NCBI RefSeq assembly: GCF_000177675.1
Contig: NZ_ADGX01000020.1
Location: forward strand, 16-64,015
Direction of reading: 5' to 3'
Origin: Parafrankia sp. EUN1f
GTDB taxonomy: Bacteria; Actinomycetota; Actinomycetes; Frankiales; Frankiaceae
Length of the DNA stretch: 64,000 nt
Position 1 is the stretch's first letter; the number at the start of each line of letters is the position of its first letter. Below are positions 1 through 64,000 of the stretch, piece by piece. The notes under the pieces were generated by a model. The model saw only the letters and a program-made list of their open reading frames with translations. It was not told the DNA's origin and made no database searches. The translations under genes and the position numbers were made by a program.

Positions 1-78
1 GTTCGCCAGTCCTTCGACGGTGACAGCCGCGGAGGCCTGGCCGGCCGTGCTCGTGCCCGCTGATCGTGAAATTTCCAT
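1..78 (-). CDS. Possible N terminus of an ABC transporter ATPase (partial, runs off left edge)
   Basis: Reading leftwards from an ATG at 78 there is an open frame of 26 codons to the window edge. It ends with AVTVEGLAN, which resembles the first beta strand of ABC ATPases, where a similar string comes just before the A-loop. No convincing ribosome binding site is visible upstream. Only 26 residues are available and no Walker motif is in the window, so the family call is a guess from one short motif. Confidence 0.3.
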   Translation of the reverse strand, partial: MEISRSAGTSTAGQASAAVTVEGLAN

Positions 79-259
79 GGCGGAAGAATCCAGTGCGCCG
101 ACCTCGTGGTCATCGCCACCTGGACGGATTTCTCGACTCGACCCCGGGGGTAGACCGGTGCGATCGATCCTCCTACCGGAGTTGGATGATCGAGAACGAG
201 TGCGGCCAGCAGGGAGACACCAGCCAGATCGCCGGGCCGGGCTCGCCGTCAGACCGGTG
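79..259. other. Intergenic, no gene seen
   Basis: Upstream of the possible leftward gene and downstream of the Fic-domain gene. Short open frames here show no recognisable protein pattern and no supporting ribosome binding site. Confidence 0.4.
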
Positions 260-1048
260 CTAGTCGCCGTCGGTTGGGAGGACGCCGTCGTCGGCGGCGA
301 GCCGGCAGGAGGTCAGGAAGCCGAACATACCGGTGCCGTCCCTGTGTCGAAAGAACTCGACCATCTCGGTGTTGAACTCGTGGCGGCGTGCGGCCGGGAC
401 GCTGATGGCGTCCAGGCCATGGGACATGAGGTGGCCATTCATCATGTAACGCGCGGTGCGCTTGTTGCCGTCGTAGTAGAACTGCTGCAGCGAGCCGAGG
501 AGAAAATAGGCGATCGCCCGCTCGAACTCGTCGTCGATCTCGCTCGAAAGAAATTCTGTCCCCTGCGCGAAGATGCGGCGCAGGTTTTCGCCTCCGCGTT
601 CGGTGGCCGGTGGCAGGTAGCGTCCATGCTGTCCGAGGCTGACACCGGGGGTGAGTGTCTCCCTGCCTTCTCCGCGGAAATGACCCGACTCCAGCGCCTC
701 GTCCCGGGCGAGGAGAAGCTGGAGTCGGTCGGAGATCTCCTTGGACAGCTGGAACTCGTGCGCCTTGACGAGCCGGGCGAGTTCGTTCGCCGCCTCGGCG
801 AGGTTCAGGATCTGACGTTCGTCGCTGATCTTCCGTCCACCGACGGTGATCCCGTGCAGGAGCGTCTGGACCTCCGGGTAGGTGAACGGGTTGCCCTCGA
901 GTACCGCGGCGTCCCACACGTACTCCGATAGCGACCGGTGAAACCGCCAGAGGGCTCGCTCGACCGAGAACCGTGGAACATCCCTGGGCACCGTGGACCG
1001 ATCCCAGGTGAACCCGAGGGCGGCTCGCATCGCCTCGCTCGTCGCCAT
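260..1048 (-). CDS. Fic/DOC-family protein with degenerate active-site motif
   Basis: A 262-residue Fic-fold protein. Fic enzymes usually transfer AMP or another phosphate-containing group to a target protein, using a motif of the form HPFxxGN(G/K)RxxR. Here residues 189-200 read QFYYDGNKRTAR, so the P-loop-like DGNKRTAR part is kept but the catalytic His is Gln. The usual inhibitory helix motif (S/T)xxxE(G/N) appears as AAVLEGN near residues 47-53, with Ala where Ser/Thr is normal. I chose the ATG at 1048 because AAGGAGGTG lies seven bases upstream; a longer frame to 1162 has no such site. No antitoxin partner is adjacent. AMP-transfer activity is doubtful; a non-AMPylating or binding role is possible. 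Confidence 0.85.
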   Translation of the reverse strand: MATSEAMRAALGFTWDRSTVPRDVPRFSVERALWRFHRSLSEYVWDAAVLEGNPFTYPEVQTLLHGITVGGRKISDERQILNLAEAANELARLVKAHEFQLSKEISDRLQLLLARDEALESGHFRGEGRETLTPGVSLGQHGRYLPPATERGGENLRRIFAQGTEFLSSEIDDEFERAIAYFLLGSLQQFYYDGNKRTARYMMNGHLMSHGLDAISVPAARRHEFNTEMVEFFRHRDGTGMFGFLTSCRLAADDGVLPTDGD

Positions 1049-1197
1049 GACTCGCACCTCCTTGGGGCTGCGCGCGACCGGCACACGCCGCGAGCCAGGA
1101 CTGTGATCCAACGATACGGCGACCACGGGATCTCGGCGCGTCCGACGGGCGGCACGCGGCATCCGTGCTCGGCGGCCGTGGGCTGATGTGTGAGGGC

Positions 1198-1545
1198 TCA
1201 GCTCGCCGTCTTCGTCGGCTCATCCTCGGTGAGAACCAGCGCGAGCAGGCCTGGGAAACGGGCGTCGAACTCGGCGCGGCGCAGCCGGTTGAGGCGGCGT
1301 GGCCCCTGATCGATCTGTTCGAGCAGCCCGGAGGCACGCAGGACGGAGAAATGGTGGCTGGCGGTCGCCTTCGACACGGGCAGGTCGAAGGCGCCGCAGG
1401 CGCGGGCGAAATCCGGCTCGCCCGCCAGCACCCGAAGGATCGATCGGCGGACCGGGTCGGCCAGCGCCTCCAGCGCCTCCTGCAGGCTCACATCGCTCGG
1501 ATCGGTGTGCCGCAGGCCAACGGTGCGTCGCGCCCGCGCGGTCAT
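1198..1545 (-). CDS. ArsR-family winged-helix repressor
   Basis: A 115-residue single-domain regulator. The pattern ALADPVRRSILRVLAG followed by a recognition helix around SKATASHHFSVLRASGLLE is typical of ArsR/SmtB-type dimeric repressors. No clear metal-binding cysteine cluster is seen, so the signal is probably not a metal. It is divergent from the LLM-class oxidoreductase at 1673, and the 17-bp inverted repeat between them is the obvious operator candidate. It most likely represses the oxidoreductase and perhaps itself. Confidence 0.9.
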   Translation of the reverse strand: MTARARRTVGLRHTDPSDVSLQEALEALADPVRRSILRVLAGEPDFARACGAFDLPVSKATASHHFSVLRASGLLEQIDQGPRRLNRLRRAEFDARFPGLLALVLTEDEPTKTAS

Positions 1546-1566
1546 CGTTCTCGGTGCTCGCCTTCC

Positions 1567-1596
1567 TCGACATCCAGACTGTTCGATCGCTATCGT
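1567..1596 (+). promoter_or_regulatory. Candidate promoter for the LLM oxidoreductase
   Basis: TCGACA at 1567-1572 and TATCGT at 1591-1596 are separated by 18 bases, close to actinobacterial sigma-70 spacing. The predicted transcription start, near 1603, falls inside the inverted repeat at 1599-1636. Confidence 0.45.
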
Positions 1597-1598
1597 AC

Positions 1599-1636
1599 AC
1601 CCATCGGTGTTCGACGGTGGTCGAACACCGATGGGT
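1599..1636. promoter_or_regulatory. 17-bp perfect inverted repeat, probable ArsR operator
   Basis: Arms at 1599-1615 (ACCCATCGGTGTTCGAC) and 1620-1636 are exact reverse complements with a 4-base spacer. The element lies between the divergent ArsR and LLM genes and covers the predicted +1 of the rightward promoter, where repressor binding would block transcription. Confidence 0.7.
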
Positions 1637-1672
1637 CGAGTGAACGTTGCCTACGTGCGAGGGAGGACTCCC

Positions 1673-2551
1673 GTGACGGTGTCAGTGGGACGGGTGGGTA
1701 TCTGGACTCCGTACTTCGCCTGGAACGCGCCGGATGCCCGTGAGGCGGTCGAAGAGCTCGACGAACTGGGATTCGGGGCCCTGTGGCTCGGTTCCTCCGC
1801 CCCTGAGCTGCGCCTGCCCGCCGAGTTGCTCGCGGCGACCGGTCGAATGGTCGTGGCCACCGGCATCGTCAACGTGTGGTCCACCGACGCGGCCGAGCTG
1901 GCGGCGAGATTCCACCGGATCGCCGCGGCACATCCAGGCCGCTTCCTGCTCGGGCTCGGCGCCGGCCACGCCTCCACCGCGGGGGCGTTCGGGAAGACCT
2001 ACACACAACCGCTCCGGTACCTGGCCGCCTTCCTCGACGGTCTTGACGCCGCGCCGGAACCGGTTCCTGTGGCATCCCGTGTCCTCGCCGCGCTGCGGCC
2101 GAAGGCGCTGGCCCTGGCGGAGCACCGCTCCGCGGGAGCCCATCCCTACCTGGTCACTCCCGAGTACACCCGGTTCGCCCGCGAAACGCTGGGCCAGGAG
2201 CCGCTGCTTGCCCCCGAGCAGAAGGTGATTCTGGAGACCGACCCCGCCGAGGCCCGAGCGCTCGCCCGCCGTAACCTCGGCTACTACCTCACCCTGCCCA
2301 ACTATGTGCGCAACCTGCAGATGATGGGATTCACCGACGACGACCTCGTCGGCAACGGCAGCGACCGGCTCATCGACGCCCTGTTCGCCTGGGGAACGGT
2401 CGAGCAGATCGCCAGGCGGGTCGCCGAACACCACGCCGCCGGCGCGGACCACGTGGCCGTCCAGGTCATCTCGGCCGACACCGACGTGCGCAGCCGTACC
2501 GGACGGCCCGCCCGGAAGCAGTGGCGAGCGCTGGCCGCGGCACTGCTGTGA
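1673..2551 (+). CDS. LLM-class F420-dependent oxidoreductase (TIGR03620-like)
   Basis: A 292-residue luciferase-like TIM-barrel protein. It begins with the first barrel strand VGRVGIWTP and has the LDELGFGALWLG segment, a strand at GRFLLGLGAGH and a C-terminal VAVQVI strand, all as in F420-dependent LLM oxidoreductases, which move a hydride between F420 and an organic substrate. The GTG at 1673 is chosen because GGGAGGA lies just upstream and the barrel starts soon after; the frame extends further upstream into the operator. Substrate unknown. Probably repressed by the divergent ArsR protein. Confidence 0.88.
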   Translation: MTVSVGRVGIWTPYFAWNAPDAREAVEELDELGFGALWLGSSAPELRLPAELLAATGRMVVATGIVNVWSTDAAELAARFHRIAAAHPGRFLLGLGAGHASTAGAFGKTYTQPLRYLAAFLDGLDAAPEPVPVASRVLAALRPKALALAEHRSAGAHPYLVTPEYTRFARETLGQEPLLAPEQKVILETDPAEARALARRNLGYYLTLPNYVRNLQMMGFTDDDLVGNGSDRLIDALFAWGTVEQIARRVAEHHAAGADHVAVQVISADTDVRSRTGRPARKQWRALAAALL

Positions 2552-2628
2552 CGACGTGATGCCGGGCTCAAATGTTGGCCTGAATCTGCTCGACCGCGGC
2601 ACGTTCACAGGCACGCAGGGTGCTGACG

Positions 2629-3906
2629 TCAGGTGGCTTTCCCGGTGGTCGACAGGCCGAGCGCGACCAGCAGCGCTGTCAGCATCCCGGCACCGCCGGC
2701 CAGCAGAAAGGTTGTCCGTGGGCTGGTCGCGTCGAGCAGGAGGCCGCCGGCCAGGTATGAGGTCGCGGCGGCGACCCCGATGGCACCGTAGAAGCTGCCG
2801 AAGACCCGTCCGAGCAGGCCGGCCGGGACGAGGCGCTGGAGCAGGGTGTTGGCGGCGACGTCCATCGCCGCGATACCCAGGCCGCGCACTGCCTGAACGG
2901 CGAAGGCCGCGCCGACCGCCCAGGCGAGACCGGTGAGGAAGTTGCCGGCGCTGCTGACGAAGAAACCGCCGACGAGCAGCAGGGGCATCGAACCCGATCT
3001 GCCTGCCCGGGCGAGCAGGGCGTAGCCCACGACCAACCCGATCCCGACCGCTGCGAGCAGCAGGCCCACCGCCCCGTCGCCGGTGCCCGGTGTCTCGGTC
3101 GCGAAGAGGATCAGCGCGACATCGTCGATGCCGTTGAAGGTGACCGTCGCCCCGAAGCCGATGAAGATCATAAGAAGTGCCCGGTTGGCCAGCAGGTAGC
3201 CGATCCCCAGACGGACCTGGCCAAACAGCCCGCCCGGTTCGTCGCCCGTCACCGACTGCCCGGGGAGGGGCTTCAGGCGCAGCAGGAACAGTGCGGACAG
3301 CAGGAAGGTGGCGGCATCGACCAGCAGCACGCCGCGTGTACTGACCAGCGGCAGCAGTGCTGCGGCGGCCAGCGGACCGGCGACCTCCGCGGCATTGGTG
3401 CCGAACCCGATTGCGGAGTTCGCGACTGGCAGGTCCCGGTCGGTCACCAACGCGGGAACCGCTGCTCGGGAGGCGGGCATGAACACCTGCCCGGTGACCG
3501 CGCGCGCCGCGACCAGCGCCAGCAGGATCGGTAGTGCGGGCAGCCACAGCGCGATCACGAGCATGGTGACCGCCTGGCCGACCTCGCAGAAGATCATGAC
3601 GCGTCTGCGGTCGAAACGGTCGCTGATGGCGCCCGCGAACGTGCCGAGCAGGGATGGTGCGAAGTCCCCGGCGAGCAGGAGCAGTGCGATCGCCAGCCCC
3701 TGCCCGGTCGTGTCCGCGACGTGGAGCATCAGCGCGACCAGGCTCAGGGAATCACCGGTGCTGGAGACGCACCGCGCCGCGAACAATCCACGCAGCGGGC
3801 GGTTTCTGCGCAGCAGTCGCGATACTCCGTTATGTTCCCGGCCGGTGTCGAAGGTGGCCTGGCCCGGCTGCCGTGGTTGTTGTGCGGCGGCGCCCACGTC
3901 GGTCAC
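2629..3906 (-). CDS. MFS transporter (MFS_3/enterobactin-exporter-like)
   Basis: A 425-residue integral membrane protein with about twelve hydrophobic segments. After a polar N terminus the sequence LRGLFAARCVSSTGDSLS and the loop SDRFDRRRVMIF, a version of the MFS motif A (G/S-x-x-x-D-R-x-G/D-R-R), identify the exporter-type MFS_3 group. Such proteins are proton-driven efflux pumps in the cytoplasmic membrane. It starts with GTG and has a weak ribosome site. A remnant of an HxlR regulator lies divergently upstream, suggesting the pump was once under HxlR control and has lost its regulator. Substrate unknown. Confidence 0.88.
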   Translation of the reverse strand: MTDVGAAAQQPRQPGQATFDTGREHNGVSRLLRRNRPLRGLFAARCVSSTGDSLSLVALMLHVADTTGQGLAIALLLLAGDFAPSLLGTFAGAISDRFDRRRVMIFCEVGQAVTMLVIALWLPALPILLALVAARAVTGQVFMPASRAAVPALVTDRDLPVANSAIGFGTNAAEVAGPLAAAALLPLVSTRGVLLVDAATFLLSALFLLRLKPLPGQSVTGDEPGGLFGQVRLGIGYLLANRALLMIFIGFGATVTFNGIDDVALILFATETPGTGDGAVGLLLAAVGIGLVVGYALLARAGRSGSMPLLLVGGFFVSSAGNFLTGLAWAVGAAFAVQAVRGLGIAAMDVAANTLLQRLVPAGLLGRVFGSFYGAIGVAAATSYLAGGLLLDATSPRTTFLLAGGAGMLTALLVALGLSTTGKAT

Positions 3907-3945
3907 TTCACGTCACCCGGGCCTGGCATCGGCGCAATGTAGCTG

Positions 3946-4167
3946 GTGCGTGCCATTCAGCGCGACCGATTTTTCGAGGAACACGCTGCGCGTGACGGCC
4001 TCGTTTCCCGCACCAGTTATCCGGAGGTCCCACCACGGGTGGAGTACGAGCTCACCCCGATGGGCCGCACACTGATCGAGCCGGCCGGGGCACTGGCGGA
4101 GTGGGCCGTCGAGCACGACGCGGACATCGGGCGCAGCCAGCAGCAGTACGACAGCCGCCAGACCTGA
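3946..4167 (+). pseudogene. HxlR-family regulator, 3' remnant
   Basis: From about 3990 the frame reads RDGLVSRTSYPEVPPRVEYE followed by LTPMGRTL, the recognisable wing and dimer helix of HxlR regulators, which are normally 100-130 residues. The upstream helix-turn-helix is absent; the residues before RDGLVSRT do not resemble the family. The loss falls next to the divergent MFS start at 3906, so the 5' part and the original shared promoter region were probably removed. Unlikely to bind DNA. Confidence 0.8.
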
Positions 4168-4183
4168 CCTTGTTCGGGCGTGG

Positions 4184-4912
4184 TCAGGATTCTGAGGTTG
4201 TTTCCGCCTTCGAGGTGAGGACCGCGCGGGCCTGCTCGGCGGCGCGGACGATGCTCTCGCCGACGAAGTCGAGGAAGCGGGCGATGTTCTCGAGGCGGGC
4301 GGCGGCCGGGGTGTCGGGGCCGAGGACGCCGACCCCCCGGCGTGCTGTCTCGGCGAGCTGGGCGTTGGACCGGGCGCTGGCGATCGCCGACTGGTACCAG
4401 AGCTCGTCGTCGACGGCGTAGCGCTCGCGGCGGCGTTCGTCGCGTTCCCGGCGGACGAGGTCCTGGCCTTCGAGGAACGCGATCGCCTTGGAGATGGACG
4501 CCGGGCTGACCTGGAGACGTCGGACGAGCTCGGCCGCGGTGAGGCCGGCCGCGTCGGTGGTCAGAAGGCAGGTCAGCACCCGGGACGTCATCCTGGGTAG
4601 GCCGGACTGCATGAGGAGGGCCGTGAACATCTCCTCGTACTCGCGCACGGCCTCGGCGTCGCGCCCGTGCACCGGGGGGAGCGTTCGCGGCAGTGGGGGA
4701 GCGGCCTGCCGGCGCCGGTGGGCGCGGCGTTCGGTGGCGCGATGGGCGAGGTCGGCGCGGTAGGCGGTGGGACCGCCGTTGCGCATCACCTCACGCGTGA
4801 TCGTCGAGGTCGGACGGTCGAGGCGCCGGCCGATCTCGGCGTAGGCGAGGTTTTCGGCCAGCCCCAGCGCGATCTGCTGGCGTTCCTGCTGGGTGAGTCT
4901 GCCTCCCGGCAT
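4184..4912 (-). CDS. GbsR/MarR-type regulator with an extra N-terminal IS30-like HTH
   Basis: A protein of about 242 residues with two DNA-binding regions. Residues 1-50 (RLTQQERQQIALGLAENLAY then AEIGRRLDRPTSTITREV) match the HTH_38 helix-turn-helix found at the N terminus of IS30-family transposases. The middle (LTAAELVRRLQVSPASISKA and FLEGQDLVRRERDERRRERY) is a GbsR/MarR winged helix. I prefer the ATG at 4912, with GGGAGG five bases upstream; an ATG at 4963 is possible. It is divergent from a DUF4097 protein and separated from it by repeated GTTGCAA boxes. Arg-rich linker between domains. Confidence 0.85.
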   Translation of the reverse strand: MPGGRLTQQERQQIALGLAENLAYAEIGRRLDRPTSTITREVMRNGGPTAYRADLAHRATERRAHRRRQAAPPLPRTLPPVHGRDAEAVREYEEMFTALLMQSGLPRMTSRVLTCLLTTDAAGLTAAELVRRLQVSPASISKAIAFLEGQDLVRRERDERRRERYAVDDELWYQSAIASARSNAQLAETARRGVGVLGPDTPAAARLENIARFLDFVGESIVRAAEQARAVLTSKAETTSES

Positions 4913-4967
4913 CGCGACCTCCCGCTCGCTCGTCGAGGCCTTCAGGGTAGCGTTCATCCTCATTCCA

Positions 4968-5092
4968 TTGCAACGATCGATGGGATCGCTGTTGCATTAA
5001 TTCGATCCTCGTTGCAACGGTTTCGGTGCTCTGAACTGCGCAGATGCATGTTTCAACGCAACGAGATGGTTGCAAGTTTTTCGAACGCAACG
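4968..5092. promoter_or_regulatory. Cluster of GTTGCAA/CAACGCAACG boxes, probable operators
   Basis: Boxes occur at 4968-4974 (TTGCAAC), 4991-4996 (GTTGCA), 5010-5019 (CGTTGCAACG, a perfect palindrome), 5054-5063 (CAACGCAACG), 5068-5076 (GGTTGCAAG) and 5083-5092 (GAACGCAACG). The first two form an imperfect inverted pair. They fill the region between the divergent GbsR-type regulator and the DUF4097 gene, and this region is less GC-rich than its surroundings. Confidence 0.6.
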
Positions 5093-5135
5093 TAGCTTTC
5101 CGTTTGTCGGAAACGATCTGAACCAGGAGAGCGCG

Positions 5136-5801
5136 ATGCAGAGCTTCGACACCCCCGCCCCGATTTCAGCCGTCCTCGACGTCCCCGCAGGGCGCCTGCA
5201 GCTCATCGCCGCCGACCGGGCCGACACCACGGTCGAGGTCCGGCCGGCTGATGCCTCGAAGGGCCGCGACGTGAAGGCGGCGGAACAGACCGAGGTCGAA
5301 TACGTCGACGGCGTCCTGCGGATCGTGTCCTCCGCGAGGAAGCATGCCCTCGCGAGCCCCGGCTCGGTCGAGGTGACGATCCAGCTGCCCGCCGGTTCCC
5401 GCGTCGAGGCGAAGGCGGCCAGCGCGGAGTTCCGGGGCGTCGGACGGCTCGGCGACGTCGCGTTCGACGGCTCGCACGGCGCGATCAGGATTGACGAGGT
5501 CGCGAGCATCCGGGTCACCACCGCCGCGGGCGACGTCTCGGTCGGTCGCCTGGGTGGCCCCGCTGAGATCAGCACCGGAAAGGGCGACATCCGCGTCACG
5601 GAGGCCGTGCGCGGCACGGTCGTTCTGCGCACCCAGGCCGGCGACGTGTCGGTCGGCGCCGCCCGTGGCGTTTCAGCCTGCCTGGACGCCGGCACCGCCC
5701 TCGGCCGGATCCGCAACTCGCTCCAGAACACCGCCGGCGCTGCCGACCTGAGCATCCACGCGACCACCACCCAGGGCGACATCGCCGCCCACAGCCTCTA
5801 G
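5136..5801 (+). CDS. DUF4097-family beta-strand repeat protein
   Basis: A protein of about 221 residues with repeated short strands (for example DVSVGRLGG, GDIRVTEAVRGTV, GDVSVGAARG, GDIAAHSL), the pattern of DUF4097 right-handed beta structures. No signal peptide or membrane segment, so probably cytoplasmic. The ATG at 5136 follows CAGGAGAGCGCG. In actinomycetes such genes often sit beside a GbsR/MarR or toxin-like regulator, as here. Biochemical function unknown; expression is probably controlled by the divergent GbsR-type regulator through the GTTGCAA boxes. Confidence 0.85.
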   Translation: MQSFDTPAPISAVLDVPAGRLQLIAADRADTTVEVRPADASKGRDVKAAEQTEVEYVDGVLRIVSSARKHALASPGSVEVTIQLPAGSRVEAKAASAEFRGVGRLGDVAFDGSHGAIRIDEVASIRVTTAAGDVSVGRLGGPAEISTGKGDIRVTEAVRGTVVLRTQAGDVSVGAARGVSACLDAGTALGRIRNSLQNTAGAADLSIHATTTQGDIAAHSL

Positions 5802-5890
5802 CGGCCTGTCCTCCGACGGCGGGCGGGGAGCGGGCGGCACAATCGCCGGCCGAGGGGGAAAGCATGGCTAGCGGAGGCAGGGGGCGAGAA

Positions 5891-5968
5891 ATGCGTGTGC
5901 TGTTGTCGACGTATGGGTCGCGTGGGGACCTGACTACGCCGGGGTGGGTACCTGGCAGGCATCGGTGA
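5891..5968 (+). pseudogene. Glycosyltransferase (GT1/GT28-like), 5' remnant
   Basis: From ATG 5891 the frame reads MRVLLSTYGSRGDL, the typical first strand and glycine loop of UDP-glycosyltransferases related to the MurG/macrolide-glycosyltransferase fold (often MRVLLSTxGSRGDVEP). After about 14 residues the resemblance stops and the frame closes at 5968 inside the MerR remnant on the other strand. A normal member is about 400 residues. Confidence 0.6.
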
Positions 5969-6275
5969 AAGTCGGATAGCCCTCGCTCCCCGTGCGTTCG
6001 GCCGCATCGATGTAGTTGACGAGCGCGGCCCGGGACCGGGCGAGCCTGTCCATCCGATCGTTCAGACGCCGCAGCCGCGACCGCATCGCGTCGAGCAGCT
6101 CGGGACATCCCGGCAGCTCAGGGGCCTCTCCGACCGCACAGGGCAGCAGGTAGGCGATGTCGTCGGAAGAAAGGCCGGCATCGAGCAGGTGCCGGATCTG
6201 GCTCACCCGCAGCACGGCGTCCTCGTCGTATTCGCGGTAGCCGTTCGCGCGGCGGCCTGCCTCCAGCAGTCCGCC
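5934..6275 (-). pseudogene. MerR-family regulator, 3' remnant
   Basis: Reading leftwards from about 6275, GLLEAGRRANGYREYDED, then VLRVSQIRHLLDAGLSSDDI, a long coiled helix (LRRLNDRMDRLARSRAALV) and an end at 5934 match MerR proteins from the wing onward. The first 30 or so residues with the helix-turn-helix are missing; the frame upstream of GLLEAG is unrelated. The break coincides with the start of a reductive-aminase remnant on the opposite strand, so one deletion appears to have removed both 5' ends. Confidence 0.8.
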
Positions 6276-6524
6276 GGTGTGGCCGAATGGCTGCCCGGAT
6301 ACGCCGAGCAGATCGACGCAGGCGCCTTCCCGGCCGAGGCGTCGGCCCTGGAGACTGACGCGCGGGCGATGGCGCATCTGGTCGAGGAGAGCGAGGCGGT
6401 GGGGGTCAACACCGAACTACCCAGGCTGATCAAGGCGATAGCCGACCGCTCGATCGCCGCCGGGCACGGTAAGGAGCAGTATCCCGTGCTGATCGAGGAG
6501 TTCAGCAGGCCGCGCGGCGACTGA
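6276..6524 (+). pseudogene. Imine reductase/reductive-aminase-like NAD(P) oxidoreductase, 3' remnant
   Basis: The frame from about 6276 reads GVAEWLPGYAEQIDAGAFP, then MAHLVEESEAVGV and LPRLIKAIADRSIAAGHGKE, matching the C-terminal helical domain of NADPH-dependent imine reductase/RedAm-like enzymes (related to 6-phosphogluconate dehydrogenases). The N-terminal Rossmann domain, about 170 residues, is missing. It abuts the MerR remnant, which was probably its divergent regulator. A strong hairpin follows at 6557. Confidence 0.75.
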
Positions 6525-6556
6525 CCACGAGGCAACGCAACCGCGTCGGCCGTCGG

Positions 6557-6586
6557 GAAGGTGGTGGCCCCGCGGCCACCACCTTC
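6557..6586 (+). terminator. 13-bp GC-rich hairpin, probable terminator
   Basis: GAAGGTGGTGGCC at 6557-6569 pairs perfectly with 6574-6586 across a CCGC loop. It lies 33 bases past the stop of the reductive-aminase remnant. No T tract, as is common in high-GC actinomycetes. Confidence 0.6.
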
Positions 6587-6620
6587 ACGTCCGGGTGCGC
6601 CGGTCGAGCGAAGTGCAATA

Positions 6621-7016
6621 GTCAAGGATCACGGATACGGGCCGTGGGTGCTGGAATCACGCGAGCCTGACCGTCTGGGGGAGTTCCTGGGTTTCGCCGG
6701 CTTGGCGCACGTCCCGCCCTTTCTTGCGGAGGCGGGCCCGGACCCCGAACTGGGCTGGCGGCTGAAGCGGTCGGCGTGGGGGCAGGGGCTGGCCACCGAG
6801 GCTGCTGTGGCAGCCCGTGACGATGCATTCCGGCGTCTCGGACTGCCGGAGATGATCTCGATCATCCATCCGGAGAACGTTCGTTCGCAGCGGGTTGCCG
6901 TCAAGCTTGGAATGCGAGTAGCCCGGCGGATCGACAATCCCGCGATCGGCAGGCGGGTCGACGTCTGGTCTGTTGTGTCGGGGCCCGTGGATGTCGGGCG
7001 TCATCACATCACCTGA
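6621..7016 (+). pseudogene. GNAT acetyltransferase (RimJ/RimL-like), 3' remnant
   Basis: From about 6621 the frame carries DHGYGPWVLE, FLGFAGL, LGWRLKRSAWGQGLATEA (acetyl-CoA-binding strand and R/QxxGxG/A motif) and ISIIHPENVRSQRVAVKLGM, the hallmark end of RimJ/RimL-type GNATs. The first 60-70 residues (normally starting with a TERLxLR motif) are absent, and no plausible start lies upstream. Probably inactive, since the truncation removes part of the acceptor-side fold. Confidence 0.7.
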
Positions 7017-7035
7017 TCGCGCCTGAGATGACGAC

Positions 7036-7443
7036 CTATGTGATCAGTTCGATGGCGCAGCGGGGGCCAGCCGTGGCGGCGTACTTGGCATCGCACGTGA
7101 GAAGGGCGGCGTCGATCTGTTCAGCGAGTGCGACATAACCGGCGTCGTAGGCGGTCATGGTCTGTCGAAGTTCCCAGACGCGTTGGGCGGTCGGCCCGTT
7201 GAGCCGTTCGCGACGGATCGGTAGCCGGATCAGGCTGGCGATGAGACTCGGGGTGTGCTCGGCGAGACGGCTCGTGCGCCTGGCCAGGCCGCGGAGCGCC
7301 GAGATGACCTCGACGTCCAGGTGGGCCGGGGCGTAGAAGACATCGCCGCCGGTCAGCCGATCTCTCGCGGCCTTGCGTCGAGGGCTGTCGTCCCCGGCGA
7401 GCAGATCGACGATCACGGAGGCGTCAACGACGATCAGTCCCAC
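7036..7443 (-). CDS. VapC-family PIN-domain toxin
   Basis: A 135-residue PIN-domain ribonuclease. The acidic metal-binding residues are visible: Asp in LIVVDASVIVDLLAG near residue 7, Glu in DVEVISALRG, and Asp in MTAYDAGYVALAE plus LLTCDAKYA. PIN toxins cleave tRNA or rRNA when released from antitoxin. The gene starts with GTG and overlaps the upstream antitoxin by ten bases, the usual translational coupling of vapBC operons. All catalytic acids seem present, so the toxin should be active. Confidence 0.93.
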   Translation of the reverse strand: MGLIVVDASVIVDLLAGDDSPRRKAARDRLTGGDVFYAPAHLDVEVISALRGLARRTSRLAEHTPSLIASLIRLPIRRERLNGPTAQRVWELRQTMTAYDAGYVALAEQIDAALLTCDAKYAATAGPRCAIELIT

Positions 7444-7703
7444 CGTGCCTCTTCCGTATCGCGGACCGTGCGCACGGCGGCGACCGCGTCGTCCGTGGTG
7501 AGCCCTGTGGTGACACGAGCGCTGTCGATGTCGGCGAGCACCTCGTCCATGGTCGGGGTGGTCGCCTCGCGGCTGAGTACGTCGAGCAGGTAGGCGTTCA
7601 GCGACTGTCGGCGCGCTTTGGCTCGTGCGGTCAGAGTGACACGTACATGAGCTGGCAGGGCCCGGATGGTGAGGTTGGTGGTGATCGCCTCGGCCTCGCT
7701 CAT
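7434..7703 (-). CDS. VapB/FitA-like ribbon-helix-helix antitoxin
   Basis: An 89-residue protein. LTIRALPAHVRVTLTARAKA followed by SLNAYLLDVLSREA is a ribbon-helix-helix domain of the FitA type; the acidic C terminus (TEEARWD) would wrap around the PIN toxin encoded immediately downstream. The ATG at 7703 is preceded by TAGAAT and exactly six bases, so the mRNA is probably leaderless. Repeats over and upstream of the promoter (7703-7751) are likely autoregulatory sites. Confidence 0.9.
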   Translation of the reverse strand: MSEAEAITTNLTIRALPAHVRVTLTARAKARRQSLNAYLLDVLSREATTPTMDEVLADIDSARVTTGLTTDDAVAAVRTVRDTEEARWD

Positions 7704-7751
7704 GACGTCATTCTAACGTCAAAATCACGTCTTAGTGACGCCAAAATGACG
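7703..7751. promoter_or_regulatory. Leaderless promoter and repeat operator of the vapBC-type operon
   Basis: On the minus strand TAGAAT (7710-7715) lies six bases from the ATG at 7703. TGACGTCA at 7703-7710 is a perfect palindrome. A 14-base direct repeat, ACGTCAAAATCACG at 7716-7729 and ACGCCAAAATGACG at 7738-7751, is spaced 22 bp start to start, about two helical turns, which suits cooperative binding of an RHH antitoxin. Confidence 0.65.
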
Positions 7752-7781
7752 ATCACGATATCCCCCTCGCTTGACGCTGGG

Positions 7782-8291
7782 TCAGGGTTGGGCCTCCCGG
7801 CTCCAGGCGGCGAGGCCGGCGCGGAAGCCCGCCCGTTCGTCGTCGGACAGCGTGGCCAGGGCGCGCAGTAGCGGCGCCGAGCGGAGGGCGAGGAAGGCCT
7901 CGACCGCGGGCCGGTACTCCTCCCGCAGCGAGACCAGCGTGCGGCGCCGGTTGGCCGGGTCCTCCGCGCGCTCGACCAGGCCGGCCTCGCCCAGGCTGCC
8001 GACGAGCTCACTCGCGGTGGACAGTGACACGCCCAGCCGGGCAGCCAGCTCGGTGATGCTGAACTGCTGGCCACCGACCAGCTGGGGCAGGACCGCGCCG
8101 TGCCGGGCGGTCAGCCGGTGCGTGTCGAAGGTGCGCCGCAGCTGCGGCGGCATCTCCCCGCGGGCGCGCTGGAAGTAGGCCGCCAGCAGCGGCACATGCA
8201 GGAGCACGTCTCGCTCCTGCGCCGTCCACGGCCGCGGCGGATCTGCCGTCGGCACCTGCGTGCCGTCATGGGCTCCTCGATCGGGTCGCAC
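7782..8291 (-). CDS. MarR-family transcriptional regulator
   Basis: A 169-residue winged-helix protein. FSITELAARLGVSLSTASEL and VGSLGEAGLVERAEDPANRR then TLVSL form the MarR recognition helix and wing; the C-terminal ALATLSDDERAGFRAGL helix is the dimerisation region. I chose the GTG at 8291 because TACCAT lies exactly six bases upstream, a leaderless arrangement; an internal GTG is possible. It is divergent from a questin-oxidase-like gene and probably controls both. Confidence 0.85.
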   Translation of the reverse strand: MRPDRGAHDGTQVPTADPPRPWTAQERDVLLHVPLLAAYFQRARGEMPPQLRRTFDTHRLTARHGAVLPQLVGGQQFSITELAARLGVSLSTASELVGSLGEAGLVERAEDPANRRRTLVSLREEYRPAVEAFLALRSAPLLRALATLSDDERAGFRAGLAAWSREAQP

Positions 8292-8297
8292 GCTACG

Positions 8298-8322
8298 ATG
8301 GTAGAAGCTTTGGGAATCCAAA
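8298..8322 (-). promoter_or_regulatory. MarR promoter with TTTGG/CCAAA palindrome
   Basis: On the minus strand, TACCAT (8298-8303) is a -10 box placed six bases before the GTG at 8291. Just upstream, 8309-8322 reads TTTGGGAATCCAAA on the plus strand, a palindrome with 5-bp arms and a 4-base centre that resembles MarR operators and sits between -10 and -35. Confidence 0.55.
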
Positions 8323-8393
8323 CCGTTCGGCGATCCGACATATGACAGGACGACGCCCCCAGGTGGGAGCCGTCCGCGTGGGGGCGTGAACAC

Positions 8394-9506
8394 ATGGTTT
8401 CGGCGAGCTATGGCGACGTGATGGCAGACGCCCTCGACCGCCTCGACGATCTTGGCTACGAGCGTGCCGGCAAGGCCGATCTGGCCAACCACGGGCCGAT
8501 GGGGGCCGAGGTGCTGGCCGTCCTCGGCCACGGGGACGCGGTCCCGGGCTGGGTGCGGGCCTACCGCGACCTCATGCCCCACCACGAGCGGTCGGCGCGC
8601 CGCGATGATCTGGATCCGGCCGACGAGTCGTCCTGGCGGCCCGCGCTCGGCGCCATCGAGCGGGCCGGGGACTGGGAGTACATGTTCGAACGGGAGCTGG
8701 CGGAGCAGCCCTGGCGGGACGTGCTGGTCCGCTGGTGGCCACGGCTGCTGCCCGGCCTGCTGTCCCGGCTGACCCACGGGCTCATCCGCACCGCGCACGC
8801 CGTCCGGGGCGTTGCCGCCGCCGAGGGCACGCCGGGCCCGCAGCAGCTGACCGAACTGGCCCGCGGGCTCGCCTACTGGGCCGCCCGCTTCACCCCGCTG
8901 CCCGGCAGCCCCCGGCTCGACGGACGCCTCGCCGTGGCCGCCGCCGTGGCCACGGTGCCCCGGGCGCCGATCGACCCGGGCCTGTCGGCGGGCGAGCTCC
9001 TACAACGGCGCCTGCGCCGGCTCGACGGGCAGCCCGGCTACCACGATGCCCTCACCGCGCTGCGCGCCGAGCAGGCCCAGGCGCTGCTCAGCGACCTGAC
9101 CGCCCAGTTCGCGGGCCTGTGCCTCGTCCACACCGGCCTGTCGCCGGTGCCCCTGATCCACGCCGTCACCGCCCCGGCGGCCATGCGGCTCGTCCTGCCG
9201 TATCTGCCGGCGGAGCTGCACGAGCCCTCCGTCGCCACCATGTGGCAGACCGAGGCCGCGCTGCTGATGGTGTTCACCGGTGACGACCGCGGGGAAGGCG
9301 AGGCTCACGCGCGGGCGTCCGCCGTCGACGTTCCCGGGCACGAGGAGCTGATCCACCAGGCCGTCGAGCACGGCGACGAGCACGTGCTGAAGTTCACCGA
9401 GGCCTGCCTGCGCGAACATGCGCTGCGCCCCGATCCGCGCTACCTGGCGGCCGCGACGGTCGTCCGCGACCGGATAGCCCGATACCCGGCGCGTGCCACG
9501 ATCTGA
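8394..9506 (+). CDS. Questin-oxidase-like protein (DUF4243 family)
   Basis: A 370-residue protein whose N terminus (DALDRLDDLGYERAG, LANHGPMGAEVL, WVRAYR) and later helices (LARGLAYWAARF, HAVTAPAAMRLVLPYLP) match the questin oxidase/DUF4243 family. Fungal members take part in Baeyer-Villiger-type ring cleavage of anthraquinones; bacterial members are mostly uncharacterised. No signal peptide or membrane helix. Start ATG 8394, preceded by a GGGGG stretch. Divergent from the MarR gene, which probably represses it. Confidence 0.8.
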   Translation: MVSASYGDVMADALDRLDDLGYERAGKADLANHGPMGAEVLAVLGHGDAVPGWVRAYRDLMPHHERSARRDDLDPADESSWRPALGAIERAGDWEYMFERELAEQPWRDVLVRWWPRLLPGLLSRLTHGLIRTAHAVRGVAAAEGTPGPQQLTELARGLAYWAARFTPLPGSPRLDGRLAVAAAVATVPRAPIDPGLSAGELLQRRLRRLDGQPGYHDALTALRAEQAQALLSDLTAQFAGLCLVHTGLSPVPLIHAVTAPAAMRLVLPYLPAELHEPSVATMWQTEAALLMVFTGDDRGEGEAHARASAVDVPGHEELIHQAVEHGDEHVLKFTEACLREHALRPDPRYLAAATVVRDRIARYPARATI

Positions 9507-9698
9507 CGAGGTACGTGTGTACGTCTCCTGACTGATGGAGCGACGGCCGCCATCTCAAGGTGCGGCGCTTTGCCAGGCGGCGGATGCGTCCCGCTGGCCG
9601 TGCGCTCCTCACTGCCGGCATGTGACACCCGCGCTCGGCCTGGGGCCTGAGGGCCTGGTGCGGAAGAACGGCACCGGCGCCGCCTACGTCAACCTGGC

Positions 9699-9730
9699 GG
9701 CCGGACGCCGTCACGGGACGGCGTCCGGCC
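9699..9730 (-). terminator. 14-bp perfect hairpin, probable terminator
   Basis: GGCCGGACGCCGTC at 9699-9712 pairs exactly with 9717-9730 around an ACGG loop. It lies about 60 bases beyond the stop of the leftward gene at 9790, the likely user. The remaining stretch from 9507 shows no gene. Confidence 0.65.
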
Positions 9731-9789
9731 GGCCGTTCGCCGGTGGGCTCCCGGGCGGGACCAGCGCGGAGCGCGGCAGCCGGGACGGC

Positions 9790-10113
9790 TCAGGCGCCGT
9801 AGAACAGGGTGACATTCAGGATGTCGACGGGGGCGGCGTCCGGGGTGTCCGACTCGAAGCTGATCACGTTGACCGTTCCGAGATGGCCGACCTCGGTGTG
9901 CAGTGTCGCGAAGTTGTTGCCGTCCGGCAGGGCGATCTTGCACTGCTCGTTGCCGTTGACCAGAATTCGGTAGACGTGGTTGCCCTTCCGCGTGTCGACC
10001 ATGTAGAAAAGCATGCCGCCTCCCCGCTTCGGGATGTACGGCAGCCCGACGTTGAATGTCACGGAGTTACCGAGCTGTGCCGGAACCGCGCCACTGATCG
10101 CCTTGTAGTCCAT
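9790..10113 (-). CDS. Small beta-rich protein of unknown function
   Basis: A 107-residue protein with no signal peptide and no cysteine pair. Alternating hydrophobic strands (VTFNVGLPYIP, GMLFYMVDTR, HVYRILVNGN, VNVISFES, DILNVTLFYGA) suggest a compact beta sandwich, perhaps ligand- or carbohydrate-binding, but I do not recognise the family. The ATG at 10113 has AAAGGTGA at the right distance. It stands alone, with a strong hairpin downstream and a relatively AT-rich region upstream (10140-10330). Confidence 0.75.
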   Translation of the reverse strand: MDYKAISGAVPAQLGNSVTFNVGLPYIPKRGGGMLFYMVDTRKGNHVYRILVNGNEQCKIALPDGNNFATLHTEVGHLGTVNVISFESDTPDAAPVDILNVTLFYGA

Positions 10114-10386
10114 CGTCGCTCACCTTTCACTGCAGGTTGACCGGAAGGCTGTCGAATTCTTCACCGTTTTACGCTCCGATGAGAAATCTTCGGCTTGGGA
10201 TCAGTCTGCCTGCCGAGCGACGAGTGGAACCAGTACAGGTTCTGGACCCGACTGTGTCTCTTTCCTGACAATGTGCGGACGCGTTTTTCTTCTTTCTGGC
10301 ATAAATGGACCCAGGTCGGGCGAAGTGGGCGCCCGAGGTCGCGTGCTTTTCCTGTCGCTGGTGGTTCCGGCTTCCGCCGTTCCCGT

Positions 10387-10971
10387 TCAGGTTGTGGTCT
10401 GGCCGTCGATCGTCTCGCGGAGGATGTCGGCGTGGCCGGCGTGCTGGGTGGTCTCGGCGATGATGTGGATCAGTACCCGGCGCACGCTGTGCCGGCCGCC
10501 CGGCTCGTGCCACGGCGCCTCCGGCAGCGGCTGCGTCGCCGACAGGTCGGGGATGGTCGCGACGATCTCGTCGGTCCGGGCGGCGACCTCGCGGTAGCGA
10601 GCGACGATCCCGGCGATCGTGTCACCCGGCTGCATCTGGAACACGTTCTGGCGCTCGATTGCCCAGGCCGGATACTCACGCGCGGTGCCGGTCATGAAGT
10701 CCTCCCAGGTGACGCCGTCGGGGAGCGCGTAGTCCATCGCCGAGGGCCCCTCGAGGACGAAGCGCATCCAGCCTTCCTCTGCGGCGGCGACATGCTTGAT
10801 CAGCCCGCCCAGGCACAGGGCGCTGGCCGTCGGGCGTTCGCCGGCCTGCTCGTCACTGAGGCCGCAGGTGGTGTTGATCAGGCTGGCTCGGGCCACGGCG
10901 AGCTCGGCGAGCAGGTCGGCCCGCTCCGCGTCGAGGGCTACCGGGTGCGTGGTCGTGGTCGTGGTGGTCAT
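10387..10971 (-). CDS. DinB/DUF664-family protein (mycothiol-transferase-like fold)
   Basis: A 194-residue four-helix-bundle protein. LGGLIKHVAAAEEGWMRFVL and VLIHIIAETTQHAGHADILR give the spaced histidines (HVAAAE, HIIAETTQHAGH) that bind a divalent metal in the DinB superfamily. Such proteins are thought to catalyse thiol-dependent transfers, often with mycothiol in actinomycetes. The N terminus is a run of seven Thr codons, which may be disordered. Divergent from a WYL regulator at 11075, a common pairing in actinomycetes. Confidence 0.88.
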   Translation of the reverse strand: MTTTTTTTHPVALDAERADLLAELAVARASLINTTCGLSDEQAGERPTASALCLGGLIKHVAAAEEGWMRFVLEGPSAMDYALPDGVTWEDFMTGTAREYPAWAIERQNVFQMQPGDTIAGIVARYREVAARTDEIVATIPDLSATQPLPEAPWHEPGGRHSVRRVLIHIIAETTQHAGHADILRETIDGQTTT

Positions 10972-11074
10972 CGTGATCGGCCCCTTCCAGGTCGTTGCCG
11001 TTGTCGGCTGTGACCACCACGGTCGTCCGGGAAGCGGTCAGGTTCTGGCCTCTTCTTCGGGCAATCTCTTGGGC

Positions 11075-12186
11075 ATGCCGACGACGTCAGCGCGCCTGCT
11101 CGCCCTGCTCTCGCTGCTGCAGGCACGCCGGGACTGGCCGGGGGCACTGCTCGCCGCGCGGCTCGAGGTCAGCCCGCGCACGGTTCGCCGCGACGTCGAC
11201 CGCCTCCGTGAGCTGGGCTATCCGATCCGGGCCACCAAGGGCCCCGACGGCGGATACCGGCTCGATGCCGGGGCGGAGCTGCCGCCGCTGCTGTTCGACG
11301 ACGAGCAGGCCGTCGCCCTGGCCGTCGCGCTCCAGCTCGCCGTCACGTCCGGTGCCGGCATCGGGGAGGCGGCGGCCCGCGCCCTGAGCACCGTCCGGCA
11401 GGTCCTGCCGGCGCGGCTGCGCCATCAGGTCGACGCGCTGCGGGTCATCGCGGTCGAACGCCGCGGCGGACCGTCCAACCCGCGGGTCGAGCCGGCCGTA
11501 CTGGTGACGCTCGGGGCCGCCGTCCATGCCCGGGAGGAGCTGCGCTTCGACTACGCCGTCCCGTCGCGGTCCGCGCCCGCCGACGTCCCCCCGCCGCGTC
11601 GGGTGCAGCCCCATCACCTCGTCACCTGGGGCGGACGCTGGTATCTCGTCGCCTGGGACCTGGACCGCGCCGACTGGCGCACGTTCCGCGCCGACCGGAT
11701 CACCCCGCGTCCCCCGGCCGGCCCGCGGTTCACCCCCGCCAGCTGCCCGGCGTGGACGTGGCCGCCTTCGTCGCCCAGCGCTTCCAGGGCTCCGGCTCCG
11801 CCGGTCCGGACCGCTGGCCGTGCCGCGGCGAGATGATCGTCGATCTGCCCGCCGCCTTCGTGTCCCAGTTCTCCCGGGACGGGATCGTCGAGGAGCTCGG
11901 CCCGAACCGCTGCCGGCTCGTCGCCGGCTCCTGGTCGTGGCCCAGCCTCGCCGCCACCGTCGGCCGGTTCGACGCCGACATCGAGGTCCTCGGGCCGCCC
12001 GAGCTCGCGGACGCCTTCGCCATGTTGGCCCGCCGCTACGCCCGCGCCGCCGCCGGGCAGCGGGGCGGGGCGTCGACGCCAGGGCGGATCGGCCCGTCGG
12101 GAGGCTCTGCTGCCAGCAGACAGCCTCTGCTGCCGGCAGAGGCTGCTCCCGACGGCCTCGCCGACAACCTAGGTTCGCCTCCATGA
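11075..12186 (+). pseudogene. WYL-domain HTH regulator (YafY-like) interrupted by a -1 frameshift
   Basis: Frame 1, from ATG 11075, gives a DeoR-like HTH (TVRRDVDRLRELGYPIRA and GGYRLDAG) and most of the WYL domain (HHLVTWGGRWYLVAWDLDR). It loses similarity after FTP. Frame 2 then continues the expected protein (QLPGVDVAAF, WPCRGEMIVDLPAAF, SWSWPSLAATVGRFDADIEV) and stops at 12186. Adding one C to the CCCCC run at 11733-11737 restores FTPRQLPGV. The frame-2 stop overlaps the next start as ATGA, showing that frame 2 is the native end. Either a true mutation or a sequencing slip. Confidence 0.85.
12121..12145 (+). repeat. 10-bp hairpin inside the WYL 3' end
   Basis: CAGCCTCTGC at 12121-12130 pairs with 12136-12145 around TGCCG. 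Neighbouring copies of the same letters (GGCTCTGCTGCC upstream, flanked by GTCGGGA and TCCCGAC) allow alternative pairings. It lies about 40 bases before the start of the coupled hydrolase and might modulate it. Confidence 0.4.
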
Positions 12187-13037
12187 CTGGGAAGGACAGC
12201 ACGAAGGACGGCGCGACTGTCACCGGCTGGGCGGCTGGCGTGCCGTTCACGGCACTGCCTCCTGCCGGAGGCGCTGACGAACCGGCTCCGTTGCTGGCGA
12301 CCTGGCACATGATGGACGCGCCACGCTCGGACGCCGCGTTCGCCGCGGCACTTCCGCTCACGGATGTGCCCGCCTGGCGGGTGCATTTCGGAATGCCGCT
12401 GGTGGGCCGGCGCCCGGTGGACGGGGCATACGAGGCCGCGGTGGCCGACCCGATGCTGGGATATGTCGACCCGGTGGTCCGGCAGGCCACCGACGAGTTT
12501 CCGGCGGCACTCGACGCGTTGCGTGCGCAGCTTCCGCTGTGCGGCGGGCCGATCGGTATCGTGGGCGCCTCACTCGGCGGTACCGTCGCCCTGAACGTTC
12601 TTGCCCGCCTGCCGGTCCAGGTCTCGGCGGCGGTGCTGATAAATCCCGCAGTCCGCGCTCGGACGGCGGTGGACGTCTTCACCTCCTCGATCGGCAGATC
12701 CTGTTCTTGGAACGAGCAGGAGCAGGCGGCTGCCGCGCGTCTTGACTTCGTGACGCACGCATCGTTCATCAGCGGCCGGAATCCACAGCCGGCAGTACTC
12801 GTGGTCAGCGGTGAACTCGACTACCCGGCAAGCCGTGCCGACGCCCTCGATATGGTGGTGGCGCTCCAGGCCGCTTATCCGGATGCCGACCGGGTCAGGC
12901 TGCGCACAGTCGCCGGTCTGGAGCATCCGCTCGCCGAACGCCCGGGCCTGGAACCGGCGCCGCAGACTCCGCTCGCCAGGGTCGTCGATCGCATGGCCAG
13001 CGAGTGGTTCCAGGCGCACCTCAGCAGGGCGGGATGA
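12183..13037 (+). CDS. Alpha/beta hydrolase
   Basis: A 284-residue cytoplasmic hydrolase. The nucleophile elbow is GASLGG (residues about 130-135), the acid is Asp in VVSGELDYPAS and the base is His in GLEHPLAE, completing a Ser-Asp-His triad. The core strand IGIVGASLGGTVALNVLAR is typical of esterase or lipase-like members. Its ATG overlaps the WYL stop (ATGA), so it is translationally coupled to that regulator, and the frameshift upstream could lower its expression. Substrate unknown. Confidence 0.87.
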   Translation: MTGKDSTKDGATVTGWAAGVPFTALPPAGGADEPAPLLATWHMMDAPRSDAAFAAALPLTDVPAWRVHFGMPLVGRRPVDGAYEAAVADPMLGYVDPVVRQATDEFPAALDALRAQLPLCGGPIGIVGASLGGTVALNVLARLPVQVSAAVLINPAVRARTAVDVFTSSIGRSCSWNEQEQAAAARLDFVTHASFISGRNPQPAVLVVSGELDYPASRADALDMVVALQAAYPDADRVRLRTVAGLEHPLAERPGLEPAPQTPLARVVDRMASEWFQAHLSRAG

Positions 13038-13101
13038 GCGCATCACCTGGAACGGTCACGTCATCCATCCGAAGCTGCCCGCGTCTGTGGTCGACGGCAC
13101 T

Positions 13102-13119
13102 CTCGCCGTTCTCGGCGAG
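13102..13119. terminator. Short hairpin between convergent genes
   Basis: CTCGCCG at 13102-13108 pairs with CGGCGAG at 13113-13119 around TTCT. It lies between the convergent hydrolase and SnoaL-like gene and may act in both directions. Confidence 0.4.
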
Positions 13120-13127
13120 CCAGTCGA

Positions 13128-13547
13128 TCACCCGCGTTCTGTTGTGTGCGCTTGTGCCTCGGCCAGGGCGAGAGGGTTGAGATAATCACGGTACGAAACA
13201 ATCTGGCCGTTTCTGACTCGGAAGACGGCGATGATGCGCTGCCGGTACGTAGCGCCGGTCGTCGTGACCGTGCCGTTTGCCTCGTACTCGACGATGACGA
13301 CCTCGGGGTCGGCGGTCTCGTGCATCACCAGGCCGACGAAGTCATCCCACCGGATCGGCGCCTTGGCCGCCGAAGCCACGTAGGCCCGGATCTCGTCTCG
13401 TCCGTTGAGGCGGGCGGGTGCGCCCGTCGGATGGTAGGGCCACTCGATGTGTCCATCCGGCGCCATGAGGGCGAGGAGGGCCTCGATGTTCATGGCACAT
13501 CCGGCCCGAAGTGCCTGTTCGACGACCTCGCGAGGGGTTGCGGTCAC
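13128..13547 (-). CDS. SnoaL-like (NTF2-fold) protein
   Basis: A 139-residue single-domain protein. The N-terminal helix EVVEQALRAGCAMNIEALLA, the DGHIEWPYHP strand, VIVEYEANG and RVRNGQIVSYRDYLNP ending are characteristic of SnoaL/ketosteroid-isomerase-like NTF2 folds. Start is GTG 13547 behind AAGGAGG. It is divergent from a TetR regulator, which probably controls it. Enzymatic or ligand-binding role not predictable. Confidence 0.88.
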   Translation of the reverse strand: MTATPREVVEQALRAGCAMNIEALLALMAPDGHIEWPYHPTGAPARLNGRDEIRAYVASAAKAPIRWDDFVGLVMHETADPEVVIVEYEANGTVTTTGATYRQRIIAVFRVRNGQIVSYRDYLNPLALAEAQAHTTERG

Positions 13548-13559
13548 CGTCGCCTCCTT

Positions 13560-13629
13560 CGTTCAACGCTCGTTGATTGAACGACTGTAGAATGAGTTGG
13601 GTGCTGGGTCAACGGTCGTAGAATGCGTT
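13560..13629. promoter_or_regulatory. TetR operator region with inverted and direct repeats
   Basis: CGTTCAA (13560-13566) and TTGAACG (13577-13583) are inverted repeats, with CAAC/GTTG nested inside. Direct repeats ACGACTGTAGAATGAGTT (13581-13598) and ACGGTCGTAGAATGCGTT (13612-13629) each contain TAGAAT, a good -10 box. This lies between divergent SnoaL and TetR genes. Confidence 0.6.
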
Positions 13630-14246
13630 CGGTGACTGACTCCGACTCGCGTGCCACCCCCCGTCGCACCAGGGCGGAGCAGCGTCAGCAGACCGAAGGG
13701 CGCATCCTGTCCGCGGCCCGCGAGCTGTTCGCGGAACACGGCTACGACCGCACCACCATCCGAGCGGTGGCGGCCCGCGCGAACGTCGACGCCGGCCTGG
13801 TCATGCACTATTTCCACTCGAAGGACGGGCTGTTCACGCGGGCGGCGAAGCTCCCTCCCGACGACCTGCCGGATGGCGCACCGTCGGAGGTTGCCGAGGC
13901 CCTCCTGGCGTCGCTGGGCAAGCGACTGGAGGCCGAGCCGGTGGCTTCACTGGCGGTGCTGCGCTCGATACTCACCCATTCCGAGGCGGCAGAGGGCTTC
14001 CGCGCCGCGGGCCGGCGACGAGTGGATCAGATAAAGACGGCAATCCCTGTCGGCGACGCCGAACTCCGAGCCGGTCTCATCTCCGCGATCATTCACGGGG
14101 TGGTCGCGGAGCGCTATCTGCTGCGCACGAGCGTGCTTGCCGATGCGTCTCCCGATGAGATCGTCAACCTGCTTCGGCCGTGCTTCCAGGTACTGGTCGG
14201 TCTGAGTGCTACGTCTGGCGGGCCCGTGGACGCGCCTCATGGTTAG
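13623..14246 (+). CDS. TetR-family transcriptional regulator
   Basis: A regulator of about 200 residues. ILSAARELFAEHGYDRTTIR and VAARANVDAGLVMHYFHSKD form the canonical TetR helix-turn-helix; the rest is a helical ligand-binding domain. Two starts are possible: ATG 13623, which overlaps the second TAGAAT box, or GTG 13632, which lies seven bases after that box and would be leaderless. Divergent from the SnoaL-like gene at 13547. Confidence 0.9.
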   Translation: MRSVTDSDSRATPRRTRAEQRQQTEGRILSAARELFAEHGYDRTTIRAVAARANVDAGLVMHYFHSKDGLFTRAAKLPPDDLPDGAPSEVAEALLASLGKRLEAEPVASLAVLRSILTHSEAAEGFRAAGRRRVDQIKTAIPVGDAELRAGLISAIIHGVVAERYLLRTSVLADASPDEIVNLLRPCFQVLVGLSATSGGPVDAPHG

Positions 14247-14670
14247 TGAAGCAGGGTCATCGAATCACCGGAACGCAGCGGTGCCGTCCAGAGCGACCGT
14301 GATGACGTGATCGACGGTGACCTGGCTCGCGTCAGCCTCTACGCGGGTGAGAGCCGCGTACATCGGCACGTCCGGCCGAACTTCCCGGCGTGCCACAGGT
14401 CGGTTCGAACCTGATCGCCCAGACGCGTGATCCTGCGGCCAGCGATCCACGACGTCCGGGCGGATTGCTATTCCGGGTCGCGAAGGCGTCCGGCGGCCCG
14501 CCAGATGATCATTTTTTCATGGAAATCGCGAGCGGATGGCTACCCGGCGGGTTTGTGCGGATACGGAAACGCGCTTTTCGACTCTACTCTTTCGTAAGAG
14601 TACTGGCACTGTTGTCCTACTCGCCGAAAACCGGCTGATATACACGGAATTCTGACGTGTATTGGGGGTG
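14247..14670. other. Intergenic, promoter region of the GT4 gene
   Basis: No convincing gene. A leftward frame ending at 14265 reads MYAALTRVEADASQVTVDHV and could be a scrap of a small protein, but nothing more supports it. From 14500 the sequence becomes AT-richer. An inverted repeat, ATACACG at 14640-14646 and CGTGTAT at 14656-14662, lies just before the GT4 start and may be an operator. Confidence 0.45.
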
Positions 14671-15489
14671 GTGACGGTGACGGAGCCCGTGACCGGCGAT
14701 GGTCTGAAGATCTTGTTTCTGTGTGAACAGTACCCGCCAGTTGTATGGGACGGCGCCGGCATCTACACCGCTGTAATAGCGGGGGTGCTTACCGCGCTCG
14801 GCCACGAGGTGCATGTTCTGTGCGCACAGGGACGCCGGATCGTGGACGAGATTCACGACGGGGTGCGGGTTCATCGCCGTCCGCTGCTGCGCGTTCCCGC
14901 CACGCGCATGCTGGGCCGCTACGGTCGGGTGATCGCGGGCCGTCACCACTCTCGGGACTCGCTGAGCCTGCGCGCGAGCCTCGCCGCGTCCTATGCGTTC
15001 TGGCTGCGCCGGCTGGGCCTGCGGCCCGACGTCATCGAGACTCAGGACGGCGACAGTCGCGGGCTGATCCGCATCCTGGGTCACACCTATCCGCCGGTGA
15101 TCCACCTGCACTGCCCGACGATGCTGCCGCCCCGGTTGTCGGGCGAGGAGCTGTCCTGGAAGGGTCGGGTCGCCGATCGCGTTGACCGGGCCGTCGTGGC
15201 GTGGGCCGACGCCAGCGGTCGCCCGGTCGTCGCCACCGCCCGGACCGGGATCGCCCCCTATCTGGAACGTCACGGCGCGGGCGTGGTCGTGCCGCCGGAC
15301 GACCCCGAGGCACTGGCCGCCGCGTTGCGTCCGCTGCTCGTCGATCCGGGACTCGCCGTGACGGTAGGTGCCCGCGGCCGCGCGGCGGTGGCCGACTTCG
15401 AGCCGCGAGCCGTCGCGATGCGCCGCGAGCGGGTCTATCGCCAGGCCATCTCCCGTTTCGAGACCCGCCGCGGAACAAGCCCGCGATAA
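14671..15489 (+). pseudogene. GT4-type glycosyltransferase with an in-frame internal deletion
   Basis: The N-terminal GT-B domain is present: LKILFLCEQYPPVVWDGAGI with a glycine loop, then LGHEVHVLCAQG and a VIETQDGDS strand. Near 15205 the frame jumps from VVAWAD straight to ASGRPVVATARTGIAPYL, which normally follows the LEAMASG motif in the second Rossmann domain, then finishes normally. About 120 residues are missing, including the nucleotide-sugar-binding strands and the E-x7-E region. Frame is open, so a 272-residue product could be made but should not bind a sugar donor normally. The start (GTG 14671, 14677 or TTG 14662) is uncertain. Confidence 0.75.
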
Positions 15490-15517
15490 GCCCGCGATGA
15501 GTCCGCGATGAGTCCGC
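15479..15517. repeat. 11-bp tandem repeat at the GT4 stop
   Basis: Three and a half units of about GCCCGCGATGA (15479-15489, 15490-15500, 15501-15511, partial to 15517). The GT4 stop codon is formed inside the first unit by a TAA variant. Confidence 0.7.
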
Positions 15518-15567
15518 TCACCCTGGAGATGTGAACGGCCCGCCGCCCGCGCTGAGCCTCCGGCGTG

Positions 15568-16401
15568 TCAGGCCAGATGGTCGAGGGCGCCGACTTCCAG
15601 GTAGATCTCGACGGGGGAGCGGGTGGTCGCCGCGAGCAGGGAGGCAGGCAACGTAGGGGCGTTGCCTGCCTTGTCCGGCGTCGTCTGGCTGACGTGCTCG
15701 GCGAGCGCGGCGAGCTGGCGCTCCCGGTAGCCGCGAGCGTCGACCAGCAGGGGCCTGACCTCGCGAACCCGGTGAACGGGGTCGCCGAACACCCGCCGCG
15801 GTGACCAGCCCTCGGTGCCGTACCCCCGTGTCCAGGGCCAGTGGGTCCACAGCCACACCCCGTACTCCAGAACCTGACCGGTGTAGCCGGTCATGGCAGC
15901 GGCCCGGCGAGCGGCCGCGCCGCTGGCGTTGTGGTCGGGGTGCCCCTCGCAGGAGACCGGGATGAGCATCTGCTCCGGCTGGCATGCCTCCAGCAGCTCG
16001 GCGAGCCGCGCGCTCACCTCGTCGACCCGGTCGGAGATTGCGCCGTCGGGAAAATCCAGGAAGTGCTGCTGCTTCGCGTCGACGCCGAGCCGGCCGCCGG
16101 CCTTGCGGGCCTCCTCCCGCCTGATCACCGCGAGCTCCGCCGGGCTGATACCCGAGCGAGGCGCGGCCGCGCCGTCACTCACCACGGCTATGTGCACCGG
16201 CCTGCCGGCCTCCCGCTTGCGCAGGATCGACACGCCGCAGCCGAGCGTCTCGTCATCGGGATGCGGGGCGACGACCAGGGCGGATGTCTGGGCCATCCGG
16301 ACCGTGAGATCCACACCGCGGCGTGCCCAGGCCCACCGGAAGCCGCGACGGAACGGCAGCAGCAACTCGTCCCGGCCCAGAAAGGTCGCCGCATCCGCCA
16401 C
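15568..16401 (-). CDS. PIG-L/LmbE-family deacetylase
   Basis: A 277-residue zinc-dependent N-acetyl-sugar deacetylase of the MshB/LmbE type. The zinc motif APHPDDE (about residues 45-51) and the second metal histidines in EGHPDHNAS are visible. Family members deacetylate GlcNAc-inositol in mycothiol synthesis, GlcNAc-PI, or antibiotic intermediates. It converges with the GT4 gene, a pairing seen in sugar-natural-product loci. GTG 16401 is preceded by TAGGGT and six bases, indicating a leaderless transcript. Confidence 0.9.
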   Translation of the reverse strand: MADAATFLGRDELLLPFRRGFRWAWARRGVDLTVRMAQTSALVVAPHPDDETLGCGVSILRKREAGRPVHIAVVSDGAAAPRSGISPAELAVIRREEARKAGGRLGVDAKQQHFLDFPDGAISDRVDEVSARLAELLEACQPEQMLIPVSCEGHPDHNASGAAARRAAAMTGYTGQVLEYGVWLWTHWPWTRGYGTEGWSPRRVFGDPVHRVREVRPLLVDARGYRERQLAALAEHVSQTTPDKAGNAPTLPASLLAATTRSPVEIYLEVGALDHLA

Positions 16402-16522
16402 GGCGTCACCCTACCCGCGGCTTTCGCCCGTCAGCGGGAGCCGACGCACCGGGCGGACGGGATGCCGGCTATGACCGCGCCGTTTCGAGCGACTCGGATC
16501 GGACGAGCGAAGACGCGGGCCC

Positions 16523-17062
16523 TTATGCGCTCAGCCCCGCGATCACCACATCGATCGCTCGGCTTATGGTTTGCGGTGTCGTCGGAGTGGTGGCGGATGC
16601 CTGGGCGAGTCCTCGGACCAGGAGATAGATCTCGTCGGCCCCGACGTCCCGGCGGATCGCCCCTGACCGCGCCGCGCGATCCAGGAGATCCTCGACGGTC
16701 GCGCGTAGCTTGTCCGCCGTCTGGCGGACGCTCGGCGGGAACTGTCCGTCCGGCATCTGGGACGCGAGGGTCAACTTCGTCGACCCGCCCTCGACCATGG
16801 TTCGCAGCAGGTCTCGGAACGCCTGTCCGGCGTCGGCTCGGCCGGCCAGGGTGGATGCCCGCTCATTGAGCAGGTCAAAGTGGCGGACCAGGGCTGCCTC
16901 CACCAGCGCGGCCTTCGTCGGAAAGTGGCGGAACACGGTCGCGATGCCGACCTCGGCGCGGCGCGCGACGTCCTCGGTGGAGCCGGCCGCGCCGTGCTCG
17001 CCGAACACCGCTTCGGCGGCGGCCAGGATGCGTTCGCGGTTGGCGACAGCGTTCCTCCGCAT
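16523..17062 (-). CDS. TetR-family transcriptional regulator
   Basis: A 179-residue regulator. ILAAAEAVFGEHGAAGSTED with VARRAEVGIATVFRHFPTKA is the TetR DNA-binding domain; the C-terminal domain (LLDRAARSGAIRRDVGADEI) resembles the SbtR-like group. ATG 17062 follows a good AAGGAGGTG site. It is divergent from the tandem SnoaL-like gene, with a near-perfect 26-bp palindrome between them. Confidence 0.92.
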   Translation of the reverse strand: MRRNAVANRERILAAAEAVFGEHGAAGSTEDVARRAEVGIATVFRHFPTKAALVEAALVRHFDLLNERASTLAGRADAGQAFRDLLRTMVEGGSTKLTLASQMPDGQFPPSVRQTADKLRATVEDLLDRAARSGAIRRDVGADEIYLLVRGLAQASATTPTTPQTISRAIDVVIAGLSA

Positions 17063-17094
17063 TGCGCACCTCCTTCCCGCCGGGACCAGGGCTT

Positions 17095-17120
17095 GCTAAC
17101 GAAGTCTAGACTCCGTTAGC
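17095..17120. promoter_or_regulatory. 26-bp palindrome, probable TetR operator
   Basis: Half-site GCTAACGAAGTCT at 17095-17107 and its partner at 17108-17120 are reverse complements with one mismatch (A versus C). The site is between the TetR start (17062) and the divergent gene at 17153. Size and symmetry fit a TetR dimer pair. Confidence 0.75.
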
Positions 17121-17152
17121 GTAGCGGAGTGGCGACTTCGTTTGGAGGCCCG

Positions 17153-17986
17153 ATGCTACCGACACCTGACCCGGCCGACATCGTTCGTAGGGTCGCCGCT
17201 GGCGTGAGTCGGCTGATAGCCGACGATCTCGCGCCTGACGAGCAGGAGCACCTGCTTGACGCGCTCGCCGGCCTGTACGGGGAGCGGACGGACGTCCGGC
17301 ATCCGTTTGCACCGTTGGGTGATCAACCATTGCGTACTCGCGCCGAACTGCGCCAGCACTTCGCCGGGTCGGCCGGGCGAGCAGCCGGCGTTCGGTCGTT
17401 CGCGCCGACGAACATGGTCGTGCACAGGACGGTGGATCCCGAGGTGGTGGTAGCGGAGTTCTCCTACTCCGGGTCGGCCGACCGCGGCGATTTCGCCGTG
17501 CCGTGCGTGTTCGTCGTCCGGGTCCGTGACGGGCGGATCGTTGAATCCCGTGACTACGGCGACCACATCGGCTTCGCCCGAGCCTTCGGCCAGCTCGAAT
17601 CGTTGGCCCGGGCGCTCACCGACGCGACCGTTCGCGCACCCGCCGAGCCGACGGAGACCCAGCTGAGTCGGGGCCTCGCGCTTCGCATGCATGTGGCGTT
17701 CAACGCGCTCGACCTACCAGCGGTCGACGAGATCTTCGCCGCTGACTTCTACAGTCACCCGCTCCGGTCCCGCGGGCCCGACATGGTCAAGGAACGGTGG
17801 CTCGCCATGCGTACAGCCGCACCGGACCTGCGCACGGAGGTTGTTGACCTGATCGCCGAGGACGACCGTGCGGTGATCCGTTCCAGGCTGACCAACGACA
17901 CCGGAGAACTCATCGAAGTCATCCGCGTCGCCGACGGACGGATCGCGGAGCTGTGGGGCGCTCGTACCGGTCCCGTAGCGGCGTGA
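17153..17986 (+). CDS. Tandem SnoaL-like (NTF2-fold) protein
   Basis: About 277 residues with two NTF2-like domains. The first (residues about 1-145) carries DVRHPFAPLG, VVVAEFSYSG and RVRDGRIVESRDYGDHI; the second (about 165-277) carries MHVAFNALDLPAVDEIF, AVIRSRLTND and RVADGRIAELWG. GGAGG precedes ATG 17153; a GTG at 17129 would place the ribosome site inside the gene. Likely repressed by the divergent TetR protein. Function unknown. Confidence 0.85.
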   Translation: MLPTPDPADIVRRVAAGVSRLIADDLAPDEQEHLLDALAGLYGERTDVRHPFAPLGDQPLRTRAELRQHFAGSAGRAAGVRSFAPTNMVVHRTVDPEVVVAEFSYSGSADRGDFAVPCVFVVRVRDGRIVESRDYGDHIGFARAFGQLESLARALTDATVRAPAEPTETQLSRGLALRMHVAFNALDLPAVDEIFAADFYSHPLRSRGPDMVKERWLAMRTAAPDLRTEVVDLIAEDDRAVIRSRLTNDTGELIEVIRVADGRIAELWGARTGPVAA

Positions 17987-18151
17987 CCCTGCGTCGCGAC
18001 CGGACTCTCGGCGTGGACGTCCATCGCGTCACCTGTTCGCTCGCGCCCCCGCTGCGGTCCTTCGCTCCGGCATCAGCGGAGCCGCAGATCGGAATCTGAC
18101 GCTTCATGGTCAGGCAAGTGCGGACTGCCTCGTCGGCGATCCGGACCCGAG

Positions 18152-18817
18152 CTATGCCGGAAGCGATCGGCCGGCATCGGCCTTGCGCAGGACAACCTCG
18201 AGGCTGATGCCCTCGGCGCGGATCGTCGCGCCGCCGAACGCGCTGTCCGTGGCCAGCTCCTCGAACCGGTCCGGTGAGTAGGCGCGGCGCCGTAGCCCGT
18301 GCAGCGTCCGTCTCGTCATGGCCCCGTTGATCCGGTTCAGGCGCATCGAGGCCACCTCGCGGTCGATGTCGGTCGCCGTGGCCAGGTGGTTCATGTCCTC
18401 GATGACCGCCGTGCCGTCGGGGCGCAGGACGCGGTGGATCTCGTCGAGCGCCTTCCCGGGGCGGGTGAAGTTCTTGAACGCGGCCTGGCAGACGATCAGG
18501 TCGAAGCTGTCCGCCGGGAAGGGCATCTCGGCCGCGTCGCCGTGCCGGACGTCGACGCGGACATCCGCCGCGGCGGCCTGCTCGGCGACAATGTCAACGA
18601 ACGTCCGGCTGATGTCGAGCGCGCTCACCGGGTACCGGCCCAGGCGCGCGATCTCGATGGCCAGGAAGCCGGGCCCGGGGGCGAGCTCCAGCACGGCCGC
18701 ACCGTCGGCCAGGCCGTCGGTGAGTGCGGCGGCCTGCTTCCGGTAGGCCTCGCGCTGGGGCCCGGTCCCGCGCAGGCGCGTATACCAGCGCGCGATCGGG
18801 CCCTCCATGGTCATCAT
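18152..18817 (-). CDS. Class I SAM-dependent methyltransferase
   Basis: About 221 residues. Motif I is VLELAPGPGFLAIEIARLG, motif II DISRTFVDIV, and LIVCQAAFKNFTRPGKALDE is the post-II strand; HRVLRPDGTAVIEDM is motif III. This is the UbiE/COQ5-like Methyltransf_11 type. ATG 18817 follows GAGAGG; a start ten codons upstream is weaker. It lies 61 bases downstream of, and probably in one operon with, the gene at 18879-19421. Substrate unknown. Confidence 0.9.
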   Translation of the reverse strand: MMTMEGPIARWYTRLRGTGPQREAYRKQAAALTDGLADGAAVLELAPGPGFLAIEIARLGRYPVSALDISRTFVDIVAEQAAAADVRVDVRHGDAAEMPFPADSFDLIVCQAAFKNFTRPGKALDEIHRVLRPDGTAVIEDMNHLATATDIDREVASMRLNRINGAMTRRTLHGLRRRAYSPDRFEELATDSAFGGATIRAEGISLEVVLRKADAGRSLPA

Positions 18818-18878
18818 GCCGAACCTCTCTCGTCGGCTGTCCCTCATCAGGTCGTCTCCCGGATCGGTCGGGCCTGAG

Positions 18879-19421
18879 TTACCGGCGCGGGTTGGTGTTG
18901 GTGGCAGCGGTGGCGGTGGTGGCGGAGGTCGAAAAGCTGGCGGCGGGATCGGCGACCGTCGGCTGGTGCCCGGCTCGCCGCGAGGCCCGCGCATCGGCCA
19001 GGAACTCGCGAGTGAAGATCGCTGACAGGACGGCGGCCCCGCTCCGGCGGACCCGGATCTCTCCCCGGTCGACCCGGCCGGTGAGACGGATCGTCCGCCC
19101 GGCGAGCGCGCCGCGGCCATGGGCGTCCTTGACCCGGCCTCGATGGTCGAAGCGCAGACCCCACTGGTCGACGATGGCGTCATCGGGCACCAGCAGCTTG
19201 AGTACCGAGCGGTCCAGATCGACCCGGACCTCGACATCGCCGGCCGGGATGCCGGGGGAGCGCAGGTCGAGCAGGGCGCCGCCCCGGCGAGCGCGGACCT
19301 CGAAGATCCGGGCGGTGGTCCAGTGGCCAAGCTTGTGCACGATGGCCTCGAACGCCTGGACGTGGACCGGTGCGTCGACCGCGTCGACCGCGTCGACCGC
19401 GTCGGCGGGGAGGTTTGCCAT
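18879..19421 (-). CDS. Hypothetical protein, possible LiaF/toastrack-like beta domain
   Basis: A 180-residue protein. The centre (DVEVRVDLDRSVLKLLVPDD, WGLRFDHRGRVKD, GRTIRLTGRVDRGEIRVRR) alternates short strands like the toastrack or LiaF C-terminal domain. The N terminus has a Val-Asp-Ala repeat from a 9-bp tandem repeat (about 19371-19405), and the C terminus is Thr/Ala-rich. ATG 19421 has AGGGGG upstream. First gene of a leftward unit, divergent from MarR across an inverted repeat. I do not recognise a function. Confidence 0.7.
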   Translation of the reverse strand: MANLPADAVDAVDAVDAPVHVQAFEAIVHKLGHWTTARIFEVRARRGGALLDLRSPGIPAGDVEVRVDLDRSVLKLLVPDDAIVDQWGLRFDHRGRVKDAHGRGALAGRTIRLTGRVDRGEIRVRRSGAAVLSAIFTREFLADARASRRAGHQPTVADPAASFSTSATTATAATNTNPRR

Positions 19422-19459
19422 CGTGGACCCCCTAGGGTGAAGGTAGTGGTCGTTGGCCG

Positions 19460-19500
19460 AGTATCTCGGTCGAGCAAGTATCTCGGCAAAACGAGATACT
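19460..19500. promoter_or_regulatory. AGTATCTCG operator between divergent MarR and leftward operon
   Basis: AGTATCTCG occurs at 19460-19468 and 19477-19485, and its exact complement CGAGATACT at 19492-19500. The last two form a perfect 9-bp inverted repeat with spacer GCAAAA. The repeats occupy the short divergent promoter region. Confidence 0.7.
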
Positions 19501-19517
19501 AGGAGAGGCGAGAGAGT

Positions 19518-19955
19518 TTGTCGAACGACGATGGCCGTGCCCGGATGGAGGCGGACGTCCTCGCCGCGGTCGTCCGCATGATCGCGGGGGCGGTCCTCTA
19601 CAGCCACGAGGTGGCGGAGAAGATCGGGCTCGGCCCTAGCGACACGCAGTTCCTGACCCTCCTTGACGTGCACGGACCGCTGACGCCAGGGCGGTTGGCC
19701 GACCTGAGCGGCCTGCGGACCGGCACGGTCACCGGAGTGCTCGACCGCCTCGAGCGCGCCGGTTACGTCCGCCGGGAGCGCTCCGTCGAGGACCGGCGGA
19801 AGGTCATCGTGTCCCGCGTCGAGGAGCGGATCGCCACGGACATGGGCGCGTTCTACGGTTCCAAGGGAGCCGGCCTGATGGAGCTGCTCGACCGCTACGA
19901 CGACGCCGAGCTGGCGATCGTGGCCGACTTCGTCACCCGCCTCGCCCAGCCCTGA
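19518..19955 (+). CDS. MarR-family transcriptional regulator
   Basis: A 145-residue MarR protein. LGPSDTQFLTLLDVHGPLTP, GRLADLSGLRTGTVTGVLDR and LERAGYVRRERSVEDRRKVI show the recognition helix and wing with the usual DxRR motif. Start is TTG 19518 after a purine-rich run, or ATG 19545. It probably represses the divergent hypothetical/methyltransferase operon and itself through the AGTATCTCG sites. Confidence 0.9.
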   Translation: MSNDDGRARMEADVLAAVVRMIAGAVLYSHEVAEKIGLGPSDTQFLTLLDVHGPLTPGRLADLSGLRTGTVTGVLDRLERAGYVRRERSVEDRRKVIVSRVEERIATDMGAFYGSKGAGLMELLDRYDDAELAIVADFVTRLAQP

Positions 19956-20022
19956 GCGGGAGCCCGGCCGCACCGCGCCGGGTGCCCGGCCGGCGCGGAC
20001 AGGAGGTGTCGGGCCGGAGGCG

Positions 20023-20709
20023 CTATGGCGTTCCGGACGGTACCGGTGGTGCGGGCGGTGCGGGCGGTGCGGGCGCTGGTTGCGGCGGCGGTGTTCTCGT
20101 GGCCAGCTCGGCTTCGATGTCGGGCAGCCAGAACGCCACTTCGAGGGTTTTGAGAGCAGCCCAGTGGGACAGTTCATGCCCGGCCCGCGTCGCGCCGACG
20201 AATCCCGCGAGGAAGGCCGCCACGCCGAACGCCGCCAAACCCCGCTCGTGGCTTACGACCAGCTCGACCGCGGCGACGACCGTGGCCAGGAGCATGGCAA
20301 GCCCGGCGTTGCGCAACGCTATTCCGCTGGCTCGCAGCCGGCTTATTTCCACCGCGGAGTCGGGTGCTTTGACCTCGATGGCCGCGAAGACGAGCGCCGG
20401 GTCGACCCGGACGAACGCCATCGACCGGGCGCCGGGAAAGCGGTCGAGGAACTCCCGCCGAGCATCGCGCCCCTGGCCCAGCCACCGTGGCATCCGCCGC
20501 CCCAGGAACCGGCGCGGGGCGTAGGTCAGATGGCCGAGCAGGTAGCTGGCGATGATCCCGCCCGCGATCAGCAGGGTGGAGTTGAGGTCGCCGACCTGCC
20601 CGAGATCGATCCACGACGCCCGGTCCAGGACGTACAGCAGCAGCGTCAGGTACAGCGAGCCGGGAACGGAGTAGGCGAAGATGTCGAAGACGCCGAGGCT
20701 GAGATTCAC
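20023..20709 (-). CDS. Membrane protein of unknown function
   Basis: A 228-residue protein with hydrophobic segments near LGVFDIFAYSVPGSLYLTLL, LLIAGGIIASYLLGHL, GLAMLLATVVAAVELVV and FGVAAFLAGFVGA, so perhaps four membrane spans. The C terminus is a Pro/Ala-rich tail. GTG 20709 is chosen because GAGGAGAGC precedes it. I do not recognise the family. No clear operon partner. Confidence 0.78.
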   Translation of the reverse strand: MNLSLGVFDIFAYSVPGSLYLTLLLYVLDRASWIDLGQVGDLNSTLLIAGGIIASYLLGHLTYAPRRFLGRRMPRWLGQGRDARREFLDRFPGARSMAFVRVDPALVFAAIEVKAPDSAVEISRLRASGIALRNAGLAMLLATVVAAVELVVSHERGLAAFGVAAFLAGFVGATRAGHELSHWAALKTLEVAFWLPDIEAELATRTPPPQPAPAPPAPPAPPVPSGTP

Positions 20710-20859
20710 GCTCTCCTCTGTCCGGTCGTTCGTGTCCCACCCGACTCGGACCGAGCCCCGGTGCGCGCATGGTCGTTGGCACCGCACGCCGCACGGTGCC
20801 GCTGACTCTCCATGAGTGATTCTGCCGTGATCTACATCGAGCTGACCACTCCGGCGCCG

Positions 20860-22134
20860 CTACCTTGTGACGCCGGCCCGGGCGGCCAGCCAGCCCGCCA
20901 TCGCGCGAACTCCGTAGCCGACTGCCCGCTCATCGGGATCGAAGGCGCCGAAATGCGGGTAGCTGGTCTCGACGGCCGCGCCGGGCGCGCGTACGCCGAG
21001 AAAGGTGTAGGTGCCGGGGTACCGGTCGAGGAAAAGCGCGAAGTCCTCACCGCTGTACGGGATCGCGGCCTCGATCGCCGCCACGTGATCGCCACCGAGC
21101 GCCCGCTGCAGGTGTCCCTCGATCGCGTGGCCGTCCCGCTCCGAGCAGACCAGCGCGGGAAACGGCGTGGCAGGGAAGTCGGCTGCTGCGCCTTCCGACC
21201 GCGCGAGATGTTCGACGTCCGCGCGGATCTCGGTGTACCGGTTCGGCGGCCAGCATCGGTAGGACAGTCGGACCACAGCGCCGACGGCCTGGGCCTGCAT
21301 GAAGACGAACGTCGAGAGCGGACTGGACGGGGTCTGCAGGGCGGTGACAAGGCGCTCCAGGTCCTCGGAGGTGGCGGGGCGGGGTACCGTGCCGATAGCG
21401 CCGATCTCGCCGGCGAGCCGCGCGGCCCGGGTGGATGCGTCGGCGCCGGCGAGCGTGACGGTTCCGCGGTCCTGGCCCGGCAGGCCGTAGCCGGGTGTGA
21501 CGAGAAATCGGCCGACCGGGAGCGGGCCGCAGTGCAGGGCATGGATCTCCGCGGGTCGGACCTGGCTGAACACGCCGTCAGCGAGCATCGCCGCCGCGCC
21601 GGTGAGGGACTCCTCGGCCGGTTGGAAGACGAACACCACCGAGCCGGCGAGCTGGGCGCGTAGCCGGGCGAGGACCTGCGCGGCGCCGACTCCGATCGCG
21701 ATGTGGAGGTCGTGCCCGCACAGGTGCGCCGCCACCGCACCGCCGTTGATCTGCCCGTCTGGCGGGACCGCGTCCATGTCCGCCCGATAGGCGATCGTCC
21801 GGCCCCGACGGGAGCCGTGCAGCACGGCCACGACTCCGTAGCCGCCGACGCCCGTGGTGACGTCGAGCCCGGCCGCTCGCAGCCGTCCCGCCACCAGCTC
21901 GGACGTCCGACGTTCCTGCCCTGCGGTCTCGGGGTGGCGATGGATGTCGCGGCGGAGCTCGATGAGGTCGCGATCCAGGCGGGCAGCGACCGCGTTCAGT
22001 GCGGACTGGCTGATGGGCCCTGAGGCCAGTTCGTGTGCTGACGCCCAGACCGGGGTCAGGCCCGCCCAGGTCACGCCCGCGACTGCGCCGCCGATGACAG
22101 CGCGCCGGTCCGGGCGGTGGTCCGTGTTCGACAT
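20860..22134 (-). CDS. Tat-exported M20-family amidohydrolase/peptidase
   Basis: A 424-residue protein. The N terminus RPDRRAVIGGAVAGVTWAGL is a twin-arginine-type signal. LRRDIHRHPETAGQE, AYRADMDAVP, LCGHDLHIAIG and FVFQPAEESLTGA give the metal-binding His, Asp and Glu residues of the M20D amidohydrolase group (hippurate or N-acyl amino acid hydrolases); IPYSGEDFALFLDRYPGTYT is the C-terminal motif. It likely hydrolyses an N-acyl amide outside the membrane. Start ATG 22134 lacks a strong ribosome site. Confidence 0.88.
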   Translation of the reverse strand: MSNTDHRPDRRAVIGGAVAGVTWAGLTPVWASAHELASGPISQSALNAVAARLDRDLIELRRDIHRHPETAGQERRTSELVAGRLRAAGLDVTTGVGGYGVVAVLHGSRRGRTIAYRADMDAVPPDGQINGGAVAAHLCGHDLHIAIGVGAAQVLARLRAQLAGSVVFVFQPAEESLTGAAAMLADGVFSQVRPAEIHALHCGPLPVGRFLVTPGYGLPGQDRGTVTLAGADASTRAARLAGEIGAIGTVPRPATSEDLERLVTALQTPSSPLSTFVFMQAQAVGAVVRLSYRCWPPNRYTEIRADVEHLARSEGAAADFPATPFPALVCSERDGHAIEGHLQRALGGDHVAAIEAAIPYSGEDFALFLDRYPGTYTFLGVRAPGAAVETSYPHFGAFDPDERAVGYGVRAMAGWLAARAGVTR

Positions 22135-22393
22135 GGCTTCAGACTGGTGCGAGATCAGGGAAACCACACTGCCGCCAGCCACCGTTCCGATCTGGGGGCC
22201 AGCCCCACCCCGTGGCCTGGCCGCGCAGGCTCGCCGAGTCAAACAGGTGGCCGCAACCGGCCACCGGAAATCGGTTTTCTGGATGCCGGCGGAGCTCTCG
22301 TCGATGATGAGCCCGCCAGGCGTGTCACCGACACCATTCGATCCTTTTGGCGGTTACGACTCAATTCCAACGCGCGACACTACGGAGATCTCG

Positions 22394-22894
22394 ATGTGGT
22401 CAAGAATCAGAGCAGCTCTTCTCCTCGTTCCGGTTGCACTTGTGACGCTGATCGCCGGCTCTGTCCCCACGGCTAACGCCGCTGTCATCGTTCCGGTTAC
22501 GTCGTGCACGAAATTCACCTCCGGCACCGTCATGGTGCCCGCTCCCTTCCTCCAGACAATTTACGGTCCGATTTCCCACGGTACCCGAGTCTCGGGGCCG
22601 CACGTGAATCAAATCGCCGAGGCCGGCCTCTTCAGCTCAGTCGCCAACAGCTTCAATCCCACCGGAATTTCCACCAGCTCCTACTCCGAAAGTTTCAAGC
22701 TGGAAACCAATTTTGGCTCCAGCGACGGAGTGGTGGGGCTCTTCTGTGGCTACCGGAAGCTGGAGACCTCCTACGGCCCCGTCGTCTTCGGGATCCAGTA
22801 CTCGATGTCGAATCCCACCGGCCGATTCGGCAATGTGAACCTCCTGGCCAACCGGTTCTTCCCGGACGGCGGCGGCTGGCTTCCGCTCGCCTGA
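22394..22894 (+). CDS. Secreted protein of unknown function
   Basis: A 166-residue precursor. Residues 1-29 (two Arg, then LLLVPVALVTLIAG, then an Ala-rich ANA cleavage region) are a Sec signal peptide. The mature part is Ser/Asn/Gly/Phe-rich with two cysteines (about residues 37 and 118), possibly disulfide-linked. Base composition is lower in GC than the neighbours. ATG follows CGGAG. No family recognised; likely extracellular. Confidence 0.8.
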   Translation: MWSRIRAALLLVPVALVTLIAGSVPTANAAVIVPVTSCTKFTSGTVMVPAPFLQTIYGPISHGTRVSGPHVNQIAEAGLFSSVANSFNPTGISTSSYSESFKLETNFGSSDGVVGLFCGYRKLETSYGPVVFGIQYSMSNPTGRFGNVNLLANRFFPDGGGWLPLA

Positions 22895-22933
22895 CTGCCG
22901 GCGTCCTGACAGGGCAGCCGCAGCCCGACGCGT

Positions 22934-23040
22934 TTACCGGGAGCCGGTTTCGCTGTGGGTTCGGTCGATGAGAGCGGCGATGCCGTCGAGGATCCGGTCC
23001 ACGCCGAAGAGGAACTCCTCGCGGCTGGCGCCCCACCACG
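22934..23040 (-). pseudogene. TetR-family regulator, 3' remnant
   Basis: On the minus strand from about 23040 the frame reads ASREEFLFGVDRILDGIAAL and ends in TAA at 22934. This is the final helix typical of TetR regulators of drug ABC exporters (FEFGLDxILDGI). Everything upstream, including the DNA-binding domain, is absent; the sequence beyond the break belongs to an ABC permease remnant on the other strand. Confidence 0.65.
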
Positions 23041-23043
23041 TCC

Positions 23044-23418
23044 GGGCTGAGATGGCTCGCGGCCGTCGCAATGATCATCTTCTTCATCTTCACGCTGTCG
23101 TGGCTGGCCGCCGCGGTCGGTCTGCTCGCTGGCGGGCCCGAGGCGGCGAACTCGTTCACGTTCGTGCTGATGTTCATCCCGTATGTCAGCACGGCTTTCG
23201 TCCCAGCCCGCACAATGCCGACCGCACTCCGCGGCTTCGCGGAGCACCAGCCCTTCACGCCGATCATCGAGACCATGCGCGGGCTGTGGATGGGACAGAC
23301 CTCGACCGGCGTGGCGCTCGGCCACGAGGCGTGGGTCGCGATCGCCTACTGCCTGGGCATCCTCGTAGTCTCCTTCGCCGGCGCGTCCTGGCTGTTCCGT
23401 CACCGCACCGCGGTGTGA
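23044..23418 (+). pseudogene. ABC-2 permease (DrrB-like), 3' remnant
   Basis: The frame from about 23044 reads LRWLAAVAMIIFFIFTLSWL, then EAANSFTFVLMFIPYVSTAF, MPTALRGFAEHQPFTPIIET, and a last membrane helix before FRHRTAV. This is the second half of daunorubicin-resistance-type permeases, which are about 250 residues. The first half is missing, as is the ATPase gene that should lie before it. It abuts the TetR remnant, its likely former divergent repressor. Confidence 0.8.
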
Positions 23419-23427
23419 TCCCAGCCG

Positions 23428-24192
23428 TCATGGACCTGCGCGGTTGGTGGCCTCGAAGGTCCAGACCTCGGTGCCCGCGGTGGGGGATCGGCCCACCTTG
23501 TAGTCGGCATGCACGGCAACCGTGGTGAGGCCAGCCTCCTGGAGGAGGTCGTCGAACTCGTCGAGGTCCCAGATCTGGAGGGTGAACGGCTCCAGCTCGG
23601 CCTGCGCCAGGCGGCCGTCGCGCCACAGCTCGTACCGGCACCAGCTGGTCTGGCACCGGGGGTCGGTGGGCAGGCCGGGATGACAGGTGAGAGTGATCAG
23701 ATCCGCGCCGTGCCACCAATGGCCCAGTGGCTCGGGCTGAGCGGGTGGGTTGATCGGCTCGACGTCGACGATGAGCCGTCCGCCCGGCACGAGGCTTTCC
23801 CGGATGTTCCGCAGCGCCTGGCGCGCCCGCTCCCGGCCGGTCACCAGGGCGAACGAGCCCGCGGGAATGATGACCGCGTCGAAGGCGGCCGGCTCGCGGA
23901 AGGCGACCATGTCCGCCTCGAACAGCACGGGGTCGAGGCCGTGCGCGGCGCAGTTGTCGCGGCAGATCGTGAGCATGTGGGCGGACGTGTCGTAGCCGCG
24001 CACCCGAAGCCCACTCTGGAGCAGCGGAATCAGAATCCGGCCGGTTCCCACGGCCGGTTCCAGGATCTCGCCGCCGACCTCGGCCAGCAGGGTCCGGTAG
24101 AACTCGACGTCCCCGAACGAGGTCCCGATCGGTTTGTCCAGCTGGTAAACCAGCGAGCACAGCCGTCCATACCGCGGCGGCGCCTCGGTCAT
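23428..24192 (-). CDS. Class I SAM-dependent methyltransferase
   Basis: A 254-residue protein. ILEPAVGTGRILIPLLQSGL is motif I, VRGYDTSAHMLTICRDN motif II, AFDAVIIPAGSFALV the post-II strand, and SLVPGGRLIVDVEPI motif III. The size and start (LVYQLDKPIGTSFGDVEFY) match a group annotated as class I methyltransferases in actinomycetes. AGGGGAGAGGC precedes ATG 24192. Converges with the ABC permease remnant. Substrate unknown. Confidence 0.9.
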   Translation of the reverse strand: MTEAPPRYGRLCSLVYQLDKPIGTSFGDVEFYRTLLAEVGGEILEPAVGTGRILIPLLQSGLRVRGYDTSAHMLTICRDNCAAHGLDPVLFEADMVAFREPAAFDAVIIPAGSFALVTGRERARQALRNIRESLVPGGRLIVDVEPINPPAQPEPLGHWWHGADLITLTCHPGLPTDPRCQTSWCRYELWRDGRLAQAELEPFTLQIWDLDEFDDLLQEAGLTTVAVHADYKVGRSPTAGTEVWTFEATNRAGP

Positions 24193-24346
24193 GCCTCTCC
24201 CCTTCGGACGCGCACGCGTTGAGTTGCCGGATCAGGGCGCTGGCAGGATGTCGGCGCGCGCATCAGCGTACTGATTGACGTTCGCTGGCCGTGACGAGCC
24301 GGCGCCCAGGGGGCCGGGGCTGATCGGGCAGCAGCCGGCCGGCCGG

Positions 24347-24451
24347 TCAGACGGGCGCCGCGTCGACGTCGGTCGAGCGGCTGACGGCGTCCCATGAGTC
24401 GAGGTCGGCCCGGCGCCGGTCCTGAGCGACCCGAATCGACTCGACCGCGTC
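24347..24451 (-). pseudogene. SDR C-terminal scrap, near-duplicate of the one at 28.1 kb
   Basis: On the minus strand about 35 codons encode DAVESIRVAQDRRRADLDSW and DAVSRSTDVDAAPV before a stop at 24347. The DNA is nearly identical to 28090-28195, the end of the SDR remnant there. The rest of the gene is missing. From 24452 to 24613 I see nothing recognisable. Confidence 0.75.
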
Positions 24452-24613
24452 CGCTCGGCCTCGCCCTTGGCCGATGGCCAGTCCTTGTCTTCCGATATGG
24501 GCTAATCGGGAGCGTCGAGCCGCGGAAATCCGGTGACGGTCACCCCGATGAAAACCCGAGGTTGGAACTCGCAGGCATGGATCCTGTTCGGTCGGATCCC
24601 CGTGTAGAGGTCG

Positions 24614-25484
24614 TCAGGCCGCTGCGGCAGGGGTCTGATCTGCCTGATGCGAAGAGACGCCGACGGGGGCCGCCGTCGAGGGCTCGGGGCTGCTGACCGA
24701 TGGCCGACCGATGATGGGGCGGGGCTGCTGGCTCCGCAGCTTCTCGGAGATCTGGTCGGCGATCTGCCGGATATCCTTCTCCGCCGGGGTGTTCACCGGG
24801 TGCGTGTACTCGACGGTCACCTCCACCTGGCCTTCTGCGAAGTACAGAATTTCGTAATAGTAATCCACCATGTAGGTGGGTGCCGCATAGTGGCAGAGGA
24901 ACTGATGCCGGATGGCGGCACCGGCTGGCGGGGAAAGTGCCTTGCCGGAGGCCACCTCGATAATGCCGCCGTCTTCGTCGGGCTGGTCGGGCCCGCTGTC
25001 CCACATTTCGATCATGCAGTCGACGAAGCGTGTATTCTGCAGGTTCTTCAGATCCCGCTTGACCTGCTGTTTCGACACGATTTCGGCGGTCGAATCGATA
25101 GATCTCCCGCCTTCCGTTCCGGTGAAGTTGGCTCCGGTGGCTCCGGCCTCGGGATTACTTGCGAAAGCCGTGACCCGCAGGTTGAGGCACTCCGCCATAG
25201 CGGTGTCGTCTGCCTTGCCGATATTGGGCATCGTAGGGATCGCCCGGCGACTCGGTGAGGCCATCGGTGGCAGGCCCGGCGGTGAGCACATAGTCGTCCG
25301 GCCACAGACCGACATTCTTCGGCGTCGGCGATGCCGAGCTGGGCGATGCGGCCGCGCGGGTCGCGGTGGATTTTGTCGGGCCGTCATCGGTTCCGCAGGA
25401 GGTGACGGCGACGGCGACCAGCATCACCAGGCTCCCGCGCCACGCCGACCTCGGCCGGCCCCGCCGACATTCACGCGGCGACAC
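24614..25484 (-). pseudogene. Lipoprotein of unknown function with a frameshift
   Basis: Frame A from GTG 25484 gives an export signal, MLVAVAVTSCGTDDG, with a plausible lipobox Cys, then a Ser/Thr/Pro linker and ATDGLTESPGDPY. It then becomes senseless. Frame B, one base over, continues IPTMPNIGKADDTAMAECLN, FVDCMIEMWDSGPDQPDEDG and YMVDYYYEILYFAEGQVEV to a stop at 24614. The switch lies near 25220-25245. Frame B has no start or export signal of its own, so one gene is implied. The mature domain is unfamiliar. Confidence 0.7.
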
Positions 25485-26040
25485 CGTGACGGTACCGGCT
25501 GGTTGAAGTGGCAGCTGCCTTCCCCGGCTTGGACCCCAATACCCCACACCCATCAGACACCTCACAACGCCGACCGAACAATTGGTGAACGGATCTTCCG
25601 TGCGTCAGAGGTGCGTGCTACTTTGCGCACATATCGGACAGGAAGGGTTCGCGGGAAGATACCAGACAACCATTTCAACGTGCCTGGCGGTCGCCTCACC
25701 GGATCACCGCCAAAGCCTGGCGTGGGAGACGGGGGCGGGCTCCCGGCCCGGCACCGGCGACCGCCCGTGCCCGTGCTCCTCACACGCACGGATCGACCAC
25801 GGGCGGAAACCCGCATAGTCGATCTCCTTGTCCCCCTCTACCAGAACGGTCGTCCACAGTGGCGAGGCCGTCTCCTCCGAACGCGGCTGGAGCGGCCCGG
25901 CGGGGGCGGGGTCCCGGCACCGCGCGGCGTTTCCGGCAGCCGTCCCGTCACGCCCGTGTCGGCCTTTGACGGTATGTATCGCTACCCGTAACGTTGCGCG
26001 GCATGGACCCGTGGACTTCGGATCCGGTCGAAGACCTTTA
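25485..26040. other. Long intergenic stretch, no gene recognised
   Basis: Open frames on both strands are short or have no protein-like pattern. The section 25550-25690 is somewhat AT-richer and may hold promoters. An ATG at about 26003 opens a frame that closes within 13 codons. Confidence 0.4.
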
Positions 26041-26535
26041 GGGGCAGACACGGGATGCGAGTCGGAGAACTCGGCCTCCTCGGGCGCGGAGTACGGCACG
26101 GCGAACGAGTGGCACAACCGTCCCCCCTCGGACACAGGGCGCGGGCGGGAGGATGCAGCTGGCCCGGCCGGGCGCCACGGGCGCCGCAAGCCGTGGAAGT
26201 TCATCGCGCTCGTGACGACCGTGGCCGCGGTCCTCGTGGTCGCGGAGCATCCGGACAGTTCCCTTGTCGCCATCCAGCCGTCGACCGGCCACATCCTGGC
26301 CATTGCCAACAACGCCGGCTACAACGACTTCGCGCTCACCGCGGCGGTGGCACCAGGCTCGACCAGAAAGATCATCTCTGCGGCGGCGCTGATCAGCCAC
26401 GGGGTCGTGACCGCGAACACCCCGGTAGCCTGCCCAGCTGTCTACACGGTGCAGGGCATCAGCTACCACAACGACAAGGGCGAGTCCGAGCCGGCGTCGA
26501 CGTCCTTCGTCCCATGCGCACACTGCGCGACTTGA
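26041..26535 (+). pseudogene. Penicillin-binding protein, broken (internal deletion and 3' truncation)
   Basis: A basic segment and membrane helix (KPWKFIALVTTVAAVLVVAE) is followed at once by SSLVAIQPSTGHILAIANN, YNDFALTAAVAPGSTRKIIS and AALISHGVVTANTPVACPA, the start of a PBP transpeptidase domain. The active site SxxK is present as STRK (usually STMK). The 250-300 residues normally between helix and transpeptidase are missing, and the protein stops at 26535 well before the SxN and KTG motifs. Not expected to be functional. Confidence 0.75.
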
Positions 26536-26550
26536 TGGTCGTGTCGCTCG

Positions 26551-27426
26551 TCATGTCGAGATATACGCGTTGTCGTGAGCCGGGCGCCCGTCCTCCCAGG
26601 CTGCCAGCAGACGCAGTGTCGCGGCGGACTCGGCGTCGACGGGCAGATACGTGAGCATGTTCTGCTGGTCGCCGGAGAGTCCGAGCGTCTCGAAGCGCAG
26701 GGTCAGCGGGCCGACGATCGGGTGACGGAACACCTTGATGCCGTGCGCCTTTGCGTGGACGTCGTGCTGGGCCCAGAACGCGCGGAACTCCGAACTCGTC
26801 CGTGACAGGTTGTCGACCAGCTCGGTCGTCGCGCGGTCGGCGTTCGCGGCGCTGGCCACGCGGAGAATCGCCACGGCGTCGCCGGCGACCCGCGGCCAGT
26901 CGACGTAGAGCCGCCTGGTCGCCGGATCGACGAACAACAACCAGACGGCGTTGCGGTGCTCGGGCGGCAGTACCGCGAAGTCGCAGATCAGCGCCGCGGC
27001 GAGCCGGTTCCACGCCAGGATGTCGAGGCGGGCGTTGACGACCAGCGCGGGCAGGCCGCCGAGCCCGTCGAGTAGCTCCTGAACCTCGGGGCGCACGTTT
27101 TCAGGACGGACGTGGGTGGCTGTGTCCGTGCCCGGATGGACAAGTCGCCGAAGGTGTGCCCGTTCGGTCTCGTCCAGGCGCAGCGCGCGAGCAACCGCGT
27201 CGAGCACCGAGTCCGACGGCCTCACCCTGCCCTGCTCCAGCCGGACGTAGTAGTCGACGCTCACCCCGACCAGAGCCGCCACCTCCTCCCGGCGCAGGCC
27301 GGGGACCCGGCGGGCACCGGTCGAGATCACCGCGACCTCGTCGGGTGACAGCCGGGCCCGCCGGGTGCGCAGGAAGTCTCGAAGCGGGTTCGCCGAGGCA
27401 GACCGAGGCGCGCTGGTGGAAGCCAT
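26551..27426 (-). CDS. XRE-family HTH regulator with MmyB-like ligand-binding domain
   Basis: A 291-residue protein. RVPGLRREEVAALVGVSVDY followed by YVRLEQGRVRPSDSVLDAVA is the XRE-type HTH; the rest (LPALVVNARLDILAWNRLAA, VVGPLTLRFETLGLSGDQQN-like segment, LTYLPVDAESAATLRLLAAW) matches the MmyB PAS-like domain thought to bind a fatty-acid-like ligand. ATG 27426 has CACACT six bases upstream, a weak leaderless layout. Divergent from an NTF2-like gene, which it probably controls. Confidence 0.9.
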   Translation of the reverse strand: MASTSAPRSASANPLRDFLRTRRARLSPDEVAVISTGARRVPGLRREEVAALVGVSVDYYVRLEQGRVRPSDSVLDAVARALRLDETERAHLRRLVHPGTDTATHVRPENVRPEVQELLDGLGGLPALVVNARLDILAWNRLAAALICDFAVLPPEHRNAVWLLFVDPATRRLYVDWPRVAGDAVAILRVASAANADRATTELVDNLSRTSSEFRAFWAQHDVHAKAHGIKVFRHPIVGPLTLRFETLGLSGDQQNMLTYLPVDAESAATLRLLAAWEDGRPAHDNAYIST

Positions 27427-27611
27427 ACCAGCAGTGTGGACGAGCACGTGTCGGTTCAGACAGGGTCTGTCAGACCCATCCACCGCACTGCCCGGGGCTG
27501 CCCGCACCTCGGGTGCATCCCGGCCTGGTTGTGCCCGTCCTCAGACCGCGACGCTGATCCCGTTCGCACCGACGACCCGGGATCTCACCGGGACAGGACA
27601 GGAGACGACCC

Positions 27612-28034
27612 ATGGCAACCGTGGACAGCAGGCTGGGCACCACAAACCTGGAGCGGGTTCAGGCGATCTACGCGGCGTTCGGGTCCGGGGACGTCGAAGG
27701 CGTGCTCGCGGCGTTGGCACCGGACGTCGTGTGGAGTAACGCCGGTCCCGCCGACCTCGCCTACTTCGGAGTTCGTACCGGTCGGGAACAGGTGGCGGAG
27801 GTGTTCGCCATCCTCGGCCAGGAGTTCGACATAGCCCACTTCGCGCCCGTCGAGTTCTTCGCCGCCGGCGAGCGGGTCGCCGTCCTGCTGGAGATGCGGG
27901 CGACGATCCGCTCGACCGGCCGATCGTTCACCGAGGACCTCGTCCACGTCTGGACGTTCGGCTCGGACGGCCTCGTCACCAGGCTCCAGGACATCCAGGA
28001 CTCGGCCGGAGTCGCCGCCGCCCTTCGGCCCTGA
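27612..28034 (+). CDS. SnoaL-like/NTF2-fold protein
   Basis: A 140-residue protein. NLERVQAIYAAFGSGDVEGV, LAALAPDVVWSNAG, VAVLLEMRATIRSTG and DLVHVWTFGSDGLVTRLQDI are the standard SnoaL-like elements. ATG 27612 lies behind CAGGAGACGACCC. Divergent from the MmyB-like regulator, an arrangement common for this regulator family and small enzymes. Substrate unknown. Confidence 0.9.
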   Translation: MATVDSRLGTTNLERVQAIYAAFGSGDVEGVLAALAPDVVWSNAGPADLAYFGVRTGREQVAEVFAILGQEFDIAHFAPVEFFAAGERVAVLLEMRATIRSTGRSFTEDLVHVWTFGSDGLVTRLQDIQDSAGVAAALRP

Positions 28035-28089
28035 CCTGGGCACGCGTGGGCCCGCACGGCCGGCTACCGCACGGGCAGCGGTGGGCCGG

Positions 28090-28833
28090 TCAGGCGGGCG
28101 CCGCGTCGACATCGGTCGAGCGGCTGACGGCGTCCCACGAGGCGAGGTCGGCCCGGCGCCGGTCCTGGGCGGCCCGAATCGACTCGACCGCGTCCACGCC
28201 CAGGGCCAGGTGCAGCGGCGCGGCCGGCGCGTCGAGGGCGGCGATGATCGCGTCGGCCGCCTTGCGCGGGTCGCCGGGCTGGCCGCCGTCCATCGAGTCG
28301 ACGCCGGCGCGGGTCGGGCCGACGGTTGGCTCGTAGGCGTCGATGCGGCGGGAGCGGTGCATCCCGCGCCCGCCGAACGCGGTCCGGAACGCCCCCGGCT
28401 CGACGATCAGCACCCGGATGCCAAGCGGCTCCACCTCGGCCGCCAGCGACTCGGACAGCGCCTCAAGGGCGAACTTGGCCGAGCAGTACGCCCCGAACCC
28501 GGGCATCGTCACCTGGCCGCCCATCGAGCTGATCTGGACGACCGCGCCGCCGCCCCGCGCCCGCATCCCGGGCAGGACGGCCTGGGTCAGGGCGACCGGG
28601 CCGAAGTACATCGTCTCCATGAGTGTCCGCAGGTCGGACAGGTCGATCTCCTCGACCGCACCGACGGAGCCGTACCCGGCATTGTTGACGAGCACGTCGA
28701 CCCGGCCGAACCGAGCGGTCGCAGCGCCGAGCGCCGCCTGGATCTGGGCCGGGTCGGTCACGTCCAGCGGCAGGGCCAGGGCCCGACCGTCGGCCGAGGC
28801 GACCAGGTCGTCGGCTCGCGGCCCGGGGCGACC
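28090..28833 (-). pseudogene. Short-chain dehydrogenase, 3' remnant
   Basis: The frame from about 28833 reads ADDLVASADGRALALPLDVT and continues with VLVNNAGYGSVGA (NNAG motif), QISSMGGQVTMPGFGAYCSA with YxxxK as YCSAK, and a normal end at 28090. The N-terminal coenzyme motif TGxxxGxG, about 40 residues, is absent, so cofactor binding is lost even though catalytic Tyr and Lys remain. It abuts a LysR remnant on the other strand. Confidence 0.82.
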
Positions 28834-29467
28834 TGTCGCCGCTTCGGGTCGGGTTCCTGGTCACGGTGGCGAACTACCTGATGCCCCCGGTTGTGCGGAC
28901 CCTGCGCGAGAGCTACCCGCACATCGCCGTACGCGCCGAGGACCTGCCAATTGCCGCGTTGGTCGCGGGCCTGCGGGAGGGCCGGCTCGACGCCGCTCTC
29001 ACCCGGCCGCCGCTGGTCGACGACCTCGAGAGCGAGGTCGTGCTGCGCGAGCCGGTCGCCGCCGTCCTGCCCGTGGGCCATCCGCTGGCCGGCCGCGACG
29101 AGTTGCGGGTGGCTGACCTGGCCGACGAGCCGTGGGTACTCACGCCGAGCCATTCCTGGCCGCCGTGGCACCGCAAGTACGAGACCGATTTCCGGCGGGC
29201 CGGCTTCTCCCCCCGGATCGTCGAGCGTGGGACGAGCCCGCAGGGCCTGTTGGCGCTGGTCGCGGCGGGCGTGGGCGTGACCCGCCTGCCATGCTCGTCC
29301 CGCTCCCTGCGCGACAGCGGGGTCGTCTTCGTCCCGCTCGCCGACGACGAGGCCGAGGTCGTCCTCGTCAGGTGGGCCGGCGGCGCGCCGCCCCACCGGC
29401 CTTCGACGCCCTTCGCCAGGTGGTCCACGACGTCGCCCGCACGACCGACCTGGCCGCCGCCGGCTGA
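28834..29467 (+). pseudogene. LysR-family regulator, 3' remnant with a frameshift
   Basis: From about 28834 the frame gives LRVGFLVTVANYLMPPVVRT, AALTRPPLVDDLESEVVLRE and GLLALVAAGVGVTRLPCSSR, the effector-binding domain of LysR regulators. The helix-turn-helix, about 85 residues, is missing. Near 29391-29396 similarity shifts frame; in the other frame PPAFDALRQVVHDVARTTDL leads to the natural stop at 29467. One extra C in the CCCC run restores a single frame. It was probably the divergent regulator of the SDR remnant. Confidence 0.82.
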
Positions 29468-29732
29468 GCGCCGACCTTCCCGGCGGCACGCCCCTCGCGG
29501 GGCCAGGTCAGCCGGCCCGGGGCGACCTCTGGGCGGCGGCTCGACGAAGCTACTGTGATCATGTGAGCCGGCGCCTGAGCCAGATCGCCTTCAAGCTAAT
29601 CCTCATTGCGCGCTGATCTCGGCGGTTGAGTCCCAGATGGACAGCCTGCCCACACGACGTGGTCAAGGCCGGCGGCCTGCCAGAGGCAGACCTGTGAGCC
29701 TGCTATTGGAAGACCAGACTATCTGTCGTTGG

Positions 29733-29738
29733 TAGAGT
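29733..29738 (+). promoter_or_regulatory. -10 box (TAGAGT) of a leaderless transcript
   Basis: TAGAGT is followed by exactly six bases (AGAGAC) and the GTG start at 29745. The stretch from 29468 to 29732 holds no recognised gene. Confidence 0.6.
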
Positions 29739-29744
29739 AGAGAC

Positions 29745-31013
29745 GTGGTCGACTATCGGCGTCGCGTCCTCGACGACACCCTGGACGCACTTCAGCCGCA
29801 TCTTCGCGCGCTGTCGATCCATGGGCCGAAGGCGGTGGGCAAGACCGCGACCGCGATGCGGCGCGCAGAGTCGATCATCGATCTCGGCCTTCCCGGCCAG
29901 CGTGAGATCGTGGCCGCCGATCCGACCGTCCTGACCAGGCTGCCGGGGCCGGTCCTGGTCGACGAGTGGCAGCGCCTTCCCGAGGTGTGGGACCACGTGC
30001 GGCGCGCGGTCGACGCCGGCTCGCCGGCCGGTCACTTCATCATCGCGGGCAGCTCCGCACCCCGAGGGGCAGTGGTCCACTCGGGCGCAGGGCGTATCGT
30101 GCCGTTGCGGATGCGCCCGCTGAGCATGGCCGAGCGGGACGTCGACGAGCCGACTGTGAGCCTCGCCGCGCTCCTCGAAGGAAACGGCGACGTCGAGGGT
30201 GCGACCGCTGTGCGGTTGACGGACTACGTCGAGGAGATCACGGCCTCGGGCTTTCCCGCTATCCGCGGCCTGCCGCCGCGGGTGCGTCGAGCCGAACTCG
30301 ATGCGTACCTGGACAATGTCGTTCAACGTGAGTTTCCCGAGCAGGGTTATCCGATCCGGCGCCCGACGGTGCTCCGTGCCTGGCTCGCGGCCTACGCTGC
30401 CGCCACGTCGACGACGACGGCCTACTCGAAAATTCTGGATGCGGCGACTCCCGGCCTGGGTAACAAGCCGGCCAAGGAGACCACTCTTGCCTATCGTGAC
30501 GCCCTGTCGTCACTGTGGTTGCTCGACGCGGTCCCGCCGTGGATTCCCAGCCGGAACCATCTCGACCGGCTCGGCCGGTCCGCCAAGCACCACCTGGCGG
30601 ACCCCGCACTGGCCGCGCGGCTGCTCGGACTCGACGCCTCCGCGCTGCTGCGGGCTGAGCAGGGCAATACCGTCCTGTCGGCGGGGACGATACTCGGGGC
30701 CCTGTTCGAGCATCTCGCCGCGCTCAGCATCCATACCTACGCCGAGGCCGCCGAGGCCCGGGTAGGTCACCTGCGTACCCAGAACAACGACCACGAGGTC
30801 GATCTGATAATCGAGCGCCCGGACGGCCGCGTGCTGGCGGTCGAGGTGAAGTTGGCCGACCGGGTTGAGGATTCCGACGTCAGGCACCTGACCTGGCTAC
30901 GCGACCGAATCGGGACGGATCTGATCGACGCCCTCGTCATCTACGCGGGGGAGCACGCCTACCGTCGACGAGATGATGTCGTCGTAGTCCCGCTGGCGCT
31001 CTTCGGCCCGTGA
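29745..31013 (+). CDS. AAA_14/DUF4143-family ATPase
   Basis: A 422-residue P-loop protein. Walker A is GPKAVGKT (residues 27-34), Walker B is VLVDEWQRL, and IIAGSSAP follows as in sensor 1. The C-terminal half (VDLIIERPDGRVLAVEVKLA) is the DUF4143 domain, which resembles a nuclease fold (E/D-x-ExK as EVK). The family is common in bacteria and archaea and its role is uncertain; links to toxin-antitoxin-like or DNA-processing functions have been proposed. Apparently intact and alone, with a leaderless GTG start. Confidence 0.9.
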   Translation: MVDYRRRVLDDTLDALQPHLRALSIHGPKAVGKTATAMRRAESIIDLGLPGQREIVAADPTVLTRLPGPVLVDEWQRLPEVWDHVRRAVDAGSPAGHFIIAGSSAPRGAVVHSGAGRIVPLRMRPLSMAERDVDEPTVSLAALLEGNGDVEGATAVRLTDYVEEITASGFPAIRGLPPRVRRAELDAYLDNVVQREFPEQGYPIRRPTVLRAWLAAYAAATSTTTAYSKILDAATPGLGNKPAKETTLAYRDALSSLWLLDAVPPWIPSRNHLDRLGRSAKHHLADPALAARLLGLDASALLRAEQGNTVLSAGTILGALFEHLAALSIHTYAEAAEARVGHLRTQNNDHEVDLIIERPDGRVLAVEVKLADRVEDSDVRHLTWLRDRIGTDLIDALVIYAGEHAYRRRDDVVVVPLALFGP

Positions 31014-31057
31014 CCGTCGGCTGGAACGCACGACGGAGCCCGATCGGCGTCAAGAGC

Positions 31058-31284
31058 GCGATCAGCCTGACCGGTCAGTACGCCGCGATCGACGATCTGC
31101 TGACCGGCCGGGAGAACCTCGAGATGATGGCGCGGCTGCGCCACCTGCCGAGGCGCGAGGTCCGGCCCCGGGTCGACGAGCTGCTGGCGGAGTTCGACCT
31201 GGTCGACGCCCGGGACCGGCGGGTGAGGACCTACTCCGGCGGGATGCGCCGGCGCCTCGACCTGGCGGCCAGCATGGCGAGGCG
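31058..31284 (+). pseudogene. Drug ABC ATPase (DrrA-like), internal fragment
   Basis: SAISLTGQYAAIDDLLTGRE, LMMARLRHLPRREV-like helix and TYSGGMRRRLDLAASM, the ABC signature, are clear. Walker A lies before this segment and is absent; the fragment stops just before Walker B, where NYN-family sequence begins. It matches daunorubicin-resistance-type ATPases, the partner of permeases like the DrrB-like remnant at 23 kb. Confidence 0.8.
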
Positions 31285-31295
31285 GCTGACCTCGG

Positions 31296-31475
31296 GTGGT
31301 CGTTGTCCGCGGGCAGCTTCGCTACCCGAAGGCATGGCCTTCAGAACCCGCGCAGGCGAAGGGCATCGACGTCGCTCCGGCGGTCGATTTCGTGCGTCTT
31401 CCCTGCGAGGGCGCGTACCTGGACGCCGACGACTACGCAGCCTGCCGGGACCACACCGACTACACGGCGATCTGA
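31296..31475 (+). pseudogene. NYN-domain protein, fragment with internal deletion (copy 1)
   Basis: The frame reads VVVVRGQLRYPKAWPSEPAQ, KGIDVAPAVDFVRLPCEGAY and then jumps to LDADDYAACRDHTDYTAI. Against copy 2 (33350-33776) about 50 residues between these blocks are missing, including the LFSRDTDL acidic motif. The N-terminal part is missing too. It is joined directly to the ATPase fragment upstream. Confidence 0.8.
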
Positions 31476-31521
31476 CCAGCAGCCCGGTGGCTGTCGCTGA
31501 GCGGTCGGCTACGGTGAGGGC

Positions 31522-31611
31522 GTGGGACTGCACCTGAGCCAGAACGCCGAAGCGGACGAGCTGCTGACGAACGACCCGTTGGCGCTGCTGATCGGGATGG
31601 TGCTGGACCAG
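31522..31611 (+). pseudogene. HhH-GPD family protein, 5' fragment (copy 1)
   Basis: From GTG 31522, 30 codons (GLHLSQNAEADELLTNDPLA, LLIGMVLDQ) match the start of the full-length gene at 34707 nearly exactly, then stop abruptly. The promoter is also kept: TACGGT at 31510-31515 plus six bases before GTG. Confidence 0.85.
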
Positions 31612-31744
31612 CCGGTATCGGAACCATGGAGTGGGGCCGGGCGGTCTGCGTCTTCGTGGTGACGCATCGTCGGCGCGCGACCGTCTGCGGCAGGCTGGCC
31701 AGGCGCGCGCGGCAGCGCCGAGGCCTGCGAGGAGCCCAGCGGGC

Positions 31745-32197
31745 TCAGTCGTCAGCGTCCGGCTCCCACTGCCAGAGGGGTACCTCGCGGATCGGGTGCA
31801 GCTCGGCATCGGTGGCGGCCCAGGAGTTCTGCTGCGCGACCCGCGCGCCGAACTCGATGTGCTCCCGCACCGCCGTGCGGAACGGCGCGTCGTTGGGCAT
31901 GCCGGCCTCGTCGAGTGCCTGAAGGTACGCCTCGACGAACCGCGCGCGCTGCTCGTCGGTGATCTGTAGATGCCGGTGCACGTCGATCAGGTACTGGAAG
32001 CCGACCTCACGGCTGAAGCGGTCGGGGCCGCCGAACGACTCCCCGGTGAACAAGGTGAGACGGTCGACATGTGTCGGCACGCGCTCGGGAAAGAGCTCAC
32101 CCAACACCGAATCGGCGAGGGCTTTCTGATAAAAGAGCTCCTCCAGCCGGTGCAAGGCGGCATCACCGCCGGCATGGTCGTACAGCGTCTCCGCCAT
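31745..32197 (-). CDS. Truncated hemoglobin, group II (GlbO-like)
   Basis: A 150-residue heme protein. LYDHAGGDAALHRLEELFYQ and LFTGESFGGPDRFSREVGFQ show the truncated-globin helices; HRHLQITDEQRARFVEAY contains the proximal His. The Trp-rich tail (VPLWQWEPDAD) is typical of this group. Such proteins bind O2 or NO and may detoxify peroxide or nitrosative species. It is divergent from a LysR regulator with about 64 bases between them. Confidence 0.9.
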   Translation of the reverse strand: MAETLYDHAGGDAALHRLEELFYQKALADSVLGELFPERVPTHVDRLTLFTGESFGGPDRFSREVGFQYLIDVHRHLQITDEQRARFVEAYLQALDEAGMPNDAPFRTAVREHIEFGARVAQQNSWAATDAELHPIREVPLWQWEPDADD

Positions 32198-32261
32198 GGT
32201 GTCGGGGCCCCTCGCTCAGCATGCGCTGTCCTGCGCAACGACTGCATGAAACGGTAGGGCG

Positions 32262-33236
32262 ATGCCCGAGGCAGGGGAAACAGAAGTTATCGGTGGCACT
32301 ACAGCGGCCGTCGGTGGATCGCCGTCGCCGTCCCCCGTCCTACGGTTCGACCTCCGCCAGCTCAGCTACTTCGTGACGGTCGCCGAGGAGCTGAACTTCA
32401 CGCGCGCGGCGCGGCGCCTGCGCGTGGCCCAGCAGTCGCTGAGCAGCGCGATCGCACGGCTCGAGTCGCTGGTCGGGTTCGACCTGTTCGAGCGGTCCCC
32501 CCGCGCGGTGGCGCTGACCGAACGCGGCTCCACGTGGCTGCCCTACGCCCGTGACCTGCTCGCCGTTGCGGAACGATGCGAGTCCGCCGCACATGACATC
32601 GCCGCCGGCGGCCGCGCCAGCCTGCGGATCGGGCTCGCCGCCACCGCGGCGGTCGAGATCACGCCGAGACTGCTGCAGGCCTATGCCCGGCGTCACCCCA
32701 GCGTCCGCGTCGCGACGAGACACTATGGCCTCGAAGATCCTGCGGGCGGCCTGCGTGCCCGCCTGAGCGACGTTGCGATCGTGCGGCCACCGTTCGACAG
32801 CGCGGGGCTGGACCTGGTCGTGGTGGCCACCGAGGCGAGGTTCGTGGCTCTCTGGGATGGTCATCCACTGTCGACCAGACAGACCGTCGGGTTCGAGGAG
32901 ATTGCCGATCTTCCCTGGATCGATGTCGCCGCATCGGACCACGTCTGGTGCGCGTTCTGGCGGGTGAACGAGCGACGTACCAGACCGCCGCGGTTCGGCG
33001 CGCGGGGCCACACCCTGGACGATCTGCTCGACGCGGCCCGCGCGGGCTGGGCGGTCGGACTGGTCCCTGCCTCGATCGCCGGCGCGCAGCGATGGCCGGG
33101 TCTGGCATTTGTCGAGGTCGCGGACATCCCAGGCTCGGATGTCGCCGTCGCCTGGAACCCGGCTGCTCTGCCCGCGCCCGCCCGTCACTTCATCGACCTC
33201 GCGAAGACATTTGCCGTTGACTGGCCCTCCAGATGA
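32262..33236 (+). CDS. LysR-family transcriptional regulator
   Basis: A 324-residue protein. After a 28-residue extension, DLRQLSYFVTVAEELNFTRA, ARRLRVAQQSLSSAIARLES and FDLFERSPRAVALTERG form the LysR HTH; the rest is the effector-binding domain. The extension means the true start may be later. Divergent from the globin gene, which it probably regulates, and intact, unlike the LysR remnant at 28.8 kb. Confidence 0.9.
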   Translation: MPEAGETEVIGGTTAAVGGSPSPSPVLRFDLRQLSYFVTVAEELNFTRAARRLRVAQQSLSSAIARLESLVGFDLFERSPRAVALTERGSTWLPYARDLLAVAERCESAAHDIAAGGRASLRIGLAATAAVEITPRLLQAYARRHPSVRVATRHYGLEDPAGGLRARLSDVAIVRPPFDSAGLDLVVVATEARFVALWDGHPLSTRQTVGFEEIADLPWIDVAASDHVWCAFWRVNERRTRPPRFGARGHTLDDLLDAARAGWAVGLVPASIAGAQRWPGLAFVEVADIPGSDVAVAWNPAALPAPARHFIDLAKTFAVDWPSR

Positions 33237-33349
33237 AGACGTGGCCGAGGGTCGCCGCCGCGACGGTTCGGCTACGGCAGTCACTTTCTCCCCGCCGTCC
33301 TCCGGGACTGGCGAGGCTTTTTTCTAGATCGGCTACGTCATGCCCCCGC

Positions 33350-33776
33350 GAGTCGCTGTGTCGACCGCGGCCGTCCCAGCCCCGATCACCAGCCGGAGGC
33401 CGCGAGGACCAGCGACCGGCAGGCCGACCGCTGGGCCCGTGATCCGCGGGTGGTCGTTGTCCGCCGGCAGCTCCGCTACCCGAAGGCATGGCCGGCCGAA
33501 CCCGCGCAGGAGAAGGGCATCGACGTCGCGCTCGCCGTGGATTTCGTGCGCCTTGCCTGCGAAAGCGCGTACGACGTGGGCGTCCTGTTCAGCCGCGACA
33601 CGGACCTTGTCCCCGCGCTGGAGACCGTCCGTGATCTCGGTGCTCATGTGGAGGTCGCGAGCTGGAAGGGCACGAGCCGACTCCGCTTCCCCGACTCACA
33701 GCTTCCCTGGTGCCACTACCTGGACGTCGACGACTACGCGGCCTGCCGGGACCACACCGACTACACGGCGGTGTGA
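33350..33776 (+). pseudogene. NYN-domain (PIN-like) protein, 5'-truncated (copy 2)
   Basis: The frame gives WARDPRVVVVRRQLRYPKAW, EKGIDVALAVDFVRLACESA, YDVGVLFSRDTDLVPALETV and WCHYLDVDDYAACRDHTDYT. These are the second and third acidic motifs of NYN nucleases. The N-terminal segment with the first catalytic Asp (normally in a VDGxN motif) is missing. A GTG at 33450 could start a shorter product. It is a longer relative of copy 1. Confidence 0.75.
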
Positions 33777-33841
33777 GCGACGGGGTGATGTCCGCCGCGG
33801 CACGGTCGGCCGTATCTGCCGGGACCGGGCAGGATGGTTAG

Positions 33842-34068
33842 GTGAGGACGATCGGGATTCTGCTGTTCGACGACTTCGAGGAACTCGACGCGATCGGACC
33901 GTGGGAGGTGCTGTCGTTCTGGACGCGGATGTTTCCTGACGACAGCTGGCAGGTTACGACGCTCTCCCGGGGCGGCAGGCCAGTCACCGCCGCCAAGGGA
34001 CTCGTCGTCCATCCCGAGCACTCGTACGAGACGGTTCCACCGCTTCAGGTGCTGATCCCTCGCGGCGC
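33842..34068 (+). pseudogene. DJ-1/PfpI family protein, 5' fragment
   Basis: GTG 33842 begins RTIGILLFDDFEELDAIGPW, EVLSFWTRMFPDDSWQVTTL and SRGGRPVTAAKGL, a clear DJ-1/PfpI N terminus (about 75 of 190 residues). It then meets the 3' end of a regulator on the opposite strand at about 34068. The catalytic Cys elbow is lost. Confidence 0.75.
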
Positions 34069-34410
34069 CCTGACCCACTCGGTGGGTCTGGCCGCCGGCT
34101 GGTCCGCGGGGTCGAGCGAGGCGGTTCCGAGGATCTCCCGGAGGACGTCCACGTGTCCCTCGTAGGCGGCGCGGCCGGAGTCGGTGAGCGACAGGCTGGT
34201 CCGGACGCGCGAGGCGAAGGTGGCCTTGTGGATGGTGAGGTAACCGGCGTCGCGCAGGACGCGGACGTGCTTGGATAGGACGGAGTCCGCGACGCCGAGC
34301 CCCTCGCGCACGGTTGTGAAGTCGGCGGAGTCGACAGCTGAGAGCATCGCGCAGATCTGCAGCCGGTTCGGCGCGTGCACGATCTCGTCGAAACGCGCCG
34401 CGGCGGTCAC
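34045..34410 (-). CDS. Winged-helix regulator (ArsR/MarR-like), possibly altered 3' end
   Basis: From GTG 34410: ARFDEIVHAPNRLQICAMLS, FTTVREGLGVADSVLSKHVR and VLRDAGYLTIHKATFASRVR, a complete winged helix of the group annotated as transcriptional regulator with LSKHL recognition helix. The stop at 34045 lies inside the DJ-1 fragment, so the last residues may be foreign. The start overlaps the stop of an upstream membrane-protein remnant as GTGA, implying an old operon. Confidence 0.7.
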   Translation of the reverse strand: MTAAARFDEIVHAPNRLQICAMLSAVDSADFTTVREGLGVADSVLSKHVRVLRDAGYLTIHKATFASRVRTSLSLTDSGRAAYEGHVDVLREILGTASLDPADQPAARPTEWVRAPRGIST

Positions 34411-34520
34411 GACCCCGCCCGCAGCCGGGCCCCCAGGACCGCGTCGGTCCAGCGCCCGAATGTGACGGTAAGCAGCGCGGCGAGCAGGCCCGCGACGAGG
34501 AACACGCCATGTATGCCGCG
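34407..34520 (-). pseudogene. Small membrane protein, 3' remnant
   Basis: About 38 codons on the minus strand read GLDRGIHGVFLVAGLLAALL, TVTFGRWTDAVLGARLRAGS and stop at 34407, overlapping the regulator start by four bases. It contains one membrane helix. Upstream sequence is unrelated. The overlap shows that this was the native first gene of a pair. Confidence 0.55.
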
Positions 34521-34706
34521 ATCCAGACCGAGCCAGCAGGTGTCGACGTGATCCGGGCATCGGACGGGGCCGGCCCGCGCCGCGTAGTGGCTGTGGTGCC
34601 GGTACTCGGGCGCCGCCGACCGCGAGGTGTGCAGGCACGACGCAGAGCACCCGGCGATCTGACCAGCGTCGCCGGCCATCGAAACGCGGTCGGCTACGGT
34701 GGTGTC

Positions 34707-35282
34707 GTGGGACTGCACCTGAGTCAGATCGCCGAGGCGGACGAGCTGCTGACCAACGACCCGCTGGCGCTCCTTATCGGCATGGTTCTGGACCAGCAGT
34801 TTCCCCTGGAACGTGCCTTCGCGGCGCCGTACGAGCTGACGCGGCGACTTGGGCGTCCGCTCGATGTGGGGGAGATCGCGTCCTTCGACCCCGAGGCACT
34901 GAGCGCGATCTTCGCCACGCCGCCGGCGCTCCACCGGTTTCCCGGCTCGATGGCGAAGCGCGTCCAGGCCGTGTGCCAGGTGTTGGTGGACAACTACGGC
35001 AGCGACCCAACGCAGGTGTGGAGCACCGCGGCCGACGGCCAGGAGCTGCTGAAGCGGATCGGTGCGCTCCCAGGTTTCGGCGCCCAGAAGGCGAAGATCT
35101 TCGTCGCACTGCTCGGCAAGCAGCTCGGCGTCAGGCCGCCCGGCTGGCGTGAGGCGACGGCTCCCTACGGCGACGAAGGCAGCCGTCGGTCGGTCGCCGA
35201 CATCACCAGCCCCGAGACTCTGCTCGAGGTCCGTGATTTCAAGAAGCAGATGAAGGCCGCGGCCAAGGTTGCAGCCTCCTGA
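34707..35282 (+). CDS. HhH-GPD family base-excision-repair-like protein
   Basis: A 191-residue helix-hairpin-helix protein. LSQIAEADELLTNDPLALLI and GMVLDQQFPLERAF are the N-terminal helices; LLKRIGALPGFGAQKAKIFV is the hairpin (LPGxGxxKA) with the following Lys/Asp region. Glycosylase activity is plausible but the family is often annotated only as HhH-GPD. TACGGT (34695-34700) and six bases precede GTG 34707, so it is probably leaderless. A tail of NYN sequence ending at 34662 lies just upstream, as in copy 1. Confidence 0.87.
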   Translation: MGLHLSQIAEADELLTNDPLALLIGMVLDQQFPLERAFAAPYELTRRLGRPLDVGEIASFDPEALSAIFATPPALHRFPGSMAKRVQAVCQVLVDNYGSDPTQVWSTAADGQELLKRIGALPGFGAQKAKIFVALLGKQLGVRPPGWREATAPYGDEGSRRSVADITSPETLLEVRDFKKQMKAAAKVAAS

Positions 35283-35435
35283 CCTGCGGGTTTGTGGGCG
35301 AACGTCCCACCCTGCCCGTGGGGCGTCCGCTGCGCGGCCAAGGCCGTGCGTCTGCGTTAGGTGCCGTGTTTACTCGCTGTGGTCGCTGTCCGGCGCTCGC
35401 TCGCGCGTGTGAGTAGATGTGTGACACTGTAAGTT

Positions 35436-35738
35436 GTGGTGGATGGCCTTTGGTGGGACCAGGAGGACGCTGAGTACATCCGACATCGTTCTGATCGTTA
35501 CCCGGGCGCGACCGACATCGAGCCAGAGTGGACCTTGGAGGCGGTGAAGGACCCGCGGAGGATCGTTCGTGACCCGGACCCGAGGAGCAGGGTGGGCGCG
35601 GCTCGCCTGATCGGATACTCGCGTAGTGCCGGGTTCGTGCTGACCGTGATCGTCGATCCGACCGACGAGGCTGGGATCACCGCGTGGAAGACCCGCGGAA
35701 GCGATCTTCGGGACTATCTGGAGGGGGAGCGGCGGTGA
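35436..35738 (+). CDS. BrnT-like/unclassified small toxin candidate
   Basis: A 100-residue protein. DIEPEWTLEAVKDPRRIVRD, GAARLIGYSRSAGFVLTVIV and ITAWKTRGSDLRDYLEG resemble a BrnT-like RNase-fold group often annotated as hypothetical in actinomycetes. Start GTG 35436 or 35439; GACACT lies seven bases upstream. Its stop overlaps the next GTG (GTGA), and the next product is ribbon-helix-helix-like, so a type II toxin-antitoxin pair is likely, with the toxin first. Confidence 0.65.
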   Translation: MVDGLWWDQEDAEYIRHRSDRYPGATDIEPEWTLEAVKDPRRIVRDPDPRSRVGAARLIGYSRSAGFVLTVIVDPTDEAGITAWKTRGSDLRDYLEGERR

Positions 35739-36028
35739 CTGATGCACCCAGGCGTGCCCGGCGTGACGCGATCCGAGCCGAGTACGCGGCCGAGGAGGCC
35801 GAGGCTGCCGAGGCGGAGGCTGTCGAAGCAGAGCAGGCTGTCGTGTCTGTGAGAGTTCCCGCCTCGTTGGCCGAGGCTCTCAAGGCCCGTGCGGCAGCCG
35901 AGCACCTGCCGACCTCGGCGTTGGTCCGGCGCATCCTTGCTCGGGCCGTCCAGAGCCCCGATGCGCCTGTCGTGAGTGTGGAGCAGGTCGAAGAGATCGT
36001 GCGCAGGGTCCTCCGTGAATCAGCGTGA
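35735..36028 (+). CDS. Ribbon-helix-helix antitoxin candidate
   Basis: A 97-residue protein. An Ala/Glu-rich N terminus (AEYAAEEAEAAEAEAVEAEQ) is followed by VVSVRVPASLAEALKARAAA and LPTSALVRRILARAVQ, a ribbon-helix-helix domain. The acidic helical N terminus could neutralise the upstream toxin. GTG 35735 overlaps the toxin stop by four bases. Confidence 0.7.
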   Translation: MTDAPRRARRDAIRAEYAAEEAEAAEAEAVEAEQAVVSVRVPASLAEALKARAAAEHLPTSALVRRILARAVQSPDAPVVSVEQVEEIVRRVLRESA

Positions 36029-36074
36029 TTTGCGGTCCGCAAACAGTCCGCAGAACGCCGGAAAATTGCCCACA

Positions 36075-36200
36075 CCAGTGGCAACTGCTGAAAGCGGCAA
36101 CCGCGGGTCAGGCAGCCTGCAGACCGGATAGGTGCAGGTCGAAGGGCTACGCCGTGGCACGAAGCAGATGAAGGCCGCGGCCAAGGCGCAGGCCAGCTGA
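36075..36200. repeat. Dispersed repeat copy A, joined to an HhH-GPD 3' scrap
   Basis: Two blocks match the 44-kb region: 36075-36111 versus 44327-44363 (about 84 percent) and 36126-36174 versus 44683-44732 (about 82 percent). The second block runs into GAAGCAGATGAAGGCC and then GCGGCCAAGGCGCAGGCC to TGA at 36200, which copies the end of the HhH-GPD gene at 35.25 kb (KQMKAAAK then stop, followed by ACCTGCGG). Confidence 0.7.
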
Positions 36201-36774
36201 CCTGCGGTTTTCACGCTATAGTCGTGCCGCCCGGTCATCTCGGCTGCGTTTCGTTCACATGCGCCGGTCGGACCTCCGCCATGTCCACCGGCGAACCCGT
36301 GGCACGAGGTTGGCGGAGCCCTGGTGACGCGTGGTGGAGCAGGGTCGGGTGCCACGCCTCCCCGACGGCGGTCGCGGCGGCGTCGAGTCCGGCACTGGCA
36401 TCGGACCGGGCTCGTGGGCCGGCGTGCCGGCCACGGCGGCAGCCGGCCGGGTGCCGGGCGCCGGGCGCGGATCTCGATGCGGCCGAACACCGCCACCAGC
36501 CCGGTCATGATCACCGTGAGCATGAGGGACCAGGGAAGCCGCCAGAGCCACCAGTTTCCACGGGGTGGTTCACCGGCGGCTGTGTGCCGGCTTCACCACC
36601 ACCACGCCGTCATCGTGACACCGCCCTACGACAGGACCTCGACCCGACGGGTCACAGCAGCAGGGCCGGGGAGCCTTTGCCGCTCCCCGCCCTGCCTGAC
36701 CCCGCTCCTGCCCTACCGATCGGCGCGGTTACGCGGCGTTGCCACTGAGTGCAAGGCCGTGTCTCCGGACGGGT
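36201..36774. other. Long gap; hairpin near its right end
   Basis: No firm gene. A leftward frame near 36480-36570 has one hydrophobic stretch (WSLMLTVIMTGLVAVF) and may be a scrap of a membrane protein. The rest is GC-rich with no recognisable pattern. Confidence 0.4.
36660..36695 (-). terminator. GC-rich hairpin downstream of the metallophosphoesterase gene
   Basis: GCAGGGCCGGGGAG (36660-36673) pairs with CTCCCCGCCCTGC (36683-36695) with one bulged base. It lies 80 bases after the stop at 36775. Confidence 0.5.
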
Positions 36775-37803
36775 TTACAGGTACGGGACCCGCTCCCAGC
36801 TCAGGACATCAGCCGCGCCCGGGCGGTTGATGGTGACCTTGAGCCAGTCGACGTTGTTGCTCGATCCGTCGACGGTGATGCGATGCAGATTGTCGGCCGA
36901 TCCGGTGATGCCGTAGGTGGTGAGCCAGTGCGACCCAGCGGCCAGCGGGTGGTCGCTGTCGTAGATATGGCTGTCGCCGTTGAAGAGGTAGGTCTGCCCC
37001 TTGAACGAGCTGGACTCGTCGACGATGGCCTGGATGAGCGGCTTGAAGGCCGAGATGTCAGACCACGCGGGGGTGTAGGTCGGGTCGAACATGTCCGCCT
37101 GCGTGAACAGTGCGACCGCCCGGTCGTGACGCTTACGGGCGTCGGCGAACGTGTCGCGGACGACCGCGATCGTGTTGGCCATCCGAGCGTTCTCCTCGGC
37201 CACCTGCGCAGGAGTGGCCGTGCTCTGCCCGATGCCGGTCCAGGGCTGCAGGTCGTCGTTGCTGCCGGTCACGTGCAACGTCGCGAAGTCGACGCCGTCG
37301 CGGCGAAGCTGCACGTTCTCCGGGTATCCGGCGGCGGCCTGGCTCTCGACGGAGATCGGGTTCTGCCCCAGCGTGGTACCAGGGTTGGCGAAGAACACCG
37401 ACCTGTCGAAGGCAAGCCGCTCGAGCGGGTTGTACGCACCGTTGTTCGCACGGTGGCAGTCGGTCCACTCGTTGTCGCCAGGCGTGTAGATCAGCGGCCC
37501 AACAAAGCGGTCGAAATCGCTCTTGATCAGGTTGTAGTAGGCGTCGTCGCAGCGGCTGGAGCCGTTCTTGATGTCGCCGACGTGGAACGTCATTTCTGGC
37601 TGGGCCGCGTTGATCTGGTCGATCCAGCCGGGAAATGCCGCGATCTGGGCGGTGCCGTAGGGCACGTCCCCGATGACGGCGAACGAGAAGTGTCCGGGCT
37701 TTTCCTGGCCGGGAGGAGTGGACCCGGCGAAGGCGGACGTCGCCGACAGGGCGACACCGCTAACAGCGAGTGCCACCACCTTCATAAGACGTGTCACACG
37801 CAT
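36775..37803 (-). CDS. Secreted metallophosphoesterase
   Basis: A 342-residue precursor. Residues 1-27 are a Sec signal (VTRLMKVVALAVSGVALSAT then SAFA). The calcineurin-like metal motifs are visible: GDVPYG, HVGDIKNG, YTPGDNEWTDC (GDNE) and LFNGDSHIYDSDHP (GDSH). Two cysteines could form a disulfide. It probably removes phosphate from an extracellular substrate. ATG is preceded by a GGGGG run. Upstream, 37804-37860 is AT-richer and likely carries the promoter. Confidence 0.9.
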   Translation of the reverse strand: MRVTRLMKVVALAVSGVALSATSAFAGSTPPGQEKPGHFSFAVIGDVPYGTAQIAAFPGWIDQINAAQPEMTFHVGDIKNGSSRCDDAYYNLIKSDFDRFVGPLIYTPGDNEWTDCHRANNGAYNPLERLAFDRSVFFANPGTTLGQNPISVESQAAAGYPENVQLRRDGVDFATLHVTGSNDDLQPWTGIGQSTATPAQVAEENARMANTIAVVRDTFADARKRHDRAVALFTQADMFDPTYTPAWSDISAFKPLIQAIVDESSSFKGQTYLFNGDSHIYDSDHPLAAGSHWLTTYGITGSADNLHRITVDGSSNNVDWLKVTINRPGAADVLSWERVPYL

Positions 37804-38396
37804 TGAACCCCCAGAATGGCATCTTGATTGTCAGGCGGTGGATAACGGTGCCAGCAAACGGCGCCACACGGGTGAACAAAGGGAAACGTGCGGATGAAAA
37901 TCTACCTACCGGGCACGCGCCCGGTCGAGCCTGTACACATCAAACTCACATCTTCTGCGCCCCAGGCGAATTCCGGTCGCGGCGGCGCACACGCCAGATC
38001 AGATTTACGACCACACGTTGCGGTCAAAGGTCCGGGCGTGGCCTCACATTGTTCCTGGGGGTCGCCGCCTCCGGCAGAGCCGCCGGGCACGCTCACCGGA
38101 CGCCGCCGCCACGCCGGGACGTGAAGGCGTCTCGAGCGAGGAACTCGTCGGCATCCTGCGGTTGGAGGTGATCCGTGCGGAGCAGACCCGTGCCGACGCC
38201 GAGCGGCGCCTGCGCAGTCTCGAACACTGCCTCGCCGAGATCCGCACTGTGTACGCGCATGCGGTGCGGGTCTGCTTGCCAACGAGTATCAGCCCCGCGG
38301 GCGCCTCATGGTGGCACGAAGCAGGTGAAGGCCGTCGCCAAGGCGCAGGCGGGCTGACCTGCCGTTTCGTCAGGAAGATCGCAGAAGGCGCGCGTC
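37804..38396. other. Long gap with an HhH-GPD 3' scrap and a helical fragment
   Basis: 38317-38357 reads GAAGCAGGTGAAGGCC and continues to TGA, a third copy of the HhH-GPD gene end. Before it, 38120-38290 is open and reads SSEELVGILRLEVIRAEQTR and LRSLEHCLAEIRTVYAHAVR, a coiled-coil-like helix with no clear start. Nothing else is recognised. Confidence 0.5.
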
Positions 38397-38780
38397 CTAG
38401 ACGGTGACGATTTCGATGAGGTCTTCGAGGCCGGTGAGGTCGGCGGCGTTGCGGGTGTAGACGCTGGCTTCGTGAGCGTGCGCGGTGGCCGCGATCAGGA
38501 GGTCCATCGTTCGGGCACGTGGCTGGCGCCCGATCTCGACGACGCGGGCGGCGAGTCGCCCGTAGCTGTCGGCGACGGCGTCGTCGAGGGGCAGGGGGTC
38601 GAATCGTCGTTGCAGTGCGCTGAGACGGGCGAGGCGGTTCGCGCGGGTCTCGGAGGTCTTGGCGACCAGGACGCCGAAGTGGAGCTCGGCGATGCTGATG
38701 ACGCTGATCGCGAGTTCGCCGGGGATCGGCGCGACGTCGGTGGCGACCAGAACGCTGGTGTCGAGGATGCCGCGACTCAC
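38397..38780 (-). CDS. PIN-domain toxin (VapC family)
   Basis: A 127-residue PIN ribonuclease. Acidic residues: Asp in ILDTSVLVATD, Glu in SVISIAELHFGV, Asp in RTMDLLIAATAHAH and Asn/Asp in YTRNAADLTGL. Intact by length. Its ATG overlaps the antitoxin stop by four bases. Different subfamily from the PIN toxin at 7 kb. Confidence 0.93.
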   Translation of the reverse strand: MSRGILDTSVLVATDVAPIPGELAISVISIAELHFGVLVAKTSETRANRLARLSALQRRFDPLPLDDAVADSYGRLAARVVEIGRQPRARTMDLLIAATAHAHEASVYTRNAADLTGLEDLIEIVTV

Positions 38781-39025
38781 CGGGTTTCCCAGGGATCTTC
38801 AACGGTGCCGTCGATCAGATCGCGATCGCTGGGCCAGTCCGTGTCGGCCGGGAGGGAGAAGATGTCGGCGAGGTCGTCCCAGCGCCGCCATCTGTGCGGA
38901 GCCACCGGACCGAGCACAGCTGCCGGTCGGCCGGTAACGGTGATGGTCAGCTGCTCGCCGGCCTGGGCGCGCCGCACCAGCTCACTGGCGTTCTGCCGCA
39001 TCTCGCGTAGTCCTATCTCGGCCAC
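38777..39025 (-). CDS. Phd/YefM-like antitoxin
   Basis: An 82-residue protein. LREMRQNASELVRRAQAGEQ and LTITVTGRPAAVLGPV are the Phd/YefM DNA-binding half; the C-terminal SDRDLIDGTVEDPWETR should bind the PIN toxin. GTG 39025 lies six bases after TACCCT, a leaderless arrangement. A short inverted repeat sits just upstream. Confidence 0.9.
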   Translation of the reverse strand: MAEIGLREMRQNASELVRRAQAGEQLTITVTGRPAAVLGPVAPHRWRRWDDLADIFSLPADTDWPSDRDLIDGTVEDPWETR

Positions 39026-39031
39026 CGATTC

Positions 39032-39053
39032 AGGGTAGCACTTGTGTTACAAG
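39032..39053 (-). promoter_or_regulatory. Promoter and inverted repeat of the Phd/PIN operon
   Basis: On the minus strand TACCCT (39032-39037) is placed six bases before GTG 39025. CTTGT and ACAAG at 39041-39053 form an inverted repeat with a 3-base spacer directly upstream of the -10, a likely antitoxin site. Confidence 0.55.
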
Positions 39054-39227
39054 GTGACCTCGCTCCGCCGTTCCGAGCCTTCCGAGACTTTCGAGCACGG
39101 TCTGTGGCGAGACCTGGCCGCGATCCGATCAGCGCGGTATGCCCGGCAGGGGTCTGATCAGTGGTATCGGACACGGTGCGACACTGATCGGTACGTCCGG
39201 TGACGGTGCCGGATCAGGGGAGGTCTC

Positions 39228-41174
39228 ATGCCGGACCGTCTGTCGGACGCGGAGATCAAGGCGCTCGCTGAGGCGTGCCCGGGCCGAGTCGAGGCTCGCC
39301 AGCTCCTCGAGGCGGCCGGTGTGAGCCGGGGCCGCCAGCCGATCTGGAACGTCGAGTCGGCGGAACAGTTCTGGCGCGAGGTCTCGCACGTGCTGGCGGC
39401 GGGAATTCGCCTGGACGAGCGTGCCCGCTTCGTCGGCGATGGCCGGGCCAGCCTGTTGGCGGTGGCCGCCGAGTGGTTTGCCGGCAACGAGGTTTTCGCG
39501 CGCGCGGCCGCCGCGGGCCCGGGCGGGCCGCCACCTGGGGAGGGCGGGCCGGGGGCGGTCTTCGACGCGCCGCCGCCGGAACGGGCGGCGGACTGTGCGC
39601 CGAGCGTTCTGCTACGCGCCGAATACCTGGTGGTGCCCTTTGTGGAGCTCAACGGGGACCGCGCCGCTCTGCGGTCCTGGGCGACGCAGCGGCAGCGGGA
39701 ATCGGCTCGCCTGCTGACCGGTCCAGCCGGTTCGGGCAAGACTCGGCTCGCCATGCAGATCGGCGAGGATCTGACCGCCAAAGGGTGGCTGACCGTCCTG
39801 GCCCGATCGGGGTCACCACTGAGCGCGGCCCGGTTGGGATACCTGCGCACCGCTGGCGCACCCACCCTGGTGATCATCGAGGATGCGGAGCTCAGGCCGG
39901 ATGAGACAGTGGCGATCGCACGCGCGCTGGTGGGCCGGTCGACCGCGAGCCGGCTGCTTCTGCTGACCCAGGCCACCGAAGCCCTGCTCCGGGGCCTGCG
40001 CGAGCTGGCCCTGCCGGACACTCAGGTCGCTGGCATGTTCGAGCGAGCGGAACCACAGACGGTTACGCCGCTGGCCCCCGGCCCGCACGCCAGGCAGGTT
40101 CACTTCGCTGCCGCCCGCTCCGCGTTCGCCGCCGAGCTGGGCACCGCGACGGGCGCCGCACCCGACGCCGGCCCGTGGGCCGACATCGAGGACGTGGACA
40201 CGGTGCTGGACGTGCACACGGCGGCATTGCTGGCGGCTCTGTCGGATGCCCCCGTCGCGCGGCCGGCCGAGAGCCCGCTGACGACACTCTGCCGGCACGA
40301 ACGGACACGGTGGCCCAACCCCGCCGGCACGGGCGCGGGTGCCGCGACCGGCCCTGGCACCGGGCTCGCGGCCCAGGTCATCACCGCGGCCACCCTGCTG
40401 CGTCCCGGTTCGGCCGACGACGCGGAAGCACTGGCCGCGATGCTGCCGGAACTGCTTCAGGCCAGCCCCGGCGAGCTGCGGAGCCTGCTGGACGAGCTTC
40501 GTCGCCAGTACGCCGGCCGGTGGGCGGTCGAGGCGCTGTGCCCCAGTGCCTACGGAGAGCACATCGCGGCGGTGGCGCTGGCCCAGTCGCCGTCGCTCGC
40601 CGAGACCATCGCGAAGGCGGCCACGCCGGATCAGGCCGTGACCGCGCTGACAGTGCTCGGCCGGGCACTGCCCGCGCACCCGGAACTGGCTGAGGCGATT
40701 GGAGACATCATCCGGGCTGACCCGGAACGGCGTCTGCTCGCGGCGATCGATCTGCTGCCCCGCCTGCCTGACCCCGACATGTTCGTCCGCGTGATCAGCA
40801 AGCGGGTCGACGACATTCCGCCAGGCTCACCGGCCCTGTTCGCCCTGCTCGACCGAGGTCGGATGGACCGAGGCGGCCCCGAGCTCGACAGTCTGCGCGC
40901 TGAGACCCTGCGGATGCTGACGTCGCTGCCGGACCACCTGCTCGGAGGCGCGCGCTCGGGCCTTGCCCAGGATCCGGCGCTGGCCGGTGTCGCCAGGATT
41001 GTGGACGCCTTCACCCAGACGATCAAGGATCTGGCCATCGGAGTCGTCGACCCGAAATCCGACCGCATGCCCAGGAACCCCGAAGATGGCACCCCGGTCC
41101 TACCGCCTGCGGCAGTGGACGTCCTGCGCGGGCTGATGCGGAGCGACTGGTGGCGGAACCAGGGAGAGAAGTAG
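39228..41174 (+). CDS. Large P-loop NTPase with an EAD1-like N-terminal domain (candidate conflict-system protein)
   Basis: A 648-residue cytoplasmic protein. Residues 1-60 (LSDAEIKALAEACPGRVEAR, QLLEAAGVSRGRQPIWNVES and FWREVSHVLAAG) resemble effector-associated domain 1 (EAD1), a helical adaptor found on STAND NTPases and effectors in bacterial conflict systems. Walker A is GPAGSGKTRL at about 164-173 and Walker B LVIIEDAEL at about 213-221. The C-terminal half is helical with Leu/Ala-rich repeats, like a sensor solenoid. ATG follows GGGGAGG. It lies beside a PIN/Phd toxin-antitoxin pair. The EAD1 assignment is from memory of the motif and unverified; no effector with a matching domain is seen nearby. 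Confidence 0.75.
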   Translation: MPDRLSDAEIKALAEACPGRVEARQLLEAAGVSRGRQPIWNVESAEQFWREVSHVLAAGIRLDERARFVGDGRASLLAVAAEWFAGNEVFARAAAAGPGGPPPGEGGPGAVFDAPPPERAADCAPSVLLRAEYLVVPFVELNGDRAALRSWATQRQRESARLLTGPAGSGKTRLAMQIGEDLTAKGWLTVLARSGSPLSAARLGYLRTAGAPTLVIIEDAELRPDETVAIARALVGRSTASRLLLLTQATEALLRGLRELALPDTQVAGMFERAEPQTVTPLAPGPHARQVHFAAARSAFAAELGTATGAAPDAGPWADIEDVDTVLDVHTAALLAALSDAPVARPAESPLTTLCRHERTRWPNPAGTGAGAATGPGTGLAAQVITAATLLRPGSADDAEALAAMLPELLQASPGELRSLLDELRRQYAGRWAVEALCPSAYGEHIAAVALAQSPSLAETIAKAATPDQAVTALTVLGRALPAHPELAEAIGDIIRADPERRLLAAIDLLPRLPDPDMFVRVISKRVDDIPPGSPALFALLDRGRMDRGGPELDSLRAETLRMLTSLPDHLLGGARSGLAQDPALAGVARIVDAFTQTIKDLAIGVVDPKSDRMPRNPEDGTPVLPPAAVDVLRGLMRSDWWRNQGEK

Positions 41175-41203
41175 CCGTCGGCTGAATCCGTCAGGCCACT
41201 GCG

Positions 41204-41758
41204 TCAGGCTGTGACGGTCACCGTTCCGGTCATCGACGGGTGGATCTGGCAGATCACCGTGAAGGTTCCCGCCTTGCTCAGGGTGACCGTTGCGCGCTGG
41301 CCCTTCTCGAGCTTGCCGGTGTCGAAACCGCCGGCTTCGGATGTCCACGTGTGTGGTGCGCTGTCGTTGTTGACGACGGTTATCGTCTGCCCCACTTTGA
41401 ATGTCGGGGTCTTCGGGCTGAACGCGAAGTTCTCGATGGTCACGGTCGTGGCGCTCGGCGCGCTGCCCGCTGTCGCGCTGCCCGCTGTCGCGCTGCCCGC
41501 TGTCGCGCTCCCCGAATCCGCGGCCGGGGCCGTCGTGGTCGACGGGTGCGATCCGTAGGACGACGAGTGGTCCGCGCCGGCCGCCGTCGCGGTCACCGGA
41601 GCTGACGGACTGGGCGTGACGGCGACATCCGTGTCCGTACCGTCGGACCCCCCACACGCGCCCAGCAGGAAGGCCAGTGCGGAGCCGGCGACGGCGACCC
41701 GGCAGGACGCGCCCACCATTCCCGCTCGGCGTCCTCCAGTCACGAGTACCAGGTTCAC
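41204..41758 (-). CDS. Cupredoxin-domain lipoprotein
   Basis: A 184-residue precursor. ALAFLLGACGG is a lipobox with Cys about residue 26. A Ser/Thr/Ala linker contains Ser-Ala-Thr-Ala-Gly repeats from a 15-bp tandem repeat (about 41458-41512). The C-terminal domain (IENFAFSPKTPTFKVGQTIT, SAPHTWTS, FTVICQIHPSM) has His, Cys, His and Met ligands of a type-1 copper site. GTG 41758 follows GAGGAGC. Likely a cell-surface electron carrier or copper binder. Confidence 0.88.
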   Translation of the reverse strand: MNLVLVTGGRRAGMVGASCRVAVAGSALAFLLGACGGSDGTDTDVAVTPSPSAPVTATAAGADHSSSYGSHPSTTTAPAADSGSATAGSATAGSATAGSAPSATTVTIENFAFSPKTPTFKVGQTITVVNNDSAPHTWTSEAGGFDTGKLEKGQRATVTLSKAGTFTVICQIHPSMTGTVTVTA

Positions 41759-42037
41759 GGGAGCTCCTCGCAGGTCGTGACCCACCATTTTCGGTGTCGT
41801 GGCCCGACACCGCCGGCGGATCGGCCGGGGACCATGCTGCTGCCCGGCGCACAACTCGCGTGCGCTCTGTCGTTCTCGCGACCGTCACTGATGTGGCGTC
41901 GGGGCGCGCGCAGTCATGTGGGGGGTGGGTCCGATGCGGCCAGTGCGGGAGACGGCTGATCGCCGTTCGAGTGCGCCGAGGCGGGCGAGTCGGTTTGCGC
42001 GGGCGTCGGGCCTCGGGCGTCCTCGTGACTCGGGTGT

Positions 42038-42631
42038 TCATCGAGCGGTGACGGTGAAGGACGCGTATGTTCCGGCGGGCTCCATCTCGGGACCGCCCGG
42101 CTGCCAGGAGACGCTGAGCTCGCGGCCTTGGGTGATGGCCGCGGGCAGGGTGACCCGGAAACGGAAGTCCTGGCTGGCCTTCGCTGCCAGGACGGACACG
42201 GGCCGGGTGTTGAGGCGGTAGGTGGACCTGGTGTTCACCGCCTCCCGCGCGGCGTCGCCCAGGGAGACCATCAGGCCGTAGGGACCGGTCCGCCGGATGG
42301 CGCGAGACTCCTGGTCGTCGGCGTTCGGGTCGACGTGTGGGGTCCGGTCCTGCCAGGCGGGCAGGACGGCGGCAAGGTCGGAGGCCTGGCAGTGACGGTC
42401 CGTCGTGATGGTCCGGCGGGGGCGTGCCGCCCGGGTGAACTTGGAGTCGGCCGCCGGCTCGTCCACCCATGGAACCGTGCCGTCGGCCGCGAGGGTGGCC
42501 GGCGCGGACACCCTCGGCGGCAGCGCAGTGGCCTTCGTGTCCGGGGCGCGGCCACATCCGGCGACCAGCCCGCACGCCGTCATGACCGCCGCCATGGTGA
42601 CCGGTGCGATATGTGCCCTGATGTGCCTCAT
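42038..42631 (-). CDS. Lipoprotein of unknown function (DUF4232-like pattern)
   Basis: About 197 residues. MAAVMTACGLVAGCGRAP is a lipoprotein signal (lipobox LVAGC). The mature part (WVDEPAADSKFTRAARPRR, DRHCQASDLAAVLPAWQDRT, FRFRVTLPAAITQGRELSVS) resembles DUF4232-type secreted proteins. I prefer ATG 42631 over 42667, because the latter lies inside a 20-bp palindrome that looks like an operator. Ribosome site not obvious for either. Confidence 0.7.
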   Translation of the reverse strand: MRHIRAHIAPVTMAAVMTACGLVAGCGRAPDTKATALPPRVSAPATLAADGTVPWVDEPAADSKFTRAARPRRTITTDRHCQASDLAAVLPAWQDRTPHVDPNADDQESRAIRRTGPYGLMVSLGDAAREAVNTRSTYRLNTRPVSVLAAKASQDFRFRVTLPAAITQGRELSVSWQPGGPEMEPAGTYASFTVTAR

Positions 42632-42664
42632 ACGGTCGACTACATCCCCCACCTCCACATCGGT

Positions 42665-42684
42665 CATGAGTACACGTACTCATG
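42665..42684. promoter_or_regulatory. Palindrome upstream of the lipoprotein gene
   Basis: CATGAGTAC at 42665-42673 and GTACTCATG at 42676-42684 are exact inverted repeats with a 2-base centre. It lies 34 bases upstream of the preferred start at 42631. Confidence 0.5.
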
Positions 42685-42729
42685 AGCGCGCTTTGGCCGA
42701 GGCGGGGGCGGCCTGAAACGGTGGCGGGT

Positions 42730-43596
42730 TCAGGTACTGGCTACCAGGACGTCCTCGCCGCTTGATGGGCGGAGGCCGTCGGGCCGGCCGGTGAAGTAGC
42801 GTTCGGCGAGCGTCGCGCCCGGTATGTGGTTGACATCCTTGAAGCCCGCCTCGCGGGCCGTCGCGAGCATTTCGTCGGGTGTGTAGAAGCTGATGAACGG
42901 GGTGTTCGAGGCCTGCGCGCCTTTCCTGGACGCGTCGAGCCCGGCGCGGTCGGCGTCATCGGTGAGCAGTTCGGGCGGCAGTAGGAACGTCATCGCGACC
43001 GTCGAGCCGGGGGCGAGCCCGGCGATCTGGCGCAGGGTGGCGGCGGTGGCCTCCTTGGACAGATACATGGTCACGCCGGTCGAGGCGAAGACTGCCGGCC
43101 GCGTGGCGTCGAAGCCGGCGGCGGTCAGGTGCGCGGGCCAGTCCCCGTCCGCCTCGAGGTCGACGGGGACCAGGCGCAGCCCGTCCGGGATGCCGTAGCC
43201 CAGCTCGATCAGGCGTTGGCGCTTCCACGCCTGGGGGCCCGGCTGATCGACCTCGAACACTGTCAGGCGGGCGGTGATCTCCGGCTCGCGCTGGACGAAC
43301 GTGTCCAGACCGGCGCCGAGGATGACGTACTGGTCGACGCCCTGGGCTGCCTTCTCGGTGACGAGGTCCTGGATGAGACGCGCGCGGGCCACGATCGACG
43401 CCCGGAATCCGCTGGTGGCCTGCGGGCTCATGTCCGGCCGGGCGCGCCAGTCGCCGTCGGGGGCGGCCAGGCGCAGGCCGATCTCGTCGGCGAGGACGTG
43501 CGGCGGCGGGTCGACCTGGACGTGCATCGCCCGCCAGAGGGCGACGCGAACGGCGGTGCTCTCCGGCGCGGTGCTCCGCGGGTCAGTGCCTGTCAT
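42730..43596 (-). CDS. SAM-dependent methyltransferase, TIGR00027/leucine-carboxyl-methyltransferase-like
   Basis: A 288-residue protein. STAVRVALWRAMHVQVDPPP, SIVARARLIQDLVTEKAAQG and QYVILGAGLDTFVQREPE, followed by VFEVDQPGPQAWKRQRL, are diagnostic of the TIGR00027 (LCM-like) methyltransferases frequent in actinomycetes. It starts four bases after the VOC gene stop, as the third gene of a leftward operon. Substrate unknown. Confidence 0.9.
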   Translation of the reverse strand: MTGTDPRSTAPESTAVRVALWRAMHVQVDPPPHVLADEIGLRLAAPDGDWRARPDMSPQATSGFRASIVARARLIQDLVTEKAAQGVDQYVILGAGLDTFVQREPEITARLTVFEVDQPGPQAWKRQRLIELGYGIPDGLRLVPVDLEADGDWPAHLTAAGFDATRPAVFASTGVTMYLSKEATAATLRQIAGLAPGSTVAMTFLLPPELLTDDADRAGLDASRKGAQASNTPFISFYTPDEMLATAREAGFKDVNHIPGATLAERYFTGRPDGLRPSSGEDVLVAST

Positions 43597-43600
43597 GAGT

Positions 43601-43960
43601 TCACGTCCCCAGACCCGCTCGGCCGGGGGCCTGGAGACTCCAGAGACGCCCGTCGGGATCACGGACAGTCATCTCCCTGGTGCCCCAGTGGGTGTCCTCG
43701 AACGGGGTGACGACGTCAACCGCGGGGTCGGGCTGGAAGGTGTCCGCGTCAGGCACCTTCAGTACGATGCGCGGCGCCTGGAGTTCCCGGGACTCGGGCA
43801 TCTCCGCGATGAAGACGTAGGGGCCGTCGCCGTTGCGAAGCTGGCCGGAGTTGTGACCGGTGTCGAACTCCAGCTTGAAACCCAGCGCCTGGAAGAACCC
43901 TGCCGCCCTGCCCCAGTTGTGGGTCTCCAGGAACACGGCTTCGATTCCTTCGGTCGTCAT
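43601..43960 (-). CDS. VOC/glyoxalase-family protein
   Basis: A 119-residue protein with the paired beta-alpha-beta-beta-beta fold of the VOC superfamily: IEAVFLETHNWGRAAGFFQA and LGFKLEFDTGHNSGQLRNGD, then EMTVRDPDGRLWSLQAPGR. His/Glu metal positions are only partly recognisable. It begins two bases after the CopG stop and ends four bases before the methyltransferase start, so all three genes are cotranscribed. Confidence 0.87.
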   Translation of the reverse strand: MTTEGIEAVFLETHNWGRAAGFFQALGFKLEFDTGHNSGQLRNGDGPYVFIAEMPESRELQAPRIVLKVPDADTFQPDPAVDVVTPFEDTHWGTREMTVRDPDGRLWSLQAPGRAGLGT

Positions 43961-43961
43961 G

Positions 43962-44144
43962 TCAGGTCTCCGTTTCTGACGGTCGCTGCCCGCGGGCGTC
44001 GTCAAGGTAGGCGCGCAGTGCCTCGGCGACGAGCGCCGAGAGGGACAGCCCCGACTCGATGGCATGGTGTTTGACCTGCTTGATCAGCCCGATCGGCAGG
44101 TACACGTTGAACTGCTTGACGTCCTCGTCGCCCACGGTCGCCAC
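43962..44144 (-). CDS. CopG-type ribbon-helix-helix protein
   Basis: A 60-residue protein. [20 protein letters not shown] and [20 protein letters not shown] form a ribbon-helix-helix. It leads a three-gene operon with a VOC protein and a methyltransferase and is preceded by palindromes, so it is probably an autorepressor rather than an antitoxin. GTG 44144 lies six bases from TAGCAT. Confidence 0.85.
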
Positions 44145-44166
44145 TCTAGCATGCTAGCAATCTAGC
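44145..44166 (-). promoter_or_regulatory. Leaderless promoter covered by CTAG palindromes
   Basis: CTAGCATGCTAG at 44146-44157 is a perfect 12-bp palindrome that contains the -10 box (TAGCAT, minus strand, 44151-44156) six bases from GTG 44144. GCTAG/CTAGC at 44153-44166 forms a second inverted repeat. Likely CopG operator. Confidence 0.6.
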
Positions 44167-44326
44167 AGCAAGTCCGATGATCCCAGGGTCCCCATCCCGA
44201 CTCGACGCTGCCGAGCCGTCGGCGTCGTGGCGGGGCGCCGGCCGATCCGAGTGGCGGGTCCGCGATTCGCCATCCTGCGGCCCGCGGCCCGCGGGCAATC
44301 CGCAGGCGGGTGGAAGGTGGCGTCCG

Positions 44327-44732
44327 CCAGTGACAACCACTGAAAGCGAGAACCGCAGGTCAGAAGGATGCCGACTGGGCAGGCCCGTCGGGTCGCCCTT
44401 GCCCTCTCGCAAGAACCTGCCCGCCGCACGGCGGCCCACCGGTGATCCCACGCCGCCGTGCGGCGCCAACAATCACGCCAATAGGTGCAAACGGGGCGCG
44501 GAGTCGCTTGATGCTCCGCAAGAAGTGAGGATTTCAGTTGTTCTTGCAGCCAGGATCCTCACTTCTTGCTCAGAAGCAGCGGCGGCAGTGGCGGCAGTGG
44601 AGGCCCGAAGCTCGGGATTCTGCGACGGGCTCTGGGGCGACGAAAGTCGTCGACTCTTCGAGTCGCGGCATGGTGCCGAACTGGATAGGCCCAGGTCGGA
44701 GGACTTCGCTTTGGCGCGAAGCAGATGAAGGC
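44327..44732. repeat. Dispersed repeat copy B, split by about 320 bp
   Basis: Blocks 44327-44363 and 44683-44732 match 36075-36111 and 36126-36174. In copy A the blocks are 14 bases apart; here about 320 bases separate them, and that insert holds the 44518 palindromic element. ATGCCGACTGG near 44368 and GTGCCGAACTGG near 44673 flank the insert and could be a duplicated target. Confidence 0.6.
44518..44569. repeat. Palindromic element with 15-bp perfect arms
   Basis: GCAAGAAGTGAGGAT at 44518-44532 and its exact complement at 44555-44569 flank 22 bases. The outer bases resemble the element at 62164-62215 (GCAAGA outer arm, then (A/G)AGG(G/A)T), so they may be members of one palindromic repeat family. 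Confidence 0.65.
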
Positions 44733-45013
44733 GGATGGAAAAAGGGGCACGCCGTCTGGCGAGGGGTAGACCCGGCGCGGTCGGGTGGGCAGACGGGATC
44801 CACGCCGCCGGGTTGGCTCGGCAGCCACTAGCGTCGATGCTCCGATGGATTTCGGAAATCGGCAATATTCTCTGCACCTGACTCCAGGGATCCGAAACAG
44901 AGGGATGATTCCGGCCGCGGTGCGTCGGTCGGGTCGCGCCGCGGCTTCGTTGGCATCCGAGCCGTGGCGCGTGCTCGGCCGGCGTCGGCGATGACGACGG
45001 CAGGGTCACACTC

Positions 45014-45805
45014 CTAAACGTCGAAGTCGGTGTATACCGGCGCGTGATCACTCCAGCGCTGGTCATATGCCGGCGCCCGGTCGACGGCGGCGGACAGGAG
45101 CCGTTCGGCTAGTTGGCCGGTGGAGATCAGATAGTCGATGCGCCAGCCGGCGTCGGTATCGTATGCCCGACCTCGCCACGACCACCACGTATATGGGCCG
45201 GGCTGCTCTCCCGCGAAGTTCCGCACGAGGTCCACGAAACCGTCATCGGTGAACAGCTGGTCGAGCCAGGCCCGTTCCTGGGGAAGGAATCCGGCCTTCT
45301 TCAGATTGCCCTTCCAGTTCTTCAGGTCGATCTCGCGGTGGCATATGTTGAGGTCACCGCACACCAGCACGTGCCGACCGTCCGCGGCCAGCTTCGCCAT
45401 GCGTTCCCGGATCGCGGCGAGGAAACGGTACTTCTCCTCCTGCAGGGGCGTGTCGGCCTCGCCGGTGTGCACGTACACGGACACCACCGTCAGCAGCCCG
45501 GGATCGCCGTCCAGCGAGAAGTCCGCCTCCACCCATCGGCCACTGCCGGTGAAGTCGCCGAGCCCCAGCCGGACGTCCACCGGCGCCGCCCGGGACAGGA
45601 CCGCGACCCCGGCCCGGCCTTTCGCCGCCGACGCCTCGTGGACGATGTGCCAGCCCGGCCCGACCGCGTCCGCCAGGATCGCGTCGTCGGCGCGCACCTC
45701 CTGCACGCACAGGATGTCCGGGCGCCGGTCCTCCAGCCACGTGCCCATTCCCCGCCGCCTGGCCGCGCGAATGCCGTTCACATTGACCGTCGCCACTCTG
45801 AGCAC
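45014..45805 (-). CDS. xthA: Exodeoxyribonuclease III (AP endonuclease)
   Basis: A 263-residue DNase of the EEP superfamily. LRVATVNVNGIRAARRRGMG, ILCVQEVRADD (catalytic Glu), VSVYVHTGEADTP, LVCGDLNICHREIDLKNWKG (Asp/Asn) and WSDHAPVYTDFDV (Asp-His) give all catalytic motifs. It cleaves abasic sites and removes 3' blocks in base-excision repair. Full length. Upstream of the gene at 45806-45858 is a short intergenic region. Confidence 0.95.
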   Translation of the reverse strand: MLRVATVNVNGIRAARRRGMGTWLEDRRPDILCVQEVRADDAILADAVGPGWHIVHEASAAKGRAGVAVLSRAAPVDVRLGLGDFTGSGRWVEADFSLDGDPGLLTVVSVYVHTGEADTPLQEEKYRFLAAIRERMAKLAADGRHVLVCGDLNICHREIDLKNWKGNLKKAGFLPQERAWLDQLFTDDGFVDLVRNFAGEQPGPYTWWSWRGRAYDTDAGWRIDYLISTGQLAERLLSAAVDRAPAYDQRWSDHAPVYTDFDV

Positions 45806-45858
45806 CGCGCCCCGGCCTCCTCATCAGCACCTTTCCACCATGGAAGCAGGGCGGGCGG

Positions 45859-46590
45859 TCAGTCCGGGTGGCGGGGTGGGTTGGCCGAGGGCCGGACGAG
45901 GCCGATCTCGTAGGCGAAGACGACGGCCTGCACCCGGTCGCGAAGCTCGAGTTTGCCGAGGATGCGGCCGACGTGGGTTTTCACGGTTCCTTCGGCGAGG
46001 ACGAGCCGGGTGGCGATCTCCGCGTTCGACAGGCCGGCCGCGACCTCACCGAGGACGTCGCGCTCGCGGTCGGTGAGCCGAGCGAGCCTGTCAGCTCCGT
46101 CCCGGCCGGGTCCTGCCCCGAACGGGCGGTGACCGGCACCGGATCCGCTGTCGTCCAGGTCGGGCAGGCGGTGCGCGAAACCGTCGAGCAGCCGCCGGGT
46201 GGTGCTCGGCGCGACGACGGCGTCCCCGGCCGCGACAGTGCGGATGCCGGCGAGCAGGTCGTCCGGCGGGACGTCCTTGAGCAGGAATCCGCTGGCACCG
46301 GCCCGCAACCCGGCGAACGCGTATCGGTCGAGGTCGAACGTGGTCAGGATGAGCACCTTCGAGGCGCCGCCGGAGGCGACGATCCGCCGGGTCGCCTCGA
46401 TCCCGTCGACACCCGGCATCCGCACGTCCATCAGGACGACGTCCGGGGCCAGCTCGGCGGTGAGCCGGACGGCGGTGCCACCGTCCCCGGCTTCGCCGAC
46501 CACTCTGAGGTCCGGCTGCGAGTCCAGCACCATGCGGAAGCCCATCCGCAGCAGTGGCTGGTCGTCGACCAGGAGCACGGTCGTCGTCAA
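45859..46590 (-). CDS. NarL/LuxR-family response regulator
   Basis: A 243-residue protein. TTVLLVDDQPLLRMGFRMVL gives the acidic pocket (DD), VVLMDVRMPGVDG the phosphorylated Asp (about residue 54), and LTDRERDVLGEVAAGLSNAE with TRLVLAEGTVKTHVGRILGK the LuxR HTH. The linker between them is Gly/Asp-rich. The start overlaps the kinase stop by four bases. Likely regulates the adjacent ABC transporter. Confidence 0.94.
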   Translation of the reverse strand: MTTTVLLVDDQPLLRMGFRMVLDSQPDLRVVGEAGDGGTAVRLTAELAPDVVLMDVRMPGVDGIEATRRIVASGGASKVLILTTFDLDRYAFAGLRAGASGFLLKDVPPDDLLAGIRTVAAGDAVVAPSTTRRLLDGFAHRLPDLDDSGSGAGHRPFGAGPGRDGADRLARLTDRERDVLGEVAAGLSNAEIATRLVLAEGTVKTHVGRILGKLELRDRVQAVVFAYEIGLVRPSANPPRHPD

Positions 46591-48074
46591 GATTTCCCCG
46601 CCTCCAGCGTTTCCCGCGCCGTGCCCGGATCAGGATGGTGCGGGCTGGAGCTGTCCGCGGCTCTGATCCGAGCGGTGACCCGCCATCCGTCGTGTCGTCC
46701 GGTGACCGGCCCCGCGGTCAGTGTCCCGCCATGCAGAGCGGCGCGTTCCCGCATGCCCTGAACTCCGCGTCCGCCGGTCGGCGCCGGACCGGTGGCCGGC
46801 ACCCCGCGGCCGTCGTCCACGATCTCGACGTCCACACCGACGGCGTCGTAACGCAGCAGAATCCGTGCCCGCGTGCCGGGCCCGCTGTGCTTGAGAACAT
46901 TGGTGAGCGACTCCTGGACGATGCGGAACACGGTGAGCTCCGCATCGGCGGTGAGCGTTCGGCGCCTTCCAGAACTGGTCAGTCGCACCGTCAGCCCAGC
47001 CTGCCGGATCTGGTCGATCAGGTCGTCGAGGTCGCCGATTCCCGGTTGCGGAGCGGTCTCGGCGGGGCCGCTCGGATCGGCGATGGCGGTCGCGATCGCG
47101 GCCAGGTCTGCGATGCCGGCCGTGTGCCCGGCTCCCGCTCTTACCCCTGCTCCCGCTCTTACCCCGGTTCCCGCCCCTACCCCGGCCGCGGAGGCCGCGG
47201 ACGCCGCGGAGGGCGGCGGTTCGATCTCGGTCCGCTCGTCGCGCAGGACGCCGAGCAGTCCGCGCATCTGCGCAAGCGCCTCACGGCCGGTGGCCGAGAC
47301 CTGCTCGACCGCCCGCGTCGCACGCGCCGTCCCCTCGTCGACGTTCGTGGCTGGGCCCGCGGCTGTACGCGACGGTGCCGGGCCGCGCAGGGCGAAGGTG
47401 GCCCCGTCCGCCAGCGCGATCATGACGGAGAGGTTGTGCGCCACGATGTCGTGCATCTCGCGGGCGATCCTGGCCCGTTCCCGGGCCGCGGCGAGTCTGG
47501 CCTGCTGGTCCCGCTCCCGTTCCAGCCTGGCCGCGCGGTCAGCAAGGGCGGTGAGGTAGGCCCGCCGGGTGTTCATGTTCACGCCGAGCACGCCGGCGGT
47601 GATCCCGAGCGCGCCGAGGAAGACCGCGGCAGCGACCCGGTCGTAGAAGCGGGCGCCGGGCAGGCCGACGCAGAACCAGACGACCAGCGCGGTGAGGGCC
47701 GCGGCCGCGGCTGCCGCCATCCGCCGCGGCCGCCGCGCGGCGACCGTGTAGAACGCGATCAGCAGCGACATGGTGCCGAAGCTCTGAACCCACAGCAGGA
47801 GCTGGAGGGCCGCGGCTGCCGCGCAGGCCGCGAAGACCGCGATCGGATGGCGCCGCCGGAGGCACAGCGGCGCGACCGACGCGACGGTGAGCAGCAGAGC
47901 CCCGACAGACGGACCCGTCAGATCGACAGTGGGCGGCAGCGCGACGAGACCCAGCATCGCGGCCAGGGCGGAGTCGACGAGTACCGGATGGGCCCGCAGA
48001 GCCCGGCCCAGCCGCCCGTGCCGCATCCGTCCGAAGACCACACCGGGGACATCCGGCGGCTCCGCCGTGCTCAT
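46587..48074 (-). CDS. DesK/NarX-type histidine kinase (HisKA_3)
   Basis: About 495 residues with five to six N-terminal membrane segments and a HisKA_3 box EMHDIVAHNLSVMIALADGA (phospho-His). The HATPase domain ends with VEIVDDGRGVPATG and GGRGVQGMRERAALHGG (G boxes). A Gly/Ala/Arg-rich insert (VGAGTGVRAGAG repeats) lies between dimerisation and ATPase domains. I chose ATG 48074 behind AGGAGGATGAGCGGC. Pairs with the response regulator. Confidence 0.9.
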   Translation of the reverse strand: MSTAEPPDVPGVVFGRMRHGRLGRALRAHPVLVDSALAAMLGLVALPPTVDLTGPSVGALLLTVASVAPLCLRRRHPIAVFAACAAAAALQLLLWVQSFGTMSLLIAFYTVAARRPRRMAAAAAAALTALVVWFCVGLPGARFYDRVAAAVFLGALGITAGVLGVNMNTRRAYLTALADRAARLERERDQQARLAAARERARIAREMHDIVAHNLSVMIALADGATFALRGPAPSRTAAGPATNVDEGTARATRAVEQVSATGREALAQMRGLLGVLRDERTEIEPPPSAASAASAAGVGAGTGVRAGAGVRAGAGHTAGIADLAAIATAIADPSGPAETAPQPGIGDLDDLIDQIRQAGLTVRLTSSGRRRTLTADAELTVFRIVQESLTNVLKHSGPGTRARILLRYDAVGVDVEIVDDGRGVPATGPAPTGGRGVQGMRERAALHGGTLTAGPVTGRHDGWRVTARIRAADSSSPHHPDPGTARETLEAGKS

Positions 48075-48190
48075 GCCGCTCATCCTCCTCTCGCCCACAG
48101 CCTCGCCGCCCACCGCTGGCTCGCCGACCGCCGACGCCGACGCCGACCGCCGACCGCTGACCCCGCGGGCGTGTTCGGAGGTGGCCGTGC

Positions 48191-49132
48191 TCAGACGTCC
48201 CGGCGGGCCAGGACGATGGCGGCGGCGACCAGCGTCACCACCAGGTAGACGGTCATCATCACCGCGGCGGTGCCGGGGGAGAACGAGTTGCCGGAGCCCT
48301 GGGTGGAGATGAGGACCTCGCCGATCGAGGCGGGCAGATACCGGTTGATCGACTGCATGCTCGCGGGCAGCAGGCCCACCACCATCGGCAGCCCGAGCAG
48401 GACGGCGAGCAGCGCCGACACGGCACCGGCGGTGCTGCGCAGCAGTGCGCCGATGGCGAGGCCGAGCAGCCCCACCGCGGTCAGGAAGAACGCGCAGCCG
48501 AGGATCGCCCGCGCCGCGCCCGGCGAGCCGATCGAGACGCTGAGATCATCGCCGGCGAGGATCGCCTGGCCGACGGTGAACGAGAGCAGACCCGTGACCA
48601 GCGTCAGGGCGAACGCGACACCGGCGAACACGACGGCCTTGGCCCAGAGCACCGGTAGCCGTCGGGGAACCAGGGTCAGCGTCGCGCGGATCATTCCGGT
48701 GGTGTACTCGCCCGTGATCATCAGTACGCCGAGGACGCCGATCGTGATCTGCGCCAGCAGCGCGCCGCCGAGGCTGGGGGCGGTCGCGTCGAAGTCGGCG
48801 TACTCCGGGTCGAGGGTGGTCCCGTCGTCGGCGGCCATCGCGCAGAGCAGGACCGCGAGGCCGATCATCGCGGCAACGGTGAGGGCCAGGGTCCACCAGG
48901 TGGACCGCAACGACCGGAACTTCGTCCACTCGGATCGGACCAGGCCGAGGAAGACGACGTCACCCGCCGGGCCCGCGGCGTTCACCGCTCCGGTCGCGCT
49001 GGCGGTGCCGGTCCCGTTCGTGCCGGTCCCGTTCGCCGAACCGGTCGCGTTCGCCGGGTCTGCGACGTCCCTGCCGTTGGCGGGGGCCGTGATCGTCCGA
49101 CCGTCCCGGGGATCTGTGAACTGGGTGCTCAT
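48191..49132 (-). CDS. ABC transporter permease (ABC-2 type)
   Basis: A 313-residue membrane protein. After a disordered Thr/Gly/Asn-rich start (about 55 residues) come LVRSEWTKFRSLRSTWWTLA, ITGEYTTGMIRATLTLVPRR and repeated hydrophobic helices, about six spans. This is the permease of a BcrA-type ABC exporter. Its start overlaps the ATPase stop by four bases. Probably exports or senses an antimicrobial with the adjacent two-component system. Confidence 0.92.
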   Translation of the reverse strand: MSTQFTDPRDGRTITAPANGRDVADPANATGSANGTGTNGTGTASATGAVNAAGPAGDVVFLGLVRSEWTKFRSLRSTWWTLALTVAAMIGLAVLLCAMAADDGTTLDPEYADFDATAPSLGGALLAQITIGVLGVLMITGEYTTGMIRATLTLVPRRLPVLWAKAVVFAGVAFALTLVTGLLSFTVGQAILAGDDLSVSIGSPGAARAILGCAFFLTAVGLLGLAIGALLRSTAGAVSALLAVLLGLPMVVGLLPASMQSINRYLPASIGEVLISTQGSGNSFSPGTAAVMMTVYLVVTLVAAAIVLARRDV

Positions 49133-50169
49133 CGGTTCGCTCCGATACCGGCCGGTGCCGCGTTCGTGAACTCGACGGCGTCGCGGGTGATGTTCATGAA
49201 CGCGTCCTCGAGGGAGACGAGGCGGGGGGTGAGCTCGTGCAGGGCGATCCCGCCGGCGCGGGCCAGCTCGCCGATCCGGGCGCTGGCCAGGCCCGCGACC
49301 TCGATCGTCTCGGCGGTCCCGATCGCCGCGGACACCTGATCCGGCGTCGGGCCGGACCGGTGGGCGGGTTGGTGGGCGGGCTGGTGGCCCGGGGGGTCGG
49401 CGGGCAGCCGGGTGGTTGCCGGGTCGGGCGTCGCGGTGACCGTCGCGCCTTCCCGGACCAGAATCTCGGCGAGTGCCGCGGCGTGCGGCGAACGGACGTG
49501 CACCCGGTTCCCGGAGGCGGCACGGACGAAGTCGGCGACCGACGTCTCCTGGATCAGCCGGCCCCGCCCGATCACGATCAGCTCGGTGGCGGTCAGCGCC
49601 ATCTCGCTCATCAGATGCGACGAGACGAGCACGGCGCGATCCTGCGCGGCGAACCCGCGCAGCAGGTCGCGGATCCAGCGGATGCCCTCCGGGTCCAGCC
49701 CGTTCACCGGCTCGTCGAGGATCAGCGTCGACGGGTCGCCGAGCAGGGCGGAGGCGATGCCGAGCCGCTGGCCCATCCCCAGGGAGAAGCCGCCGGCCCG
49801 TTTGTGGGCGACGTCGCGCAGTCCCACCAGTTCGATCACCTCGTCGATCCGCCGCCGGGCGACGCCGTGCGTCTGGGCCAGTGCAAGCAGGTGGTTGGCG
49901 GCGCTGCGCCCGGTGTGGATCGCCCGCGCCTCCAACAGGGCCCCGACGTGGCGCATCGGTGCGGCCAGCTCACGGTAGGGCCGGCCGTCGATGAGCGCGG
50001 TGCCGCCGGTTGGCCGGTCCAGGCCCAGGATCATCCGCATGGTGGTTGACTTGCCGGCACCGTTCGGCCCGAGGAAGCCGGTGACAACCCCCGGCCTGAC
50101 GGTGAAGGAGAGATCCTCGACCGCGACCTTCTCCCCGTAGCGTTTGGTGAGCCCACGCGCCTCGATCAT
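49129..50169 (-). CDS. ABC transporter ATPase (BcrA/multidrug type)
   Basis: A 346-residue ATPase. [20 protein letters not shown] is Walker A, SLGMGQRLGIASALLGDPST the signature (LGMGQ) and LILDEPVNGLDPEGI Walker B; a switch His follows at VLVSSHLM. The C-terminal extension, with a repeat-like HQPAHQPAHRSG, may contact the permease. First gene of a leftward operon (ATPase, permease, then kinase and regulator after a 117-base gap). Confidence 0.93.
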   Translation of the reverse strand: MIEARGLTKRYGEKVAVEDLSFTVRPGVVTGFLGPNGAGKSTTMRMILGLDRPTGGTALIDGRPYRELAAPMRHVGALLEARAIHTGRSAANHLLALAQTHGVARRRIDEVIELVGLRDVAHKRAGGFSLGMGQRLGIASALLGDPSTLILDEPVNGLDPEGIRWIRDLLRGFAAQDRAVLVSSHLMSEMALTATELIVIGRGRLIQETSVADFVRAASGNRVHVRSPHAAALAEILVREGATVTATPDPATTRLPADPPGHQPAHQPAHRSGPTPDQVSAAIGTAETIEVAGLASARIGELARAGGIALHELTPRLVSLEDAFMNITRDAVEFTNAAPAGIGANR

Positions 50170-50284
50170 GTGTACCCCGCGTCCGTCGTCGACGTCCGGC
50201 CGGCGGCCGGCTGACGTCCCAGAACGCTAGGGATCTTCGAGGGCCCCGCCGACCACCGCGAGACCGATCTTCGGCGACCGCCGC

Positions 50285-50323
50285 GTACCTCTCAGGTCCC
50301 GGCTGCTACGCCCTGAGAGGTAC
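50285..50323. promoter_or_regulatory. 12-bp inverted repeat between two leftward genes
   Basis: GTACCTCTCAGG at 50285-50296 and its exact complement at 50312-50323 enclose 15 bases. It may be a terminator for the gene at 50370 or an operator for the ABC operon that starts at 50169. Confidence 0.55.
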
Positions 50324-50369
50324 ACCGCCCGCGCCTGACGCGCCGCATCGCCACCAGGGTGCGTGATGG

Positions 50370-50747
50370 TCAGGTGGAGACGTCGGCGGTGTGATTCCAG
50401 GAGACGTCGACGTGCGTGTAGGCGGGGTTGAAGGTCAGGAGAATCCTCACCCAGCGCCAGACCGCGGTGTTGTAGACGTACCCGGTCTCCTCGGAATAGG
50501 ACACGTCGACGGTGCGGTCGGGGTGGAGGCTGATTCTGGCGCTGTCGGGCCAGGCGGTGTCGGGGAGCCAGTCGACCGCGCGCGGCGGCTCGGTTTGCCG
50601 AGTGCTGGTCGAGATATTGCCGATGATGGTCTCGGTCCTGGTGAGCGTCATCGGCACCGGGGCGCCGTCGACGAGGATACGGTAGCCGCCCGCCTGATCT
50701 CTTTGTTCGGTCGTCACCCGATAGCCGTCGACGACTATTTCTGCCAT
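50370..50747 (-). CDS. Hypothetical protein
   Basis: A 125-residue protein without signal peptide. EIVVDGYRVTTEQRDQAGGY, MTLTRTETIIGNIST and HPDRTVDVSYSEETGYVYNT look like real strands, and the Trp-rich part (WRWVRILLTFNPAYTHVDVSW) argues against a shadow frame. I do not recognise the family. ATG 50747 is placed six bases from TATTCT, consistent with a leaderless message. Confidence 0.65.
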   Translation of the reverse strand: MAEIVVDGYRVTTEQRDQAGGYRILVDGAPVPMTLTRTETIIGNISTSTRQTEPPRAVDWLPDTAWPDSARISLHPDRTVDVSYSEETGYVYNTAVWRWVRILLTFNPAYTHVDVSWNHTADVST

Positions 50748-50753
50748 TGCGCA

Positions 50754-50759
50754 AGAATA
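50754..50759 (-). promoter_or_regulatory. -10 box (TATTCT) of a leaderless transcript
   Basis: Minus-strand TATTCT is followed by TGCGCA and ATG at 50747. Confidence 0.55.
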
Positions 50760-51344
50760 CGACGGGGACCGTTACGATGGCGATCCTCAACGTCGGCGAC
50801 GGACCCACGCCGAGGCGACGTACCCACGCCGGGAGGTACACCACGCGAGGGGAGGGGGCCGGACGTCGGCCGCGGTCACCACGCCCCCACCCCGCGCCGA
50901 TGGGGCGTCGATGAGGGCCGCCCGGTCATGGCCACGCGCCCTGACCCGATCCCCGCCTCGCGTGACGCCGATCCGCGACGCAGATGCGGAGCAATTATCG
51001 GCAATCGCATCGCGGATGCGGTGCCGGTCGGGTATGTTTCCGTCCCGGAGGATCTGTTCCTGACGCGGGCTGCGTCGCGGGAAGGATCTGTTGCGCTCGT
51101 CGTCACTTCGTTCGGGTCGGTCACCTGGGAAGTGCGCGGTGAGAATCCGGCGACGGGCGACGTCACCCCGGGCATGGAGAACCGGCCACGCGGTCATGGG
51201 GCTGGTATTCGCCTGGTCGATGGGTGGTTCCGTCCGGAGTTCTTCAGCTCTTCATTCCACCACGAATCCGACCGTGCACGGTTCGTGATTTCTCCCGTGG
51301 TACGGCCGGGAAATCTGTCCATTCAGGTAGTGAGGAAGAAGGCG
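50760..51344. other. Long gap, no gene recognised; palindrome near its end
   Basis: Open frames here lack protein-like pattern. ACCGTGCACGGT at 51272-51283 is a perfect 12-bp palindrome with outer CACGA/TCGTG letters, lying about 60 bases before the next start; it may be an operator for the old secreted-protein gene. Confidence 0.45.
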
Positions 51345-51534
51345 ATGGCGAAGAAGTCCCAGCGATCCCCGCTGGCGGCGGCACTCGTTCTGGGCACCGC
51401 GCTGGCTGTCACGCTGCCCGGAACCGCGTACGCGGCAACCACCATCGCGGTGCGTACCGCCACCCCCGCATCCGGTCCGGGCACGGCCAACACGGAGAAC
51501 ACGAGCGACGCGAACTTCAGCCGGTCGTGCCCGA
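51345..51534 (+). pseudogene. Secreted protein, 5' remnant (signal peptide and linker)
   Basis: ATG 51345 behind GAGGAAGAAGGCG starts a Sec signal (AKKSQRSPLAAALVLGTALA then VTLPGTAYA) and a Thr/Ala/Pro-rich linker. It then runs in frame into an ABC ATPase fragment. The mature domain of the original protein is missing. Confidence 0.65.
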
Positions 51535-51828
51535 ACGAGACGGAGCGCAGTCTCCTGCGGCGGGACCGTTTCGGGTTCGTGTTCCAGTTCGGCCAGCTCG
51601 TGCCCGAACTGTCCGCAGAGGAGAACGTCGCGCTGGCGTTGCTGCTCGGCGGGGCGAAGCGGGCCGCCGCGCTGGCGCAGGCGCGGCCGTGGTTCGAGCG
51701 GCTCGGCATCGCCGGGCTGGAGCGGCGCCGAGCCGGTGAGCTGTCCGGCGGCCAGGCGCAGCGGGTGGCGTTGGCGCGGGGCCTCGTCAGCCGGCCGGAA
51801 GTGCTGTTCGCCGACGAGCCGACTGGCC
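51535..51828 (+). pseudogene. ABC transporter ATPase (LolD/MacB-like), internal fragment
   Basis: In frame with the signal peptide: ERSLLRRDRFGFVFQFGQLV (Q-loop), RRAGELSGGQAQRVALARGL (signature) and EVLFADEPTG (Walker B). Walker A is absent on the 5' side, and the D-loop and switch His on the 3' side; the segment ends exactly after DEPTG. Confidence 0.82.
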
Positions 51829-52749
51829 GGTGGGCGGGAGTCCGCCGGGCGGCTCGCCGTACTCGCCGGTGCGGTGGCGCTCGGCGTCGGCATGCTGCTG
51901 GCCACCCTCGCCGGGATGAACGCCGTCAAGGCGCAGAACCTGCGTTACGGCTGGCTCAACACGGCGATCGCGCCGGACTCCACCCAGGGTTCGGGTGACG
52001 GACTGTGGTGGCTGCTGCGCGAGGACTACTACCACAGCGAATCCATCGGTCGGATCGATGTCGCCTCCCTCGGGCCGGGCGTCCCGGTCCCGCCAGGCAT
52101 CCCGCGGCTGCCCGCGGACGGCGAGTTCTATGTGTCACCCGCCCTCTCCGAGCTGCTGCGCACTGTGCCGTCCGGGGAGCTGGGTGACCGCTTCCCCGAG
52201 CGTGAGGCCGGTGTCCTCGGCCCGGCCGCGCTCCCGTCGCCCGACTCGCTGATCATTCTCATCGGGCGTGATCCCGCCACGCTGGAGCGGCTCGGCGGGC
52301 AGCGGGTCAACCAGATCTCGACGGCCGACCCGGGTGCCTGCGACGGCTGCGTGGTCGGGTTCAACCCCGACGCCCTGACGCTGGTGCTGTCCGTGGTCGC
52401 GGTGGCGCTGCTTTTCCCGGTGCTGATGTTCGTCGGGACGGCGACGCGGCTCGCCGCCGCCGGGCGGGAGCAGCGGTTCGCGGCGATGCGGCTGCTCGGG
52501 GCGACCCCACGGCAGGTCTCGGTGTTCTCGGCTGTCGAGTCGACCGTCGCGGCCGGCGCTGGCACCGTTGCCGGATTCGCGCTGTTCTTCGCGAGCCGGC
52601 CGGGACTTGCCGCGATCCCGTTCACCGGCGACCGCTTCTATCCCGCCGACCTTTCGCTTGGCCTCGCCGACGTGCTGGCGGTCGCGTTCGGCATTCCGCT
52701 GGGGGCCTGCAAGAACACCGAGCTTGTTGTCGCTACCGTCCGAACGTAA
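51829..52749 (+). pseudogene. FtsX-like ABC permease, 5' part only
   Basis: In another frame, ESAGRLAVLAGAVALGVGML, NLRYGWLNTAIAPD, DGEFYVSPALSELLRTVPSG and LMFVGTATRLAAAGREQRFA with LLGATPRQV are the first membrane helix, extracellular domain and FtsX core of MacB/FtsX-type permeases. It ends at 52749, far short of the usual 700-850 residues. Likely partner of the preceding ATPase fragment, now both broken. Confidence 0.82.
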
Positions 52750-52912
52750 CAGTGTCCGCCGCCGGGATGGTGGCCCTGCGGCTACCACCCTCAGCGCGGC
52801 CTTCCTGACCATTCACCAGCTGGCGAGGGTGGGTGAAGGCGTGGGTGAAGGCAATCCGCAATGCCTGGCGCAGTTCTTACTGCTCTTCCTACTGCCTTCG
52901 GAGGCTGACATC

Positions 52913-53848
52913 ATGAGTCGTACGGTCGTGACATCGCCGCTGCCAACTGTCGCCTTCGGTTTCGGTGCGCACAGCGGCATCGACGACGGTCCCGAATGGC
53001 TGCGACTGGTGCGACGGGCCGACGATTCCAGGCTTGATCTCTTCTCATTGTCAGACCATCCGTACCTCGGTGGGCGTCTGGACGCATATGCGTCCATCGG
53101 ATTCGTCCTCGGGTGGACGCGGCACCTCGCGGGCTTCGCCAACGTCACCAACCTGCCGACCCGGCCAGCCGCGATGCTGGCGCGGACAGTGACGTCACTG
53201 TCCGCGCTCTCCGGTGGTCGCATCGTGCTCGGCATGGGCGCGGGCGGGCAGTGGAACCGCATCCGCGACCTGGGTGTGCCGTGGCTTCCACCCGCTGACG
53301 CCGTGGACGCCCTCGAAGAGGCGATCGTCCTGGTCAGGAGACTGTCCGGTGGCGGCCCGCCGGTCACCCACCAGGGCCGCCATTACCGAGTGGACCAGAT
53401 CGAGCCGACTCCGGTGGCCGCGCCGCCGGTGTGGACCGGATCGGTCGGACCGAAGTCCCTGGCTGCCACCGGCCGCGTGGCCGACGGCTGGATCCCGGGC
53501 CACGCGGCGGACTGGCGCAGCCAGCGATACCGGGAGTCACGGCCGGTCATTGACGAAGCGGCGGCAGCCGCGGGACGCGATCCTCGCGAGATCCGCACGG
53601 TCTTCAACCTCCCCGGACGCATCACCGACCTGCCGCTGGCCGCGACCCGTGACCGTGACGGTCGCTGGATCGGCGGTTCCAGCGACCAGTGGGTCGAGGA
53701 ACTGTCCGGCGCCGTGCTGGAGCACGGCGCGTCGGGTTTCGTGCTCTTCTCGTCCAGCGGTGGAATGCCGGACGCCGTCTCCCTCGGCCACTGGGCCGAC
53801 GAAGTCGTCCCGGCCGTGCGCGAAGCGATCACGAAAGACGGTGGTTAG
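52913..53848 (+). CDS. LLM-class F420-dependent oxidoreductase
   Basis: A 311-residue TIM-barrel protein. SGIDDGPEWLRLVRRADDSR, LDLFSLSDHPYLGGRLDAYA, NVTNLPTRPAAMLARTVTSL and GGRIVLGMGAGGQWNRI are typical LLM motifs, with the barrel C terminus at GASGFVLFSSSG. ATG 52913 lies behind GGAGG. No regulator adjacent except the convergent LysR at 53891. Substrate unknown. Confidence 0.9.
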   Translation: MSRTVVTSPLPTVAFGFGAHSGIDDGPEWLRLVRRADDSRLDLFSLSDHPYLGGRLDAYASIGFVLGWTRHLAGFANVTNLPTRPAAMLARTVTSLSALSGGRIVLGMGAGGQWNRIRDLGVPWLPPADAVDALEEAIVLVRRLSGGGPPVTHQGRHYRVDQIEPTPVAAPPVWTGSVGPKSLAATGRVADGWIPGHAADWRSQRYRESRPVIDEAAAAAGRDPREIRTVFNLPGRITDLPLAATRDRDGRWIGGSSDQWVEELSGAVLEHGASGFVLFSSSGGMPDAVSLGHWADEVVPAVREAITKDGG

Positions 53849-53890
53849 TGGTACTCCGACGCACGCCGGCCGCGCGCCGCCGACGTCGGG

Positions 53891-54739
53891 CTAGAGGCGG
53901 GTCGCGGCGCGGACCAGTCCGGCGAGGGCTCGGGAGCGGCTGTGCGGTGGCCACGCGATCACCGTCGTCACCGGCGGTGCGTCCAGCACGGGGACGGCGG
54001 TGATGTCGGGGCGAAGGCTGACGCGGCAGGACTCCGGCAGGACGGTGCAGGTCCGGCCGAGCGCGATCAGCTGGTACAGCTGCGTGTGGTCCCGAACCTG
54101 CGGCCCGGGGCCGTCGGGGTAGGTGCCGTCACGGCCCGGCCAGCGGGGCATCGGCAGGCCGGGCAGCGCGGCGACGTCGGCCATCCGCAGCTTGGCCCGG
54201 CCGGTGAGGAAATGCCCGGAGGGCAGGAGCGCGACCTGACCTTCCGTGCACAGCTCCTCGGTGTCGAACCCGACCGTCGAGTCGTACGGCCGGTGCAGCA
54301 GGGCCACGTCGGCCCGCCCGTCGCGAAGCAGCCGTTCCTGCTCGGCGATCCCGCAGAGGATCACGTCGACGGTGGCGGCGCCTGGTTCGGCGGCGTACGC
54401 GTCGAGCAGCTTCGACAGCAGCTCACCGGACGCGCCGGCCTTCGTGACGAGCACCAGGTCGGCCTGGCCGGTTCCGGCGAGCGCGGCGCGGCGGGTCCGG
54501 CGGTCCGCGGCGTCGACCGCGTCGAGGGCGGCCCGGCCCTCCCGCAGCAGCACCGCCCCGGCCTCGGTCAGCGTGACGCTGCGGCTGCTGCGTTCCAACA
54601 GCGTCACCCCGAGTCGGCGCTCCAGCTGGCTGATCGCCCGTGACAGCGGCGGCTGCGTGATCCCGAGGCGTTGCGCGGCCCGCCCGAAGTGCAGCTCCTC
54701 GGCGATGGCGATGAAGTAACGCAGCTCCCGCGTCTCCAT
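53891..54739 (-). CDS. LysR-family transcriptional regulator
   Basis: A 282-residue protein. ELRYFIAIAEELHFGRAAQR and LGITQPPLSRAISQLERRLG form the LysR HTH, followed by an effector domain. ATG 54739 is preceded by TACCGT and exactly six bases. Divergent from the SDR at 54844 with about 100 bases between them, so it probably activates that gene. Confidence 0.93.
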   Translation of the reverse strand: METRELRYFIAIAEELHFGRAAQRLGITQPPLSRAISQLERRLGVTLLERSSRSVTLTEAGAVLLREGRAALDAVDAADRRTRRAALAGTGQADLVLVTKAGASGELLSKLLDAYAAEPGAATVDVILCGIAEQERLLRDGRADVALLHRPYDSTVGFDTEELCTEGQVALLPSGHFLTGRAKLRMADVAALPGLPMPRWPGRDGTYPDGPGPQVRDHTQLYQLIALGRTCTVLPESCRVSLRPDITAVPVLDAPPVTTVIAWPPHSRSRALAGLVRAATRL

Positions 54740-54843
54740 GAGCTGACGGTACCGCCACCGTTTGCCGGATCGATGCCGCTGAGGTATCGCTGCCCACCCA
54801 GACGGTGTTGGAGGTCCCGCCGACGCGCCCCGAGGATCGACCC

Positions 54844-56123
<1,280 letters not shown>

Positions 56124-56125
56124 TC

Positions 56126-56944
56126 ATGGCCGAACGGAAAGTGGCGATCACACGAGCTACCGGTGGTGATGGTGGCGATGACGACGGCCGCGGCCGGGCG
56201 GGTCCGCATTTCGTGGATCTGACGGCCAGAGCGCGTATCCGGGACGCGGCCCTGCGTCTGTTCGCCGAACAGGGCTTCGAGGCCACGACCATCCGGGGGG
56301 TCGCCGAGGCGGCCGGAGTGTCGTCGGGGCTGGTGCGGCACCACTTCGGAGCGAAGGAGGCGCTGCGCGAGGCATGCGACACCTATGCGCTGGAACGGGC
56401 GATGGCCATCAAGGAGGAGGCGGTCGTGGCCGGCCGGCTGGCCGATCCGACGTTCATGGTCGCCGTCCATCCCACTCTGCTGCTGCTCCAGCGCTATGTG
56501 GCCCGGTCGATGGTCGACGGCTCCGCGGCGGCCGCCGGCCTGTTCGACGGCATGGTCGCCGAGACGGAGCGGTGGATCGCGACCGGCCGGCTGGCCGGGC
56601 CCGGGCCCGATGACGACGACGACCCTCGGGCCTTCGCGGCCGCGCTGGTCGCGATGCAGACAGGTCTGCTCATCCTGCACGACCACGTCTCGCGGGCGCT
56701 CGGAACCGACATGCTCGACGTCGACGGGCAGGTGCGGCTCGGCCGGGCGGTCGTCGACATCCACTCACGTTCACTGCTCAGCGCCGAGCAGGCCGCCCAG
56801 GCGCGGGCGGCGTACGACGAGATCCAGGCCCGGTGGCCGGCACGTGCGCGCGGCAAGGAGCCGGCGGGTGCCCCGGATGAGCAGCCGCCGCGTGCCCGGG
56901 ACGAGGAGCCGGCGCGGGCGCGGGATGAGGAGCACCGGCAGTGA
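56126..56944 (+). CDS. TetR-family regulator of an ABC exporter operon
   Basis: A 272-residue protein. [20 protein letters not shown] and [20 protein letters not shown] are the TetR HTH; a helical core follows. The C-terminal 40 residues are charged repeats ([16 protein letters not shown]). The stop overlaps the next GTG by four bases, so it is cotranscribed with the ABC genes. The first 30 residues are Gly/Asp-rich and the true start may be downstream. Confidence 0.9.
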
Positions 56945-57926
56945 CCGCGGCGATCGAGGTGGAGCAGCTGGTCAAGGCCTTCGGCCGCACCCGTGCCCTC
57001 GACGGCCTGGACCTGACCGTGCGCACCGGTGAGGTGCACGGCTTCCTCGGCCCCAACGGCGCCGGCAAGAGCACGACGCTGCGCATCGTCCTCGGCCTCG
57101 TCCGGGCCGACGCGGGCACGGTGCGCCTGCTCGGCGGGGACGCGTGGCGGGACGCGACCGCGTTGCACCGCCGGCTGGCGTATGTGCCCGGCGACGTCAC
57201 GCTGTGGCCGAACCTGTCCGGTGGCGAAGCGATCGATCTGCTCGGGCGGCTGCGCGGCGGGCTCGATCCACGACGGCGGGCGGACCTGCTCGAACGCTTC
57301 GACCTGGACCCGCGCAAGAAGGGTCGCTCCTACTCCAAGGGGAACCGGCAGAAGGTCGCGCTGGTCGCCGCCTTCGCCTCGGACGTCGAGCTGCTCATGC
57401 TGGACGAGCCCACCTCGGGCCTCGACCCGCTGATGGAGGAGACGTTCCGCGAGCTGATCCGGGAGGAGCAGCGGCGCGACGGGCGCACCGTCCTGCTGTC
57501 GAGCCACATCCTGGCCGAGGTGGAAGCGCTGTGCGACCGCGTCACGATCATCCGGGACGGTCGCTCGGTCGAGACCGGCACCCTGGCCGAGCTGCGCCAC
57601 CTGACCCGCACGTCCGTCCGCGCCGAGCTCGCCGCCCCGGCGGACGACCTTGACGTTCTCGGCGGTCTCCGCGGTGTCCCCGGCCTCCACAACGTGGACG
57701 TGGCCGGGAACCGGGTCAGCTTCGAGGCGGACGGCGACGCGCTCAACGCGGCGCTGCTGCGGCTCACCGCCGCCGGCGTGCGCGGCCTGGTCAGCCAGCC
57801 ACCAACCCTCGAGGAGCTGTTCCTGCGGCACTACGACCGCACGGGCGCGCAGGACCGTACGGGAGCACGGGACCGTACGGGGGCACGGGACCGCACGGGC
57901 GCGCACGACCGCAGCGGCACGCGGCC

Positions 57927-57930
<4 letters not shown>
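56941..57930 (+). CDS. ABC transporter ATPase (drug exporter, DrrA/TipC-like)
   Basis: A 329-residue ATPase. [20 protein letters not shown] is Walker [21 protein letters not shown] an atypical signature (YSKGN), and [19 protein letters not shown] Walker B; a switch His lies in LLSSHIL. The C-terminal 30 residues are Arg-Thr-Gly-Ala repeats ([12 protein letters not shown]), encoded by a tandem DNA repeat at about 57838-57905. Second gene of the operon, overlapping the permease start by four bases. Confidence 0.93.
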
Positions 57931-59642
<1,712 letters not shown>

Positions 59643-59656
59643 CCACCGCGCGGTGG

Positions 59657-59956
59657 TCAGGGCATCACGTGCTGCTTGAACGGGTCGTACTCGGCCAGGA
59701 GCCGCTCCAACCGCACCTGGTCGACCCGGCTGATGACGGCGGAAGCTTCCTGGTGGTCACGGACGCACTTCGAGAGCGTGAACGTCGAGGTGACGACATA
59801 AAGCATGCCGAGCAGGAGGAAACCGCGTATCCAGGCGTCGCCCGGCAGGTGCGCGATCGCGTAGATGACCGCGATCACCGAGATACTGAAGGAAAGCGCG
59901 GCCTGGACCAGGAAAGCAGTCGTCGTCCGAGGTACGGGGGCCTTGGTCGTGGTCAT
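59657..59956 (-). CDS. YiaA/YiaB-family membrane protein
   Basis: A 99-residue protein. AFLVQAALSFSISVIAVIYA and LPGDAWIRGFLLLGMLYVVT are the two hairpin helices of the YiaA/B family, followed by FTLSKCVRDHQEA, the conserved KxxRD motif. Membrane protein of unknown role. GACACT plus six bases precedes ATG 59956. Confidence 0.88.
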   Translation of the reverse strand: MTTTKAPVPRTTTAFLVQAALSFSISVIAVIYAIAHLPGDAWIRGFLLLGMLYVVTSTFTLSKCVRDHQEASAVISRVDQVRLERLLAEYDPFKQHVMP

Positions 59957-60117
59957 GAGCACAGTGTCGGCCCGGCCGCCCCACCCGGCCTGAGTATCCG
60001 TACTCATCTTTCCCCGGCAGTCATCTTTCCCTGGCAGCCCGCGACCGACCGGCTGGGATGATCCACGCCAACTCCTGGTGGAAAACGCGAATCGGCACGT
60101 TCTGCGACACTTGTCCG

Positions 60118-61374
60118 GTGCGCAGGCCACCGGGTTCGGCCCACCTCCGTGGGCCGAACGGTGTGCGCGGCGCGCTGTGGCGTTCGCTCGCCGTATTCCG
60201 TCTGGTGGCGGCGTGCTATGCGGTCGTGACGGTCGGTCGTGACCTCGGGCAGCCCACGTCCATGCTCCCCGGTCTGCTTTGGTTCGTCGCGGTGGCACTC
60301 TGGTCGGCGGTCATGTCGTTGTTCGCGCCCGCGGCCGACCGCCGGTGGCCCCGGCTGCGCGACTACCTGGTCGCGGCGGATGTCGTGGTGTGCGTCGCGG
60401 TCCTGCTGTCGGCCGGCGCGGTGAGCCCGGCCGGGTCGAGGGATGTCCTTCCCGCCCTGTGGACGGCGAGTGGTGTGTTCAGCGCCGCGCTCGTCGGTGG
60501 AACCGTGGGAGGCGTCGCCGGCGGTGTGGTCCTGGCTGTGGCGTCCTTCGTCGCGACCGGCTCGGTGAGCCAGGCCTCGATACGTCCGGCGGTTCTCTTC
60601 GTGGTCTCGGGAGCCGTCGTCGGCTACCTCAGCCAGACCGCGTTCCGCGCCGAGTCGGCCCTGGCGCGCCTGCTGGCCGCGCGGGCCGGGGACGCCGAGC
60701 GGGAGCGGCTCGCCCGCGACGTCCACGACGGAGTGCTGCAGGTCCTCTCCCTGATCGCCCGCGAGGCCGAGCGAGGCCTGCCCGCCGCCGACGTCGCCAG
60801 GCTGGCCGCCGATCAGGAGACAGCGCTGCGTGATCTGCTGCGGGCGCCGGGCACGGCCGTGCAGGTCGATCCAGAAGATCTGGGAGATCGCGGCCGGCGG
60901 GCAGCCGGGCCAGGCCGCAGGGGGAGAACTTCGCGGCCCGAGCCCGACGAGGCGGATCTCGGGGCCCTGCTGATGACGATCGCTCGCAGGAAGCCGGCGA
61001 TGGCTGCGGGCACGGCTGATGACCAGCCGCCGCCGCTGACGGTCTCGACTCCGGGCGTGCCAGTGCCCCTGCCGAGGAAGCGCGCGGACGAGATCGTCGC
61101 AGCCGTTCGTGCGGTGCTGGACAATGTGGCCATGCACGCCGGTCCCGGGGCGTCGGCGTGGATTCTGCTTGAGGACGACGGCGACTCGGTCACCGTGACG
61201 GTTCGTGATGACGGGGTCGGCCTTGAGCCCGGGCGGGTCGAGCAGGCCGCCGCGCAGGGCCGGCTCGGGCTTGCGGTCTCCGTCCGCGGGCGGATCCGAG
61301 AGCTCGGCGGCGATGTCGCCGTCACCGGGCGTCCCGGTGAGGGAGCGGAGGTCGAGCTGCGTGTCCCACGCTGA
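60118..61374 (+). CDS. MacS-like histidine kinase
   Basis: About 418 residues. Five membrane segments (AVFRLVAACYAVVTVGRD, LLWFVAVALWSAVMSLF, YLVAADVVVCVAVLLSAGAV and others) precede a HisKA_3-type box LARDVHDGVLQVLSLIAREA; the ATPase domain ends in VTVRDDGVGLEPG and GRLGLAVSVRGRIRELGG. This matches the MacS (DUF5931) kinases of actinomycetes. GTG 60118 follows GACACT and six bases; a start at 60058 is possible. Paired with the response regulator at 61361. Confidence 0.88.
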   Translation: MRRPPGSAHLRGPNGVRGALWRSLAVFRLVAACYAVVTVGRDLGQPTSMLPGLLWFVAVALWSAVMSLFAPAADRRWPRLRDYLVAADVVVCVAVLLSAGAVSPAGSRDVLPALWTASGVFSAALVGGTVGGVAGGVVLAVASFVATGSVSQASIRPAVLFVVSGAVVGYLSQTAFRAESALARLLAARAGDAERERLARDVHDGVLQVLSLIAREAERGLPAADVARLAADQETALRDLLRAPGTAVQVDPEDLGDRGRRAAGPGRRGRTSRPEPDEADLGALLMTIARRKPAMAAGTADDQPPPLTVSTPGVPVPLPRKRADEIVAAVRAVLDNVAMHAGPGASAWILLEDDGDSVTVTVRDDGVGLEPGRVEQAAAQGRLGLAVSVRGRIRELGGDVAVTGRPGEGAEVELRVPR

Positions 61375-62113
61375 AGCCGGTGCAGGCCAGGGCGGCCGGG
61401 TAGTCGTCGTCGACGATCATCCGCTGTGGCGGGAGGCGTTGAGCCGGGACCTCACCGAAGCCGGCTTCTCGGTGGTGGGCACGGCGGGTTCCGTCGCGCA
61501 GGCGCTGCTCGTTCTGGCGGCGACCAGGCCCGAGGTCGTCGTCCTGGACCTGGGCCTGCCGGACGGTCCTGGCGTCGAGGTGATCCGCGCCCTGGTCGGC
61601 ACGGCGGAGGCCCCGAACGCCCTGACCGGTGCGCCGGTTTCGGTGCTGGTCGTGTCCGCTTCAGGGGAACAGGCCGACGTGCTGGACGCCGTCAAGGCCG
61701 GGGCATCCGGGTACCTGCTCAAGTCAGCCCGCCCCGAGGAACTCATCGACGCGGTTCGCCGTACCGCGCGAGGGGCCGCCGTCTTCACCGCGGGGTTGGC
61801 CGCGCTCGTTCTCGGCGAGGCGTCTCGGGCGTCCCGGGCGTCCCGGGCGTCCCGGGCGTCCCGGGCGTCCCGGGAGCCGGGCTCGGCTGCCGGCTTGGGC
61901 GCGGCCGCCGAACCGCGACTCACCGCGCGGGAGGTCGAGGTGCTCAGGCTGGTCGCGAAGGGCCTGTCCGCCCGGGACGCGGCCCGCCAGCTGGGCGTGT
62001 CGCATCGGACGGTGCAGAACCACGTCCACAACGTGCTCGCGAAGCTTCAGCTCCGCAACCGGGTCGAGCTGACCCGGTTCGCCCTCCGCGAGGGCTACGA
62101 CGACGTTTCCTGA
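61361..62113 (+). CDS. NarL/LuxR-family response regulator (MacR-like)
   Basis: About 250 residues. RVVVVDDHPLWREALSRDL, VVVLDLGLPDGPG (phospho-Asp) and a LuxR domain (LTAREVEVLRLVAKGLSARD, RQLGVSHRTVQNHVHNVLAK). The linker contains five Arg-Ala-Ser repeats from a 9-bp tandem repeat (about 61826-61875). GTG 61361 overlaps the kinase stop by 14 bases. Confidence 0.92.
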   Translation: MSHAEAGAGQGGRVVVVDDHPLWREALSRDLTEAGFSVVGTAGSVAQALLVLAATRPEVVVLDLGLPDGPGVEVIRALVGTAEAPNALTGAPVSVLVVSASGEQADVLDAVKAGASGYLLKSARPEELIDAVRRTARGAAVFTAGLAALVLGEASRASRASRASRASRASREPGSAAGLGAAAEPRLTAREVEVLRLVAKGLSARDAARQLGVSHRTVQNHVHNVLAKLQLRNRVELTRFALREGYDDVS

Positions 62114-62163
62114 CGCGCGGCGGCCCGGCGGCCCGGTGGCCCGGTGACCCCGTTTGGCGAGTC

Positions 62164-62215
62164 GCAAGAGCGAAGGGTTTTGGTCGTGCCGACGACCAAA
62201 ACCCTTACTTCTTGC
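62164..62215. repeat. Palindromic element with 15+6-bp perfect arms (also terminator-like)
   Basis: Inner arms 62173-62187 (AAGGGTTTTGGTCGT) and 62192-62206 pair perfectly over GCCG; outer arms GCAAGA (62164-62169) and TCTTGC (62210-62215) also pair, with 3-base mismatched collars between. It lies 50 bases past the response-regulator stop. The outer letters match the element at 44518-44569. Confidence 0.75.
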
Positions 62216-62306
62216 GGGTTGCCAGGCAGCTCTGCGCCCCTTTTATCTTGCTTAAGGTGAATTGACGGTGCCGGCGCGGTGGTGCGAGCTACGGGCTCCC
62301 GGAACG

Positions 62307-62939
62307 TCAGATTCCCGCGATCGTGGCCGGCGCACGCTCGGGGCGGCTGAGTGCGCGCAGGACCGCGGTGGGCCCGTGCCGGTGGGCCGCGAGGCGGGTC
62401 AGCAGCACCAGGACCGCGTCGGTGGCGGCAGCCGGCAGCTCCGGCGTCGGGATGCCCACGCTGACGGCCAGATCGTCCGAGTGCACGGCGATTTCCAGGA
62501 TCCGGGTGGTCAGGAAGTCGTCAAGGGACAGCACGTGCGACGCCATGCGCACGATCCGGCCGGCGGGCTCGGCCGGCAGCAGGTCGTGCAGTTCCTCGAT
62601 GGCAGCCTCGACGCGGGCCGCCAGCTCATCCGGACCGCCCGCGGCCGTCGCCTCCCCGATCTGGCGGATGCCCACGTTGAGATCATCATCGAGGGAAGCG
62701 CCAATCCATACCGCCTGGGTGTAGTGCTCGAGGAGGCTGGTGGGCTTCGCGTCGGGCTCATGGTCGGCGAGCAGCCGAGAAACAATGGTGACCTGCCAGG
62801 CGAGATGCCCGGCCAGCCCGCTGACGGTGAACTCCGGCAGGGCGCTGTCCGCATTCCAGCGAGTGGCGACGGCAGGAGCGCGCAGCAGCGCGGCGGCTGA
62901 TGCCGCGACGTCCAGAAAAAGCTGTCTGGTGGATGTCAT
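62307..62939 (-). CDS. Maleylpyruvate isomerase-like (DinB superfamily) protein
   Basis: A 210-residue protein. FTVSGLAGHLAWQVTIVSRL and LTTRILEIAVHSDDLAVSV, plus the N-terminal helix, match the mycothiol-dependent maleylpyruvate isomerase N-terminal domain; His in GHLAW and in AVHSDDLA are metal ligands. It may catalyse thiol-dependent isomerisation or transfer. Single gene, with no obvious partners. Confidence 0.87.
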   Translation of the reverse strand: MTSTRQLFLDVAASAAALLRAPAVATRWNADSALPEFTVSGLAGHLAWQVTIVSRLLADHEPDAKPTSLLEHYTQAVWIGASLDDDLNVGIRQIGEATAAGGPDELAARVEAAIEELHDLLPAEPAGRIVRMASHVLSLDDFLTTRILEIAVHSDDLAVSVGIPTPELPAAATDAVLVLLTRLAAHRHGPTAVLRALSRPERAPATIAGI

Positions 62940-63201
62940 GTCCCAGCATTTTGCTCAGATGCCGCCGGCGAGGCAGCCCATTTCGCCCGGCGGTCGCCGG
63001 GTCCTGGCTTTCGTCGGTATGCGCCGAGCTCCCTGTCGTGGCCCATGGGGATCGCCGGGCTGCTGTCCGCGTGCCGCGTGTCTGGGAGTACGGGGCTGTT
63101 GGCCGCGCGTCCATCGCCATGCCTGCCAGCGGTGGCCCCGATGCCTGCCAGCAGCCACGACAGGACCGGCAAGAAGACTGGCCATAAGGAGAAATACGAC
63201 G

Positions 63202-63288
63202 ATGATGGACATTCTGGTCAGGCTCCTGGTGGAGACCGGCGAGGGCTCGCCGGCTCCGCGCGACGTCCAGATCAGCGACTGGCACTGA
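63202..63288 (+). CDS. Candidate 28-residue peptide gene
   Basis: ATG 63202 (or 63205) follows AAGGAG at the correct distance and encodes MMDILVRLLVETGEGSPAPR then DVQISDWH before TGA 63288. The first half is an amphipathic helix, the second half ends with a Trp-His. Similar two-part structure is seen in peptide-product precursors, but I see no modifying enzyme within the window. No other gene is seen between 62940 and 63546. Confidence 0.45.
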   Translation: MMDILVRLLVETGEGSPAPRDVQISDWH

Positions 63289-63546
63289 GCCGCTCGAGGA
63301 GAGAGCCGACCGGCCCTGCGCCCGGCCGATGACAGCCCGACGAATCGTCCTGGTCGGTTTTGTTGTTAGATAGCCGGGCGTGATCCGGTCTCGCTGCGGG
63401 GCGCTGGTTCCAGCCCCCGATCCGGAGGTCGGGTCTCCGCATCTGTCTGTTCGGCGGGCTCGTATTGCCCGTTGGTTATTTTTTGCGGGGGGAAAGGTGC
63501 TGGCAGGGGTATCGGCGTACCTATCGACTGTTCCCGCGGAGCTGTC

Positions 63547-64000
63547 GTGAGTCGTGCGCGCCGCTTATGTGGCGCCGCCGTCGTGTCCGTGCTGCTCGTA
63601 GCCCTCGCCGCCTGTACCGGGCAGCCTCGGGGGCAGGTCGACGCGAGTTCCTGCGTATCACCAGGAGTCACTGACAGTGAAGTTCGGGTCGGTGTTGTGT
63701 ACACGGACAGCGGTGCGTTGTCGGCTCCCTTCGCCCCGGCGCGTGCCGGATTTGAAGCACGCCTTGCGGTCGAGAACGAAAAAGGTGGGGTGAACGGCCG
63801 CCGGATCGTCTACCAGCCGCGTGACGACGGCGGGAGCACCACGGGGAACCTGGCGGTCAGCCGGGATCTCGTGGCGAACTACGGCGCGTTCGCGATCCTC
63901 GAGTCCAGCGCGACGACTTCCGGCGCCGCGAAGTACCTCGCCGACGAGAAGATTCCGATCATCGGCATCTCGGCCGAAGAGGTCTGGGCGTCCTACCGGA
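63547..64000 (+). CDS. ABC-type solute-binding lipoprotein (partial, runs off right edge)
   Basis: GTG 63547, after CGGAG, opens a frame that stays open to the window end. VVSVLLVALAACTGQPRGQ is a lipoprotein signal with lipobox LAAC. The mature part starts EVRVGVVYTDSGALSAPFAP, then AVENEKGGVNGRRIVYQPRD and AILESSATTSGAAKYLADEK, the first lobe of a branched-chain amino acid-type (Peripla_BP_6) binding protein. At least 151 residues are present. Confidence 0.88.
   Translation, partial: MSRARRLCGAAVVSVLLVALAACTGQPRGQVDASSCVSPGVTDSEVRVGVVYTDSGALSAPFAPARAGFEARLAVENEKGGVNGRRIVYQPRDDGGSTTGNLAVSRDLVANYGAFAILESSATTSGAAKYLADEKIPIIGISAEEVWASYR

Follow-up and report, generated by a model that had tools for sequence, protein, structure and literature searches.

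Genome content has been reported to be shuffled in Frankia of the Elaeagnus type, where accessory regions gain and lose many genes and islands have been proposed as hot spots, according to the part of that study on which we draw (PMC4117964). Base-level consequences of DNA breakage have been described in Streptomyces ambofaciens, for which the part consulted here reports end-joining scars with deletions estimated at 191-23,591 bp and 1-6-nt microhomology in 50%, two clones that had gained 42 or 83 bp of DNA from the vicinity and, by mention, inserts of up to 18.8 kb; most of the chromosome rescue events in the same study were due to homologous recombination (PMC5869714).

Here, we describe a locus in a stretch of 64,000 nucleotides from Parafrankia sp. 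EUN1f (hereafter, the window), in which the tail of a TetR-family repressor gene on the minus strand is fused to the second half of a gene for a DrrB-type ABC-2 permease on the plus strand. Comparison with relatives suggests that this fusion is probably the scar of a ~2.2-kb deletion by which a Frankia chromosome lost most of a TetR-drrA-drrB efflux locus, the ends most likely having been joined without homology via Ku/LigD end-joining. The scar itself is an ordinary pseudogene remnant of such a locus and, taken singly, matters little, since this is the way in which an expendable exporter locus decays; the cluster of scars to which it belongs is mildly interesting.

The join between the TetR and permease remnants

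A congeneric genome, G003, carries the intact counterpart of the locus on its contig C24, where a TetR gene (302 residues, minus strand) is divergent from drrA (338 residues, plus strand) and drrB (259 residues, plus strand), the products of the latter two matching ABC_tran and ABC2_membrane, respectively, in Pfam. Window sequence from either side of the join is matched by contig C24, on which the two matches are separated by 2,206 bp (C24:116163-118368) that the window lacks: positions 22940-23021 align with C24:116083-116162 at 93% identity, and the permease side matches from C24:118369 onward at ~93% (C24:118369-118875 for window 23022-23500). Within 40 bases either side of the join, each of the 81 positions agrees with one of the two G003 flanks. 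These flanks overlap by 0 bp, within the range of 0-6 bp that defines a homology-free NHEJ scar. Alignment to the intact locus thus bears out an earlier note, made from the letters of the window, according to which remnants of TetR and of a DrrB-like permease abut; the join, which the note had put at 23040/23044, lies ~20 bases further left, at 23021/23022 (Table 1).

Table 1. Coordinates, in the window, of the remnants, the deletion joins and the right flank of the scar
Feature	Position	Strand	Remarks
TetR-family repressor gene remnant	22940..23021	-	~residues 257-278 of 302 recognisable
Deletion join	23021..23022	.	2,206 bp of G003 absent; blunt, overlap 0 bp
DrrB-family ABC-2 permease gene, second half	23022..23418	+	residues 129-259 of 259 and stop codon
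Methyltransferase gene, right flank of scar, still open	23428..24192	-	Methyltransf_25, E 1.9e-12
drrA ATPase gene fragment, displaced, 248 bp	31039..31286	+	from inside the deleted interval
MerR (-) / reductive-aminase (+) join	6269..6272	.	765-bp clean deletion; starts of both genes and gap lost
SDR (-) / LysR (+) join	28811..28813	.	507-bp clean deletion, overlap CG; both starts and gap lost

The comparison with intact TetR-drrA-drrB loci of G003 and other genomes, a check which the same note had proposed, supports the loss in the window. Among 19 related loci fetched from other genomes, nine were inspected, matches of 32% identity or less being left out; TetR is divergent from drrA-drrB in seven of these nine, the two exceptions being L031, which showed drrB alone, and L036, in which TetR lies downstream on the same strand. 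The DrrB match extends over nearly the full length in all nine. The remnants in the window keep the order and the strands of this layout, and the methyltransferase gene on the right flank occupies the same place as in G003, with 94% protein identity. Given the intact layout in G003 and seven of the nine inspected loci, the window most likely carries a deletion relative to that layout, which would be ancestral, and a locus of the drug-exporter type, comprising a regulator gene and two transporter genes, appears to have lost ~2.2 kb.

On the TetR side, identity to G003 reaches 98.5% over the inner 67 bp (22955-23021), which encode, on the minus strand, 22 residues that are 95% identical to residues 257-278 of the intact protein; a 31-bp match to the same tail occurs on contig C328 of the own genome (94%). 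No convincing match to the extreme C-terminus (~residues 279-302) was found left of ~22940, and the TetR piece therefore appears to be a splinter of ~82 bp between two breakpoints. The 46-residue minus-strand frame at 22934-23074 has no match in Pfam or NCBIfam at E up to 10. Although an HMM search of the 22934-23040 frame, which had been named as the test that could refute the TetR reading, was thus silent, the TetR identity stands by ortholog alignment. Such silence is to be expected, since both domain matches of the intact G003 protein (TetR_N at residues 36-80 and TetR_C_1 at 97-173, Pfam) fall into the lost part, which makes the HMM test too weak. HMM searches can miss gene splinters of this kind, and comparison with an intact relative reveals them.

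On the permease side, the window encodes, on the plus strand, residues 129-258 of the 259-residue G003 DrrB at 98.5% identity. The half matches TIGR00025 with E 3.8e-8 over profile positions 111-235 of 238 and PF12698 with E 1.1e-5, both below the curated cut-offs, and the cut-off of PF01061 is likewise missed; with residues 129-259 of 259 alone remaining, it does not represent a complete ABC-2 permease. The closest named relatives of the permease half are Frankia genomes, and four other matches to it in the own genome are paralogs with 25-43% protein identity. As had been claimed, the DNA-binding part of TetR (TetR_N, residues 36-80) is absent from the locus, which retains residues ~257-278, and half of the permease is gone; the claim that the ATPase gene is gone as well holds for the place beside the permease, where none is found, but 248 bp of it persist elsewhere in the window. 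A regulator devoid of its DNA-binding domain and a permease half devoid of an adjoining ATPase gene and of its own first half should function neither as a regulator nor as an exporter.

Nucleotide changes in the permease half bear on the age of the loss. Relative to G003, there are 12 synonymous and 2 nonsynonymous differences over 130 codons (dN/dS 0.05), and polarisation with six outgroup loci placed 6 of the 14 changes on the window branch (5 synonymous, 1 nonsynonymous) and 6 on that of G003, with 2 unresolved. A ratio of this size indicates that the divergence seems to have arisen mostly under selection and that the exporter locus was probably lost recently; continued use of the permease half would yield an equal dN/dS, but is unlikely. 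The corresponding values are 0.18 for the drrA fragment, 0.34 for the SDR and 0.26 for the LysR remnant, 1.05 and 0.09 for two parts of a penicillin-binding-protein gene and, against G003, 0.32 for the open methyltransferase gene; the values of the remnants appear to point to no one shared date.

The displaced drrA fragment and further deletions in the window

The fragment of drrA that survives in the window lies 8 kb from the join and is 96.4% identical to C24:117209-117456 of G003. It contains neither the start nor the end of the gene, and the ORF that covers it matches ABC_tran with E 4.1e-6 (profile positions 58-125 of 137). The best other match of the 248 bp in the own genome reaches 75%, and that of a longer G003 stretch 70-72%, so that the fragment most likely derives from the deleted drrA itself rather than from a paralog. 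Its left neighbour is a block common to G005, and to its right lies a piece that is repeated at 33440. The pieces 31290-31480 and 33444-33781, the former directly right of the fragment, are repeated around an ORF with an NYN domain match. Further along, ~110 bp around the start of a gene for an HhH-GPD DNA-repair protein occur twice (31501-31612 and 34686-34797); stretches resembling this gene start have several matches apiece in G001, G002, G003 and G005 and a single one in G004.

Apart from the 248-bp fragment, the deleted interval has no high-identity match elsewhere in the own assembly. When the intact locus was used as the query, own-genome matches of at least 100 bp inside the interval were at most 77% identical (again, the 248-bp piece excepted), and those above 77%, up to 92%, span merely 36-78 bp. 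These searches lend no support to the idea that the missing DNA sits on other contigs.

Eight further deletions relative to C24 are present in the window. Six of these are gap-free, with joins at 2645, 3990, 6269-6272, 15210-15213, 26238-26242 and 28811-28813 and losses of 441-765 bp, and two contain short leftovers, of 87 bp at 5839-5927 and of 37 bp at 6587-6625. The genes cut include those encoding MFS, MerR, reductive-aminase, glycosyltransferase, SDR, LysR and penicillin-binding proteins. Two of the gap-free joins, at 6269-6272 (MerR/reductive-aminase) and 28811-28813 (SDR/LysR), parallel the one at 23021/23022, in that two divergent genes are without their starts and the gap separating them is gone. 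At 15210-15213, a glycosyltransferase gene lacks 441 bp (147 codons, in frame) and still forms one ORF of 275 residues, compared with 422; at 26238-26242, a penicillin-binding-protein transpeptidase gene contains an internal 752-bp deletion; and the LysR remnant at 28811-28813 reads in two frames relative to G003. From 20 kb on, pieces of C24:105-123 kb are out of order in the window, and all 22 listed matches to C24 (at least 85% identity) share one orientation. The segment 26566-28037, with genes for an MmyB-like regulator and a SnoaL-like protein, has a 90% identical copy on contig C293 of the own genome.

Considered together, the seven gap-free joins have overlaps of 1, 1, 3, 3, 0, 4 and 2 bp, with a mean of 2.0 versus 0.82 for random joins (P 0.014). 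For the join at 6269-6272, GCC stands in both G003 flanks and TCC in the window; if the overlap is counted as 2, because of the one base that differs from the window, P becomes 0.024. With n=7, the excess of microhomology is small. Four of the seven gap-free deletions span the whole gap between divergent genes (expected 1.6, P 0.036; for 4/9, P 0.07), a pattern that was spotted after the fact and is weak.

We also asked how frequent such deletions are elsewhere, counting those with at least 200 bp lost and at most 100 bp left in the genome that harbours the window. Nine were found in ~29.5 kb of the window versus 3 in ~75 kb of four control regions (1 in C24:60-80 kb, 0 in C7:400-420 kb, 1 in ~15 kb of C22 and 1 in C12:60-80 kb), in a count that was made after the region had been chosen for its join and with unequal E-value limits (1e-10 for the window and C22, 1e-20 for C24:60-80 kb and 1e-40 for C7 and C12). 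On these figures, the window region looks enriched in deletions. For the C12 control, another contig contains an 87% identical counterpart to some of the missing sequence. The presence of 3 similar deletions outside the window region, in the ~75 kb of controls, is a point against the explanation favoured below.

Competing explanations and a possible route by end-joining

Several scenarios other than deletion by end-joining were considered, of which an origin by tandem duplication with reciprocal decay is possible, if rather unlikely. Here, each of two copies would have lost different parts, and the drrA fragment at 31039 would be the rest of the second copy. The 3' end of the SDR gene does occur twice in the window (24331-24452 and 28075-28195, 93% alike), one copy being located beside the methyltransferase gene and the other accompanied by more of the SDR gene, and the shared orientation of the 22 listed C24 matches fits as well; yet neither TetR nor drrB nor the methyltransferase gene was found a second time at high identity in the own genome. 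Duplication would alter the origin of the drrA fragment and leave the deletion status of the join untouched. A misassembly, by which two places in the draft were joined wrongly and the DNA between them dropped, appears improbable. The join was read from assembled sequence, the genome is a draft of 9.35 Mb in 396 contigs with a contamination estimate of 4.86, and several similar joins fall within one contig. However, the seven gap-free joins share 0-4 bp rather than sequence of assembler length, the window has no N, and the four control regions are mostly collinear with G003. Furthermore, misplaced DNA should appear on other contigs, and just the 248-bp piece was found at high identity; the absence of the deleted interval from the rest of the assembly argues against simple misassembly.

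Insertion sequences offer another way to remove adjacent DNA, and the element responsible could have been lost later. Frankia CcI3 and EAN1pec are described as rich in such elements, with gene loss in CcI3 linked to transposase clusters, in the part of the source consulted (PMC2770080), and IS4, IS66 and IS110 elements have been seen moving in CcI3, as stated in part of another (PMC11946415). In the window, by contrast, there is no extra base at the join, and Pfam searches detected no transposase or integrase among the 30 ORFs predicted from 13.6 to 41.2 kb, which renders an IS-driven deletion less likely; moreover, each of several clean, remnant-free joins would require its own element loss. 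We consider this scenario very improbable. Neither did scans of the window for tRNA and Rfam families yield any match, so that no tRNA-based integration site is visible. Finally, the permease half might be alive as a truncated gene that has taken on a new role, as its dN/dS of 0.05 over 130 codons and a 115-residue ORF from 23071, with an in-frame ATG and a GC3 of 0.91, could be taken to indicate. It has, however, been deprived of its promoter side, of the first half of the gene and of the ATPase partner, the DrrB match is nearly full-length in all nine inspected loci, and a recent deletion accounts equally for the low dN/dS; the possibility of a live gene is, in our view, slim in the extreme.

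Returning to deletion by end-joining, the favoured explanation, we infer the following course of events. A double-strand break would have occurred within the exporter locus, in a plastic accessory region; the broken ends would then have undergone resection and homology-independent ligation through the Ku/LigD end-joining pathway, so that the TetR tail and the second half of the permease became fused into a dead remnant. The drrA scrap may be a piece of local DNA that was captured at another repair site or, alternatively, the leftover of a duplicate copy. The genome encodes Ku once (G000:C294) and the LigD primase domain twice (C188 and C328), LigD having been searched by its primase domain alone. 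The homology-free join, the overlaps of a few bases at the sister joins, the relocated scrap and the Ku/LigD-type genes all fit end-joining repair, and the shortness of the overlaps argues against repeat-mediated recombination. The bluntness of the join agrees with end-joining without proving it: scars of a similar kind could result from replication slippage or topoisomerase errors.

A broader version, which we regard as doubtful, holds that the region is a break-and-rejoin hot spot, where repeated end-joined breaks would excise pieces of 0.25-2.2 kb, often the starts of divergent gene pairs, and re-ligate some of the scraps nearby. If so, accessory genes in such a region would be broken up where they lie instead of disappearing as entire units. 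The uneven dN/dS values of the remnants do not favour a bolder form of this idea, namely, a single shattering episode. To the right of the remnants, the window also encodes a protein of 648 residues (39228-41174) that has an effector-associated domain (EAD1) as well as a match to STAND-type NTPases and may belong to a conflict or defence system, and, just left of its gene, a PIN/Phd-YefM toxin-antitoxin pair (38397-39025).

Comparison with known systems

The locus resembles the TetR/drrA/drrB efflux loci of Frankia and other actinobacteria (TIGR00025, PF00005, PF02909) in the genes, their order and their orientation on both sides of the join, and differs from intact ones in that the middle 2.2 kb are missing, such that it should not work. 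The gain and loss of many genes in Frankia accessory regions, as described in parts of earlier studies (PMC4117964; PMC2770080), are paralleled in the window; those parts, however, deal with genes rather than with joins at the level of bases, and the join described here has no visible insertion sequence.

Should both the cluster of scars and the relocation of the drrA scrap hold, the region would preserve traces of end-joining repair as it happens naturally in Frankia, and such a record would help to explain the speed at which its accessory regions change. A close parallel is provided by the S. ambofaciens scars, with the difference that, in the part of that work considered here, the break was experimental and the dependence on KuA and LigC/LigD was tested, whereas in the window the mechanism is deduced from sequence (PMC5869714). 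At 248 bp, the displaced drrA piece also exceeds in length the local inserts of 42 and 83 bp reported there (PMC5869714). In other respects, the two sets of scars, as far as the consulted part of the Streptomyces study goes, are alike: deletions range from hundreds to thousands of bases, overlaps at the joins are short and local inserts are found at some of them (PMC5869714).

Follow-up and report, generated by a model that had tools for sequence, protein, structure and literature searches.

The window, by which we mean the whole 64-kb stretch of DNA analysed here, encodes a protein in which an EAD1 adaptor domain precedes a STAND P-loop NTPase region and a helical C-terminal half (Table 1). 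In two Frankiaceae relatives a TIR domain stands in the EAD1 position on the same module, and elsewhere in the genome EAD1 itself is found fused to TIR. Our preferred reading, which we consider probable rather than certain, is that the protein is a STAND sensor of the nSTAND5 type that would recruit in trans effectors of the EAD1-TIR kind (or others with EAD1).

Because its arrangement matches the EAD principle as set out in the available excerpts of Kaur et al. 2020 (PMC7159879) and Kaur et al. 2021 (PMC8195603), the protein is one more member of the described class of EAD-coupled STAND proteins. As those excerpts describe the class, the shared features are an EAD at the N terminus of the NTPase, further EAD copies on effectors of the same genome, whether linked or unlinked, and the swapping of EADs and effectors such as TIR on STAND NTPases. 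The types named in the excerpts are NACHT, MNS and nSTAND1 with FGS lectin domains, whereas the window protein is of the nSTAND5 type, its C-terminal end was found in Frankiaceae only, and it has neither a repeat nor a lectin domain.

Table 1. Features of the EAD1-STAND gene and its surroundings, in window coordinates
Feature	Coordinates	Strand	Basis or remark
EAD1-STAND NTPase gene	39228..41174	+	Intact ORF, 648 aa, ATG start
EAD1 adaptor domain, class B	39237..39512	+	Pfam E 1.4e-16; genome search; alignment
STAND P-loop NTPase region	39603..40365	+	Pfam, motif alignment, structure model
Helical C-terminal half (residues 381-648)	40368..41171	+	Pfam, alignment, model, class-wide search
PIN-domain toxin candidate, neighbour outside the system	38397..38780	-	Pfam; linkage comparison
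Phd/YefM antitoxin candidate, neighbour outside the system	38777..39025	-	Pfam; linkage comparison
LCM methyltransferase / glyoxalase-like / RHH block	42730..44144	-	Neighbourhood marker shared with the TIR-NTPase of G018

The many antisense ORFs that appear in the ORF list owing to the high G+C content were disregarded. The frame at 39228-41174 is a real, working gene, since its third codon positions are GC-rich (0.84, versus 0.56 at position 2) and its dN/dS values (0.16 against the 97% ortholog and 0.35 against the 82% ortholog) show purifying selection; within the gene, the dN/dS comparison finds the strongest constraint in EAD1. The sequence-only reading had described an EAD1-like N terminus, a P-loop NTPase with Walker A and B, and a helical part, and all three descriptions hold up. 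Pfam assigns EAD1 (PF19955) to residues 4-95, covering positions 2-87 of the 90 in the profile, with 61.1 bits against a cut-off of 24.2. The nSTAND_NTPase5 profile (PF25199) matches residues 154-247 and passes narrowly (34.4 bits, cut-off 34); its scores in the three relatives scanned (L070, L071 and L072) are 27 to 33.6. In an alignment with five relatives, Walker A is GPAGSGKT (165-172) and Walker B is LVIIED (214-219). The C-terminal half is predicted to be all-helical. NCBIfam and PADLOC give no assignment for the protein, the best PADLOC result being a weak Avs2 match (E 0.078). A sequence search of the PDB returned weak P-loop matches only, and a plasmid search matched other STAND proteins in their NTPase part only.

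Confidence in the model of the whole protein is good for the NTPase, fair for the helical part and poor for EAD1; when EAD1 was modelled alone, six helices were predicted, but with a mean pLDDT of just 57. Foldseek with the whole model places the SIR2-STAND protein EfAvs5 closest (E 6e-5), followed among STAND-type structures by Apaf-1 and SAMD9, with Apaf-1 third overall (E 3e-4). The VIA comparison of the model with EfAvs5 gives Z 13.7 over 175 residues at 4.8 A. ORC/Cdc6 (AAA+) chains come within Z 1 of the STAND matches in a second fold comparison, and the fold matches are at 10-14% identity only. Avs5 (AVAST type V, SIR2-STAND) resembles the window protein in having an N-terminal effector position, a STAND NTPase and a C-terminal part; it differs in that SIR2 is fused in that position, where the window protein has the adaptor EAD1 and no SIR2. 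By analogy, Apaf-1 and CED-4 (CARD - NB-ARC - sensor) would work alike, with a helical adaptor on a STAND switch recruiting an effector that bears the same adaptor, although the window protein is without a WD40 domain.

The C-terminal half was compared with 393 genomes of the class. Residues 381-648 have full-length matches in six of these, all Frankiaceae and consisting of four EAD1 forms and two TIR forms, and most of the other matches are limited to the first 150 residues. The C-terminal end, with its conserved VDPxSxRMP motif, was likewise found only in Frankiaceae members among these genomes. Given this distribution, the family seems to be without the repeat superstructure of its cousins; Pfam and the model find no TPR or WD40 repeats in the window protein. 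In remoter relatives, read by eye, the N terminus is trypsin-like, TIR or EAD1, and the NTPase is followed by TPR-like repeats.

Orthologs were sought in 35 genomes of the order, and the family is present in six. Full-length orthologs occur in G019 (97% identity), G002 (82%) and G030 (49%); a Frankia canadensis protein (L087) is by sequence an 82% ortholog, and Frankia sp. CiP1_Cm_nod1 (L088) is another named relative; by these two, the window belongs to the Frankiaceae. The proteins of G026 (L071) and G018 (L072) match the window protein only from residue ~95 onward, at 46-47% identity. Their N termini are TIR_2 (Pfam) in the EAD1 position, and the alignment reaches the C-terminal VDPxSxRMP motif. 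EAD1 and TIR are thus interchanged, at the level of sequence, on one NTPase and C-terminal module, and the reading of EAD1 as an adaptor is supported because these relatives carry TIR directly where the window protein has EAD1. In the NTPase tree, which is small, the TIR pair has the G030 protein, an EAD1 form, as its sister and the window clade lies outside, with EAD1 forms on both sides. Because the TIR pair is nested among EAD1 forms, a single replacement of EAD1 by TIR would explain the pattern most simply on this small tree. The EAD principle gains a natural test here, one NTPase and C-terminal module being found once with the adaptor and once fused to the effector; comparing the two forms would bear on whether EAD1 substitutes for a covalent TIR link.

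One of the TIR fusions also shares the gene neighbourhood. The TIR-NTPase gene of G018 is 1.7 kb from an ortholog (86% identical) of the methyltransferase, and the window gene is 1.6 kb from its own; in G019, 10 kb separate the two genes. The methyltransferase, glyoxalase and RHH block is common to the window and G018, with the NTPase on the opposite side of the block in G018. We read the two NTPase genes as lying in the same variable neighbourhood, which falls short of proof for replacement in place. To judge by locus L166, described below, this methyltransferase neighbourhood could be a hot spot for defence genes.

Can the effector be found? A six-frame scan of the 64-kb window and of the adjoining 18 kb on the right-hand side of the contig revealed neither a second EAD1 nor a TIR domain, in agreement with the sequence-only reading that no matching effector is nearby. 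That reading went on to place the partner possibly elsewhere in the genome, and a genome search for further adaptor-bearing proteins agrees with this as far as sequence goes: the 9.35-Mb assembly (396 contigs) yields 18 EAD1 matches above cut-off, that is, 17 besides the window protein, several of them fused to TIR. EAD1 has no matches in 14 control genomes. The description of the NTPase as an orphan applies to its gene neighbourhood and fails genome-wide, where five proteins have both EAD1 and TIR_2 above cut-off (L026:7748-8617, L028:5281-6807, L029:8439-9635, L030:13354-14274 and L033:9607-10446). In a sixth protein, L027:8181-9188, EAD1 is accompanied by a TIR match just below cut-off. The number of EAD1s in this genome agrees with the excerpts of Kaur et al., in which unlinked EAD copies are already described for the EAD-coupled class and the effector gene is often, though not obligatorily, adjacent (PMC7159879).

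The conserved TIR Glu is present in L026, L029, L030 and L033 (L027 was left out of this comparison). In L028:5281-6807 (minus strand), which runs from EAD1 through an unassigned middle to TIR, it is replaced by Ala, and for this reason the TIR of L028 is perhaps inactive. Other EAD1 proteins of the genome combine the domain with NB-ARC or AAA-type NTPases (L032, L036) or with EAD2 (L031, L037), and in several the partner domain is unrecognised or absent. EAD1B-TIR proteins are present in the 97% and 82% relatives (G019 and G002) as well.

TIR kinship singles out none of these proteins as the partner, since the TIR family in question abounds: an EAD1-TIR query has 28 matches in the genome itself, most of the matches listed hitting the TIR part, and up to 49 in other genomes. 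The TIRs of L071 and L072 are 46-52% identical to those of L029 and L030, and a pairing drawn from this similarity was set aside as unusable for proof. Directly downstream of the EAD1-EAD1-TIR gene of L029 is a gene (L029:9697-13608, plus strand) whose product combines WD40 repeats and a P-loop region with an N terminus resembling TIR.

As we envisage it, the C-terminal half of the window protein would sense the trigger, and ATP binding and oligomerisation would cluster the N-terminal EAD1s. The clustered domains would capture EAD1-bearing effectors, above all EAD1-TIR, by like-with-like contact, and induced proximity would let the captured TIR domains act on NAD+; in the TIR-STAND fusions of the relatives, the same would take place within a single chain. 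Judging by the families involved, the protein would serve in defence against phage or other invaders. Several findings count against this explanation: there is no effector beside the gene, the EAD1 nearest in sequence to that of the window (53%) comes from the STAND protein L036 (EAD1-STAND-TPR) rather than from an effector, the NTPase has Thr-Gln at sensor 1, the TIR family is too common for kinship to point to a partner, and the fold matches are of low identity, with ORC/AAA+ chains scoring almost as well.

The second of these findings also fits an accessory role, in which the window protein would dock by its EAD1 onto a different EAD1 core, for instance the ternary MoxR-vWA system of L027 or an EAD1-NB-ARC protein, and modulate it. 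The genome does contain a MoxR-vWA pair, behind which lies a third component bearing two EAD1s, and the window protein is without the TPR or WD40 repeats usual for STAND sensors. On balance we think this unlikely: in relatives that have TIR fused straight onto this module, the module has its own effector and so looks like a self-sufficient receptor.

The sensor-1 residue raises a different doubt. Sensor-1 Thr247 is followed by Gln in both the window protein and the 97% relative (LLLLTQ), and by Arg in L069, L070, L071 and L072 (LLLLTR); Arg behind this Thr is common among STAND proteins and not strictly defining. The window protein might accordingly be a weakened or decoy receptor, whose EAD1 would bind effectors while the switch cycles abnormally owing to the change from Arg to Gln. 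We regard this as quite improbable. Walker A and B are intact, dN/dS between the two Gln forms is low with no amino-acid change in EAD1, and the argument turns on one side chain whose role is unproven.

Frankiaceae are filamentous, and signalling or programmed cell death in development could be considered in place of defence. EAD systems are concentrated in multicellular bacteria according to the available excerpts of PMC7159879, which would suit such a role; the exchange of effector and adaptor and the patchy presence within the order fit conflict systems better, however, and a developmental function strikes us as very unlikely.

The sequence-only reading had also set the NTPase beside a PIN/Phd toxin-antitoxin pair. 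The pair is real, in that both the PIN and the Phd/YefM proteins, encoded upstream on the opposite strand, are above the Pfam cut-off, but the implied link finds no support. The pair is divergent from the NTPase gene with a gap of 202 bp, and both genes also lie beside the 97% ortholog in G019. Stretches of 17 kb around the genes of G002, G030 and G018 lack them, as does the 5-kb contig of G026; beside the 82% ortholog, 8 kb were searched upstream. Because it is kept only beside the 97% relative and missing beside the 82% ortholog, the pair is to all appearances a chance neighbour, in a stretch common to two near relatives only, and we rejected it as a part of the NTPase system. That the close divergent genes form one defence unit with a PIN RNase as effector is scarcely credible when the 49% ortholog and the TIR forms lack the pair too and neither of its proteins bears an EAD1 (Pfam). 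Window positions 35746 to 42712 (~7 kb) hold PIN/Phd, the NTPase and a cupredoxin gene; the two blocks flanking this segment abut directly in G018 (L072:12092/12093).

The EAD1 domains themselves can be divided into two classes. In an alignment of those from this genome and two from G030, a long branch sets five (class A) apart from the rest (class B), and the window EAD1 belongs to class B. It contains an insert of eight residues, LDERARFV, that is missing from all of the 15 other class-B EAD1s in the alignment. When profiles of the two classes were applied to 49 EAD1 domains from five other genomes (G002, G018, G019, G026 and G030), part of which are orthologs of the training set, mainly in G019, 42 favoured B by at least 42 bits and 7 favoured A by at least 78 bits, leaving a gap from -42 to +78 bits with no overlap. 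Every tandem EAD1 protein seen has A followed by B (L029, the third component of L027, two cases in G030, one in G002, and a pair in G026 that occupies two frames), some of these cases being of common ancestry and so not independent events. The loci behind the class and tandem observations are L027, L029, L070, L162, L163 and L164. The split may be new; the excerpts of PMC7159879 and PMC8195603 available to us make no mention of it.

As a tentative proposal, more doubtful than probable, the two classes could be docking classes that are not interchangeable. Class B would be carried by STAND receptors and TIR effectors, and class A by other components, some of them at a MoxR-vWA system; tandem A-B proteins (one without a recognised catalytic domain) and EAD2-B proteins would bridge separate sensors and effectors into one network, with the window protein among its class-B receptors. 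Such bridging proteins would be comparable to animal FADD or CRADD. If the EAD1 classes are binding classes, they would supply a first rule for pairing receptors with effectors in genomes that contain 15 to 30 EAD1s.

Several loci deserve description in their own right. L027:8181-14427 contains a MoxR-like gene (10389-11417), a vWA gene (11414-12586) and then the third component, which bears two EAD1s; immediately upstream of the set are two class A EAD1 proteins. This locus is a predicted EAD1 ternary system. Class A EAD1 was considered as a marker of MoxR-vWA loci and dropped, the association being seen only at the G000 and G019 locus, with no MoxR relative in the stretches read at the class A loci of G002, G030 and G026. 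In L165, the G019 ortholog of L027, the third frame continues into a TIR domain. Each of the EAD2-EAD1 proteins of L031 and L037 has a MoxR-like ATPase within ~3 kb; these ATPases are 35% and 28% identical, respectively, to that of L027. L070:7297-7965 (minus strand), divergent from the G030 49% ortholog of the window gene, encodes EAD1 A-B with no other recognised domain and looks like a bare adaptor. In L164:597-1198, a class A and a class B EAD1 are in different frames with 119 bp between them, which could be a frameshift, two genes or an assembly error. Finally, L166 (G020:C180:1-20000) has a 67% methyltransferase homolog with an EAD1B domain and a TIR domain no more than ~10 kb away.
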